Assembly: GCF_000313135.1 (NCBI RefSeq)
Contig: NW_004457390.1
Coordinates: 73,159 to 137,158 of the forward strand
Origin: Acanthamoeba castellanii str. Neff
Taxonomy: Eukaryota; Discosea; Longamoebia; Acanthamoebidae
Length of the DNA stretch: 64,000 nt
Direction of reading: 5' to 3'
Each line of letters starts with the position of its first letter. The stretch's first letter is position 1. A program made the position numbers and the translations under genes. The notes under the pieces were generated by a model, which was given only the letters and a program-made list of their open reading frames with translations, was not told where the DNA came from and made no database searches. Positions 1 to 64,000 of this stretch are shown in pieces.

Positions 1-453
1 GTTACCGGTTGGGCGATCAGCGGCGCATGTGGAGAAGACGACGTTCTTCTTCTTATGACCGGGCAATACGAACTCCACCCGCTTGCTCTTCTCTGGATAT
101 GTGGTTCTGTTAGCTCGCCAAGCCACAGGCGCACGGAGCGCGGCGGGACACGTACCGTCAACGGTTCGCAGGCACTTGGCGAACTTCTTGGCAATTATCT
201 CCTCGGAGTAGACGATGTCGGCACCGTACTCCAGGGCCAGCAGGCGCATGGGCAAGGTACCCTGATCGAGACTTTGATTGAACACTGTGGTCGAATTCAT
301 AAATGCTCGACAAGGGAGCCGTACCACGCGAACCATCGGGGCAAGGATGGTCTTGTTACGATAGGCATCCGGTCCTTTCAGACGCGATCCCTCGCTTGAG
401 ACCTGAGTAAGGTCTGCTGTGTCCTCAGCGAGCTCATCGTGCTCCCTCTTCAT
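1..453 (-). CDS. DUS2: tRNA-dihydrouridine synthase, DUS2-like (3' part beyond window)
   Basis: Flavin-dependent reduction of a uridine in the tRNA D-loop (U20 in the DUS2 family). Exons 453-325 (43 codons) and 261-<1, joined across a 63-bp GT-AG intron. The join recreates the family signature APMVRVGTLPMRLLALEYGA, which begins the FMN-binding TIM barrel and is followed by DIVYSEEII. The Met at 453 is chosen because it is the first in frame after an in-frame stop; the N-terminus before the barrel is only about 33 residues, as in other DUS2 proteins. The downstream read-through (about residues 80-95, rich in Ala/Arg) lies where some might predict a second intron (155-107), but that intron would break the frame. 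The catalytic Cys region lies outside the window. Confidence 0.85.
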   Translation of the reverse strand, partial: MKREHDELAEDTADLTQVSSEGSRLKGPDAYRNKTILAPMVRVVRLPCRAFMNSTTVFNQSLDQGTLPMRLLALEYGADIVYSEEIIAKKFAKCLRTVDGTCPAALRAPVAWRANRTTYPEKSKRVEFVLPGHKKKNVVFSTCAADRPTGN

Positions 454-672
454 CTTTCTTTCTGAGTTTTCTCGTCATTTTCTTTTCTTCTCAGACTTTT
501 TTCAGGGCCAGCCAAAAACTAGTCTAAATTGACAATCCCCAAACCCTCAAAGATCAGCCTCAAAGGCCTGCAACAATCCTCCCCCACTGGTTGGTAACAA
601 ACTACCAACTGACCAAGTAATTACCAGAGGCAACCTCTTTGGTAGCCAATGGGTCCTTCCTCCTCAACAAGC
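454..672. other. DUS2 upstream region
   Basis: No gene seen. It holds the presumed 5' region of the DUS2 gene. Two short inverted repeats occur here: gttggtaacaaactaccaac near 580-600, and an arm pair around 625-645 (accagagg/cctctttggt). They could be hairpins of a small degenerate element. Confidence 0.3.
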
Positions 673-999
673 CTAAATAAGGTGAGCCGCTAGCAAGAGG
701 GAGGGGGTGGGCGAGCCAGACAGGGAGACTGTACCGGCGTAGGGGCCTGCGACGCGTCCGCTGGAATGGTACCTGCACTCACAATAGCGGGCATGTCCAC
801 CCTTATCTGCTCGAAGACCCACTCGCCGTTGCGCTTCTGGGGGATCTCCGGCCAGAAGGTGATGAAGCCAGCGCCCGTGGTGTCGTCGATGATCTCTGAA
901 GGGTGGGCGCATCGGTGGTCCCACGACTACAGTCCCCGCACTCTCGAAGGGGCACCCGAAGTTGTGCCAAGCCCAATGAATTGAAAATCTCGTTGACAC
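673..999 (-). CDS. possible unannotated exons, unrecognised
   Basis: A minus-strand frame looks protein-like. A first piece containing WHNFGCPFE can be joined, across a 46-bp GT-AG intron near 900-950, to a second piece containing TTGAGFITFWPEIPQKR and WVFEQIRVDMPAI, followed by a Pro/Ala-rich tail and a stop. I do not recognise the family, and no convincing start is visible between here and the end of the MFS gene at 1125. It may be a small gene, a fragment, or the transcribed 3' flank of the MFS gene. Low confidence. Confidence 0.2.
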   Translation of the reverse strand: MSTRFSIHWAWHNFGCPFESAGTVVVGPPMRPPFRDHRRHHGRWLHHLLAGDPPEAQRRVGLRADKGGHARYCECRYHSSGRVAGPYAGTVSLSGSPTPSLLLAAHLI

Positions 1000-1124
1000 C
1001 CGGAGTTTTATGGTCAGAAACTGGCTGACAGCCCACGCTTGATGGCTGAACCCAGCTCAACTCCGAACTGGGGCAAGTGCTGACGGAACTGCTGGCCGCG
1101 TGAAGTGACCGTGTGGCATGCTCC

Positions 1125-3727
1125 TCAGACATTGTCTTCGCTGTCGCCCAGTGTGCGCTTGCGCCCGCCGGACAGGAGGGCATCGGCGCGAGCAGTGGCG
1201 GCGGTGGCCCTCTGGCGCTCCTTGTCCTGCCAGTCGCGCAGGAGGCCCTTGGCCTCGTCGGCGCTCTGGCGCGCGCCGTCGACGCGACTGCGGGTGAGCC
1301 GGAGCGAGAGCAGGAGGCCGAGCGCGGCGGACACGGCGAGCACGAGGAACATGAAGTAGTGGTTGAACGGGAACGAGAGGTCGTTGGTCAGCGACCAGGC
1401 GAAGATCGCGCCGCCGGCGACGGGTCCGATGGTCTTGGCGATGGAGGCGACGGCTTCGCTGAATCCGTTGGCTGGCGAGGGAGCCGATCAGCGAAGAACG
1501 AAAGCGAAAAGAGCGAAGAGCGATCGCATGTGTTGCGTACCGGCGCCTCTGGTCTCGGGGCTGGCGGTGTTGTTGATCAGCACGAAGACCGCGGTGTAGC
1601 AGAGCGTGGCGCCGAGGGCGCGCACGATGCTGAGCGGAATGACGAGCATCCACAGCACGACCTGCCCCATCGGCACCACCAGGTTGAGCGCCGGAAACAC
1701 TGAAAAAAGAAAGAGAATGAGAAAGAAACAAACAAAGAAAAGAGAGAATCGTGTTAGTCCTAAGAAAGACGACAGCGCGACGGGGGGGAAGGCATGGCGC
1801 ACCCGCGAAGACGGGGATCAACAGCGCGAGTCCGATCCGGAACATCATCAGCGAACCGAATCGCTTCTCTAAATATTGTGTGTCGTGTGTGTCGTGCGCG
1901 GTGTGTGTCGTGTGTGTCGTGTGTGTCGTGTGTGTCGTGTGTGTCGTGTGTGTCGTGTGTGTCGTGTGTGTCGTGTGTCGTTAGGACATGGGCGAAATGG
2001 AGGTCGCGTAGGGGGTNCGAACCAAGGGTGGGGTAGATGAAGAGCTGGAAGACGACGATGGTGAGGCCCACGACGGCGAGCGCTGCGCCGACGTCGGTCG
2101 ACGAGAAGTCGAGGCCGCCCACCTCGGGCTTGTTGATGGCCCACAGCGAGAAGATCTCGACGAACACGAGCACCGAGAAGGTGAGCAGGCCGTAGAGCAG
2201 CGCGCAGATCACCACGTCGACGTCCTTCATGATCAGCCGCAGCTCCTCCCAGTTGCCGCGCTTCTTCTTCGACTCCTCCTCCCGCATCTGCGTGTCGCTC
2301 CGTATCATTAAAAACCGCACACGCAGACCGCACACACCGCACTCACACACCGCACACGCCGCACGCGCACCTTTTGGAGCAAGTGCTCCTTGGCCTCGGC
2401 GAGTTCGAGGTCGAGCTCGCGCTGGACCTCCTCCCTGAGCCGCCGCTCCGCCTCCTCGTCGAGCGCCTCGCCGCCGTCTTCTGTCTTCTGCGCGGCGGCA
2501 GCGGCGTAGGCCGTGGAGGACCGTCGGCGGCGCGGCGACGGCGTTTCGTCGATGACCAGCGCCAGGCTGGGCTTCTTCTTGTCCTCCAGGAACATATAGC
2601 CGCCCACCTGGTGGGCGTGTGTCGTGTCGTGTCGTGTCATGTGCGGCGTGTGCGCGTGTGGGGAGTGAACGCGAACCATGCCGGTGGCGGAGATGAGGGT
2701 GGAGACGAAGCACGGGAGGAAGTAGGGGAACTGCTCCAGGAAGTCACCGTGGAAGGTGTCTGGCGGGAACAGCGCCCCGTACTTCTGCGTCGGCTGCGAC
2801 AAGAAGCCGCCCACCGTCGGACCCACTACACCGCACGACACACACCGCACGACACACGCCGCACACGCACGGTTAGCAGAGCGCGATTGAAGGGGGAAAG
2901 AGGGAGCGAAGAAGAACGCACGAATGACGCCCAGGCCGTAGATGAGGGAGGTGACGGACATGGCGCGGGCCTGGTTGGTGCCGTCGGTCACGTCGCCGAT
3001 GTAGGACCGGGCCACGGCGAGGTTGCCGTTGAGGAGGCCGTGGATGGTGCGCGTGATGAGCGCCCACGCAAAGTTGACGCTCAGCCCGAACCCGAGCACG
3101 CTCACGAGCGACCCGGCCATGCCCACCATCAGCACCCGCTTGCGTCCCACTTTGTCTGACCACGCGCCCCACCAAAAACTGCCCGACACACACATACCGC
3201 ACACATGCACACGCACACGCACCGCACACTTCATAAGAGGCGAAACCGGGCGGGCGAGTGTGGGCGGGCGAGTGGGCGCACCTGGAAATGAATTGTGCAA
3301 AAGAGAAAGAAGAGGCCAGCATGCCGGCGTAGAATCCCACTTCTGTGGGCGAGCCCGCCACCTGCACGCATGCATGTGAGTGTTATCGTGTTGTGTGTGT
3401 GTGTGTGTGTGTGTCATGTTGCGTGTCGTACCCCGAAGTCCCAGACCATGAATGCCACAAATGGGAAGAGCATGGAGTTGGCAAACGACTGCACAGGTAA
3501 GGGTGAATAATTTAATAGATAATAATTCAATAAACTACAATTAACAAGCGAAATAATTAATAACTCAATAAATAAATACAGAAGAGTAGAGTAGGAGAGC
3601 ATGAGGGTGGTACCTCGCTGAGGTAGATGCAGGCCGTGACGAACATCTCCTTCTTGGGCAGTGGCGTTTCTTTTACCGGTGGCGGCCGCGTGCTCGTGCC
3701 ATCCTCTGGCCACCCGTCGTCATCCAT
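1125..3727 (-). CDS. MFS transporter, ZIF/YCR023C type
   Basis: Twelve-helix major facilitator transporter of 576 aa, probably a proton-coupled antiporter for metal-ligand or organic substrates. Ten exons chain in phase: 3727-3614, 3488-3432, 3361-3282, 3178-2922, 2825-2677, 2607-2371, 2287-2023, 1868-1803, 1699-1541, 1471-1125. MFS motif A is GAWSDKVGRKR after TM2. The antiporter motif C is formed across an exon junction as ILGPTVGGFLS in TM5. The central cytosolic loop (about residues 225-315) is long, charged and coiled-coil-like (many Glu/Arg), which is typical of plant ZIF and fungal YCR023C relatives. The C-tail is basic and coiled-coil-like, ending RKRTLGDSEDNV. The Met at 3727 is the one nearest the transporter domain; an in-frame upstream ATG would add a basic leader. 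One intron holds a 9-mer minisatellite and an ambiguous base. Confidence 0.88.
1881..1980. repeat. intronic 9-mer minisatellite (CGTGTGTGT)n
   Basis: About nine tandem copies of a TG-rich 9-mer inside the MFS intron 1869-2022. Because the unit is a multiple of three it has no stops, which produces false CVVCVV-type ORFs. Confidence 0.9.
2017..2017. other. ambiguous base (N)
   Basis: Single unresolved base six positions into an MFS intron. It does not affect the coding sequence as modelled. Confidence 1.
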
Positions 3728-4101
3728 GTGTGCGAGAGTCGCGCCTGCAGCTGCAAAACGATGGTTAATCGTTGCTCGATAATGGAATCTTAAAATCGTG
3801 TAGAGCTCCAAATTTCCGGGATTCATTCCCGAATGTGAGGATGAGGGGATCGAACCTGGCAAATGCTCGGCAAGGGGCAGCGTGCACCCGGCGTAGAAGT
3901 TGTAAGGAAGAAGAACAGAAGAGGAACCGAAAGGCCGAACGCCAGGCTGGAAGGAGGTGGTGCGCTGAAGCCTCTACCGCTTTATCTAGGGCTTGCGGAT
4001 CGGGGTTTTTTCGGGCTCTCTGGGACGTAGACTAGCCGCCCGTCCTCATGTAGCCTCGTGTGCCCAGAGGAAATTGTTGAGATGTGTCTACTCTGTAGTC
4101 T

Positions 4102-4521
4102 ATGCAGACTTCTATAGATGACGGATGCAATGCATCGTCCGTGCCTGCCTATGTCAAGGCGGCTGAGAACAAGGGCGCCGCAGTCATGGCCTTTGATTTA
4201 CCCCAACGCATCGAAGCCAAGTCTTTCGTTCGCCCGACGGACGCCTGGCTCCGCTTCACCAACAACCAAGGCCAACGTCCGCCTGAACGTCTTTTTCTGC
4301 TGTTTTCTATCTCATTTCTTCACACTTCTTGGTGTCCTGGGCTGTTTATGCCTTGGGCAGACATTCAGGGGAGACCGCTGTGGACGCCCTGCGGCGAGAA
4401 CTCTAAGGCCAACGAGGCCCTGGCGACCACCCCGTTGATAAGCAGCGTCCACGCGGTGGTTGAACAACACGATGGAGGCAAGTGCGAACTCAAGGGTTGC
4501 AAGCAACGCCCGAGCGGGTGA
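4102..4521 (+). CDS. hypothetical ORF, 139 codons
   Basis: Open frame from an ATG to a TGA. The first half (about 60 residues, with SFVRPTDAWLRFTNNQG) and the last 40 residues look coding-like. The middle, with LFLLFSISFLHTSW, reads like an intron. I do not recognise it; it may be a decayed gene. Confidence 0.2.
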   Translation: MQTSIDDGCNASSVPAYVKAAENKGAAVMAFDLPQRIEAKSFVRPTDAWLRFTNNQGQRPPERLFLLFSISFLHTSWCPGLFMPWADIQGRPLWTPCGENSKANEALATTPLISSVHAVVEQHDGGKCELKGCKQRPSG

Positions 4522-4610
4522 GAAGATTTTCTGTCTCAAGCACGGTCAGAAGCTTGACCGTGCGAATCCACGTCTACTGCCCCGCCTGTTACTGTCAAGC
4601 GGGTACAGCG

Positions 4611-4973
4611 TCACAAATCCCTCGTAACTGCGCGCCTCTGGTGGATAGGCCTAGTAGGACCACTCTGTTCTCTCGCCCATGCCAATTGTGGGCTCAAAAC
4701 TGCTGCTGCTGCCAATGTTGTCACGACCATGGGGGGGTCACCACCATAGTCATTAATCTTCTCTTCGCCCTCCAGGACACTGGCGTTCCTCTTGAGCGAT
4801 GCCTGCTGATCCTGAAGCCTCAGAGGTGGGAGTTTTCCAGCTGGATCAGACAACACAATGGGAATGCCAGAATAGAACAGGTCTTCTTCATGTTGTCCTT
4901 GTTCTTTCTGTCCTCTTGGTTGTGTTATGTGAACTCTTGTGTGTAGTTGCCTGTGTTTTGTTGTTTGTTGCAA
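4611..4973 (-). CDS. hypothetical ORF, 120 codons
   Basis: Open minus-strand frame in the low-GC stretch. It includes FYSGIPIVLSDPAGKLPPLR and a Lys/Glu-containing segment, then an Ala-rich end. No recognised domain. It could be coding or chance. Confidence 0.15.
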   Translation of the reverse strand: MQQTTKHRQLHTRVHITQPRGQKEQGQHEEDLFYSGIPIVLSDPAGKLPPLRLQDQQASLKRNASVLEGEEKINDYGGDPPMVVTTLAAAAVLSPQLAWAREQSGPTRPIHQRRAVTRDL

Positions 4974-4980
4974 CAGTTCA

Positions 4981-5232
4981 TTAACAAAGAAAGCCCACTA
5001 CACATTTCTTTTGTGGTGGGGGAAGGTGCCTGATGCCATGTGGACAATGTGGTTGGTGTTGGTGGAAGCTGTGATGGCAGCCACCAAGGTGGTGAGGTCG
5101 GTTGTGGGGTTCATCTTGTGGGTGGTCATAAAAAAAATGTTTTATGTCCAACGATCAGGTACCATGTGCGACTCCAGCAATGCCACAGAGGAGGAGGCAG
5201 AAGAGGGTGGCGAGGAGTGGCCAAGGCTCCAT
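4981..5232 (-). CDS. candidate small secreted His/Cys/Pro-rich peptide
   Basis: Two-exon model 5232-5163 and 5114-4981, joined over a 48-bp GT-AG intron with a T-rich tract; 67 aa. The N-terminus MEPWPLLATLFCLLLCGIAG is a textbook signal peptide. The mature part is dense in His, Pro and Cys (for example PHHLGGCHHSFHQHQPHC) and ends VVGFLC. This is inferred from composition and splice signals only. An upstream in-frame Met at 5547 would instead make a longer protein with a Ser/Arg-rich N-terminus (5547-5155). The alternative reading frame of exon 2 is also open, so the model is uncertain. No homologue is recognised. Confidence 0.25.
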
Positions 5233-5920
5233 CATGGGAGGGAGTGAGGGGAATGACTCCACCTGCCAGATTTGCTGCAGTGTGAGGCCATGTGAAGGCA
5301 CTGCTGCAAACTTAGTGGAAAGGAGGGTAATGGCGGTGTTGACAATATGAGTCAGAGTTCCTGCTGTTGCTTCTGTATTGGGAGCACTGTTCCATTCTAC
5401 TCCTTCTCTCAATCTTGATTTGGACCTCCTGCAGCAGTTAACTGTTGATGAGCTCCTACTCCTCCCAGTGGTTTTAGATGGCCTTTGGGGAGACACTGTT
5501 TCCTGCATCACATTCCTTGTTGCTTCCCCTTTCTTCACATTGTCCATGAGCTTGTGATGTCAACACAAAAAAAGCAACAAGGTGTACTAGCTACAAATAC
5601 TGATGATGTGGTGACCCTTTTTGATACACTCTTGGAGTTATATTGTGTGTATGTGGGAAATTGTTTGTTCTGTACTGTGTACACCACATGATGTTTGCAT
5701 GACCAAACCATGACAAGTATCCAATATACCCCAGCAATGTACCATTTATTGTAACCACACCAAGAAAAGGGAAGCTAGTGAACCATGAATAAACAAAGGT
5801 GCAACAGCAGCAACCCAAGGATCACTTTTTGGTCGGGGGAGTGCCACGTCAGCAAGCACCGCGTACCAGGTAAAACAAACGACATGCGGAATTGAACGGA
5901 GAGATCGATAGTTTCGTAGG

Positions 5921-8900
5921 ATGAGGCGGTCAGGGCGGGTGGCACAGAAGGAGGAGGACAAGAAGTCTCAAGGATCGATCAAAGCGTTCTTCACAAATGT
6001 TCGTCCAATTGCCTCTTTTTTCAATTGATTTGGTGACATGACTTCTAGCTCTGTGCAGGGCACTGCCGCCAAAGAGAAAAGCAAGAAGGCAGCCCCCGCA
6101 GCCAAAGCTAAGACATCCACGGCTCGCATTCGAGAACTCGATGTGCATAAGATTGGCCGATTCGAGGGTGCTGACGATTCCGACAAGGCACAGCGTACCT
6201 TGGACGGGTTCTCCTTCTTCGTCATGATCCAGGACAAAAAGAAGATGAGGGAGAGAGTCAGCAGTCTCGACGAGGTAGGCGAACTCGCCCTGGCCCACGT
6301 CTCCGCCGATGGCTACGTCGGGTCCGACCTCGGCGAAGAGGGCAGCCAGCGCTCGTCCAAGCTGGTACGATTATGCACACGGGACGATACCACGACATGC
6401 ACGCCACTCATTCTCTCTCTCTCTCACACACACACAGGTGTTGCTTCGTGCTATTGAACGGTGGACAGTGCACTACGACGGTCCCGAAGCAGCGGTGATG
6501 GTAGAAACACAGCAGGTGAGTAGCTGCTGGTCCACCTGGTCGACTGCGCTCGTTCTCACTCTCATCGTGTGCATCGCCTGGGTGTTTATCATATCTCCAG
6601 GGCTACTACAAGCTGCTGCAACCGGCTCCCGCCTACGCCAACGCTTGGGCGAGCTTCCAAAGGAAGGTCGATTTGACCCACAAGATCGTCAACCTGGTCA
6701 AGCGGGAGGACGTGTGCACGCTCCCCTTCGAAGAGGTCATGAAACGACTTGTCGTCCCAGGTGCGCCTAACTCCCAAGAGCACGAGTGCGCGTGACGCGT
6801 GTTGTGCGTTGTGTGCGTGAGAGCGTATGGTCTAACGAAGGATCCCTGGGCCGACAAGCAGACGAGACGAGCGTGGAAGAGGGGGAGAGTGCGGACAAAA
6901 TGGAGGTGGTGGACCTGGAGAAGGACGCTCCCGCCAACAAGAAGGGCTTCACCGAGGAAGACGTCTACCAGCATGGCAACTGGGTGATCGACCAGATCCA
7001 AAACTTCTTGGTAGGTGCCACGTAGTACAGTGCCGACACACACATCATTCACATTCTCTTCTTCATGACCACGTACGTTTTGACGTTGTCGGCGGCAGGT
7101 CAAATGAACGAACAGCTCAGCAACGTGTTGCTCACGACTCCCTTCATGGCGAGGCTGATGGAGGTCATCGACCAAAAGGCCGAGGAAGAGGAGACCCGTA
7201 AGGAGGAGGAGGAACGCGCGGAGAAGGAGCGGACCAAGGAAAAGCGGAAGCGTGGAGTGGACTCGGATGACGAGACCGAAGACGCCGACGATCCAAAGGG
7301 CAAAGGCAAGGCCAAGAAGGGCAAGGGCGAGGAGGTGGAGCGAGCCGCGTTGAGCGATGATGACGATGACGCCTTCGAAGAGCCCAAGCATAAGAAGCGG
7401 AAGCAGGCCGCCACTGGCGGCAGCAACGGCCACGCGTCGGTGATGCCCTCGAGCGGGTTCTCGCTGCTGTCGCGTACCGACCTCGACCTGTCGAAGCACT
7501 ACGCCCACCAGGAGACCGAGATTGAGGAGGTCAAGGTGGAGCTCATCGACGAGTTTCTCGCCGCCGAGACCACCCAGGGTGATGAACAGCCCTGGCGCGT
7601 ATTGAACGACTTCACCATCTACGACATCTCCGACGACAACAGGTATAGAGGAGCCAGGAGCAATCACACGCCAGAGCGAGCACGTGATTATCATCATTTG
7701 GCTGACTTTTGCCTTTCTTCTTCTTCTTCTTCTTCTTCTTCTTCAGGATCTGCTCGCTGGAGACCATGCTGCCGTTGGTCGAGACCAAGAAGAGGTCGAA
7801 GAACGGATTCGAAGAGCTGCGCGCGTCCGGCACGGCCGTGCCCTACTCGGATGAGATCGATGAAAACGTACGACTGACCACCCAGTCTCTCGCTAGCGAG
7901 GCCATGTACTGAATGGTGTAGGACCCATCACGCTTCTTTTTGCGTACAGGAGGACGACGACGATTCAGAAGACGAGGAAAACGACGAAGACGAAGCCTCG
8001 TCGGAGAAGAAGGAGGAGAAGAAGGCCAAGCAGAAGAAACAGCAGCCGGGCTTTGACATCGCGCTCTCCACCATCTTCTACTGGTCCGTTATTCGAATCC
8101 ATTCCCTCGCCTTCGAGCCACTGCTGTCTGTCAGTCTGGTACCTAACGACAACAACCCACAGGGACATCTACCCGGATGGAGCCGTGTGGTTCAGGACGG
8201 AGTACGCCCACTACAAGCTGGGAGAGCCCTCGGACAAGTATCAGCACATCTGGCGTCCCTTCCTGCAGAAGTATCAGATCGGCAAGCGCATCATGATCAT
8301 CGTAAGTAGCGCGCCCAATGTGGGTGGTTTGGTAATGACACTTAGTGTTGCTAATACTTTTGTCTCGCGTGTGTCGTCAACAGATGAACCAGGACCCTTC
8401 GATCGCTTACGACAAGATGATCGAAACCTTGCGTGACCCGTACGGCGAGTTCCCTTCGTTCTCGGTACGCGTCTGCCTCACGAGCTTATTGCGAGTGTAT
8501 TGTCGCGAACAAGGCAAGTGAGCTGCTTACCGCTATTGCTTTACGTGTGTGAGCAGGAGAAAGACGTGGTGAAGCACATCGACCACATCTTCGATGAAGC
8601 GTGGGGTTATCTTGACACGGAGGACATTCTCAAGTTCCCCTTCTTCCAGGGCCTCGACAAAAAGAAGAAGGGCAAGAAGGGTCGCGGCAAGGACGCCGCC
8701 CGGGCAGCCCACGCGGCTTGTACGTTCCCTCCGCGTTGGCTTGCATGTGTGTCGCTCACACACACACACACACACACACGCACCACCGCACTCGTCTCTT
8801 CATTATTTATTGTCGGACAGCCGAGGCCGTGCGACGAACAGCCGCAGGCAAGAAGCTGGAGAGGACTCCCGCGACGGTCACGCCGCTCGTAGGCTTCATC

Positions 8901-11900
8901 GCTCGCCAGCTCTTCTCCGAGAAGGTCCTGCGCGAGGTGAACATGGCCGCGGAGCTGGAAGCCGAGCAGAAGCTGCGTCGCATGGCACGAAACAAGAAGG
9001 CCGCACTCCAGTCCAGCTCCTCGTCGTCATCATCGTCTTCTGGATCCACGCCCGCTGGTGGTGAGGCCACAGACGAAGCGGGCGACACCTGTACGGCCAC
9101 TATCAAAGCTGCGAGCAAGCCCAAGACCAAGCCTAAGCTCCCCCCGAGCGAGTTCAGCTGGCAGGGCGAGTCGACGCAGACGCTCAAGATCGGCGACAAG
9201 TGCCGCGTATTCTACGAGTCCCTGGTGCGACGCAACGCAGGCGACGCGGCGACTTCCGCGGGCGAGTGGATCGACTTGGGCGACTTTGTCTACATCGACC
9301 AGGCCGGCGTGCGCACGCAGGACAGGATCAAGGCCACCACCGTGGCAGCCACCGACGACGTCGACGGCAAGGCGTGCCACATCTACCGCGTGATCTACAT
9401 GTGCGAGGAGCAGGGCAAGAAGGGCGGCACCATGTCCGTGCACGCGCGGCGGATGCTCAAAGGCCGTGAGACGGTACTGCAGGAGGTGGGCGGCTCCGAG
9501 GAGCTCTTCCTGTCCGACATCTGCGAGACCATCGTCGTCGCGCACGTCGTGCGCAAGGTCAACGTCGTGTTCATGCCGCCCGTGCCGCAAGAGCATCCGA
9601 CCTACGACGACAAGGAGACCTACTTCTATCGCTTCTACGCCGACCTCGAGACCGGCGCGTACGTTCCAGGCCTTCCCCCCCTGCCGCCTTAATCCCTCTG
9701 CGCCACCTTAACCTTACGACGCGACGCGATGTGCGCGCAATTACAGATTCGAGGACGCGCGCAAGCACGAAGTCCCGCCACGAACCGACGAGGAGAAGGA
9801 GGGACTCGTCATCGACACGAAGCACTTCTGTCACTCGTGCTTCACCAAGAGGGTACGCTCCCTGCCGTGTGCGGTGGTGCGTGTACGGTGGTGCGTGTGC
9901 GGTGGTGCGTGTGCGTGTGCGTGGCAATGATCTAGCTTATTCATTCGTGTCGACATGCGTACTACAGCGAAAGGAGCAGGCGGCTAAGAAGAGATGGCTG
10001 AACAAGCCGATCAGGGTGGATGGCGCCAAATCGTACTACAACAGCTTCATCTTCAATGGTGTCACCTACCACCAGCACGACTTCATCTACCTCGTGCCCA
10101 ACGACATGAAGGAGAACGTCAGGAAGGAGGGTCGCGAGGTACACGACCACGCACGACGCACGACACCCTCGACACACCATTAATGGGGTTTGTGGATCGA
10201 TAGATGCCGGCGACGCCCTACGAGATCCATCAGATAACGAAGCTGTGGAGCGCCAACCAAACGAGGTACGTACGCCTTCGGCGGCTGTTCCGCTTCGGCG
10301 AGCTGCCGCGGAAGGTGCGAGACAGCCTCAACCGCGACGACCGTGAACTTTTCTGGTCCGTACCTCCGCCGCAGCACACACACGAACGACACGCCACGAC
10401 ACACGACACACACCGCACGCTCGAGCTTGCGCTTATGCGGAACACCTCGCATAGGTCGTATCAGGAGAAGAATGTGAGGCTCGACGACGTGCCCGTCGAA
10501 GGCAAGTGCCTCGTTAGGTACGTTCCTTTGCCCGCGTTACAGGCACGAGTAGCGAGTTTGACCATTTTTGATTTCTTTTTTTTAAAAAAACATAGGCATA
10601 TCGCTGACATCGACGACCTCGAGGCCTATCGGTTGGACGACTGGCACCGCTTCTTCGTCCAGACCACGTACGACGCCGCGGCCAAGTTGGTGGAAGACCT
10701 CGACCCCGCCGAGGTCGAGTTGGCCAAGGTGCGGCCTGCAGGGTCCTCCCACGCCCAGTTTCCTCTCTTCCTGGAAGGAAGCTCGCTTGACCATGGGTCT
10801 CTTTCCCTGTACACAGGACACTCTGGCGTCGCTGGACGCCCAGCGCGAGAAGGCCACGCTGGTCCGTCAGAAGCAGGAGCCCATCCTCGCCATGGACCTC
10901 TTTGCCGGCTGCGGAGGTTTCACCCACGGTAGGAACTCACACCCACACCAACACCCACACGCCATTTGTCAAGGCTTTAACCTGTGGTGATGGGTGCGTC
11001 GACCCAGGCCTGCACGCGTGCGAGTACATCAAGACCACGCACGCCGTCGAGTGGGTGGCCTCGGCTGTGAAGACCTTCAGAAACAACCGCCCGTACCTCG
11101 CCCCATGGTCTTACGTGCCCAGAGAGAGGACCGGGCAACTCAGCTCTGTGCGTCGTGTCGTGTTTTTTTTTTTCAGGGACACGAATGTGCTGCACGGAGA
11201 CATCAACGCGCTGCTCAAGCATGCCATCGAGCGACACGAGGAGGCCACCAAGACTGGCAAGAAGGAGGCCATGGAGGCCAACCAACTCCCGCCCAAGGGT
11301 GCCATCAACTTCATTTACTGCGGCCCGCCCTGCCAGGTATTTCTGACCACACTCAAAATTGATCAATGTCTCTGCGCCTTGCTCGTGGTTGCTTATACCT
11401 TCTTGGTGGTGAATCGTTCGACTTGGCAACCTCAGGGTTTCACGGGAATGAACCGGTTCCCCAAGGCAGACGACGTGCTCAATTCGCTCATCGCCACCAC
11501 CCTGTCCTGCGTCGACTTCTACCGCCCCACATATTTCCTGCTCGGTACGTCCATGGATCTCGGTTGATCAGAGGGCGTGGCATCGTCATACTAATTGATA
11601 TGACTCCGCGTTGTCTTCTCTTCACACATACACAGAGAATGTGCGCGGCATGGTCGACTTCAAGCTGGGCGGCGTGCAGGAGACCAAGGCGCGCATGTCC
11701 GGCGGCATCAAGCTCGGCGTAGTCAAATTCATTCTCCGTGCATTGACCGCCATGGGCTACCAGGTACTTCACCTTTTACATAGTGTGCGGTGGTGCGTGC
11801 GTGCGTGCGTGATTTGAATTCCGAACAAAACACGGGCGGTGGTGTGCTTACAATTCCAAACTATGAACAGGCCCGCTTCAGCCTGCAGCAGGCGGGAATG

Positions 11901-13242
11901 TACGGCGTGCCGCAGTCGCGGCGTCGTTTCTTCATCTGGGGCGTGCTGCGCGGGCACACGCTGCCTCAGTTCCCGCAGCCGACGCACACGTTCCCGAAGC
12001 CCGGTTCGCTGTCGATGCTGCTGCCCAACGTGGGCGTGCGCCTGGAGCCCGTCACGGCGCGCAGCGCACCGCATCGCTACATTTCAGTGAGCGAGGCCAT
12101 CTCCGACCTTCCGGCCTTCGAATACGATGAGCCGGAGGAGCCCAAGGATGAACGAAGCAGGTCGGGTCCGCACAAAGGTACATTTACTACCACGCACACG
12201 CACACGCACACGCACCACCGCACACGCACACGCACCACCGCACACGCACACGCACCGCCGCACACGGATGTAAACATTTGCTTCGATGTATATAGATAAG
12301 TGGATCGGAAGCGAGGTGCGCGAGTACGACGCCGAGCCTGAGTCCGATTTCCAGAAGGCCATGCGCCGGCGAACCAAGGACAAGAAGCTCTACAACCACG
12401 TCACCAAGACCTTCACCGAGATGAACGTCAAGCGCATCTGCAACGTGCCCAAGCGGTGCGTGCCCTCCGGAGTGCGCGCCGTGTGCCGTGTGCGCCGTGT
12501 GCGCTTCGGTCGGTCACTAACCGCGCCTTCGTGCCCTGAGCAGGCCAGCGGTGGGCGAGCCCTATCCGGACAACCCGCCCTTCTACGACCACCGCGACCT
12601 GCCCCCCAGCCTCTCGCCCTGGTGCCTCTCCAACCCCAACTCCAAAGGTAACACTCACCCGCATGCGTGTGCGGTGCTGGTGTGTGCGTGTGCGGTGGTG
12701 TGCGGCTGGTTGATGTGTTGGTGGTGGCTTGTGTGCGCGACGATTGCAGCGGCGAAGCATAGGATGTGGCCGGGCCTGTACGGGCGGCTGGACTACCAGG
12801 GGTACTTCCAGACGGCCCTCACCGAGGTGTGTCCGATGGGCAAGCAGGGCAAGGTGCTCCACCCCTACCAGAGCCGCGTCATCACCGTGCGCGAGCACGC
12901 CCGCTCCCAGGGATTCCCCGACGACTTCCGCTTCTACGCCGAGAGGGACAACCTCAAGGGTACCGCACACAACCACACGCACCACCGCACACGTCGCACA
13001 CGCACACCCATCGCCGCACACGCCGCACGCGCACAGCCTCGTGTGCTGATTCAGGTTTTCTGCCCACAGACATGCACCGACAGATCGGCAATGCAGTGCC
13101 ACCGCGTCTGGCCTCTGCGCTCAGTCGTCAGCTGGCCCGCGCCATCGAGCAAGACGTCGACGACGACGACGACGACGCGCCCACCACATCCTCTGCCTCC
13201 TCGTCCTCTTCATCATCGTCATCGTTATCGTCATCTGCATGA
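5921..13242 (+). CDS. DNMT1: DNA (cytosine-5)-methyltransferase, DNMT1/maintenance type
   Basis: Maintenance 5-methylcytosine methyltransferase of about 1,500 aa. A first exon, 5921-5998 (26 codons), carries the PCNA box QGSIKAFF and splices in phase to 6059. The replication-foci targeting domain follows (about 6059-8700, broken by acidic/Lys-rich inserts near 7200-7400 and 7960-8050). A Ser/Lys linker leads to BAH1 (about 9130-9720) and BAH2 (about 9960-10740). The catalytic domain starts at DLFAGCGGFTHG (motif I, 10890). It continues with CGPPCQGFTGMNRF (motif IV, catalytic Cys, split by an intron), ENVRG (VI), QSRRRFF (VIII), ITVREHARSQGFPD (IX) and HRQIGNAVPP (X), so it looks active. No CXXC zinc finger was seen between RFTS and BAH1. 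The C-tail is poly-Asp/Ser, ending with TGA at 13240. Confidence 0.92.
12187..12264. repeat. intronic (CGCACA)n / CACCACCGCA repeat
   Basis: Tandem AC-rich units fill the DNMT1 intron upstream of the exon beginning near 12297. Confidence 0.8.
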
Positions 13243-13494
13243 CCACCAAACCTGACCGCAGCAAATTAATTTGGCCGTGGACTGAAACAGGCCAGAAGAC
13301 GCCCCACAGGCTCGTTCGGCCTTTTTTCAGTGAGCCGAGGATGCCCGTCACTGTCGTTTGGCCCTTGGCAGTCTTCTTCTTGAACCGTTCGCGTCCAGGC
13401 CGACAACCACCACCACCAGACCCAACCCACACCAGGCAGCCTCCACAAGTAGCTGCTCCCTATCAGCCGCATAACCAAAGCAACCCCCCCAAAC
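13243..13494. other. intergenic, DNMT1 3' / Rho 5'
   Basis: 250 bp between two plus-strand genes. It should contain the DNMT1 polyadenylation region and the Rho-fusion promoter. No clear motif seen. Confidence 0.4.
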
Positions 13495-16376
13495 ATGCAA
13501 AACATCAAACTGGTCGGTACGCGGCACTGTTCCAAGGCGTTGGCAACGTCGCCTGGTTTTGGGACAACACAACTCACAAACACAACATCTTTTCTGTTCA
13601 CCGCACCACAGTGGTGGGTGATGGCGCCGTCGGCAAGACGTAATACCCCCTCCTATTATGAATACTAATTTAATCAAAAGAATTATTGGATTATTATTAA
13701 AAATACTGTTCATGAAAAAAATTGCAATATTATTTAGTGATATTGATTGATTTTTTGTTATTACTTCACAGGTGCGAAATGATCAGCTACACCACCAACG
13801 CCTTCCCTGGTGGTACGTTCTCGCAACACGCACACAACACAACACCACACAACCTCACCATAGCCACACATCATCACAACCACCACCACATCGCGTCGCT
13901 AAGTCTTTCCTCTCGCCCTGTGTAGAGTACATCCCAACGGTGTTTGACAACTACAGGTAGGCAAAACCCTAATGGCCACACGGGATCCGTGGGCAAAACA
14001 GTAACGCGTATATTATACTAAGTAACGCGTATATACTAATATACTTTACTATACTAATGTACAGCGCCAACGTGATGGTCGACGGCAAGCCCATCTGCCT
14101 GGGCCTCTGGGACACGGCCGGCCAGGAGGACTACGACCGCCTCCGCCCGCTGTCCTACCCCATGACCGACGTCTTCCTCGTCGCCTTCTCCGTCGTCAGC
14201 CAGTCCTCCTTCGACAACATCCAGTCCAAGGTGCGTGTGCGGTGGTGCGTGTGCGGTGGTGAGTGTGCGTGTGCGGTGGTGAGTGTGCGTGTGCGTGTGC
14301 GTGTGCGTGTGCGTGTGCGTGTGCGTGTGCGTGTGCGTGTGCGTGTGCGCTCATGCAGCGCAGCTAACGTGTGTGTCGTATTGTCCTGTGGGTTTAGTGG
14401 GTGCCGGAGATTTCGCACCACTGCCCGGGCGTGCCCTTCGTGCTGGTGGGCAACAAGATCGACCTGCGCGACGACCGCGAGACGATCCAGCGCCTGAGCG
14501 ACCGCGGCCTGCGCCCGATCTCGACCGAGCAGGGCGAGGAGCTGGCCCGGCGGATCGGCGCCGTCCGGTACGTCGAGTGCTCGGCCCTCACCCAGCAGGG
14601 CCTCAAGAACGTGTTCGACGAGGGCGTCCGCGCGGCTCTCAGCCCCCACCCCAGCACGCACGGCGGCTCGCGCACCACCTCGTCGCGCCAGTCGCTCTCG
14701 TCCCTGCGCCGCTCGGTCACCCGCCTCGGCTCCGTATGTCGCACATTGTTTGCATTCCTCTTTTTTTTTCTTTTTCCTGACACATTTCACAGAACTTCAA
14801 GGACACGCTGCTGGAGGTCGGTCGCCAGCTGGCGGTCCCGGAAGATGACGAAGATCCTCTCGCCTCCGTACGCTCTTCTCTCACACACACACACACACGA
14901 CACACACCACACACACCGCACACACCGCACGCGCGCACGACACGATATGACTCAGGGCACATATGATGGCTAATGGGTGATGATGAGCAGGTGGTGAGCG
15001 CGGATGCGACGACCAAGTTCCGCGTGGGCTTCTCGGTGGGCGACTTTGAGCAGGCCACGTCGGCCGTCACGGTGGCCTACAAGAACGAGGAGCCCGATGT
15101 GGCCGGCAAGAACATCGTCGTGGCCTTCTCGTTCGTGGTCAAGGACGATGTCGACAGTACGTAGTCTTGCCACACGACACACGACACACGACACACGACA
15201 CACGACACACGACACGACACACGACACGACACACGACACACACACGACACGACACACGACACACATTGATTCTCACCGAGGTCCATGGACGGTGCAGCGT
15301 TCAGCCTGGGTGAGCTGTCGGGCAGCGTCAAGCAGATGCTGAGCCTCGCCAAGAGCTCCGACTTTGTCTATGAGCTCAAGAGTACATTCCATTCCTTCGT
15401 TCTTTTTCTTTCTTTTTTGCTCACTTTCGTTCTTTTTGCGTCGCTTCGTTCTTATTCGTTCTCCCGCTCACCTCCGTGTGTGGCGCCAGGCTCGCTGGTG
15501 ACCGAGTCGGACGGCAAGCGCGTCTACACGCTCAAGATGATCTACCAGGACGACGACGTGTTCGACCAGTTCACGCGGGTGTTCGACTTCTACAAGGTCC
15601 AGTCGGCCTCGGCGACGGTGGAGCTCAACCAGTCGGCGGGCCAGCAGTCCGCCGACTACCTCCAGGCCCGCATCAAGGTCGAGGGCGAGATCACCCGCGC
15701 CGCCGTCAAGATGCTCCAGCTGTTCGCCCCTCGCGCCACTCCTCAGGGTACCATTATTATTTATTATTCATTTATACTATTCATTTATATTCACTATTTC
15801 TATTTATTTATTTTTATTTATTTATTGATGTATTTTAATCGATGGCGCGCAGGAAAGCAAATCCTGTCGCTGCTGCGCGCCACGCGCAACGTCGTGTTCG
15901 AGACGCAGTTCGACAACCTGCAGGAGTTCGTTAACTCCCTGTTCCCCGTACGTCTCCACCGCCGCCGCCGCCAATTCACACCGCACTCACCCGCGTAACA
16001 CTGTGTGCTCGCTACTGAGAAGGTGCCGGAGGAGCTGCGACACGTGCAGCTGTCGACCTTCAAGCCGCTGGTGGCGGCCCAGCTGGGCGCCATTCTGCTC
16101 AACGATTCGCTGCCGGAGCCCGTCAGGCAGACCTACGAGAAGCTCTCCTTCCTCTCCGCTCTCCACAGCGTCCGGTAAGTCAGCACAGCAATCGTCGCAA
16201 GTCTGCGCTGTGAGCTGTGCGTCATACCAGTTTCTGACACTGTGGTTGCGTGTCGTTGTTTTGGCTCCAGCGTGACGGTGGGCAAGCACGGACTGCACGC
16301 AAACGTGACCAACGGTGACATCTTCGCCCTGCTGCCCTCGCTCGACGAACTCAAGGCCGCCGCTGGCCAGGAGTAG
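13495..16376 (+). CDS. Rho/Rac-family GTPase fused to a long unknown C-terminal domain
   Basis: 519 aa from 13 in-phase exons: 13495-13516, 13612-13639, 13772-13812, 13926-13956, 14065-14230, 14398-14733, 14793-14867, 14991-15156, 15298-15381, 15490-15747, 15853-15947, 16023-16174, 16271-16376. Residues 1-180 are a complete Rho-type GTPase: P-loop GDGAVGKT, switch [11 protein letters not shown], switch [25 protein letters not shown] motif and a Rho insert. A Ser/Arg-rich hinge (residues about 190-208) then runs, where a normal Rac would end in a CAAX box, into about 310 residues of unrecognised alpha/beta sequence ending AAAGQE. There is no prenylation motif at the C-terminus. Membrane binding, if any, must use the basic hinge or partner proteins. 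Confidence 0.85.
14231..14350. repeat. intronic (GTGTGC)n microsatellite
   Basis: Hexamer array in the Rho-fusion intron 14231-14397. Confidence 0.9.
15166..15264. repeat. intronic ACACGAC-type tandem repeat
   Basis: Tandem 5- to 7-mer units of ACGAC/ACACGAC between Rho-fusion exons 15156 and 15298. Confidence 0.85.
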
Positions 16377-16540
16377 GACGTCGAAGGCTGTTCTCGACTC
16401 CCCAATGTGGTCGGCCTTTGAGGCCACCAAATGTTTTCAATACAGACAAACATATGCGCTAGCACAACATTGTCATTAACACATTAACATCAACATCAAC
16501 ATTATCGACACCGCAAACATCAACAATAACAGCATCAGCA

Positions 16541-19198
16541 TCAGACGGTCTCGAGGCGGAAGATGCTCTTCTTGGGGGAGTTGTAGCGCAACTCGAGGGC
16601 TTCGAGAGTCTGCTTGTCGATGTTGCGCGAGTAGGCGTCGGCCAGCTTGATCAGGAAGTCGGCCGACACCGCGAGGAGCGCGTCCTGCTTCGACTTGAGG
16701 TGGGTGATGACGTGCTCGAACGGCAGCGGCAGCAGCTCGTCGTGCGACAACTGCAGCAAAGAAAACCCAGAAAAACGTCATGTGGTGTTGTGTGTGGTGT
16801 TGTGCCGTGTGCGTGTCGTGTTGCGTGTCGTGTCGTGCGTGTGTCACGCGCTCGGTTTTGACGGCTGCGGCGAGCGAACCTTGAGCACAGCCAGGGCGAC
16901 CTTGAATAAGAACTCGTTTCCTTCCGCGAGAAACACGTCCCACAACCGCACGACTGTGGCCACCAGATGCAGATGAGCAGGAAAAAGAAGATGATGATGA
17001 TGGTGAAGTGGTGAAGCGCAGTACCGATCTCGAGAGGGAAGTTGTAGGCAAAGAGTGTGGAGAACCACTCGGAGGCGTAGAGGACTGGGTTCACGCCCTC
17101 GTCCTTGAAGTGGTGGTAGAGCTGGGGCAGCTCGAGCTCCAAGAGTCGTTCTGGGCACCATCGACGTAGAGCGAGTCAGACAAAAGCCGACACGACACGA
17201 CACGCACGACACGACCAACGACACGACACGACCAACGACACGACCAACGACACGACACGTCCAACGACACGACACGACCAACGACACGACACGTCCAACG
17301 ACACGCACGACACGCACGACACGCACGACACGCAACCGGGGATGCAGGTACCCAGCTGGTAGAGGGATAGTCGCAGGAGAGGAAGGCCCTTCTGAAAGAA
17401 CCCGCGGATGTGGTAGACCTTGGTCAACTGACAAAGCACCCAAAACGCATCCTGGGTTGTTCTCGGGTGGTCAGAGTCGTTGTCTTTGGCTTTGGCTTTG
17501 GCTTTGTGCGCAGAGCGAGTTGTGTTACCTGTTCGGGCATGTAGAGGAGGAGAATGGCGACGATGAAGGACATGGACTGGCAGTAGCCCAGCTCCTTGTC
17601 CAACACGCTGTAGGCCTTGAGCACGTTGAAGAGCGCCCGCTGCCTGTGTGCACAAACATCGCACACGCGCGCGCACACACACACACACACAGGTGTGAGA
17701 GCTGCGTGGGGCTGTGAAGGCAGCCATGGCAGCGTGGACGTACCCGGCACCGTTCTTCTTCCGGAAGAACATGAGGTGCGGCATGGTTCGGGTGACGTCC
17801 TTGAGGATCTTTTCTTCGTAGTTGGACGGCATCTGCACGAGGGTGCCATAGAGGTCCGGATTCTTCTCCAAGCAGCCCTGGTTTTCAACACACACAACAC
17901 ACACACACAACGGGGACACAGAGGAGGTGAGGAGCCAACAGTTAGGAGGAACACGGCGTCGCGTGCGGGTACCTTGGCGCCAGTCACCGTCTGCCAGTAG
18001 AGACCTCTGATCTCGGGTGGAATGCCCGCCCGCACCTCGCGTTTGATCTGAGGCACCGTGAACACGCACAGAGATGAGCCTTTCGCAAACTGGCGCGCAA
18101 CACAGCCCGGTTTCGAGTGGGTGGTTGGTGCGTAGAGAAATGTACGTATTCCTGGGAAAGCGGATCGGACCGCTGCAGGGCGTTGATGAAGTGCAGCCAC
18201 CGGTCACTGAGCTGCGGCATGTCCAGCGACGCAAAAGAGAGCGTTCTGCGCGCAACACTGGTCAGCACCGCACGACACGCACGACACGCGCGGGGGAGGC
18301 GAATGTAACTGTTGATGAGAGGACGAGGGCGGACTGGAGACCTTCCAAGGCGCGCGGCCGTCTTCGTCGATCGTGTAGAGGCGCTCGATCTCCTCTTCCT
18401 CGTCCGACCCGAAGGCGGTCAGGCCGGCCTCGCGCTGGCGCATGGAGTAGTGGCGCGGGGCCGCCCGACTCGCGTGCCGCATGGCGGCGGTGGAGGTCAT
18501 GGTCGTTGTTGAGGATGATGATGACATAACTACCACGCTGGGGTCGGGTCGTGCAGCCAGCGAGGCAATGGATGGTCGCGGATGCTCGAGCGATTTGCTC
18601 CTCAATTGCGGCTGGCTCCTCCCGCCAGCTCCTGATGCAGATGCAGAGGATGAAGGGGCAGGGGCAGTCTCTTCCCGCTGCTCCTCTTCCTCGACTTCCT
18701 CCTCATCCTCAACATCTTCTTCGTCTTCTGCTACTCGCTGCAATCGTTCTGTGGGATCGTGCGAGAATCGAGGAGGGATGTCGCTACGAGATCGGCGCAA
18801 CTGCTGTGTTGATGATGGTTGGCCTCGTTGGCGCGCCGCGGCAGAGGAAGAGGATGTGGATGGAGGGGAGAGCGAGAGCGAGAGGAGAGTAGGTGGCGTG
18901 GCAGGCGAGGAGTGGGGAGAGGCCTGCTCATCCCACACGTCGAATGCAGAGCGCCGCCGCTGAGGCGTGGAGGGGGGCATGAGCGAGGGGGAGGATTTGG
19001 CCCTCTCTATGAAGTTCTGCCCATTCGATGAACCACCATCGCTGGAAGGTGCGGTAGAAGGCTGAGAAAAGAGGAGCCAAAGAAGGATCTGAAGATGGAG
19101 GTGTTGCCGTCAGCGCGCGCCAAGCTGTCGCTGTTGGACAGCACTCGCTTGCTCTGATGGTGAGGCGGCAGCGATACTCCATCCTCCGATCTGTACAT
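16541..19198 (-). CDS. TBC-domain Rab GTPase-activating protein
   Basis: Stimulates GTP hydrolysis by a Rab. The N-terminal 250 residues are low complexity (Ser/Pro, then an acidic Glu run), typical of a regulatory region. The TBC domain starts near 18060 ([19 protein letters not shown]). It has the arginine-finger motif [15 protein letters not shown] (IxxDxxR) and the glutamine-finger motif [10 protein letters not shown], so both catalytic residues are present. Later TBC segments are [28 protein letters not shown] and [12 protein letters not shown]. The C-terminus is helical, ending [12 protein letters not shown]. The 5' end is uncertain: a first exon from Met 19198 ([12 protein letters not shown]) can splice in phase to 19059, giving [11 protein letters not shown] and then the Met at 18980, which is an alternative start. 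Confidence 0.85.
17190..17336. repeat. intronic ACACGACCA-type minisatellite
   Basis: Imperfect tandem units of ACGACACGACCA and ACACGTCCA inside a TBC intron. Confidence 0.85.
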
Positions 19199-19691
19199 TA
19201 TCAATCTATTTGTGTGCACTGCGTCGGTTGTCGTTCCCGTCGGCTAATCTGCAGATGCTGGTAGGCGATCAGATGCCACAGTTCATCTTCGACGAAACAA
19301 TTCTTGCTACTGCCCCATTCTCTTTCCCATCTCTGAAAAAAGCGGGAAATAACCAACGGCTCTGCCACAAGCAAAGATCGAGATGATGAAGTATTGAAAG
19401 GCGCCCTTGTCGCCAGCAGCTGGTCGCCTTCTGCCGTTCATAGGCACCAGCACAAGGCGACCGGCAAAGCTAAACTTGGCAAACGAAGGACAAAGAAGAG
19501 CAGTCATGAGTCCTCCTCTCCGTAGGTGTCAGTCAAGTCAGCTACTCTTTCGTGGTACTGCTTGGGTGCGGACCTGGTGTGTGGTCGCTTTCTGGCGGTG
19601 TGGGTCATCAGCTCTTTCTCTTTTCTAAACTCAAAAGCGCACCGTGGGGGAACATGGTGGTTTGAGCTGTGCCGATCGCAAGAGCGTCCAA
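19199..19691. other. intergenic region, TBC promoter / FTHFS 3' flank
   Basis: Between two minus-strand genes. It contains a 66-codon minus ORF (19507-19307) and a 73-codon plus ORF (19407-19628), neither recognised. It probably holds the TBC promoter and 5' UTR. Confidence 0.3.
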
Positions 19692-22188
19692 TTACGAGAG
19701 GCCGAGGATCTTGCCGGTCGCGGGGTCCAGGTCGATCTCGTAGAACACGGGACGAGTGGGCAGGCCTGTGTGGTGTGTTGTGTCGTGTTGCGTGTCGTGT
19801 CGTGCGATGAGACAGAGCTACAGTTTACCTCGACAATAGAGGGCGCGTGCGTGCGAGGGGAGCGTACCGGGCATGGTGCTCATGGTGCCCACGAGCGGGT
19901 AGATGAAGCCAGCACCGACGGACGCTCTCACGTCGCGGATGTGGATGGTGAAGCCGGTGGGCGCACCCTTGAGCTTGGGATCTTGGCTGTGGCGAGTGAA
20001 AGCGAAGATGATGAGTGTGTGCATGTGTGTGCGTGCGTGCGTGTGCGACGGCGACTAGTTGGTTACCTGAGGGAGAGATGGGTCTTGGACATGCAGATGG
20101 GCAGGTTGCCGAAGCCCTGCTTCTCATACGTGGCCAGCTTCTTCTCGGCCTGCTCGCTGTAGGTAGCACCATCACCTGCACGAACCAGGAAGGCAACAAC
20201 AACGAAGAGAGTGAGCTCACATGGAAAAAACTTCAGCGGCGCAGCACGGCGTTTGCCTCGAGAAGAGTGGAAAGGGTAAGAGGTCACGTACCGCCGTACA
20301 TCTTCTTGACGATGATGTCGATCTTCTCCTTGAGGCTGATATCAAGGGGGTAGAGGAACTTGAAGTCGTTGGGCTTCTCGCACACCTCGACGACCCTCTT
20401 GGCCAGGTCAGCGATACCCGCACCGCCGTGGGCGAAGTGGGTGCACGGGTAGGCTCCGTCGGCGCCGGCCTCGAGGGCCTTCTTGACCACGAGGTCGATC
20501 TCCGAGTCCGAGTCGGTGCCGAACTTGTTGACGGCGACCACGACCGAAACGCCGAACTCCTTCATGTTCTGGATGTGCTTGGCCAGGTTGCAGCAGCCCT
20601 TCTCCACGAGGTCGAGGTGCTCCTCGACGTACTCACGGGGAAGCGGGTTACCGGGCACCACGTTAGGGCCACCACCTTGACATGCCCACGGGTCAGTCAG
20701 ACTCGATCGTAAGCCGTGTTGTGTGTGTGTGTGTGTGTCTGTGTGTACCGTGCATCTTGAGAGCTCTCACGGTGGCAACGAGCACAGCGCAGTTGGGAGT
20801 AAGGCCGCTGTAGCGGCACTTAATGTCCATGAACTTCTCAGCACCGATATCGGAACCGAAGCCGGCCTCGGTCACCACGAACCCGTCTTCGCCGACGAGC
20901 TTGAGCGCGATCTTGTCGGCCAGAATGGACGAGTTGCCGTGGGCGATGTTGGCGAACGGGCCGGCGTGCACGAACACGGGGGTCTCCTCGAGGGTCTGCA
21001 TCAGCGTGGGCATGATGGCATCCTTCATGAGCACGGCCAGGGCACCAGCCGCGCCGTAGTCGTCAGCGCAGATGGGCTCGCCCTTGGAGCTGCTGCCCAC
21101 CACCATGCGCTGCAGGCGCTCCCGCATGTCGGCAACGTCGTTGGTCAGGGCCAGGATGGCCATGATCTCGCTGGCCACGGTCAGATCGAAGCCAGTCTCC
21201 CTGGTCTTGCCCTTCTCCTCGGGGCCCGTGCCGACGGTGACGCCACGCAGGAACCTGTCGTTGGTGTCCACCACGCGGTTCCACGTGAGGGTGGAAAGGT
21301 CGAGATCGAGGCGCGAGAAGCGAGCGGCCTCCTCGGGGGTGAGCTGGTCGGGGTCGGTCTTGTCGATGCCGAGCCTCTGCAGCCGCCTGAGCATGGGAGG
21401 GGCAAACTCACGCTTGCCGGTCTTGACGTCGGCCGGGCACAGGCGCTTGAACAGGGCCGAGTCGCTCTGCGTGGCCTCGTGGAAGATGCGCGCGTCGATC
21501 GCCGCAGCTGTGGTGACGTACGTATGACGTCAGCGCCAACGCTCAACTAATCGAACAAGAACGAAGCGAGCTCAAAGTACCCATGAGGTTGTTCGCAGCG
21601 GTGATGGCGTGGATGTCACCGGTGAGGTGAAGGTTGAACTCCTCCATGGGCACGACCTGGGAGTAACCGCCACCAGCAGCGCCACCCTTGATGCCGAAGG
21701 TGGGACCCTGGCTGGGCTGCCTCAGACAGGCAAAGCACTTCTTGTTGAGGTGCGCGCCCAGGCTCTGCGCCAAACCCACGGTGGTCGTGGACTTGCCCTC
21801 ACCGAGAGGGGTGGGGGTGATTCCGGTCACCACGACGTACTTGCCATTCGCTTGGTCCTACAACACCAATATATAAAACAAGAATTGATTGAGCACCCGA
21901 GAGATTCGTACGTCGTGGCTTGCGTCATAGAAGAGTAATAGTGGCCTCGCAAACATTGAAGCAGGAAAATCACAATTCGCCAGCGATTAGCATCGTCTGA
22001 CTGCAGAATCGTACCTTAAGGCGGTCGAGAACGGAAAGATGAACCTTGGCCTTGTGCTTGCCATACAGATCGAGCTCATCCTCGAGGATGCCCAACCTGT
22101 CGGCCAGCTGCTTGACGGGCACGGGGTCGACAGATTGCGCAATTTCGATGTCCGAAGGGACGGGCGACTTGATTTGGAGCTTGCTCAT
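19692..22188 (-). CDS. formate-tetrahydrofolate ligase (10-formyl-THF synthetase)
   Basis: ATP-dependent formation of 10-formyltetrahydrofolate from formate and THF, for one-carbon metabolism in the cytosol. Start [18 protein letters not shown] at 22188; end KILGLS-TAA. The P-loop is [20 protein letters not shown], followed by the folate/formate region [20 protein letters not shown] and [12 protein letters not shown]. Later blocks are [17 protein letters not shown] and [14 protein letters not shown], then [12 protein letters not shown]. The length of roughly 640 aa, and the N-terminus with no dehydrogenase/cyclohydrolase (MTHFD) part, indicate the monofunctional bacterial/plant type rather than trifunctional C1-THF synthase. 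No mitochondrial presequence is evident. It is divergent to the small gene at 22430 with about 240 bp between them. Confidence 0.95.
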
Positions 22189-22429
22189 GGTGCGATGCAG
22201 ATGCAAACAGCGGCGGGTCACTGGAGCCGGAAGATGTCGAAGTAATACAACGATGGATATGCCCTTAGGGAGCGGGGCTCTAATCGACGACTTCAGCACG
22301 GGGGAGAACACAGAGCGCAGTTTGCCTCCTTCGCGCACAACCCCACGCGTCGGCAATAACGACGGCCGGATATTTCTGACCAGGAATAATTGAATTTATA
22401 TATTTTATTGTTTTTCCATCCAATTGAAG

Positions 22430-23109
22430 ATGAGCGCACCACCGCCGGATCAAGAGCAGGCAGCGAACGTTGAGGGGGAAGAGGTACTTGTGGGTCTTCT
22501 TACTGGCTGAACCGGAGATTGAAGATTTTGTTGGGTTTTTAAAATTAAAGTGTCGATTTACTGTTTTCAGAAGCCGGCGCTGGTACGCATCAATCGTGAT
22601 GAATGGAAGGAGCGTGCCGAGACTGCCAGAAGCCAGCGTAAGCAATCGATGAGCAAACATCGGTACACGGATCTTTCGCTCTTTTCTTGGAAAGCGCTGG
22701 ACAGCAAGCACAACACTCCAACGCTGACGTACAACGCTGACCGCCGCCCTCTCCGGACCACAGATGCGATGACCATCTGGAAGACATGCTCACCACGTTG
22801 TTCGAGGACCGCAGCAAGTTCCGCTCGGCGTGGAGCACTTACTGGAAGTGTGTTCGATCGCCCAAAGGGTGAGTCTGACGCGCTCGTGTCTTGGCCAATG
22901 CGGATGCTGATACGGCCGTCTCCTCTCGACGCGTTGTGCATTCTCTTTCGCTCCTTGTTGTGTGCAGAGCCGAGCCACCACGAGTCTTGGACATCGACTA
23001 CGACGAACGAATGCGACAGCAGGTGCGCCAAACGCGCGATCAGATTCTCAATCAGCGACGACAGGCAACCGAGAGGGAGGTGCAGAAGGAGAAGGAAACG
23101 ACCAACTAA
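22430..23109 (+). CDS. small conserved-looking protein, unrecognised (130 aa)
   Basis: Four exons in phase: 22430-22483, 22571-22662, 22764-22868, 22968-23109. The product is hydrophilic. Its acidic N-terminus (MSAPPPDQEQ) is followed by a basic segment (RINRDEWKERAETARSQRK), then a central block with two cysteines (RCDDHLEDMLTTLFEDR and AWSTYWKCVRSP), then a charged helix (RMRQQVRQTRDQILNQRR). The splice phases and natural stop support a real gene. I cannot name the family; the spacing of the two Cys is too wide for a CHCH domain. Probably soluble, possibly a small complex subunit. Confidence 0.6.
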
Positions 23110-23387
23110 AAACGTAAAACGAACGAACCAACGAATCAACGAAGCAGTAACCGCACCAACCCTGATGGTTGCATGGCAGTCCCCAATTCGTGATACTCAC
23201 ATACTAAAGCCAAGAAAGGAAGACACCACCGCCAAATGTCGACCCGCTGAGCTCAGAAGAAAAGAACAAGGAAAGAGAGACTGAGGGGCAACACGCGCAA
23301 GGAGGACGAAGAAGCACTGGTGATCTTCTTCTTCTTCTTCTTTATCGCCTTCAGCGTGGGGCTGCGGTTCAAGTTTTGTGCGGCAGA
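23110..23387. other. intergenic, promoter of the CLU gene
   Basis: Between two plus-strand genes. It contains a CTT run near 23326-23342 just upstream of the start; no other signal seen. Confidence 0.3.
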
Positions 23388-25809
23388 ATGATAGAGGCAG
23401 CGTGGGCGAACGTGTACGAGCGCGACTCGTCGGATGACGGGGCGACCCCGCCCTTGACGCCGCGCCAGTCCGTGGAAACGCTCTGCTATGAACACCTGAG
23501 CGAAGAAGATGAGGATGACTACAGCTTCTCCGACTCAGAGACGAGCGACGACAGCGGCCAGGAGGATGATTTATTGGAGCACCACAACGCTGATATCGGC
23601 GAGGGCCAGCCGGTGCCGCTGACCTCGAGGAGGCAGTCGCACAAGAAGCGTCACGCAGTGCGTGCGGCCACCACCTTGAAGGGAGCCATATTGGCGCTAG
23701 ACAGACGTATGCTATGCGCTCCTCCTATGTGTTGTGTGTTGCCGCATGTGTGCGCGCACACGCTGTGTGTGTGTGTGTTGTGTGTGTGGCGCGCGCGCGT
23801 GTGTGTGTTGTGGCGTGGTTGCAGCTGCTCACACCACAGTATGTGGTTTGCTTTCTGCGCATTGCAGAGCCAGACCTGGACTTCAACAAGTGGTCGCAGC
23901 TGATGCGCAGCGGAACCAAGAACGCCACCAACTACCAGGAACAGTACGAACTGATCAAGGAAGAGAAGAAGAGCACCTTGGCCTCCACCCTTGGCGGCAG
24001 AGCTGCAGTGACCAAACTGGAACCGGCCCCGGTCTTGCACCCGACCCCATGCCCAGCACCGTGCGATGAACACATTAAAACGAATCCCGACGGCACTCCA
24101 TGCATTCCAACTCAGAGGAGAACCTACGTCCAACCCTGTCCCGATAGGTACGTGCCATTTCTTGTGGTTGTGTCCTGCGTGTGCGTGTGCGCTGGTGCGT
24201 GCGTATGCGTGTGCGTGTGCGGTGATGCGTGCTTTTTCGTTCCTCTGGCAAGCGCTAACTTGCGATCGGTGGAACGATGAAGCGTGTGGAATCAACGGTT
24301 TCAGGAGCTGGTGTCGCTGCCCGACAGCGATACCAAGTTTCACAAGCTGGGCTGTCTCGCACACGACTTTGAGCACGCCGCGGAGACCTACGGCAAGATC
24401 ATCATCAGGTAGGACAACCGGCACTGTGCCACGTTTCACCATGCGTGTCGTGCCGACTTACTCTCTTGTTCCAACCCAAAGCGAGCGTTTCATGCCAGTG
24501 GCGGAGAAGACCATCAAACCGATCGATCTGGGTGGCATTGCTGGGGGTGACAAGTTCATCACACGAGGCATTCTGTTCAAGGTACCGGCACACCGATAAC
24601 AAACAATCCACCCCGAGGTTCGGTCTTTCATTCTCTGTACCTTTCTCTCTCTACTCCAGTTTGCTGTCGATACTCAGCTTGCGGGAGGGATGTGGATGTA
24701 CGGCAACGACGTACCCATGGACGGCTGCGCTATGAAAGCAGGTTCGTGCATCCCCTCTTATTTGCTTGAGTGGTACCACATCGCTAACCCAAAACGCTCT
24801 GCGTTCAGCTGGTCACGAGATTCGAGCACTGCAGCGAGTGGTGGACTCGGGCAGCGCCATTGCAGAGGGGGTGGCCGTGCCGCTCGGTAATAGCACACAC
24901 ACACACACACTACTTGGCGATACTAACAACACGACCACGACTGGTTGCGAACGCCGCAGTGACGCTGGTGGACTACAATGGCTTCAGATTGATCGCCGTG
25001 TCCCTGCTACCCGTCTCGAAACACACAATCTGCTACGGGTGCGCCACCCATTATTCTGCCCCCCCCCCAATGAGCGTCGTCACTCACCTTGCGTTCCCTT
25101 CTATTTACCAGGTCACACGACGGGGGCAAGACAGTGCACGCCACCCACGCGTCATTCAACCTCCAATTCGAAACCATCTTTCGAAGGTACCCAACCAGCC
25201 CACAGTGATCTCCCGGCTCAGCCTTATGGACGGTAATCAGCGTTTAATCAACTTCGCATCAACAGGCTCAATCTCAAGCCACATCGCGTCGGCAACCACC
25301 AAATCCGAGGACCGGGAGACATTGAAGGACATTGGGGAGAGGTACGAACCTTGACAACATGCTCTGCCGCGGCACCATCGCGCGCGCTGGCTCAGTGCGC
25401 TTCGCATGTGTCCACGTACGACACTAGGATGGTAAGCTGTACCTGCTGGACTTTGGTAGGCTCTACCCGCCCGAATCGCCGCTGTCGGCGGCCCAGATCT
25501 TTCCGCGGGTGGCCCACGAGCGCGCGGTCTTCTTCAAGATGCTGCGACCAGGTACCCACCTTCGCTCACTCCTTGCGCCTCCGCGCGCAACTCCCGCACA
25601 CGGCTCACACATGTGTCCCGTCGGGGTGCAGAGCTCGTGGGCGCCTACGAGGTTCCCTTGTGCTCCGACGCGTTCACGGCGTGGCTGCGGAATGACCCCA
25701 ACGCGTCCCAACACAACAACGAGGTGCGCCTACGACTCTTTCAATGACCACAGTTGGCGCGCATGCTACCACCCTAGGGTGCATGCCACAAAGGGTAAAG
25801 GTAAGGGCG

Positions 25810-25840
<31 letters not shown>

Positions 25841-28800
25841 CCCCACAACCAGGTTCACGCGGCGACCGAGAAGCTGTTGATGAAGGTTATCCCCGACCTG
25901 GCCGCGGAGCTCAACCTGCTCTCGCTTCGGGACCGCGAGCGATATCTGGACCTGCACGACGTGCACAAGGGCAACATTCGCGTGATGCTCAAGCCCAACG
26001 GGGCAGGAAGCAAACTGGTACTATCTTATCATTATATTTGTAGTTTATATTTCTATACGTGATTGCTGGCCATTGACGCACAATGCACAACAGAAATATA
26101 CGGCCATCACCACCGGAACGGACGTCAATACGCTGAACAAGCGACTACTCCACGTCCTGCATCTCATGCACAGTCGCGGGGTCAACATGAGGTGCGTGAC
26201 CACAACCTTCATTCATTCAGCTTGCGCCGGCGGCCGCGGCTCACAATGCAACCACACACATACACAGGTACCTGGGCGAACTGCGACGCCGACTCGCGCA
26301 GTCCAAGAAGCACGACGACTCTATATACAAGGGACTGCTGTTCACAGAGGTGAGTCCCGCCCCTCACATTTCATGCGCTCACCACAACCCTCGCTGATAC
26401 GCTGGGACAATCGCTTGTCCAGATGGCGGCGCGGGTGTGCAAGAACATCATTCGCCGGCTGCTGCGAGGGAAGATGCGCGAGCTCCGGGTTCCCTCCAGC
26501 GAGGCACGTCTTCGCCCGCTCGCCCGCTTCACCCTGCGTCACTGACTTTTTGCTTGGAATGCGCGGAATGCTCAACAGCCGTACAAGCAACTGGTGTTGT
26601 GTCTCTTCAATCTCTTCTCCGGGCACGGCAGCACGTCGCATAACTTCTGGACAGCGGAAGAAGGCCAACTGGAGGGTACCCTGGAGTACTACATTCACAA
26701 AGCCAGCCAGGTACTTTGATTCGTTCGATGCACACACGCACCATCGCACACACGCACCATCGCACACACGCACACACGCACACAGGAAAGTTGTACGCTG
26801 CTGACTATGTCTTTGTAGGAAATACTCAGCAAACCACAACCAATGCCGGTGCAACCTCCCGCCCCGTTTGGGACATCGCCACAGTCGCAGGGGGTCGTGC
26901 CTCGTCTCTCCGTGCAGCGGGTGACGCCCGAGCTGGTGATCTCGCCCGCGGCCACGGCCAAGACGGTCATCGCCAAGACGACCAACGCCAGCGAGGACGC
27001 GTCCAGCTCGACCACGGCCTCCTCGGCCCTGCTCTCGCCGCGCTCGCGGGCGGCCCGGGGCCAAGCGGTCCCGCCGCCGCCCAAGACCAAGATCCGCGGC
27101 TACACCATGCAGCGCATCTTCAAGGACCGGCCGTCGATCAACGTCGAATACGAGAAGCTCTACAACCTCGACAAGGTCTTCGCCAAGAAGCTCCTGCCCA
27201 TCAAATCGTGCATCAGGTAAACCTTGATGTGTGTTTGTGCGTGTGTGCGTTGTGTGTGTGTGTGGTGTGTGGTGTGTGTGTGCGTGTGCGTGTGTGCGTG
27301 CGCTTGTCCAGTGGCTGACGAGTGGAATGCAGGGGCAAGTTCGGCAACAATGCGCTGGACCAGTCGGAGTGGACATCCACGACTCGCGGCAAGCCCTTCC
27401 TATTCCAGGGCCTCTTCTTCCGGTACTTCGCATCAGAGAGGAATATATAAAATGAATATTGAGTACTTATATTAATGTTCGTATATAATGTCAATTTATA
27501 TGGTAATTATCCCTCCATCTGCGCTGCAGACGACTGTGTGACATGCTGGGCATCCAACTCGCCGACGACCCCAAGATATATGACATCCTCAACGGAGACC
27601 CGCCGCCGGCGGTGCCCAGCCCCTTCAAGTTCATGGAGCCCCACGTGGTGGACATGCGCGCCCGCAAGAAGCCCATGCACCTGGTGGCCTCCTCGGAAGG
27701 TACGTACCTTTCACCCAATCCTGGCCTAGCATGTAAAATTGACCAATGATTGATTGCATGGCAACCCGCATCGTGCAGGATTTGCGCTGCATATGAAGGG
27801 CATGGACATCTACGCGCAGGTGAAGGGCATCGTCGACCAGGGGATGGAGAGGAACATGGAGAAGCGGCGCAAGATGGACAACGTGATGACGGTGATGCGG
27901 TTCGCCAAGGAGAAGCTCGAGGAGGCCATCCTCCAGGTGCCCGACAGCTACAACACGCTGGTCTACCTGGCCAAGACCGAGCACTGGCTGGCCCTGGAGG
28001 GCCACGCCCATCTCGCCGCCATGGCGCGGTCCAATCAAACAGCCGGTCGCACCACCGTAGAGATGGTACGCACCCGCTTCCTTCGTCGGGCCAAGTTGCG
28101 GCCGCTGCTGATGCGTGAGTGTCGTGTCGTGCCATGTGTCGTGGTGTATGCAGACCACTGCGGCAACGGGTCCGGCCACTCCCAACAATGTCGTGCAACA
28201 GCATGAGTACTACCACTCAGCGGTGAAGCATTTGGAACAGGCGCTCGGTACCTAGTGCTGACGCATGTGAGAAATAACCAAACACGCACCAACCAGGATC
28301 GTGATGGGCTGTGTGCGTGTGCGTGTGCGTGTGCGTGTGCGTGTGCGTGTGCGAGTCATAGAAATCAGCCAGATGCGCGAGCGAGCACAGATGTCCAGGG
28401 CAAAGCCCGGCCTGGGTGGAACGACCGCTTCGTCCGCCGATGTCTCGCTGCTCCTCGCCCAAGTCTTGTGCGACTGGTCAGTGTCAGAGGCCGCGCAATT
28501 GAAAGACACCATCAGGGCAGAGGTACGTACTGCACTCGCACTCGCACACGCACACGCACACGCACGCATGCACACACAACACACACACGCAACGCACGCA
28601 CGCACACAGTGGTACTCCTGGCTGAAGCTTTTTCACACTCACCCTAGAAACAAGACTCGCTGTGGATGAGAGCGTGGAACGAGTACAAGAACGTGGTCAA
28701 GCTCAGCGACTGGGCCACCACCAAAGAGCAGTTCCTGGGCGATATCAACGGCGTCATCAACAACAAGGTCGGCGTCGACTCGGTATGTTGTCATACTCAT

Positions 28801-30129
28801 CATTTCCCCCTTGGTGCAACATGCCTAGCATGTTCGTGTTATATTTATATATCTTGATCATCTCCATAAGTCATATATGTATTTTCAAGGTAGATTCATT
28901 TTTTAATTCTTAATGAACTATTCTCGCAGGCGACGACGGAGACGGCCGAGGATGTGGGCCAACTGGTGATGGCGATCATGAAGATCGAGATCATGATCGA
29001 GCTGCAGCAAAGACCCTCGTCGGGCGGTCTCGAGGCCCTGCTGGGTCCGCCGCCGCCCTCCATTTCCGCTTCTACTGCGTCTACTGCGGCCACGTCGATG
29101 TTGTCGTCGTCGTCGTCATCATCCATATCATCGTCATCGTCATCTTCAACGTCGCTACCTCCATCGGCCGCCGCCAAGTCAATGCTAAGCGGAGACACCG
29201 GCGGCTGGAAGCTGCCCGAGCGACGGCCCAGCTCGGTCACCCCCACGAGCAACATCGGCGCCGACCGTGTCTCCAACTTACCGGCCCCCCACCTGCCCAC
29301 CACCACGCCGACCATCACCATCGCCGCCGCCGCCGCCGCCACCACTGGGGCTCTACTCCTCGGTGTGCCCGGCGGCCGAGCCCAGGGTCAGCCCGCAGGG
29401 CCGCCGAGTAGACGCATGGTGCAGCACCAGGTGGTGTCGGAAGTGTCGACGTCGGGCTTCACGCTGCTGCCGGCCTACGCGTCGGTGTCGGTGACGTCGG
29501 GCATGTCGCCTCCGGCGTTGGTGCGGTCGAGCGAGGAGCTGGCCCAGGCCGGCTTGCGCCTCTCCCGGCGCCGCAGCTCCGACGCCACCCGCATGGAACT
29601 GTGGCCCCGCCAACAACAACTACGGGACTACGGTGCATCACCGCCAGTCAGGTTCGCGTGCCATGTTGTGTGTCGTGTGTCGTGTCGTGTCGTGTGTCGT
29701 GCGGTGCTGATTGTGGCGGAGATCAGTCGGAGATATCAGTTGAGCAGGGCGCCCGGAGGCGACGCTGCGCCGGGCAGAAAGGGCCAGGGCCAGCAAGCCC
29801 CAGCGACTCCCCAGTCGCGGACGGCCGGGCAGCTGGTCTCCAGCTACTCTGTGGACGGGCTCATCCGGAGGAAGGCGCCCCAGCAGACCGCCGCGGACCG
29901 CCCCATTCAGGTGGCCGTCAACACACCGCAGCCGGGCGGCGGAGGCGGCTCGTTGGCGGCCACCGGGCCGGCCGCGACAACGGGGCCGGCGACCTTTGAG
30001 CTCAAGCTGCGGGCCAACCCGGAGGTGGTCCGACGCGTCGCCACGCTGGAGCTGATCGGCCGCAAGAGGGTCGAAAAGGCCATCGGCGATAGCCAACTTT
30101 CCGACACACGTACGCTCTCGTTACGTGCG

Positions 30130-30188
<59 letters not shown>

Positions 30189-31692
30189 GTGTCGTGTCGT
30201 GTGTGTGTCGTGCGGTGGGGTCTCACTCTTGATTGCACTGCAGCGCCCAAGCCGGAGGAGACGACGGGGGTCGAGAGGGTGTTGCGGGAGGAGGTGTGCC
30301 TGATGGCCCACGACGGCCGCTACCTGTGCGTCTCCGTGCTGGACGGCTCCATCTCCATGGAGCCCAGCCTGCAGACCTCCTCCTGCTTCGTCCTCGAGTA
30401 CGTCACCGACATTCTTCGCGAAGGTACCTTACCTACCTACCTCTTACCTACCTACCTTCACACCGTGCGTGTCATGCCGTGTGTGCCGTGCGTGTCATGT
30501 CGTGTGTGCCGCGCGTGCCGTGTGCGTGTGTCGTGTGTCGTGTCGTGTGTGTTGTTGTGGGACGAACTAAACAAAACGAAAAACACAGGGGCGCGAGGGG
30601 CGGGTGAGAAGGGGCCTCACGGGGGAGACCAGCCGTCGCAGGCCACGCTGCGCGGGGTGAAGAAGCTGCTGGGCATCCGGGTGGCCTACAGCGGGACCTA
30701 CCTCTGCACCGACGAAAACGGCCACCTCTCCGCCGAAAACATCATCCTCCGCAAGAACCACTTCCGCCGCTTCGGGCGCTGGTACCAATGACACACACCC
30801 AATGGCACGACACACGACACGGCACGACACGACACGACATGACACGACACGACACGACACGACACGACACGACACACGCAGGGAGTTTGTGGAGGATGAC
30901 CCGCAACAGAGGGAGAGGGACAACAAGGAGGACCGGAAGAGCCGCAAGCGGGCCAACTGTGGATGGGGCTGCCGCTGGCGGGGCCGGCGCCGCCGCAGGC
31001 CGCAGTGGAGTCGCCCGGCAGCGAGTGTCAGGTCACCATCCGGCACACCAGCGGCGCCTTCCTCCGCTGCAAGAAAAACACCGGCGAACTCATCAACAGC
31101 AAAAAGCAACCGGTAATACACAACACACACAACACAACACGACAACGACACGACACGACACACACTGACCGCACACACGACACGACACACGATGCAGGCG
31201 CGAGTGTGGACGGTGCGGTCGCTGCCGAACAAGATATTCCTGCGGGCCGCGGGCGATGGTCGCAGCCACCTGTACTGCGGGACGACGGGCCAGGTGGGCG
31301 TGACCACCTCCAACCCCAAGGAGCCCAACACTTGGTTCCTCCACCTCCTCCCGCGCACCGCCTCGGTTCCACCTCCCACCACACCCAGGTATGAGAGAGT
31401 CGCGCGCGTGTGCGATGTGGCGTGTGTCGTGGTGCGTGCGGTGTGTGTGTGTGCGGTGTGGGCGCTCGCTGATGAGTGGCCACCAGAGCGAGGGCGATGA
31501 TGGACAGTGAAAGCGAGCAGCAGAGTAAACGAAAGCAGGCGGACGGGGGGAGCCTCAAGAAGGCCAAGCCCCACGTCCACTACGTCGCCCTCCAGTGCTA
31601 CATGGTTCGCATTCATACTGATGGGCTTACTGTTGTGGTACTTACGGCACACGCCCCACCGCACACACCGCACACACACGCAAACCGCACAC

Positions 31693-31738
<46 letters not shown>

Positions 31739-32407
31739 ACCAGGGCTCGTATCTGGGACTGGACGAAGGTGGCAACGTGACGGCCACGCTCGCCAGGCCC
31801 TTTCGTGGAAGCTCGAGGAGATCGCCCACAGCAACGACGATGACCCGGCAGCCCCCGAGCTCGGTAGCAGCACCACGGCGAGGCGAGGCCTCGAGGGTCA
31901 AGCCGACGACCACCACTGCCGCCCCGACGAGGGCCAAGGCCCCGGCGAGCACCGGTGGTAGCGGCGGTGGTGGTAGTGACGGTCGGTTCTTCACGCTGTG
32001 CGCGAAGCTGCCCAAGGACGAGGGCAAGAAGTACTGGCTGTGCTGCGACAACGGGAAGCTGACCCTGGTGGTCACCCCGACCGGCGCCACCTTCCTGCGT
32101 GCCTTCGCCCTCGGCCCCAAGTTTCTGATGTGGCTTGTCTGGTACGCCTGCCACCACCACGACCGCCATTTTCTCTACATTCTCCATTCACCGGCTGACT
32201 GACCGCACACACCATCACACACACCATCGCACACACCATCGCACACACACACACGCACAACACACACACACACAAAGGCCCTACGACGCAAAGTGGACCG
32301 GTCTGCTATCGAGGCTCTACGCGCAGCTGGCAGCGCTCCACTCGCAGCGCGCGGCACTCGCCCTCTCTTCGGGCATCTTCAAGTCAGAAACCAAGCTTAA
32401 AGATTAA
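23388..32407 (+). CDS. giant CLU-domain protein with C-terminal fascin-like beta-trefoil repeats
   Basis: About 9 kb and more than 20 exons, one continuous in-phase chain. The acidic N-terminus (residues 1-110) is followed by the CLU central domain (about 24300-25750), recognised by GGDKFITRGILFKFAVDT, MYGNDVPMDGCAMKAAGHE, LLDFGRLYPPE and HERAVFFKMLRPELVGAYE. These are hallmarks of CLU/eIF3-p135-like proteins linked to mitochondrial distribution. A helical, partly TPR-like region follows (26400-28980), then a Ser/Thr/Pro/Ala linker (29040-30000). Next are at least four beta-trefoil blades: VCLMAHDGRYLCVSVLDGS, LGIRVAYSGTYLCTDENG, VTIRHTSGAFLRCKKNTG and VALQCYMGSYLGLDEGG, as in fascin-like actin-binding folds. 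I checked phases at eight junctions from 28790 to 32280 and all preserve frame, so a fusion is preferred over two genes. It could still be two genes. Confidence 0.75.
28313..28353. repeat. intronic (GTGTGC)n
   Basis: Hexamer array in a CLU-gene intron. Confidence 0.85.
30131..30187. repeat. intronic (GT)n
   Basis: Nearly pure dinucleotide run of about 57 bp in a CLU-gene intron. Confidence 0.95.
30804..30882. repeat. intronic (ACACG)n pentamer repeat
   Basis: Pure CACGA-type units just before the exon beginning GGAGTTTGTGG. Confidence 0.9.
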
Positions 32408-32548
32408 TAAACAATTTAAGTAGAGGCTCGCTATTTAATTATTGTTTTGTTTTATTTGTTTCATGGATAACAGGAAGTCAATCGAGGAAGAAGCAGCGTC
32501 CAATGCTGATCACTCCTTCGGTCGTAGTGGAGGGGTGGTTGCGAGGCC

Positions 32549-34880
32549 TCAGTGGGGGTAGGACCTGCGCGAGGGCGGGCTGAGGATCTTCTCGGCCATC
32601 GCAGCATCGACCGTGCCAACGAACTCCCACACCTGCTGCTGCTGTCCCGCCACCTGTCGCCGCAGCCAAGAGTTGAGTGCTGTGTGTGTCGTGCGTGTCG
32701 TGTCATGTCGTGTGTGTCGTGCTGGTGGAGGAAGAGGGTACCATTTGCGAGTACTCCTTGAATCGGGTGTCGGCGCGGACCCTATTCTCGGCCACCGCCC
32801 AGATGGCCAGCCAGTCCTTGACCGTCGGGTACCGCTTCTTGAGCTCCGTTTGCTTCTCTCTCTGGTCCTCCCTATGTTGTATCATACAACGACACACACG
32901 ACACACACACGACACACACACACAACACACACGACACACACAACCATGAGTGTTGGAGAGGGCTGAAGAAGAGAAGAATGACTGTACCTGATGTGGAGCA
33001 CGGAGGAGGGGGGTTTGCCGGCCTTCTTCTCCTCCTTGATCAGCGTCTTGGTGCTTTCGACCAGGGTCTCGATGTCGGCCTCGCGCTGGGCCTTCGTCTG
33101 CTGCAGCCGGACGAAGCGCAGGACGGCGGCCAGGGCCACCAGCGTGCCCACGATGTACCAGATGTGCTCCAGCACCACTCGCTGCAGCACACACGCATAC
33201 GGCACAACCACGTCGCTGCACACAAGTCGTGAGATTCACATCAAGGCGCGCATGTTGTGTGGTGTGTTTGTGTGTGTGTGTCGTGTGTGTCGTGTGTGTG
33301 TGTCGTAGGTACGTGGTGTCAAAGGTGTAGTTGCCGTTCGAGGCGCGGATGATGACGTTGCGGTGGGAGGTGGACCTCTGCAGGTCCTTCTTCAAGTCGA
33401 GGAAGGCCTCGTTGAACTTGGCCTCGTCCCACGGGAAGAGGGCCGCGTCCTTCATCTTCTGCTTAAGAATGTCGCGCAGCTCCTGCTCCTCCATGGGCAG
33501 CGCCGGCACCGGGTAGCCGCACTGGTGCTCGCCCGCGCGCAGGGCCAGCGTCTTGTGCGCGGCCTCCTTGCAGAACTCGAACGCGAGCGCGATCTCCTTG
33601 TCGCGCGCGCAGTGCACGCCGCCGCTCACCTCGTAGCCCCGCATGCACTTGATCAGCCGGCCGTCCTTGCACACGCCAAAGTTCGGGCAGTCGACGCAGG
33701 GCACCACCGGCTCGCGCGGGTTCTGCCGGTTGTCGCTCACGCCCGTGGTGTCGCAAAAGTAGGGCTTCTCGGCCTGCAGCAGGGACGGCAGCTGGCCGTA
33801 CATGAACAGACCCGCGCCCACGGCCACGGCGAGCACCAGCACGCCGAAGAGCCACATCGCCGCGCTGCTGCCGCCGGCGCTCTTCTTCCGGGCGTGCTGG
33901 AGGGCTATGATCTGACGCAGGTCGGGACCGGCGGAGGTGGTGGCCTTGGCGGTCGTGGCGGCCGGGGCGGGTGCCCCAAGCTTGGGGTAGGAGACGGCGC
34001 CGGTCGCGATCGTGGTGCGACGAGAGGCCGACGCCTTCGGGGAGAGGATCGGGGCGGATGAAGAGGAAGAGGAAGAGGAAGAAGAGGAAGAAGGCACTGA
34101 AGACGATGACGACGACGACGAAGAAGAAGGCTTCGTTGTTGAGACCGCAGGAGTCGTGGACACAACGTGTTGATCTGTGCAGGTGCGAGAAGTAATGGAG
34201 ACCGTCAGACTTCGGAGCTCGACGAAGAAGAGCAGTGGTGGGCTAAGTACCGGTGGTGGGCTGCTGCTCGGGCGCGAACAGGCGACGCGGCATGACGGCG
34301 GCAGGCGCGGCATCGGCTGTGCGAAGAGAGAGAGAGAGAGAAAACGGAAGAAGAAGAAGGTGTAAGCAACTGGGCGGTTTTCGGAGCACAATAGATTGAA
34401 CACCTTTAGCTGCAGGCGTGGTGGGGCCAGTCGGCACAGCCGACTTGGCGACGAGCTTGGTCTGTGTGAGTTTGGTCGGTGCTGCTTCCGTCGGCTCCGG
34501 GGCCAAGGCTGTGCCCAGAACCATTCATTTGCGAGCATTAATTGGGCGCCGTTAATCTCCATCAGCTTGCACAAATGGCCACGTGGAGAAAGTAGGAGAG
34601 GCGTACAATGAATGGTCCTTCGTCGATCCACGAGATCAGTCTTCGTTGCCCTCTCTTTGGCTGATGCGGCCGTTGTGGTGGAGGTGGGTCCAGGCGTGAG
34701 CGATTGCGATGCCGCGTTGCGGGCCTCGAGGAGGGGCACGATATGCTTGCGGTAGAGGTCGACGTAGAATCCCTTCTTTTCCTGATGCGCCGGCAGCTGG
34801 TCACCGAAACCATGTTGCGTGAGGACCGATTTGAGCTTCGGGATCGTTAACGAGTTGGGATCTGGGACTTGGTAGCTCAT
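32549..34880 (-). CDS. inner nuclear membrane protein, MAN1/Src1/Heh type
   Basis: Two-pass inner nuclear envelope protein. The N-terminal HeH/LEM-like helical motif is NSLTIPKLKSVLTQHGFGD, at residues 9-27. A Ser/Thr/Ala-rich nucleoplasmic linker of about 200 residues follows. TM1 is near LFGVLVLAVAVGAGLFMYG. The lumenal MSC domain has a conserved Cys pattern (CVDCPNFGVCKDG, CMRGYEVSGGVHCARD, GEHQCGY). TM2 is near HIWYIVGTLVALAAVLRF. The C-terminal nucleoplasmic segment contains YPTVKDWLAIWAVAENRVR and ends SRRSYPH. The order is that of Src1/Heh2 and MAN1, without an obvious RRM. It is divergent to SAP18 (240 bp apart) and convergent with the CLU gene (about 140 bp). Confidence 0.85.
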
Positions 34881-35120
34881 TTTTGATAAAAACGGGTGCA
34901 CGAGAGCTGAGAGACAATGGATGAGCCGGAGAGGATAGGAATGAGATCGATGATGAGAGCGCCAAAGGACGTCCACAGTTTTGGAGGGAAACCCAACGTT
35001 CTGACCTTCTCGAAATTTCCAGAAGAACAGGTCATGCTGACGTGGCACCAAGAAAAGGTGCGGAATGTTTTTTTCTTTTTCCACGATCTTTTAGATTTGA
35101 TCTTGATAGATAGAAATCAG
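34881..35120. promoter_or_regulatory. divergent promoter region, MAN1-like / SAP18
   Basis: 240-bp spacer between oppositely oriented start codons; both promoters must lie here or overlap. No specific element identified. Confidence 0.4.
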
Positions 35121-35899
35121 ATGGCAGCTGCAGGCCCGATCAGCGCGCGCCCGCCGGTGGTGATCGACAGAGAAAAGGTAGACACAGTCGTGCTGAACGT
35201 TGAATCCGAACAATTCCTTTAAATAGCATTCATGCCCCCCCCCCATAGTTGGCTTACTATTTCCTTGATCAACAGGTTTGCCCTCTTCTTCTGCGAGTAT
35301 TCATCAAGACCGGTGGCCACCACCGTGTTGAGGACTTCCAAGCACGTGGCCGAGAGCCCGCTGAAGAAGTGCAGATCTACACATGGTACCTCGTCCCCTC
35401 TCTCGCCCGCGAGCGTAGTGCGGGCATCTATTGGTGTGGAAAGGAGCGCGACAGACGGCGCGGCTGCACTGGCGGGCATTGGGTGGACCTCACTCACTAT
35501 ACTTTCGTCTGCAGGAAGGACGCCACGCTCCGTGAAATGGCGAACCTCGTCAAGGAGGTCAACGCCACTGCTCGCAACAGCCGTGCACGCATCTCCTTTG
35601 CTCTTGTGTTCCCTGACCACAGGTGAGCGGCAGCCTCCTTCTGCGCTCTCCGCACGCACAACGCCACCCCAAACGCGACACATCGCACACATCGCACACA
35701 TCACACACACACACACACACACACACATGCCGGACCACTGATGTTCTACTCGTGTTAATGATGGCACAGGGGTCGCTACCAGATGAAGAACGTCGGCGTG
35801 GTCTTCTCGGCCAAGCGTTCGGAGGACGACAAGAAGACGCTCGACTCTGTCCGCTTCGTGACGGGCGACTACCTCGACGTCGCCGTTTACGTCGAATAA
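35121..35899 (+). CDS. SAP18: SAP18, Sin3-associated / exon-junction ASAP subunit
   Basis: Ubiquitin-like adaptor of the Sin3-HDAC and ASAP/PSAP (RNPS1, Acinus or Pinin) complexes, nuclear. 134 aa from exons 35121-35177, 35276-35385, 35515-35622 and 35770-35899, all in phase. Signature blocks: PLLLRVFIKTGGHHRVEDF, VQIYTWKDATLREMANLVKE, RARISFALVFPDHRGRY, VGVVFSAKR and the end DYLDVAVYVE. The length is close to the family minimum. Start at 35121 because it gives the expected short N-terminus before REKVCPLLLR. Confidence 0.95.
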
Positions 35900-36096
35900 G
35901 CGGGTGGTGGGCTCCTCTTCATAGCCTTCTTGCCCTATGGCCCACGTTTCACATTGTTCGGCCGTCTTCATCAACACATCTGATAAAAAATAAAATAAAA
36001 TAAAAAACAAGACAAGAATGCCAACAATTTCGAAAAAAGGCGGGAAAACAAAGTACCCAACGATTGAAGCAAAGCAGAACAAGATCTATCTGAGAG

Positions 36097-38368
36097 ATGG
36101 GAAACGAAGCTTCGACGCCGATTCCGTACAATGTACAGGCCGAATGGCGCAAGCTGGTGAGCGGATCGCCCGCAGTGCCTGCTGGACGCGAGGGCCAGGT
36201 AGCGGCCTCGTGGGAAAACAAATTGTACATCTTTGGAGGGGGCTCGAGCGGCGGAACCCAACGGGCCGACATGTGGACCTTCGACCTGGGTATACCGACG
36301 TTGCTGACTTGCGCTCCTACACTTTTTACCTTCTTTAACTTCGATTTAACTCCTCACAGACTCGTCTGAGTGGAAGGAGGTCACCACGAGCGGCAATGGT
36401 ACTGTTCTTATGCTTCTTCGGTCATGCAAGATGAACCACCATCTCTCTTCTCTATTTGCCTGTCTTACCCTGCTCTTCTCTCGGGCACCCGACAGCCCCC
36501 TCCGCACGCACGGGCGCCTGCGCTGCGGTTGTCGATGGCCACATGTTCGTCTTTGGCGGCATGGACATGGAGCGAGGCTTCCTCGACGACTTCTACTGCT
36601 TCAACATCGGTACCACACGTCTCGCCTTCCCTCGACCAGAGTTTGTTTTGTATTGTGCTCTTACACTTCATCTCCACTCACTCTTGACCGTCTGACGATC
36701 ATTCCCCAGCCGAGGGGACGTGGGAGCAGGTGCAAGGCTCCGGAGAGGGACCCACGCCGAGGGACAAGAGCGCGGTCTGCGTCGTTGGCAAGTGCGTTGT
36801 TGCTGCGGCCCCATCATCGCACCCACTCCCGGCCGGGAGACCCACTTCTCACTTATCCACCTCCACCCGGCTCGCTCACCACACCAGGAAGCTCTATTTC
36901 TTTGGCGGATTCGGACCGGTCGAGGCCGAAGTGGAAATGCCCGATCGCGATGAAGCGTCGACGAACGCGGGCGAGGACGGCGCCGATGACGAGGGTGAGG
37001 AGGATGAGTACGAGGACGAAGGACCCGCCATGAGCTTCAACTGGTTCGACGATCTGTTTGTCTACGACACGGGTGCGTTTACATGGCTTGTGCCCTACCC
37101 AGATCCGCCGCTCGATCCCTACCTCGTGTTGTTCATGTGTGCCGTGTGTGTCATGTGTGTCATGTGTGTCGTGTGTTGTGCAACAGAATCGAAGGCCTGG
37201 CAGCAAGTACAGGCCAGCGGTGACATTCCTTCGCCTCGCGCTGCATTCGGGATGGACGTCGTGGGTGGCTCCATCTACGTTTTCGGCGGCAGAGACACCA
37301 CCAAGAGGCAGAACGATCTCTACGTGGTTCGTACACGCATCGCACCTCCAAACCGCTGTTCTCTGCGTTAATGAACTTCTCTTTTCGCTTCTTCTCGCTT
37401 CTTCTCATTAGCTTGATACCACGACCAACACTTGGACCAAGGTACGCTGGCATGGCTCGGCCTGGCGCTCCAGAACGTGGACTAAGGCTTGCCTCTGTGC
37501 CCCCGCCCCCCAATTGTGTTTGATTGCAGCCTTCGGTGTCTGGCGCGGTACCTGCGGAGCGTTCCTTCCACAGCTTCACATCGCTCGCGCCGGCCGGCAA
37601 GCAGCAGCTGGTGCTCTTTGGCGGGCTCTCCTCCACCAACGCCCTGCTCGACGATGTTCACGTCTTCGATATCGGTATGGCACACCATCTTATTTATTTA
37701 TTTTTATATAATAAATAATATTCTATTGTTTCAACTCAATTTGGACCACGTGCAGCTACGTCCGCTTGGGTGCAGCCGACCATCGCTGCCAACGACAGCA
37801 GGATCAACGCGCGCCGCTTCCATTCGGCCGTGCTTCACAACAGGTGGGTGAATCACAGTTCACTTCTGGAATTGTGCATGTCGGACTGCTCACCCCCCCC
37901 CCTCTTTGCTTCTTCGTGGCCTGCAGGTCGTTGGTGGTGTTCGGCGGGTCGAGCAATTTCAGTCCCGACACGCAGGAGTGCCTCACCTTCCACAGTGACA
38001 CATTCGCGCTCGATCTCGGCCCCGTCTTGGAAGCGGCGCCGGTCACCATTCCGCCGCCGGCAACAGCTGCCGCCAGCACCTCTTCTTCGTCTTCTTCCTC
38101 CTCCTCCGCGGCCCCGTCTGTGAGCTTCATATGTACCGCCTCCGCTTCTTTCTTCGTTCTTTTTCGTTCTTCGTTCTTCTTCGTTCTTCTTTTCATGATT
38201 ACTAATTGGCGATCAGCTTCGTCGGCTTCGACAGAAGGAGGAGCTGCCGGTGACGCCACGAGAGGGAAGAAGAGAAAGAGCGACGAGATCGAAAAGGGCG
38301 AGAAGAACGAGGAACCAGAAGGCCACGGCGGAGAAAAGGAAGCAGAGGAAGAGAAGAAGAGGGAGTGA
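36097..38368 (+). CDS. Kelch-repeat beta-propeller protein
   Basis: Five to six Kelch blades, each with a GG and spaced aromatic: KLYIFGGGSSGG, HMFVFGGMDMERGF, KLYFFGGFGPVEAE, SIYVFGGRDTTKR, QQLVLFGGLSSTN and SLVVFGGSSNFSP. An acidic loop (about 36940-37030) interrupts blade 3. After the propeller come a poly-Ser stretch and a basic, NLS-like tail GKKRKSDEIEKGEK, ending in Glu/Lys repeats at TGA 38366. The N-terminal MGNEAS could be myristoylated (Met-Gly-Asn), which would fit membrane location and conflicts with the NLS-like tail. Likely a scaffold or interaction protein; no enzyme domain is present. Confidence 0.85.
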
Positions 38369-38441
38369 GTGCGAGCCAATAACAGTTGTTCTTGCGAAAC
38401 TGCATTATCATCATCATACATGGTCACCATCATCGCCTTCA

Positions 38442-41400
38442 TCAGAAGCAGTCCTCCTCGTCCCACACGTCTTCGTCCCATTCCTCGCCGCCGCCGTCCG
38501 CCGGTTCGTCGTCGTCGTCGTCGTCTTCGTCGAACTTGAGGTCGATCGCCGCGCGCAGGGTCTGCGCGATGACCGAGAGCGACATGCTCGACTGCCGCTT
38601 TCGTTTCTGTGATTTGTTGATTGTAGTGTAGGGGCCCTCTGAGCTCTGATCACCCACGCGACACGACACGCAACACACAACACGCCGCGACACAATCGCA
38701 CACGCGAGTACCTTTCGGAGGGCTTCGATGTCTATCTTGTTGAGCTGCTTGCCGGCCTTGATCTGGGCCAACAGAGAAGTGTTACCGGGCACACTGAGCG
38801 CACAACAAAGCGAAGAAGAACATGAGCGACAATCTTCAATAAAAGATGCATAAATAAAATAGCAAAGAGAAATTCGCATTTTTTATAACATAAATATTAA
38901 ACATATAAATGTAGCAAAAGGTGAGAGTGATGGGAGTGGACCTCGTCTGTCCCGAGGAGGTGAGTGCGCTTGGCGGGGCTGGCGCCATTGGGGCCGCCGG
39001 GGCCATGGGCGCCGTCGGCGCTGCCGGAATCGCCGAAAACGATCCCGAGCGGTTGAACGCCGGCTGCTGAGTGTCGTGCGTGCGTGTCGTGTGTGCGTGC
39101 GTGCGGTGAGTTTGAAGACACGATGCATGCAGTGAAAAAGAAGAAAGGAACGAAAGAAGTGGTGGGCGCACCGTGGAAGCGGCTGGAGCGGCGGCCTGGG
39201 TGGTGAGGGTGCGCGCGACGGCGGTGACGCAGGCCACGAGAATCTGCGAGATCTGCGCCGAGAACGAGGCCGCCTTCTGGTTCGACGCGAAGCGCTGCTG
39301 GAAGGTCGCCAGCTTCGCCTGCACGCCGGCCAACTCCCGCAGCAGCTCATGGACCGACTGCGAACCGGTTGAGCACACACGCGATTTAGAACACTTTCGA
39401 CATGATCAAGCCGGCCCAGCGGGGCCATGCTGTGCCAGTGCGTACCTCCTCACGCTTCTTCTGCTCGATGGCGTATTCGATGAGTTCGTTCTCGGCCTTG
39501 GCCTGCGCGTCTTCGGCGGTGGCGATGGCGGTCTCCAACGTCTCCATTGTGGCCAACACCTATCAAGAGGGGGGTGAAAGAACGAAGCGCGATGAGAAGA
39601 GAGAAAGAACGAAGAGAAAGAACGAAGAATGAGAGGAGGGGGGGAAGAAGGTGGTTACCTGCCCGAGCCGCTGCACGATGGCTGCGTTTGCCTGGGTCCG
39701 CGCGTAGGAGCTCTTGCGGACGCTCTGTCGCGACGATTGCGCGTGGGTGGAGGTTCGACCAGCTCCGGCCGCCGCGGGCTTCTCGCCCACAGCGGCGCTC
39801 TTCTTTCCGTGCATGGCCTCCATCTTCTTCCTGCGCAAGGTGGTTAATCCTCAGCCCTCACTCCACCGCACACACGACACACCGCACGCACGACACGACA
39901 CGCACCACCGCACACGAGTGCGTGAGTGACGGGGAAGTGTACCTGGCAGCCTCTTTTCGCTGCAGGATGGTGTCCATCTCGCGCCTGGCGTTGTCCTTCT
40001 CGCGGCGTGCGGCCTCGAGCTTGCGGATCAGCTCCTCGCCCTCCCGTCTCAGCTGTTCGTCCGACACCGGCGCTGCGGCCGACGCCGACGCCGACACTGT
40101 CGAGCCCGAGCCCGAGCTGTAGTTGAACAATTAAATAAATAATCGATCAAATAATAATCCACGTCGGCTTACCTGGTCGTGGGCAAGGTGGTAGCCGACC
40201 CGGCACGGCCTCGCAGGTTCTTCAGCCTGGGGGAGGGGACACGGTGAGTCGATAAAAAAAGGTGAGCTGGGACCCACCTTGGGGGGGGGGAGTTGATGGC
40301 GTACCGATCGCCGTAGGAGGCCAGAGCGGCCTGAGGCGATTTGGTGGTGGCGGAGGCGGCCGAGGTGGAAGCGGCCGCCGACGACGGCGACGCCGACGGC
40401 GACGAGGACGAGGATGAGGACGAGGACGGAACCGCCGGCGAGGACGACGATCGGAACATGCCGCCGCCGCCGGTGGCCGGCGAGGCGGCCGGCGAGGAGG
40501 GAGTCGACAGCGTTGTGGTGGCCTTTGTGGTTGACGGCCCGGATGCCGTCGTCGGCGTCGGCGAGACGGTGATGGCGGGAGTGGTGGAGACGGAGGCTAC
40601 GGAGGTCGTCGTCTGCGAAGCCGCGCTCGAGGACGCAGGGGTGATCGCGGAGCCGCTTCCGCTCGAGGTGGAGGAGGCCAGCGACGACGCTGTGGCGCCG
40701 CTCTGGTTGCGTCGCCACGAGGGCGTGTTCCCAGAGCTGGAGGCCGACGACGACGCTGCTGACGGCGACGACGCGGTGGAAGGCGAAGACGCCGCAGAGA
40801 GGGTGAAGTTGCGGGGCAGGGTGTTGGATGCGTAGGTGCGCGCGGGCGAAGCACTGCCGGCGGCGCCCCACTTGCGGGCGCTCGTCGTGCCCGATGTCGA
40901 GCCCGAGGCTGCAGGGGTACTAGTCGTGGCCGCCGCCGCGGGGGTCGTCGAGGCCGAGGTCGAGGCTGGGGTGGACGAGGCGGCGGTCGAGCTGACGGTG
41001 CTCCCCCAGCGCCGGAGCGAGCCCGAGCCGGTGTTGGCGGGCGATGATGCAGGCGACGAAGAGGAGGCGGCCGCGGGCGTGGAATTCGTGGCAGCTGCGG
41101 CCGTGGCGGTGGGAGTCGACGCTGGCTTCACCGCAGGCGCCGAGGCGGTCGAAGCGAGGCTGGTGGGGGCAGCAGCGCGCGAGGTGGTAACTGACGGCGA
41201 CGAAGCCGAGATGGCGCTGTTGTAGCCCGGGCTGCTGCGAACACCGCTTGCCGACGCGGTCGCGGTCGCGGAGGAGGTCACGGTCGACGCAAAAGCGGGC
41301 GCGGGGCTCGCCGGCGCCGCGCTGTTGATGACCGCCGCCGAGGCCGCGGGCGCCTTCTTCTTGAACGAGAAGCCGCACTTGACGCAGAAGTTGGGACTTC

Positions 41401-41985
41401 CCTGCACGGCGAGAATTGTAAGCAAGCAAAGAATTGGAAGATGAATGAATGGCAGGTGTACCTTGTAGCCGGCACCGCACTTGCCGCAGTTGCCGTCCGG
41501 GTTCTGGCGGGCGAGCATGGACGCTCGCTTGAACGACGCGCCGCAAGCCGTGCAAAACGACGGCGTTCCCTGATAGGCGGTACACATTCAAAAATTAAAA
41601 TAAGATATTGATAAATAAGGTAAAAGGGATAGAAATAGAAATAGAATATATTTATATTACAAGTGAGCTTATTGTGGAGGTACCTTGAACGCGACCCCGC
41701 ACTTGTAGCAGTCGCCTGGTCACGCACGGTTACAAAAATGTAATACAAAAATAAAAAAAATGAAGGGAAGCACGCACCTCCGTTCATCTTGAAAATACGG
41801 CCCGGACCGTCTCGAGAAAAGAAGCAACAAGAGGACGACTCAAGGGTTTGCGTCGGGTGCCGCCTTACCCTCTGGTTGTGCCGGCAGAGCTCTTCTTCGT
41901 CCTCTCGCTTTGGTATTGCGGGCGGGAATGCGGTGTCGACACAATAAAAAAACAAAAAGCTGAAAAAAAAAGAGTTGTGGAGCAT
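38442..41985 (-). CDS. zinc-ribbon / coiled-coil protein with C-terminal WH2-central-acidic (WCA) module; candidate Arp2/3 activator
   Basis: In-phase exon chain. The N-terminal part has four CxxC pairs forming two ribbons: CYKC...CTAC and CGKC...CVKC, each followed by a [AS][FY]K-type strand. A very long Ser/Ala/Thr-rich exon follows (41400-40290), then coiled coils (EEGELIRKL-type heptads 40110-39950; 39550-39460; 39360-39300). A Pro/Ala segment (PAAPTAPMAPAAPMAPAPP) lies in 39066-38942, the WH2 motif LLAQIKAGKQLNKI in exon 38793-38712, and the central helix VIAQTLRAAIDLKF plus acidic tail with EEWDEDVWDEE in exon 38606-38442. This Pro-WH2-C-A order matches WASP/WAVE-family nucleation-promoting factors. 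Start uncertain: Met 41985 or the Met of MNGGDCYKC near 41785. No WH1, SHD or WASH N-domain seen. Confidence 0.7.
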
Positions 41986-42016
41986 TGATTGATTAATGAT
42001 ATCCAATTGAAGAGGA

Positions 42017-43832
42017 ATGGGAAACGTAAGGATGGGCAAGAGGCTCCTCCTTCCCCTGTTTCTCCTATTTATCGCTATTTTTTCGGTTGCATCGACGCTC
42101 GAGCTCGATTACGAGGAGGGACACGAAGTGGTGGCGCGCATTGCGGCACACGACGTGCAGGCAAAGAGCAACATCATCAAGGAGCTTGTGGATTTGGGCT
42201 TCGGTCCCGAATGCCCCAAATCGAATCAGTCCTATGTCGAAGTGAAGCTTCCCGAGATCGAACTGATGAAGCTGCAGCACCTGGCTTCCAATCTCACCAT
42301 TGTGGAGGACCCTACAAGAGAGGAATTCCTTCGATTCCTTGAGAGCAGCCGTTCGAGGGGAAAGAGAGGGGAGCGAGCGATCGATCCTAATGATCTCTAC
42401 AAGCACTACCACGATCAGAACCAGATCTCGAACTTCCTTGATGAGATCGTGCTCAAGTGCCCGAACATCGCGCGCAAGTACTCCATTGGCAAGACATTCC
42501 TCGGCGCCGAGCTCTGGGCCATTCGCATCACCGACAACCCTGGTACGCAGCGACCCATTAATAATAGGAATCCATCTTCCAACAGTTGTCGTTGGCTTTG
42601 GTTTGATGTGCAGAGGTGAACGAGGTCGGGGAGGTGGAGTTCCAGTACATCGCCAACATGCACGGCGACGAGGTCGTGGGTCGTGAGCTGTCGCTCTACT
42701 TCATCTACCACCTCTGCGACCAGTACCACCAGCCGCGCATCAAGGCCATCGTCGACAACACCGACATTCACATCTTGCCCACCATGAACCCTGATGGTGC
42801 GTGCGTGCGCGCGTGCGCCGAGCTTTAGTGCTGATCTCGTTCTTGACTCCAGGCTTTGCCGGCGGACGACGTGCCAACGGCCGCCGCAAGGATCTGAACA
42901 GAAACTTCCCTGATCAGTTCGACCCCACCACCTGGGGCCGCCCTAACCCGGTCTCCCCGCTCCCCCCGCTCGGCACCGGCTCTGGCGCCTTCGTCGCGCC
43001 GGTCGGCAACTTCGAGCCCGAGGTCGTCGCCGTGATGCAGTGGATGGGCGACCACAACTTTGCCCTCGCCGCCAACTACCACGGTGGGTCGGTCGTGGCC
43101 AACTACCCCTTCGACGGCAATCGCCAGCGGGAAAGCGGCCGATACGCCCCTTCTCCCGACGACCTCCTCTACAGGTACCGATCATCGCTGCCTTTCCTGT
43201 GCACCATCTTCTGGTCATTCGCAAGTCTCTAAGCAGTTGTATGTGTACGTCTCGTGCGTTCGTGCGTGTTGTGTGTCGTGTGATCGCACAGGCAATTGGC
43301 TCGCGTCTACGCAGCCAACAGTCAGACGATGTCTGGGTCGCGCGAGTTCCCGAGCGGCATCACCAACGGCGCCGACTGGTACGTGCTCTACGGCGGCATG
43401 CAGGACTATGCCTACCTGTGGCACGGCACCCTGCACATCACCGTCGAGCTCTCCGACGAGAAGTGGCCGGCCAAGGAGACGCTGATCTCGTTCTGGAACG
43501 ACAACCGCGAGTCGATGCTGGCCTACCTCGAGCAGACTAAGTACCGCGTGTGGGGCGTCGTCACCGACTGCGCCACCAAGGCGCCAATCACCGTCGGCAC
43601 CGTCATCGTCGAGGCCGAGTCGTGCCACTCCGCCAACTGCCGCATGCAGGCCGTCAAGCTCGACCGTGAGACGGGCGACTACCACCGCATCATGCCGCGG
43701 CCGTCCGCCACCACCAACTATGTCTTCACCGCGTCGAGCTCTGGCTACGCGCCCGTTTCCCACAGCGTGGCCGTGGGTCCCAGCACCGCGCTGCCGCATC
43801 GCCTCGACTTCTGCCTCAACAAGGCGAGCTAA
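42017..43832 (+). CDS. secreted zinc metallocarboxypeptidase, M14 (CPD/CPE/CPM-like)
   Basis: Removes C-terminal (typically basic) residues from peptides. 523 aa from exons 42017-42542, 42614-42796, 42853-43174 and 43292-43832. A cleavable signal peptide covers residues 1-27 (LLLPLFLLFIAIFSVAS). A propeptide-like region of about 95 residues comes next. The catalytic domain has zinc ligands in NMHGDEVVGRE (HxxE) and ANYHGGSVVANYP, substrate-binding residues in DLNRNFPDQFD and the general base Glu in TLHITVELSDEKW. The C-terminal 90 residues form the transthyretin-like beta domain usual in the N/E subfamily (YRVWGVVTDCATKAPI). All catalytic residues are present, so an active lysosomal or secreted enzyme is likely. 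Confidence 0.93.
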
Positions 43833-44020
43833 GATCTGGGTCGAGTCAAGCCATCAACTCATCGTGTAGTAATTCTTCCATCTCCTTTCTTTCTTTCTTT
43901 CTGATTTTATACTCCCGCGGTTGTGCCGCGGTAGTACAAAAGTGATAAATAATCCAATATCTATTCTTTTTAACCTTGTTTGTTATTTGAATGCCAAGAA
44001 TGTGCTTACCATAAGGCGAA
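43833..44020. other. intergenic
   Basis: 188 bp with a CTTT run; nothing else seen. Confidence 0.3.
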
Positions 44021-45583
44021 ATGGCGATCGATGAACAAACAAAGATAATAAGGGCAAGAAGCAAGAAGAGCAAGGAAGAAGATAAGATGCAGCGGACCCA
44101 GCGGCACCCGCGACAGAGGGTGGATGCGGTGGACGTTCTACGGATATGCATAGACGAAGCACTCGCCCAGGAGGTGACGGACATCTTCTTCTTCGGGTCG
44201 GCCCTCTACAGCCCCCACCCAAACAACTTTGACTTCATCGTGCTGGGCGTCCCGTCCAACCACGACAGTCGCAAGCGGCTCGAGAACACCATGGCCGCCA
44301 AGACCGGGTGGACTATCGACGTTCACTGTCTCGAGAGGGACTCGCCCTGGCTTCACCGGCTCGACGGCGATGGTGCTGGTGTGTGGCTGCTGCGCGGCGG
44401 CCGCTTCACCACCACCGCGGTCGAGGTCATGGACGGCAAGCTCGCCCCCACCTACGTGGGTCGGCTCGGGCTGCGCCAGTTCGTGCGCTTCCTGGTGAGC
44501 AACCTGAAGGTGTTTGCGCTGGCCCTGCACAAGCGGGCCTCGATCACCTTCCCCGACCTCTACGACGCGGCCCAGCGGCTGTGGAAGCTCTTCCTGGACT
44601 TCAAGCGGGTGGCCTACGACACCTGTTCGCGAGACAAGGTGGTGGACAAGCTCGAGGAGGTGCTGTCCACCGACCTGCCCGACCTGCGCGCCCTCGCGCA
44701 GCACTGCCGCGCCCACCTGGCCGTGTGGTCCAGCAAGTCGCAGCAGACTGAAAGCGGCGGCAGCTTGCCTCCCGTCGGCCTCACCGTCTACCACGCCGTG
44801 AGCGAGTACGCCCGCACTTGACGGTGTGTTGGTATGTGATGATATTGCTAATTTGCTCGGCCGGGTGAGCAGGATCGTGAGGCACAGCATTCACTCGGAA
44901 GGCCTGCGCCAAACCGTGCTGGACGTGGTATGTGAGATCGAAGCATCCTCTGTAAACAACCTCGACCCGATCCGAGTTCCTGAAGACATTCTGATGTACG
45001 CGTGGATTCTTCACACTGGCGAAGTAACAGCCAACCGCTTACTCTTCCTCTTCCTGCGGGCCACCAGGCGTCTGCCCAAGAGACCCGACGACGGGTCGCT
45101 ACACGCACCTCCCCTACCAATGGGCCGATCCAACGTGAGGTGCGCTCCGTTCCCTCTGACTTTGGCTTGGCGTTGCGTATTGACACGCTTGTGGTGCGCA
45201 GTTCGCTGAAGAGCGACGGTGGCGGAGTCTTGCTGGAGAATGTGAGCATCACAGGGGGACAAGAGGCCGCGCAGCACCCCCAGGACTGCCGGGAGCGGCG
45301 CACCCAACCGCAACCGAAGCGAGGCGACGGAGATGCAGTGTGTGAAGGCTCTTCTTCCGCGTCGGATATGCTGATGGACCAGGGCCTGCCATCGGGGCGG
45401 CCCAGCAAGCGGAATCGTGTAAGCGCCCCTGCTGACAATGCGGGGGAGTTGAACCGGGGCGGCCAAGGTCGGCGCAACGCTCCGACGGGAGAGCGAAGGC
45501 CTCGAGGGGAACCAGCATCGCTCGACCAAGGTCTGCAGAGCGCAAGGCTGGCGAGGCCCGCCCGGGACAATCGCGGACACTGA
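44021..45583 (+). CDS. divergent nucleotidyltransferase-like protein
   Basis: 483 aa in a three-exon model: 44021-44805, 44873-45023, 45068-45583. After a basic N-terminus (Lys/Arg-rich) the sequence FFFGSALYSPHPNNFDFIVL resembles the G-S-x(10)-D strand-loop of the NTase fold. A later strand, GWTIDVHCLERD, could supply the third carboxylate. The usual second acidic residue (DxD) is Phe-Ile here, so catalysis is doubtful. A helical region follows (LRQFVRFLVSNLKVFALALH). The C-terminal 170 residues (exon 3) are low complexity and Arg/Gly/Ser-rich. The stretch 44932-45023 could instead be intron, since a good gtatgt donor is present at 44929. Confidence 0.55.
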
Positions 45584-45599
45584 GGTGAGCCAATCACTT

Positions 45600-46139
45600 A
45601 TTATCTTACATACATATAACCTGTACAAGGCAAGTACTTCCTTCACAACAAAGTTCATTTAATAAATACTACATTTGTGATTTATCTGGTTGGAGCTGGT
45701 GGTCCCCATCACTTGTTGCTGGGCTCGTCGATGAGTCGCACCTTGTCGATTCCCACGAACTCGACGTCGCTGAAGCCGTCAGGGTGGAGCCCCACGGGCA
45801 GGTCGGCGTCGACCCAGATCGGCTTCCGCATGTACCACTCGTCCATGAGGCGACGCATTGGTATGCGGCCCTTGTTGAGCTCGACCTCGGTCGACCGCAG
45901 CACGTTGGCGTGGTTGGAGGGGGTCACCAGCTCGACGCGCACCCGGTCGGCCCTGCCCGAGGGCGAGCGGATCGCCATCTTGGGGGCCTCGACCACTTTC
46001 TTGGTCACCGCCCCTCCGGGGGCCGCCCCGCCGCTGGGTGTCCTCCTTCTCATTAGCCGCTCCTCTTCCTTCGACAGATCCATCTCTTTCCCAGCTGAGC
46101 AACTCAAGTGTCTCTTCAAGCAACAAAACTTTTGTGTTT
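45600..46139. repeat. copy 1 of a near-identical ~540-bp duplication flanking an assembly gap
   Basis: Aligns at a 577-bp offset with about 46178-46715. Only scattered differences exist, for example ttaataaa versus ttattaaa in the 3' flank and aactcaag versus agctcaag at the 5' side. Confidence 0.9.
45709..46083 (-). CDS. 124-aa protein, unrecognised (copy 1)
   Basis: Start MDLSKEEERLMRRRTPSGG, end DKVRLIDEPSNK. Basic N-terminus with Gly/Ala spacer, then a beta-rich region (VRVELVTPSNHANVLRSTEV, RRLMDEWYMRKPIWV, LHPDGFSDVEFVG). An acceptor-like ctcag lies just before the Met, so an upstream coding exon is possible and could lie in the gap. No family recognised. Confidence 0.6.
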   Translation of the reverse strand: MDLSKEEERLMRRRTPSGGAAPGGAVTKKVVEAPKMAIRSPSGRADRVRVELVTPSNHANVLRSTEVELNKGRIPMRRLMDEWYMRKPIWVDADLPVGLHPDGFSDVEFVGIDKVRLIDEPSNK

Positions 46140-46175
46140 NNNNNNNNNNNNNNNNNNNNNNNNNNNNNNNNNNNN
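46140..46175. other. assembly gap (36 N)
   Basis: Run of 36 ambiguous bases between the two copies of the duplicated segment. Confidence 1.
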
Positions 46176-46715
46176 CTTACATTACTATATATGTAACCTG
46201 TACAAGGCAAGTACTTCCTTCACAACAAAGTTCATTTATTAAATACTACATTTGTGATTTATCTGGTTGGAGCTGGTGGTCCCCATCACTTGTTGCTGGG
46301 CTCGTCGATGAGTCGCACCTTGTCGATTCCCACGAACTCGACGTCGCTGAAGCCGTCAGGGTGGAGCCCCACGGGCAGGTCGGCGTCGACCCAGATCGGC
46401 TTCCGCATGTACCACTCGTCCATGAGGCGACGCATTGGTATGCGGCCCTTGTTGAGCTCGACCTCGGTCGACCGCAGCACGTTGGCGTGGTTGGAGGGGG
46501 TCACCAGCTCGACGCGCACCCGGTCGGCCCTGCCCGAGGGCGAGCGGATCGCCATCTTGGGGGCCTCGACCACTTTCTTGGTCACCGCCCCTCCGGGGGC
46601 CGCCCCGCCGCTGGGTGTCCTCCTTCTCATTAGCCGCTCCTCTTCCTTCGACAGATCCATCTCTTTCCCAGCTGAGCAGCTCAAGTGTCTCTTCTTGCTA
46701 CAACTTTTGTGTTTT
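46176..46715. repeat. copy 2 of the gap-flanking duplication
   Basis: See copy 1. This copy continues into unique sequence with a TATA-like aatataaaac at about 46714-46723. Confidence 0.9.
46286..46660 (-). CDS. 124-aa protein, unrecognised (copy 2)
   Basis: Predicted product identical to copy 1 as translated. It is divergent to the RhoGEF gene with about 160 bp between them, so this copy has an intact promoter side. It is the more likely authentic locus if the duplication is an assembly artefact. Confidence 0.65.
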   Translation of the reverse strand: MDLSKEEERLMRRRTPSGGAAPGGAVTKKVVEAPKMAIRSPSGRADRVRVELVTPSNHANVLRSTEVELNKGRIPMRRLMDEWYMRKPIWVDADLPVGLHPDGFSDVEFVGIDKVRLIDEPSNK

Positions 46716-46823
46716 ATATTTTTTTCGCATTCCGCGCATTCCTGATTTAAACAATTTATTTTACGGAATTATGGGATTGGCGCAGGACTGACGATCGCAA
46801 ACCTCAACTTTACACGAAAGAGG

Positions 46824-49800
46824 ATGAGAGCAAGCGCACAAGAGGTGGTTCGAGCACAGGCCATTGTGCGGGGCTACCTCACCCGACGCAAATACGCCCC
46901 CTTACGTATTTTTTGGCCCACTCCCCTTCGTTCTTTTCACCCAAGGTTTATTCGAAACCAATCAACAAATAAATAAACAAATAAAAATAAAGATGAACAA
47001 ATAACATGCTAAGGCTCTTACCTGTTTTATCGCCGTGTTCGCTGCGCAGTGAAGAGAGCGCGGAAGCGGACCCAAATTGTGGGCGAAATACTCGACACGG
47101 AGCGCACCTACGTGCAGGGCCTACACGTCATCGTGGGGGTACGTACCCACCCACCAGCACCCTCCACCCTCCACTCTCGATTCTCTTTCTACCGATCATT
47201 GCTGATCGCGATCCCCGGCGCAGGTGTTCCTCAATCCGCTCCGCAGTGCTCTATCGGGACCATGCCCTGTCATCGACACGCAATCCCTCACCCAGGTTCA
47301 CCACCGCACACGCACACAACACACGCACGACCGCACACGCATGTGCATACGGACTGCTGACGTTGTGCGTGTCGCGTGTGTGTGTCGTGTGTTGGTGTGT
47401 GTGTCGACAGATATTCTCGATTGTGGAAGCGCTCCTGGCTGTGAATCAGGAGCTGCTGAAGAATCTGGAGCAGCGGTACAAGCACTGGTCGCAGCGCCAG
47501 ACCATCGGCGACGTGTTCCTCCAGATGGTGCGTGCTGGCCTCTCACTTCTCACGCGCCCAGTGGGCATGTCATCGCAGGAGCTCTCATGCGCGGTGTGTG
47601 CGGTGTGTGCGGTGAAAAAAGAGTCCACACTTGAAGGGCTACAGCGAGTACTGCCGCAACTATGACTATGCCGTGAGCTACCTCGATCGCTTGCAAGCCT
47701 CCACGCCCGCTCTCGCCCATTTCGTCCAGGCACTCACTCCCCCACCTCCTCTTGCACCGAGTGTCGGCTGCTGATGGTGCGTGTGCGGCTGTGCGTGTCA
47801 TGCGTTTGTGGTGCGTGCGTGTGCCGTGTGTATTGCAGATATGCAGCGGTTTCCCTGAGGCCAAGGGCTTGAGCCTGTCGTCGTATCTCATCATGCCCGT
47901 GCAGAGGATCCCACGCTACACGCTCCTCATTCAGGTACGCCCCGCTCCCGCACCACCCATGTGGTGTGCCTCACCCTCGGGACACCACCACCACAGGATC
48001 TGCTCAAGCACACGGACGAGTCCCATCCCGACCACCAGAACCTGAGCCAGGCCCACGTCCGCATCCAACAGGTACCCATGTCTATGCATAGACATATATG
48101 TTTATTATATTAATATATATATATATATAGATATATTTGCATATAAATAACAATTACATTATTTAATACGTCGTTGTGGCTACACGTGCGTATTGCCTCT
48201 ATAGGTCGCGGACTACGTCAACAACAGCATGCAGATGGCGTTGACCAATTCGGTCATCCTACGCATACAGCGGCACCTGGGCGCAGACATCACCGTACGT
48301 TGCTCGGTCTTTCTATCCACAGAAACATGTATATCCATATATACGTACATATGTTGGCCTGATTGGTTTGATTTATGCTAAATCGCCTGTGTGCTGTGAT
48401 CAAACTGACTTACGGTCACATTGGCTCGCCGGTGCGTCGACAGCAATTATTGGACTCGACCTGCGTGTTCAAGAAGGAGGGCAAGTTTCGCCGCATCAAG
48501 CAGGGGGGCAAGGCGACCGACCGCCTGCAGATGTTTCTCTTCAACGACCTCCTGCTCGTCGCCGAGAAGAGCTTCGGCCACATTCGCTCGTACAAGTGGA
48601 AGGTCAACATTCCGATGAAGGGCCTGTGGCTGCAGGACATTCCAGACAACTCCCTACCAGGTGCGCCCACATTCCACATTTCTCAAATGTTGCTTGGCCC
48701 ACGTGGTGCAACATGCTTATATTAACATATATCTCCTGCGTATATATATGAACACATGTGTACATGTTGATATAAAGATCTGCCCAAGACGTATAAGAAT
48801 CTGTTCTATCTGGTGGGTCCGAAGAAGGCCTGGATCGTCTTCCCCAAGAAGGGCACCCTCCAGGTACCCAGCGTTGCTCTCTGTGTCGTCGCGCGCTCAT
48901 CAATTCCTGACCGCCTGCTGCACAGGAAAAGAACAACTGGATGCGCGACCTGCAACAGTGCATTGACGACCACATCGCCAAGCACCCCGAAGACAAAGGT
49001 ATCACCATCATCACCATCATCATCGCCATCCATGGTCAATTCGTGTTGAGCCAACACCATCAATTCGTTGACACTAGGCATCCGAAATGAGTTCAAGCTG
49101 CCGTTCATATCGACCAGCTCGTCGACGATCATCATCAGGCGCAAGGGCCGGACCGCCACCGACGATCCGCCCCAGCTCCAGCCCAGTCATTCGTCGTCGT
49201 CGTTCCTGGGCGCACGCTCGCCGCAGCCGCAGCCGCCGCAGCTCCTCGGCGCGACCACGTCATCACACGCGTCCCGCTCCTTCTCCGACCTGTCGACCAT
49301 TCAGCTCAGCACCTCGCCGCCGCCGGCCAAGGGCTCGACCCTGCGCCGCCCCCGGCCCGCGCCGGTGCTCCTCGCCGGCCCGCAGGCGATCTTTTCGGCC
49401 GAAAATTCGCCGTCGCTGGCGCCGTCGTCGCCGCCGCCCATGCCCAAGCGCGAGGTCCCGGCCGCGCCCACGGCGGTGATGACGTCATCGCCCTCCTTAC
49501 TGTCACTGGCCATGCGGACTACCCCCTCGCCGCCGCTGAGCCCGTCGGGCAGCGGAGTCGTCGGACGACCGGCGCCGCCGAGGCCGACGCAGCCGCCGTC
49601 GTCGCCCGTCCACGCGCCAGTGGCGGGTGTCGCCATCGTCAGCAGCAGCAGCGGCAACACGCGACAGTCGCCGACGGTGCCGCGCAGAGTCCACGGCGTC
49701 GGCCAACAGCCAACGTTGGCCCCGATTCCGCCGATCCCGGAGAGAAACGTGGCTCAACCTCACGTTGAAGCGCCACCCAGTCCCAGCGGTGCGTTCTGGT

Positions 49801-50242
49801 CGTGTGTCGTGTGTGTCGTGTGTGTCGTGTGTGTCGTGTGTGTCGTGTCGTGTGTGATGACTGAATGTGCGTTCGCGCGCAGCCGCGCAATCGCAAGAGA
49901 CCACGAGCAGCAACTGGGATGCGACGTTGAAGGAGGACCGCCCCCTGTGCTCCAACAGGCACTTTTGTACCATCAAAGATCCCCAGCACTGGGTCGAGTA
50001 CAAGCACTCCACATCTACGGCCGGAGTGATGGCCAAGCTGCGCAACCCTCGGGCTCAAGGTGCCACCCAGTTCCAGTTCTTTGCTCCTCCTTGCTTGCTT
50101 GATTGATTGCAATGGTTGCAATGATTGCATGTTGGTTGTTGGTCGTTCACACTTCGTACACGTGTCATCAGGCAAGCACTACGGGTCCAACACGCTCGAC
50201 GTGCGATCACGCGTGCGTCCCACGCAACAGGACCATTCGTGA
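46824..50242 (+). CDS. RhoGEF with IQ motif, DH and PH domains
   Basis: Guanine nucleotide exchange factor for Rho-family GTPases. An N-terminal IQ motif (VVRAQAIVRGYLTRRKY) suggests calmodulin or myosin-light-chain binding. The DH domain starts KRTQIVGEILDTERTYVQGL (conserved region 1). It continues with FSIVEALLAVNQELLKNLEQ, SEYCRNYDYAVSYLDRL and the CR3 helix SYLIMPVQRIPRYTLLIQDL. The PH domain runs about 48450-48990 (CVFKKEGKFRRIKQGGK, FNDLLLVAEK, WMRDLQQCIDDHI). A Pro/Ser-rich tail of about 250 residues and a final exon with DPQHWVEYKHSTSTAG end at 50242. Start at 46824 gives the IQ motif immediately; an upstream exon is possible. The gene may act on GTPases like the Rho fusion at 13.5 kb (inference only). 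Confidence 0.88.
49800..49855. repeat. intronic (CGTGTGTGT)n
   Basis: Same 9-mer unit as in the MFS intron at 1.9 kb, here in a RhoGEF intron. Confidence 0.85.
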
Positions 50243-50353
50243 GCACATCGGCTCAGCGTTTCTTTTCGTAGTGTGTGTTGTGTTGTGTTCTATTGCGTTA
50301 CCATCTTCTCCAAAGATTTGTATATTTGGCTTTTGATGTCTGGAGTCGGAAGC

Positions 50354-51111
50354 TTAGGACTTCTGGGAGGGGACCTGGCAGACGGCGCCCTCCTTCTTCT
50401 GCCACTCCTCGGCGGTCACGGGCGGGCGCACCTCGTGCGTGACCACCTTGTCCTCCTTGACGGTCTCGTGGATGTGCTTGGTCTGCTCGATCACGTGGGG
50501 CACCACCACCTCGCGCTCCACCACGGGCGTGACCTGCTCGATCACCTTCTTGTGCACCGTCTCCTCGACGATGGGCTTGAACTCCTGGCGCTGCTTCTCT
50601 ACGCCCAGGAACTCGGTCTTGGACTTGATGTCGGGCGCGGCGCCCATGGCGCGGCCCTGCTCGAGCTTGACTCCCGAGGCCTCGGCCTGGCGAGTGCCCA
50701 GCTCCTCCTTCTTGGCGGTCTTGGTCACCAGCGTCGGGCGCACCTCCTTCTCGACGACGGGCTGCACCACCTGGCGCACCTCTGTCTGCTCGCGGTCGAC
50801 GTGCACCACTGGCTGCACCTTCTCTGCAATCATCATCGACAACATCACAACGTGAGTCTTTCTAAAACAAACGCAACAACAAAGTAGAAGCAGGTGGTAC
50901 CGATCTCTACTTCGCGAATCTTTTCGATTTCCTTCTGGGGCTGACACTCGACTTCCTTGGTGTAGGTGACGCCGCCCTGCTGCTGCTGCTTGATGCCCGT
51001 ACCCAGGTGCGCCTTCTCGGCCGTGGTCTCCACCTTCGTGGTTGTCTTCTCCTCCTCCTTCTTGGCCGTCTCAGCCGACGCGGGCGTGAAGATCTGCTTC
51101 AGAAGGTCCAT
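50354..51111 (-). CDS. Glu/Lys/Val-rich repetitive protein
   Basis: 226 aa from exons 51111-50901 and 50823-50354. N-terminal MDLLKQIFTPASAETAKKEE, then a Thr/Lys/Gln-rich segment. The second exon has degenerate repeats of the type VQPVVHVDREQTEVRQVVQP, VVPHVIEQTKHIHETVKED and HEVRPPVTAEEWQKKEG. The composition and repeat style resemble fungal 'allergen'-annotated and LEA-like hydrophilic proteins; function unknown. Predicted soluble with extended helical/beta repeats, no signal peptide. It has a 390-bp upstream region. Confidence 0.7.
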
Positions 51112-51503
51112 TGCTGACTGTTGTTGGGTAGTTGGTTGGGTTGTCTTGTACTGGGTGTTATAACTGATAATAATGGTGAGTTCGGGTCCAGCTTTATGCG
51201 ATCATCGGGTCGGGGGGGGGGCTGGCCCGATAGCGCACTTGTTGCCGACCAGGTTTCCGCCGCTTCTGGCGTTTGGCCGCCGAGTTTTCTCTGGGAAACC
51301 TGGAAGCCTTCCAAACTGGGCCTGGCCCTGAAACCGAGATGGCAACCGAGCTTGGGAAGGGGCAACACACCAGTTAGGCCTTGAGCCAAGTCCCGAGCGA
51401 CCTTCGCCCTCCACGCCCCACGCCTCTGCTGGGACCTTTTGTTTTTACTTTTTTTGAATTGTCCAAATCAAGTAAAATTGGCCATTTTATTTAAAAAACC
51501 AAA
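51112..51503. other. intergenic, promoter of the repetitive-protein gene
   Basis: Between the divergent start at 51111 and the 3' end of the GH32 gene. It contains G-runs near 51207-51220 and short imperfect palindromes (gggaaacctgg / ccttccaaactgggcc); nothing further recognised. Confidence 0.3.
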
Positions 51504-54266
51504 TTAAAGCCAGACGGTGCGAAGCTGCCAGACGTCGATGGAGGTGACGAAAACGTCGTGGGGGCCGTCGACGAAGAGCTCGGCGAAGCGGCTGTCGGGG
51601 AGCGTAGGGTAGACGCGGCTCGTGAGTCGCTCCTTGCCCTGGTTGACGAACACCTCGACGATGGAGTGGTCCACGAAGATGTGCAGCGTGAGGTTGCGCA
51701 TGGCCCAGCCGTCGGGGCCGGTGGGCGGCAGCAGCGGGCCGAACTCGGGGAAGCTGTCGGCCTTCGGGTAGAGCGACGACAGGGTGCGGTTGGCGCGCAG
51801 GAGGCCCTTGGCCCCGGAGACGGTCTGCGGGTTGGGCTTGCTCGCCGGAATCGACGCCTTGAGCCAGCAATTGTCCCGCCCAGGCGTGCCTGCACCCAGA
51901 GTGAGCTGTGTGTGCGGTGTGTGCGTGTCGTGTGTGCGGTGCGAGTACCGGTGATGAGAGTCCAGGCGTGACAGAGCGGATCTTGGTTGCAGGCGGCCTC
52001 GCACGAGGCGTAGTCGTTGATCTGGACCTGCAGCGACCGGTAGTCGCCGCCGGGCAAGTCGAGGCCCTTGGTCATCGGCAGCACGCCCTGTAGGGCAATC
52101 TCCGTCTGCTCGCGCTTGTCGGGCGATTGCAGCAGGCGCACGCCAAAGGTCGAGCCCGCCGGGAATTGCGCTGCATGGCAACAAGCCAGTGCGTAGGAAA
52201 ACGTGGAATGTCAGCTATGCTCTCAGTTTTTTCAGGTTTTAGTGTAATGAATCGTTTCGGTGGAACGTACGTCCGAAGAACACGTAGGCGTAGCTGAAGT
52301 GGATGAGAATCTCGGCCTGTACGATTTCGATCGAACCGAGCGAGAACGAGGTGCCGGCCTTGATTTTCAGACCATCGACGTGCAAGTGGTCGTCCGGGAG
52401 CCTGCAGCGCACGGAATGCCCAAGGAATGCGACTTGAGCTGCGCAGGGCATGGGTGTGCGGTTGGTTGGTTGGTTGGGTTGTGATCGTACCTCAGGGCGG
52501 CGAGTTCGGGGATGGGTGCGATCAGAAGCGTGCCGTCGGTGTCGAGCGACAGGGTGCGAGGGAGGCTCTGGACCCCGGCCCACCCGCGCTGCGCGAACCG
52601 GTCATCCGCTTCACTGCGCAGAAGCAGACAAGGTGAGATCGATTTGATCAGCCCAGCTGCACGTCTGGCCGCGTGCGGTGCGTGTGCGTGGTGTGTGCGT
52701 GTGTGTTGTGGTGTGTGCGGGTGTTGCGTGCGGTGGAGAGGTACTTGATCCAAGCCCAGAGGACCTGCCGGGGCACGGAAAGGATGGGATTATTATCGAG
52801 GAACGACTTGGAGGCGTAGAACTTGCTGCCGTAGTCGTAGATGCCGTGCACGTCGGCGCTGAACGTCTGATTCTTCTGGTCGTACGCGCCCGTGTAGTAG
52901 TGGTCGCCGTGTCCGAGCGCCTGCGAGCTCGCCTTGAGCACCCACTTGGTTTCTGCAGCGGAAAACACACATAAGGTACCGCACACACACAGCACACACC
53001 GCACACACCGCACACACCGCACACACCGCACACGCACACACGCACACGCTACGAAATGTACCGTTGATGCCGCTGCTAAGAGGATAGAAGTCGGGGCACT
53101 CCCACATGCTTCCGTCGATGTTGATGTCCTGGGCGCGCGCCATCGGGTGCCCCGCGTACTCGGCATCGTCGACGAACCTGCCCGACCTGGAGCGATAGAG
53201 CAGCGCCGCGCCTCCCTTCTCTGTGGGTGCGCGCACGTCGAGTGAGCGAATTCTTCTTCGCTGCTTCTTCTATGCCAAGTGTGCAAGCTGGTACCGTTGC
53301 CGCTGCCGATCAGTAGGTACCAATACCCGTCGGTGCTCTTCCTGCGCGAACTGTGTCAGCCTGCCGCGCGCGCGCGCGCGTGCGTGCGTGCGTGCGGTGT
53401 GGCGGAAGGTTACCAGGCCGTGGTGGGGTCGCGGAAGTTGTCCTGCGGGAAGGTCGCGGGAGGCGAGTGGAGGAACGGATTGGACGTGGACTTGTTCCAG
53501 TGGGTGAGCAATGGGTCCGACATATCTGCCGGATAGGCCACGCACTGCACCTGCGGACTCACCCCTGGCCCGGCCGGCGTGAGCCACAAACAGAAGTGCG
53601 TCTGCGATGCGCGTGTGCGGTGCGCGTGTGTGCGATGTGCGTGCGGCGCGCAAGTGTGCGTGTGCGGTGTGTTACCGGTGTAGAAGATGGTGGGAGTGCG
53701 GGTGATTGGATCGATCGAGACGCTGCCGGACCAGATGCCGCCAGAGTCGTAGGGTTCGGGTCCCGGAGAGAGCGCCACGGGCAGGTGCGCCCAGAAGACC
53801 AGTTCATTCGACACCGCATGGCCCCTTGCATACCAAGGTCTGATTCAACCAACAGAACATGTGTGTCGTGTGCGTCGTGCGTGTGGTACCAGTGCATGTT
53901 GGTCCAGGCGATGCTGTCGGGGTTGTGCTGGTAGAAGAGGTGGTGGAGGCCGTTGAAGAACACCGGACCGTTGGGGTCGTTCATCCAGTACCGCTCCGGC
54001 ATCACATGGAACTGCGGACGCAGCTGGTCGTCCCCGAGCCCTGCGCGTTGGAAACCAACAACATATTTAAAAAAAGTAAAATAATAATAAACAAATCAGT
54101 ATTGTATTTTTATGATTATCGGCAGGAAAGCGTTGGCATTCGGGGGGGGGGTACCAGTGGCAGCAAGAAATGCAGGGGCGGCGGCAAGCAAGAAGAGGGT
54201 AACGACAAGATGAAGGGCCATGCCAGGACTGCGTCGCGCCTTCGACGAAGTGAGGGTAGCCATCAT
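51504..54266 (-). CDS. secreted GH32 beta-fructosidase (invertase/inulinase type) with PAN-like insert
   Basis: Retaining hydrolase of sucrose or fructans. A signal peptide follows either Met 54266 or an internal Met (MALHLVVTLFLLAAAPAFL). All three catalytic motifs are present: nucleophile WMNDPNGPVFF, transition-state stabiliser NFRDPTTAW, acid/base MWECPDFYPL. The C-terminal beta-sandwich contains an inserted Cys-rich block (LQVQINDYASCEAACNQD, LCHAW, NCWLKASIP) that resembles a PAN/Apple module. The sandwich then resumes with RNLTLHIFVDHSIVEVFVNQ, and the protein ends VWQLRTVWL. It is split by roughly ten introns, so it is a resident eukaryotic gene even if acquired long ago. Exact exon edges are not all resolved. 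Confidence 0.9.
52975..53050. repeat. intronic (CACACCGCA)n
   Basis: About seven 9-mer units in a GH32 intron. Confidence 0.85.
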
Positions 54267-54685
54267 CTTGAGGTGCGTGGTGCTTGTCCGCGACTGTAGT
54301 TGTTGCGCAGCGCCTACCAGGTGAACCTGGCTGGAGCTCTTCCTTTTTTTTAAGGAGCATGCCTTTCGAAGGGGTTTAACTGAGGGCGGCAGTTCATCTC
54401 TTCATCTTTTTCTTTTTCTTGTCTCGCAACCGACACGTCTCCCGCCCTGCCCTCCCTTGTGTCGGAGCTTTCAATCTCTGACCGTCTTGTGGAGATGGGT
54501 ATGGCTCTGAGATTTATTGGGCAGATGTTTTACAATTTGTTGACGTGTTTCCACCAACGGCCCGTGCCCACTGGGGTACATGTTGTGGAAGGGTGTGCAG
54601 GGAGGCCGAGTGTTGTGTGTGCGTGTGCGTCTCAGCTGGTTGAGTGGGGTTTTGGGGGGGGGGTCGTGTCCTACACGCACCGCGT
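54267..54685. other. intergenic, GH32 promoter / PIAS 3' flank
   Basis: 420 bp. It contains a T/CTTT-rich tract (54395-54425) and a plus-strand ORF that is not coding-like. It should contain the GH32 promoter. Confidence 0.3.
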
Positions 54686-57583
54686 TCAGTCGATCACGAT
54701 GGTGTCCGCCTGGCTGCCGCCCGAGGGTCCCGTGCCGTTGCCGTTGGCGCTGCTACCGAGGCTTCGCGGAGGCGGCGCCGGGTGGTCGTCGATGAGGAAG
54801 ACCGGCGCCGACGAAGACTCAATCCGCGCGTCTCTGATGTCATCGGTGTTGGTGTTGATGATGTTGGTGGTGCCGTTGCTGCTCTCTCGGAATTCGTCTT
54901 CGGAGTAGTCGTCGTCATCGTCCAGCGAACCAGCGCGATCGCCGTCGCGCTCGTCGTCGTCCTCGTCGTCGCTGTTCCTCTCGAGACGCACGGGGCGGAG
55001 GATGAGCTCCTGGCCAAGACCGGCAGCCGGCGAAGCCTCGCCTTCTGCGGAGTCGCGTTGCTTGTTGGTGGCCTCGGCGTCTAGATCGATCTCCTGCACT
55101 CCCACCTCCTTTCGCTTCGAGCCGGCCAGCCCTGTGATAGTAAAATTAGTGAGAAGGAGAGGAAAGGGAATCTAGAGGAGAGGTGTCGCTAACGCACTCT
55201 GCTTCTTCTCTGACTTGTCGGGTTTGGTGAATGTGCCGTCGGGGTGGATCTCGGCCTTCATCGTCTCCGAATCCATCGAGTTGAGAATCGAATTGAAATA
55301 CTCGTCGATGAGCAACTCCTGCGCAGTCATAAAAAGGTGGAACCCGGGTGAGCCTTATACATCGGTTGCCCCCAACGCCCTTCGGCTGAGGGAATAAGCA
55401 AAGACGGTGGTCGCACGTGGAAGGGTATGGAGCCGTTGCACACCGGACAGTGCCATAGCCGCTGCTGGTGGCAGAATTGAAGGAAAAACTGCAAAGAAAC
55501 GAGACGAAGAGTGAGCGCAACATTTTGAAGAAGCGACAAACGAAAAGGGCTCGGTAGACCGTACTCGCACATCAAAGCACTGCAGGTGATTGCAGCGAAG
55601 GCCCCTGGCCGGGTACTCGATGCGGCAATAGCCAAGCGGGCACCGCAGAGACACGAGCACTTTGGTTTCCTCAACATCGCCTATCGACGCCGGCTTCTTG
55701 TACTCGGGTGATGACCTCGCGATCGAGGGTATAATCTGAAGTGAACGAAAAAAGTGAGAAGCTGGTCAGCACAGTGCAGTGAAGACAAGAGGCCAGTCAA
55801 GGTACCTCCTCGGCGGTGATTTCTTGGATGAGCTGCACCACGGCCACGCCCGAGATGTTCTTCTGGTTGGAGAACTCCAGCATGTTGCTCTGCCCGACCA
55901 GGCCAGTGACTTCCGCCGGGCAGGGCGTGATAAAGGGATTCTGTATATGCTTGGATCGAATCTTCTTGTAGTTCTGGTGTAGGTCAAGAAGAGCGGAAGG
56001 AAACGAATGAAAGTAAGCAACACTGGCAAACTTGAGACGCAATTGAGTGGCACAAAGCTTGTACCTTGGTAAGATCGACCGGCTTGCCGTTGATGCGCAG
56101 GTTGGAGTCGTAGCCGAGTGCGATGTCGCTCTGCTTGAGAGTGGAGAAGAATCGGATGTGTACGCCTAGCTTACGCTCGTTGCCGTTTTGTAGTTCTTGC
56201 AGAGTGGGGAGGTCCAGGTTGAACACTGCATTACCAGACACGCCACCGCAGTCGACGTTAGATTCTACGAAGCATGCACGGACGGCGCGTAGAGGAGGTA
56301 GGAAGGAAGAGGAGTAGTACCATGTCGGACTTGTTGGGATCGATCGGTGGCGGTGCGTCCCTTGGGGCCAAAGGAGAGGACAGAGACCTGCTTGAGAACG
56401 CGGTAGAAGGGATTCTGTTGCTGCTGGAAGGTGACTTCGTTGTACAGCTGCGGCGGCGATCTGGTGGGCGCGTGCGGCACAGCCGGATAGGAGTGCGGTG
56501 GGTGCATATACAGATTGACGTTAACGGTCCTATTAGAAATATGGCCAAATTGGTAAAGTCGAACGATGCAACGAAGGAGAGGACAAGATTGAGGCGAGGC
56601 TGCGGCGAGATTGAGAGTAATAAGGAAGATCAGCTGAGCGTACGAGTTGGGCGGCATGATGACCAGCTTGGCATTGTAGTTGACGGAAGGCTGAGGAATC
56701 GGGGCAGTGCGAGGTCGCTTTGCTGGAGGAGCGCTTTCATAGCTGCTCGAAGATTGCATGGCACCGTAACCGCTATAAGGCCGTTGAGGGTAAGTGAGTG
56801 AATCGCCGATGATGCCAATTAAAAGAAAAGGGCATGTCACGCGCTAGTCACAAGCGTCAAGAAATGCGAAATTTGAGGCAGATCAACGATTCTTAAGAAT
56901 GAATGTGTGCTGGCCACCAACGCCTCGTTCGAGCAGAGGGAGGAGTACCTGAGGGTGGTTTGAGTGGGGCCAGCGCCGTCGTCAGAGCCAGCGCCGCCAC
57001 TCGGAAAGAGCTCTTCGGCAATGCGCTGGGCGAGATCGCACTTGTTTCCCGAGATTTTAATGTTCTTCTTGAGCTTTCCCTTGAGGTAGGAGATAAGCAG
57101 CTTGAGATCGGCAACCTTGAAGTAGGCCAAGTTGCTCTCGCTCTTGAGGCAAGTCACCAATCGCTCGTGCTGCGACCCGAGCTGCGCCGCCAGATAATCG
57201 AGATCTTTATCGCCCAAGATTGCGCGCACTGATGCGGGAAGCTGCGCGGCGTAAGACGTGGAAGCTGCTGTCGATGATGCGCCTTGGCTGCTTGTTGCTG
57301 ACATTAAATGATTGGCCGAATACGAAGATGATGGAGAAGGCAAAGCGAAGGAGAGAAGGGAAGATGCCGGTGGGAGATAGTGATGAGAGTTGCCCGGATA
57401 AGGAGGGGGAGGGAGAGTGAGGCCGGGGATGACAGTCGAGATGGATTCGCGCGAGCTGGAGAGCGATGACGATCGCGATTGTCCTGCGGACGAGGAATGA
57501 GGCGAGGAATGGGGCGAAGGAGTCCACTCACCAGTTGCCGTAGTTGAATGATGCGAGGGTGGCGATGGGTGGTTATGCTGCAT
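54686..57583 (-). CDS. PIAS/Siz-type SUMO E3 ligase
   Basis: Transfers SUMO from Ubc9 to nuclear substrates. The N-terminus is Ser/Pro-rich. The SAP-type DNA-binding helix pair is VADLKLLISYLKGKLKKNIK then SGNKCDLAQRIAEEL (57115-57010). The PINIT region is DLPTLQELQNGNERKLGVHI and GYDSNLRINGKPVDLTK (56230-56050). The SP-RING (55660-55450) has conserved ligands in SLRCPLGYCRIEYPARGLRC, NHLQCFD and LWHCPVCNGSI. An acidic Asp/Glu run and a SIM-like end (ADTIVID) close the protein. The MQHN start at 57583 is used because upstream sequence lacks coding character. Domain order matches metazoan PIAS and yeast Siz1. Confidence 0.92.
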
Positions 57584-57853
57584 CAGGGGGCAGCCACAGA
57601 CAGGAGAAAAAAAGAAAATAGAAAAAACTGTTGTTGGCCCTACGCGTGCAACCAAACGGGGCGCGTAACAGCCTTTTTTATTATTGGAAATATTTCACAA
57701 CCGCCACCGCATTCCTCCTGACGCTTCGGGAATTGGGCTGGAGTTCATGCCCCAACTTGGGGAGGGTAAGGTTAAAGCTATGGAGAGATATATCCCTGTT
57801 TAGTGTTGTCGTTGCCGATCCTTGCTAAGACTGAAGAAGCCCCGATTGGTGCA
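57584..57853. other. intergenic, PIAS promoter / NHLRC2 3' flank
   Basis: 270 bp, AT-rich tract at about 57670-57690; nothing else recognised. Confidence 0.3.
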
Positions 57854-60336
57854 TCACGCGGCGAGCTGGATTGTGTACTGCACGTCGACCTCGTCCGCGG
57901 GCGTCGTCGCTGGCGAGGCGGTTTCCTGTTGTTTCTCGAGGACGATCTCGATCAAAAGGGCCTCGGCGCTGCACGTCCCTTCGTCGTCCGAGCAGTAGTA
58001 CACGTTGGCCTCCCACTCGAGCGTCTCGCCTTCGGCCGCAGCGTCTTCCCTGTGGCCGGCAACAACACCAACAACAGCGTTGTCGGCGCAAGCGTGTGAG
58101 TGTCGTGTGTCGTGTGATGAGCGGCTGCAAAGCATGACGGTCGGTCACCTGATGAGCAGCGTAACGAGAACGTCGTCGACCGCCTCGGTGCTGAACTTGC
58201 CTCGCATGGCCGTGAAGTCGCTGAACAGCGCCGACGGCTGGCCTGTGCCGATCGGGCCCAATGGAATGAGATTGAGTTGGGCTCGGACATGCGAGTGGTT
58301 GGCGAGAGGGTACCCTGAGGCGCGACGAGCTGCCACTGCGAGGGCGCGCCGGGCGTGAAGTGGTGGCCGGCCGGCGGGATCGCGGCGCTCTTGATCCGCA
58401 GCTTCAGCTCGCCCGAGGCCGGAATGACGAATGGACCCCGGCGCGTGATCGTGGCCCTGCTCCTGTTGACCAGGCGCTTGAGCGGCTACAGTGCGACACC
58501 GACACAACGCTTGCGGTGAGCGTCTCAATGACCCCCCCCCCAAAGGCCCGTGCCCACGCGTTGCATACGGACCTGGGCCTGTGGCGTGGAAGTGGTCGAG
58601 GCTGCTGGTGCGGAGGTGGTCGCAGCAGCAGCGAAACCGGTCAGATCCAGCGTGCGCACTGCCGCCGTGTCGACGTCGATCACCTGTGCGCCACATAAGA
58701 CCGGCGTTGAGACACGGCTGAAAGGGGGCAAGAGAGAATGGGGGAGTACCCGAATGGCGTGGTTGTTGGTGTCGCACACGAAGACGGTCTTTCCGTCTGC
58801 GGTCACGCACGCTCCCGAGGGTTCGTAGAACTGTGCTTCGGCACCAACACCTGTACAACAGAATCCTCATTAGGCATAGTTTCGTGTGCCATGCGTGTCG
58901 TGTCGAGTGTCGTGTTGTGTGTGATGTGAGTGTCACGTATGCCGTGCGGTCGCTCACCGTCACTGAGGCCGGGCTTGCCGTTGCCCAGCCAGAAGGAGAT
59001 CACATTGGTGGCGGGATCCAGCAGCTTGACCTTGTGGTTGTAGGTGTCCGTCGTGACCACCCGGTTGAGCCCGCCGGCGACCCAGCACACGCCCAGCGGG
59101 TGCTGCAGCCGGGCCTCCCTCGCCTTTCCCTCCTTGTCGCCGTACGCAAACTGCACATTTTCCTCACTTAGCTGCCATTTATTTATTCGTTATTTATTTA
59201 TTGCGGGAGTGTACCAGGTTCTTGGGGTCGATGTCGCCGCCGACGATGGTGCGTGTCTTGCCGTTGGTGCGGTGAATGGCGCGAATGGTGCTGCTCTCGG
59301 CGTCGGCGATGAAGATCTCGGTCGGACCTACGCTCAGACCCGAAGGCTGCGCCCATGATGCTGTTCGATTCGAATAGGGCAGTGAGCACTTATCGAAGCA
59401 CACACGACACACGACACACAACACGCGCACACACGCGAACACGAAAGCGCAGGCTAACCTTTCAGGCGGTTGGTGTTGTTTCGGTTCATCTCTTGGCCAT
59501 CCCCGGAGTAGTTGGTGACGGCGCTGGAATCGAGCGAGACCTCCCAGATCTGGTGCGTGCCGGCCATGGCCACGAACAGCTGCTGGCCTATCCCGTTTTT
59601 TATAGAGCACTCTCACTCACGTTAGACACGCTAGCACAAACAACTACACTTGATGATGATGATGATGACGATGACGATAAATGCATACCGTCAGGGGAGA
59701 GTGCGACGTCCCAGGGGGTCGAGAGCTGCTGCTCCCTGCCCGACTTGCCGCCCACAAAGTCGTTGCCTTGGGTGCCATCGCCCGCGAGCGTTGTCACCGT
59801 CTTTGCCTGCAAGCGCAGACGAGAGGAGAGAGAGAGAGGTCGGGAGAAGAAGAAGAAGCAGAAGAAGCAGAATACGGTGAGTGGAGCGTTATGCAGGAGT
59901 TCGCGGGGAGGAGGAAGCATACCAGGAGATCAACCACGCGCAGCGCGTGATTCTCGGCATCGGCGACATAGAGACGTTCGTGTTCATCTGAAGAAGACAT
60001 ATAATTAAGGTGCAAGCTGACGTCAGCGCACACAGGCATTCGGTGCGAGGCACACCCTCGCATAACATGACGCAGGCACGCACCGGTCTTGTGGTAGGCC
60101 ACGCCTTGAAGGCGATTGAACTTGGCCTCGGCGTAGCTGCCGTCCTTGAACCCCAGCGACCCCCTGGTTCCGATCTCCTCGAGGAAGGCGCCCTGGAGGT
60201 CGGTCACCACGATCCGGTGGTTGTTGGAATCCGAAATGAAGAGTCGGCCGTGCTCGTTGTCGATCGCGATCTTGCCCGGATACAGCAACGGCGAAGTCGC
60301 AGGCTAGTGGAGTCGTGCGAGGTCAGATTTAGAGCG

Positions 60337-60370
<34 letters not shown>

Positions 60371-61659
60371 CAACACCGCACACGCACACGAGCACCGTCA
60401 TCGCACGCATGCCAGACTAGTGTACCGACTTGTTCTGCTCCAACAGGGTGGGGAGAGCGTGGTCGCTGAATTCGGCCTTGTCGAACGAATCCAGTGCCAC
60501 CGCGATGAACTCGTCCACGGCCGCCTTGTTGCCTTCGCCCGTAAACAGCGCCAACTGGGTAAAGGGGAGAAGAGAGAGAGAGAGAGAGATAGCCCTCCAT
60601 CTGGTGAGTGGCAGCGTCGCGTAGCACGAGCAAGGCAATCAAATATACCGGTTTTAGATCGGGTCCCACGAGCATGAGCGTCGGCCAGCAGTGGATGTCG
60701 TAGGCATTCCACAAGACCAAGTCCGCATCGTTCTGGCGTTGACCGGCGCACGTTAATGTTATACGGCGATACGACGGAAGAAGAATACGATGAAGAAGAG
60801 AGGGCGATGATGATGACTGATGCGTACCACTACGGGGTGGTGTATGTCGTAACGCATCACCGCCTGCTTGATCGCTTCGTTCTCCTTCTCACTACCGGAA
60901 AGAAAGAAAGAATGAAGAAAGGTGTGCGTTGGTGTTCAGTCAGGACGGAAACCCAAAAGAAAGAACACATCATGATTTGTGAGTGGGTCTAGCTCGTGGG
61001 CAAGGGGCGTACTTCTCGAACTTGGCCGAGTGCACGCCCACGAAGACGACCGCACGGTCGGCGTACTTGTGCTCCAGCTCGGCAAGCTCGGGAAGAACGT
61101 GAATGCAGTTGATGCAGCAGAACGTCCAAAAGCTTTGAACGAGCGAGCCGAGGGTGAGTCTTGGGACAACTGGCCACGGCACGACACGGCACGACACTCA
61201 CGACATACACGACACGGGGGCTTGGAAATGTGCTTCGTACTCGAGGACGGAGAGCTTGCCACGAAGGTCGTGGCTGAGGCTGAGCGGCCGCGACAGGTTG
61301 AACCAGGTCACCCCCTGAGGCAGGTCCTTTACCTCCTCCGCCCCGCCGGCCAACACCTTGACCTTGGCCAAGTGCGCGCCAATGGCCTGCAGAGGGGCGT
61401 GAGCTCACACAGCCCACACAAGAGCACCAAAGGGGAAGGGGGACTCGTGCCTTGGCTCGCTCCTCTTTGGATGCGAGCTGCTTCAGTGCACTCTGCAGCT
61501 CAAGGCTCAGGCTCTGCACTGCATGAAGCAATTAGATTGGGAGGGAAGGGTGGAAAACATCAGCATCAGCATCTGCGCAGTGCCAATGGCAATGATTAAA
61601 TCAGTAGGCATTGACTACAACGTACGTTGGTCCCTAAAGCTTGTGGTAGCAGCTTCCAT
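57854..61659 (-). CDS. NHLRC2: NHLRC2-like protein: thioredoxin domain plus NHL beta-propeller
   Basis: Start MEAATTSFRDQLQSLSLELQ: exon 1 is 61659-61626, with intron to the exon starting CAGAGCCTG. After a short coiled coil comes the thioredoxin-like domain, with the unusual redox motif WTFCCINCIHVLPELAELEH and FVGVHSAKF, then DADLVLWNAYDIHCWPTLML. NHL repeats follow: GKIAIDNEHGRLFISDSNNH, DEHERLYVADAENHALRVVD, EIFIADAESSTIRAI, VTTDTYNHKVKLLDP and TVFVCDTNNHAIRVIDV. The C-terminal beta domain ends DVQYTIQLAA. Order and motifs match human NHLRC2, a cytosolic protein linked to cytoskeleton and redox control. It lies 73 bp from the CorA gene stop, head-to-tail. Confidence 0.92.
60344..60370. 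repeat. intronic (AC)n
   Basis: Short dinucleotide run in an NHLRC2 intron. Confidence 0.8.
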
Positions 61660-61732
61660 GAAGGTCTAATCTGGGTTAGCAATTATCTTCTTTATTTTTA
61701 AATTTATTGGTAAATAAATAAACGCGAGGCCT

Positions 61733-64000
61733 TCACTCACGTCCCCACTTCCAGGAGCGCCAGGGGTTGGAGCCCTTCTTTGCGGCCATGGCGGAGCGGT
61801 CGAGTGAGAAGCTCTGCGTCCTGCGTCGCTCGTCCTCCTCGTGATGGTATTGAAGGTCGCCCCTTCTTTTTGCGAACACGCACCCACCCGGTGAGCTGCG
61901 CGCGCGTGCGGTGCGTGCGGTGTGCAGCGTGCGTGTGCGTGCTGTGTGTCGTGCCGTACCGTCGAAGGTCGATAGAGGTGGGGCGGTGGTCTTCCGATGG
62001 CCGGGTGCCCATCGAAAATCGACTGCGGCTGTTCCACTCCATGCTCTTGCGCACCAGCTCTGAGCCCTTGTGTGGCAATTTTGAAAGGCCCTTCTGTTTG
62101 GTGCGTGCGTGCGCATTGCGTGCGTGTGCGGTGGTGCGTGTGCGGCGATGGTGTTAGAAGGGAAGAAGAGGAAAGGGTGGTTGGTTGGTCAGTTCGACAT
62201 GTAACGCGTGCCTTGATCTTTCGGTTCTGTTCCTTGGCCTTGGTCTTATTGCGGAAGGCGAACCACCACAGCACCAGCAAGACGATCAGCAACAAGAAGC
62301 TGATGCCGACCAAGCCGCCCACCAACGGCCAGAAGTCCCATTCTGGTAGATTGGGCACGTTCATTCTGTGCGTGTTGTGCACACATGCGTCAGCAATGAA
62401 CAACACGTTGGCACCTTGGCCAAAGTGGTTGTTAGCTAAAGCGTCTCGAGATTAGGGTACCCAAAAAGACCGGCCGCCATGAGGATGGGCAGGGTGATGG
62501 CCGTGATCGCGGCAACAGCAATCTCGAACCTTGTATATTGATAGATTGATATATTTTGTTAATTCTTGCGACACGCATAAATCATATTTGAGTGAGGAAG
62601 GTCGTACCGCCGTCGTTTGGCCTCCTTCGTCTTCCCCGACTCCTTCTTGCGTACGAGCTGCTCCATCTGCTCCACCATTTCTCGTCTCTTGATCTTCTTT
62701 TGCTCCTGTGGGTGATTCGTGTCAAGGCCCGCGCATGTGTGGAAGTTGAGCGCCAGCGCTCTCTCCCCCCTCACCGGCGCATTGTGCGTACCTCCATGTA
62801 CTGCGATTCTACGATGGCCAGCACGTCGTCGATCTGTTCGCGGATCTCTTGCTTGGCGGACGGTGTGCCCAGCACATGCCGAAGATCCGAAAAGAAGTGC
62901 TGCCCTCGCCCAGACGCACAATTCAATCGGTCAGATCAGAGCCTACCACCAGCTACAGCCTGCGACAGAGGTCCTGCACTTATGCACGCGCGCGCATGAG
63001 AGAAAGCCCATACCGCATATTCGGATCGCCCACCGCAGTCATCGCTGCTCATGCTCAGTGTGTACCGCACCATCATCGCAGCCTGGCAGGTGGTACAGTC
63101 AGCGTTTCAATGCGCCAGTCGGCCTCGACCTCGGAGGAAGGGAAATGGGGCATGTTGTGTACCAGCTCGCGCAACTGAAAGCGATATTTTTCCATCTCGT
63201 CGAAGGAGGTGTCTGTACGCAGCATGTCGGCCTGACCCATCGACAGATAGCCCAGCTCCGACAGCACCGCGCTCTCGGCATGCCTGTAACAAAGAATTAG
63301 AATATAAAAAATATAGAAATGATAATATATAATAAAAATAAAATAATAAATGGTTGCTACAGAGGCGAGGTGCGTACGCCTGCATGCCGAGAATGAGGTA
63401 GATGCCCTGGAACAGCTTGGGCCACGTTTGTACGTCGAAGTAGCGGTTCTCCGCCGACGTCGGCCAGCTGATGCAAACCGTTCCTAATAGCATAAGCAAC
63501 AACCAACGACCAGGTACGTAAGATTTCTCTGTGTCATGAGACTCACCAGAATCGTGTGGTGCAGACCACACCGCGTACCTTCCCGAGATAGGCCGATGTA
63601 GCGGTTCTTGCGGTGCACGAGAATCTGTGTTTGGCGAGTGCACGGCACGAGGGCGAACAAACAAGAGGTTCGATCAATAAGAGGTCCCAAGGTGCCAGGC
63701 GAGGAGGCAGTGCATGCTCAATCGCACCTTGTCACGGCCGTAGTCCATGCCCTCTGGCGGCGGTCGGTTCAGCTGTCCAAATCCGCGTCGCAGATGGAAA
63801 AGGTACTCGCTCAGCGCCTGCTGCGGCGGTGCCCCTTGCAACACGATTGTGGAGTGGTGGTGGCATCGCTGTCGTTGAGCCAATGCACAAGCAACAGTCA
63901 GTCGGGTTCCTCTGGTGCGCGGCAAAGCCGCCGGCTCTCGGCTCTGCTGCACGAGAAGTCGGAGAGGGCCGTCTGTACCTGCCCACGATTGATTCGTGGC
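61733..64000 (-). CDS. CorA-type Mg2+ transporter (5' end beyond window)
   Basis: Pentameric Mg2+ channel family. The last cytosolic helices (VLSELGYLSMGQADMLRTDT, EQIDDVLAIVESQYMEVR, EQKKIKRREMVEQMEQLVRK) lead to TM1 FEIAVAAITAITLPILMAAG. The GMN selectivity motif LFGMNVPNLPEW is rebuilt exactly across an intron (donor 62460, acceptor near 62373). TM2 is FWPLVGGLVGISFLLLIVLL. A basic cytosolic tail (RNKTKAKEQNRKIK) and two further exons rich in Ser/Arg end KWGRE-TGA at 61733. The long tail after TM2 is longer than in bacterial CorA. Upstream exons in the window include GMDYGRDK, VHRKNRYIGLSREG and NRYFDVQTWPKLFQGIYLIL. The start lies past 64000. Confidence 0.85.

Follow-up and report, generated by a model that had tools for sequence, protein, structure and literature searches.

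Gene structure

The window is a stretch of 64,000 nucleotides from Acanthamoeba castellanii str. Neff, and positions without a contig label are those of the window. We found a gene on the minus strand at 41787-38442, on a contig here called C155. The exon model was built by hand with GT-AG introns; in its corrected form it has 12 exons (2316 nt) and encodes 771 residues with no internal stops. From N- to C-terminus, the protein has a tandem pair of zinc ribbons, a linker rich in Ser, Ala and Thr, two blocks of coiled coil, a Pro/Ala stretch, a WH2 motif, a partial central (C) helix and an acidic tail. The features are:

41778..41787, minus strand, exon 1: start codon (MNG); donor GTGCGT
41684..41715, minus strand, exon 2: N-terminal half of zinc ribbon 1 (CYKC); CxxC at residue 6
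41462..41569, minus strand, exon 3: C-terminal half of zinc ribbon 1 (CTAC), followed by the N-terminal half of zinc ribbon 2 (CGKC)
40305..41401, minus strand, exon 4: C-terminal half of zinc ribbon 2, then the long linker rich in Ser, Ala and Thr, and SPQAALASYGDR; a single open frame
40173..40226, minus strand, exon 5: LKNLRGRAGSATTLPTT; from the comparison with the related protein P0001 and the model check
39943..40116, minus strand, exon 6: coiled-coil block 1; from identity to P0001 and a helix in the low-confidence model of P0001
39659..39830, minus strand, exon 7: last part of block 1 and beginning of the conserved coiled-coil block 2; from the P0001 comparison
39446..39559, minus strand, exon 8: conserved coiled-coil block 2; from identity to P0001 and the paralogue on contig C93
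39172..39357, minus strand, exon 9: end of block 2 and next helix; from the P0001 comparison and the model check
38942..39063, minus strand, exon 10: Pro/Ala stretch without PPP; intron 10 has the model's least usual donor, GTCCAC
38712..38793, minus strand, exon 11: WH2 (SLLAQIKAGKQLNKI); from Pfam, the PDB profile, P0001 and C93
38532..38606, minus strand, exon 12, 5' part: basic stretch and central helix (SVIAQTLRAAIDLKF)
38442..38531, minus strand, exon 12, 3' part: acidic tail, two tryptophans, final CF and stop codon

All 11 introns are GT-AG, with lengths from 56 to 148 nt. The initial annotation had found about the last eight junctions in phase, and this extends to every junction of the 12-exon model; the exons encoding WH2 and the tail are in frame with the ten exons upstream. 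Exon 10 may start at either 39063 or 39066 (either AG of CAGCAG). The gene had been placed at 38442..41985. The lower end stands, and 41985 is upstream sequence since the ATG is at 41787. In the first model, of 780 residues, exon 4 ended at 40278 (donor 40277). Comparison with P0001 showed nine surplus residues at the exon 4/5 junction, and the donor was therefore moved to 40304 and the exon end to 40305.

Relatives of the gene

The first protein search used residues 444-780 of the 780-residue model as query and scored the best 7,983 candidates by common words. P0001 was the only protein at E <= 1 from approximately 5.8 billion. It has 463 aa and comes from a 1,804-base JGI contig. Its single open frame crosses the places of eight introns (4 to 11), and it is thus probably derived from a transcript. 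This intron-free relative backs the exon joins over somewhat more than the C-terminal half of the gene. The BLASTP alignment covers residues 345 to 751 of the first model and a MAFFT alignment extends to the end; identity is highest in block 2, WH2 and the basic stretch with the C helix.

A protein search with block 2 of P0001 returned P0001 alone among 219 candidates, and one with the zinc ribbons gave no candidate homologue. It should be noted that these searches find only relatives having exact five-residue words in common, and the absence of further relatives consequently says little. As the three protein searches gave one relative, the evidence for conservation consists of two sequences and one paralogue.

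The paralogue was found by searching the genome with block 2 and the part downstream of it. Of the four matches, three fall on the gene itself; the other lies at C93:351462-351662, with E 1.4e-8 and 36% over 67 residues. Read manually, this locus has the order block 2, a Pro-rich piece with six consecutive prolines, WH2 (SLLSAIREGKQSADLQALRQ), C helix (LTDTLREAMKMRNDAM) and an acidic end DEDDWLG. Block 2 aligns to C93 with a score of 120 against a shuffle mean of 36, and WH2+C with 70 against 25; none of 10,000 shuffles reached the score in either case. The C helix alone is weaker (205 of 10,000 shuffles). Intron 11, between WH2 and C, falls at the same codon boundary in both genes (ALRK|KR in the gene under study, ALRQ|KR in C93). 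Approximately 980 bases upstream of the C93 coiled coil read N, so that the N-terminus, including any GTPase-binding domain (GBD), is hidden there.

Zinc ribbons and linker

Residues 1-66 hold four CxxC, at residues 6, 20, 42 and 56, making up a double zinc ribbon. The Pfam profile DZR scores 25.8 bits (E 1.2e-5) for residues 1-78 and 19.9 bits for the whole protein, both below the cut-off of 27.3. The two ribbons align to each other with a score of 100 (shuffle mean 24.9; 0 of 5,000 shuffles), and introns 2 and 3, each of phase 0, interrupt the two ribbons at equivalent positions. Because of the matching introns and an alignment far over the shuffles, we infer that the ribbons probably arose by tandem duplication. 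A genome profile search with DZR returned 22 matches at E <= 1. The gene does not appear there, which is what one would expect where introns split the ribbon. Elsewhere in the genome, zinc ribbons are found at C131, on a PAK-like kinase, and at C72, on a WIP-like WH2 protein.

The ribbons are followed by a linker of approximately 340 residues rich in Ser, Ala and Thr (residues 67-405; 79% S+A+T+P). The alignment with P0001 stops short of the ribbons. The C-terminal half of ribbon 2 and the SPQA.LASYGDR piece common to P0001 are encoded together in the one open frame of exon 4, and the ribbons hence belong to the same gene as the WCA (WH2, central helix, acidic) end. Ribbons, long Ser/Ala linker, coiled coils and WCA thus lie in one gene, as initially proposed.

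Coiled coils and Pro/Ala stretch

The linker is followed by the short piece SPQA.LASYGDRLKNLR, which is shared with P0001, and then by coiled-coil block 1. In block 1, 34 of 57 aligned residues are identical in P0001, and in block 2 this rises to 64 of 76. Identity in block 2 (84%) is close to that in WH2 (86%), which is beyond our expectation for a plain coiled coil and suggests a surface for a partner. The coiled coils are predicted from a single-sequence structure model of P0001, of low confidence (mean pLDDT 55), which has long helices over this part. A PDB profile search with the whole C-terminal part matched AUGMIN subunit 2 only (E 0.88), a hit that we attribute to chance similarity between coiled coils. 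In Pfam, the coiled-coil pieces gave DUF1690 (E 0.0062), GAS (E 0.0065) and weaker matches, all below the cut-offs, and these were dismissed as coiled-coil noise.

A Pro/Ala segment precedes the WCA, as first described, with low identity to P0001 (18 of 50). Its longest proline run is two. There is no longer run after residue 600 and no PPP anywhere in the 771-residue protein, which does not uphold the earlier suggestion of profilin binding.

Actin factors of the genome and search for a GBD

WAWH proteins are WASPs without WH1 and are recognised by their GBD, according to the excerpted text of Kollmar, Lbik and Enge (2012; PMC3298513). The class named type II in that study has two N-terminal CxxC, a Ser-rich region, a GBD, a long coiled coil, a Pro-rich region and a VCA, and is described there from amoebae. 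The same text reports WAWH homologues in A. castellanii.

No Pfam match to PBD/CRIB was obtained for the 771-residue protein or P0001. A genome search with PBD gave 20 matches at E <= 1 at 13 places, none of them on C155. HxxH is absent from the protein, and a loose CRIB pattern is absent from the six frames of 36-46 kb. A GBD hidden in the gene was rejected, being found by none of the Pfam, genome PBD and pattern searches. WH1 had no match at E <= 0.1 on C155. It is over the cut-off on C99, C98 and at C78:438 kb, and weak at C78:197 kb and C207:998 kb. WAHD gave four matches, all on C167 (WASH) and none on C155. These results agree with the initial reading of the N-terminus as neither WH1 nor WASH.

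The 13 PBD places were characterized by motif reading of the surrounding 5 to 9 kb. A kinase catalytic loop was seen at eight, C131 included, and an acidic tail with tryptophan at four (C98, C99, C207 and C124); C78:197 kb has neither. Ribbons together with a WCA tail were seen at none of the 13, in a reading that an intron-split ribbon would escape. The C131 gene, with ribbon and CRIB, was considered as a type II WAWH and rejected on its kinase motif. C98 and C99 encode WH1, CRIB and acidic tail (WASP), with the WH2-C-A order clear in C99. C207 has a basic region, CRIB and a tail with two tryptophans and final F, with no WH1 match there, and fits WAWH type I. C124 has an MGCC start, CRIB, WH2 and CA, without a WH1 match. 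C90 carries a further gene that combines a coiled coil with WH2 and a C-A end, and no PBD match lies nearby. The Arp2/3 subunit ARPC3 is present, on C51.

A survey of A. castellanii counts 14 CRIB proteins in its excerpted text (PMC8847673). A survey based on CRIB would not list a gene without GBD such as the one described here.

WH2, central helix and acidic tail

The last two coding exons (38793-38712 and 38606-38442) encode a WH2 motif (SLLAQIKAGKQLNKI), the helix SVIAQTLRAAIDLKF and the acidic end EEWDEDVWDEEDCF. This content and its WCA order had been read from the DNA by the initial annotation, and both are borne out by the in-phase exons, the C93 alignment and conservation in P0001.

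The Pfam WH2 profile matches the tail (19.0 bits, E 0.0011) and the whole protein (15.3 bits, E 0.016) with scores under the cut-off of 23.1, so the proposed WH2 finds a match that does not reach the threshold. In a genome search with this profile, the gene is absent from the six places over the cut-off among the matches listed. Other tails of the genome score 28.2 bits (C90) and 20.2 bits (C124), and those of C99 and C207 give no match. With a profile of the tail against PDB, the best match is the tandem WH2 of N-WASP (3m3n) at a whole-chain E of 0.011, where no single stretch passes alone. The WH2 found here ends LNKI, not LKKV, at the place where the published pattern has L-[KR]-[KR]-[VTA] (PMC3298513).

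According to excerpts of section 11 of the same study, the C motif has three hydrophobics four apart, a basic doublet or triplet and a final hydrophobic (PMC3298513). The hydrophobics I, L and I are present in our protein, and one K then F replaces the basic doublet that is found in the four other tails compared. We aligned four tails of the genome by hand and derived a 13-column pattern of the helix core and an 18-column pattern including the doublet. The best place for the core in the protein lies 44 residues from the end; 306 of 20,000 segment shuffles reach its score, which is equalled by 9 of 687 ORFs of the window, the gene's own frame counted. The 18-column pattern is not matched, with 5,463 of 20,000 shuffles (27%) reaching the score. 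The amphipathic central helix initially proposed thus keeps its hydrophobics and a core at the right place, but not the full standard C motif.

Compared with P0001, 19 of 22 residues are identical in WH2, 23 of 26 in the basic stretch with C and 21 of 29 in the acidic part. Both tryptophans and the last nine residues are identical. Against other tails of the genome, WH2+C is mostly not significant: the score is reached by 1,587 of 5,000 shuffles for C99, 980 for C124 and 3,380 for C207, and by 31 for C90, where the C90 and C124 comparison strings comprise WH2 only. For WH2 alone the counts are 1,354 of 5,000 (C99) and 8 of 5,000 (C90), and for the C helix alone 120 and 793 of 5,000, respectively. 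The C-A end of C93 is more standard than that of the gene, and its WH2+C is closer to C207 (109 of 5,000) and C99 (205 of 5,000). Genome matches to the tail on C236 (E 0.165) and C44 (E 0.89) were taken as chance matches of acidic stretches. The strongest evidence for a WCA is the C93 alignment of WH2+C together with WH2, C and both tryptophans kept in P0001. We consider a slightly degenerate WCA to be the probable identity of the C-terminal end.

Proposed function

We suggest that the gene probably encodes an Arp2/3 nucleation-promoting factor. The gene structure, the motifs and their order, the conservation, the paralogue and the absence of a recognisable GBD are the observations from which we infer Arp2/3 activation, oligomerisation, anchoring and the mode of control. 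In brief, WH2 would deliver an actin monomer, and Arp2/3 would be engaged by the C helix together with the acidic tail and its two tryptophans. The coiled coils, block 2 above all, may join two or more tails, or bind a partner; paired WCA ends could then occupy both sites of Arp2/3. At the end of the flexible Ser/Ala arm, the zinc ribbons may anchor the protein at a cellular site. Lack of a Rho-GTPase-binding domain would leave activity to be set by recruitment, oligomerisation or a partner, and not by direct binding of Cdc42/Rac. Taken as a whole, this scheme of a WCA tail, coiled-coil pairing or partner, ribbon anchoring and no direct Rho-GTPase control appears fairly likely to us.

The well-known Arp2/3 activators stay inactive until they are released by a GTPase or a large complex. 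A WCA with a conserved coiled coil and zinc ribbons in place of a GTPase-binding domain would show another mode of control, in amoebae that serve as models of crawling.

The gene may instead be a plain type II WAWH of 2012, perhaps even in those authors' collection, with a GBD absent or too diverged in this lineage. A. castellanii is reported to have WAWH homologues in the excerpted text (PMC3298513), and this gene is the only type II candidate seen, none of the 13 PBD places showing ribbons with WCA in a reading that would miss a split ribbon. However, the same text recognises WAWH by the GBD, which our searches did not find in this gene; type II is described with two CxxC where the protein has four, and the GBD-bearing genes without WH1 match at C207 and C124 could alone explain the reported homologues. 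We consider this reading rather doubtful.

A possible but similarly doubtful reading is that the gene and C93 form an independent coiled-coil WCA family that came to the WAWH type II layout by convergence, ribbons having been added to the former only. Block 2 and WH2+C are strongly common to the two genes, the WH2+C of the gene is little like the GBD-bearing tails of the genome, and zinc ribbons also occur on the PAK-like kinase and the WIP-like protein. On the other hand, the N-terminus of C93 is hidden by N, any GBD included, and its WH2+C is closer to C207 and C99. Only tentatively do we speculate that the two genes make up an Arp2/3 activator family of their own, one in which a GTPase-binding domain was never present, control acts through block 2 and a tandem zinc ribbon serves as the targeting head. 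If true, the ribbon heads on the PAK-like kinase and the WIP-like WH2 protein would point to a zinc-ribbon docking site shared by actin regulators in these amoebae.

The protein could also be an actin-monomer scaffold and no nucleation-promoting factor, with WH2 binding actin monomers and the acidic tail binding another target, or Arp2/3 without activating it. The C helix without the basic doublet of the four other tails and the Pro/Ala stretch without a profilin-type proline run are in line with this. We hold it to be unlikely, as the basic stretch with C is among the parts most conserved in P0001, both tryptophans are kept and the C-A end of the C93 paralogue is nearer to the standard form. 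That a zinc-ribbon protein and a WCA protein were wrongly joined is highly improbable: P0001 leaves the ribbons uncovered, but exon 4 joins the C-terminal half of ribbon 2 in one open frame to the piece that P0001 also has, and every junction of the model is in phase.

Comparison with known families

WHAMM and JMY have an N-terminal domain of their own, a coiled coil, a Pro-rich region and WH2-C-A. By this layout, the favoured Arp2/3 factor resembles them in having no GBD and in the predicted long coiled coil that lies ahead of a Pro/Ala stretch and the WCA; the zinc ribbons and the Ser/Ala arm set it apart. WHAMM arose in metazoans according to the excerpted text (PMC3298513).

With WASP (C98, C99) the gene shares the WH2-C-A order, whereas it lacks WH1 and CRIB. 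It differs from WASH in lacking the WAHD N-terminus. WAML of Entamoeba consists of IMD, WAID and VCA in the same excerpts (PMC3298513). It is alike in having a VCA without CRIB, and differs in the N-terminal IMD, a domain that Pfam does not list for the 771-residue protein. WAWH type I, as in C207 and C124, likewise has a VCA end and no WH1 match, but carries CRIB and no zinc ribbon was seen there. Literature combining zinc ribbon with WH2 or Arp2 gave no such protein, the WH2 matches being transcription factors or RNA polymerase III.

The closest layout is that of WAWH type II, as described in excerpts of section 10 (PMC3298513). The initial annotation knew of no described family with the layout found here; this does not hold, since WAWH type II is similar, though with a GBD. 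N-terminal CxxC, a Ser-rich region, a predicted coiled coil, a Pro/Ala stretch as the possible counterpart of the Pro-rich region, and a VCA come in the same order, in amoebae, and the long helices of the P0001 model, at their low confidence, fit in position. The Ser-rich region and the C-terminal VCA are both present, the latter with only the front half of the C part. The differences are the GBD of type II, of which none was found here, the two CxxC compared with four in two ribbons, the Pro/Ala stretch without PPP and the C helix without basic doublet. No Dictyostelium type II protein was among the matches of the protein searches, and in the excerpts of later literature examined the word WAWH is confined to reference lists. 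By layout, we set the gene beside WAWH type II on the published description, as a WAWH-II-like factor without GBD. We do not file it as a WAWH member, because the GBD by which WAWH is recognised is missing; it may be a type II WAWH that lost its GBD. With a concrete candidate having a defined conserved block, the type II class of WAWH becomes testable.

Organization and neighbours of the window gene

The zinc-ribbon, coiled-coil and WH2 gene (the window gene) lies between two plus-strand genes, and two features inside it deserve description.

Window 42011-43832, plus strand: gene for an M14 zinc carboxypeptidase, arranged head-to-head with the window gene
Window 36094-38368, plus strand: Kelch-repeat gene, convergent with the window gene
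Window 41402-41461: intron 3 of the window gene, 60 nt, phase 0, open frame
Window 40805-40849: SPARTYASNTLPRNF, within the Ser/Ala arm

In the carboxypeptidase gene, ORF 42011-42616 has a Pfam match (E 1.9e-6) and ORF 42947-43229 has none. Both ORFs tested of the Kelch-repeat gene match Kelch families. Because of its length, phase and open frame, intron 3 would, if retained, add 20 mostly hydrophobic residues within zinc ribbon 2. The SPARTYASNTLPRNF segment, which has Trp/Arg motifs close by, is matched by SPARPGYSTLPRNF close to the start of P0001, the intron-free 463-aa relative.

At window 45589-46633, nearly identical copies of a reading frame of ~150 residues flank a short run of N, an appearance that an assembly duplicate would give.

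Related and NPF-like genes

Positions on other contigs are local to the stretch named.

L051 (G000:C93:347000-356500), about 4448-5556: paralogue that has block 2 (the second coiled-coil block) and WH2+C in common with the window gene
L038 (G000:C90:192000-197100), about 1162-3738: coiled-coil gene
L047 (G000:C124:1318000-1327000), about 2489-4083: NPF-like gene with CRIB, WH2 and CA

The C93 paralogue and the window gene have an identical intron boundary; in the paralogue's own upstream portion, some of the sequence is N. The C90 gene encodes a Ser-rich part, a PPP stretch, WH2 and a C-A end, with no CRIB match nearby and an N-terminus recognised as no familiar type on reading. The C124 product begins MGCCSSS, a possible acylation signal, and the gene adjoins one for what we take to be a Rab-like GTPase.

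Zinc ribbons in other genes

L040 (G000:C131:224500-232000), about 1137-3650: PAK-like gene
L041 (G000:C72:332200-338200), about 1484-2789: zinc ribbon with a coiled coil after it

Consecutive exons on C131 encode a zinc ribbon with a Ser-rich stretch, a CRIB and kinase motifs. Separately, CGGCG...CEQCGFRTDRDWNGARNIWLKFL on C78 (L049, G000:C78:195000-204000, about 6490) resembles in its signature the terminal zinc finger of TnpB/Fanzor-type nucleases.

On C72, polyproline and a WH2 with a Gly-rich stretch follow ~0.5 kb beyond the ribbon and coiled coil. This is perhaps a second ribbon and WH2 protein, a candidate read from separate exons, and its WH2 with Gly-rich stretch is WIP/verprolin-like.
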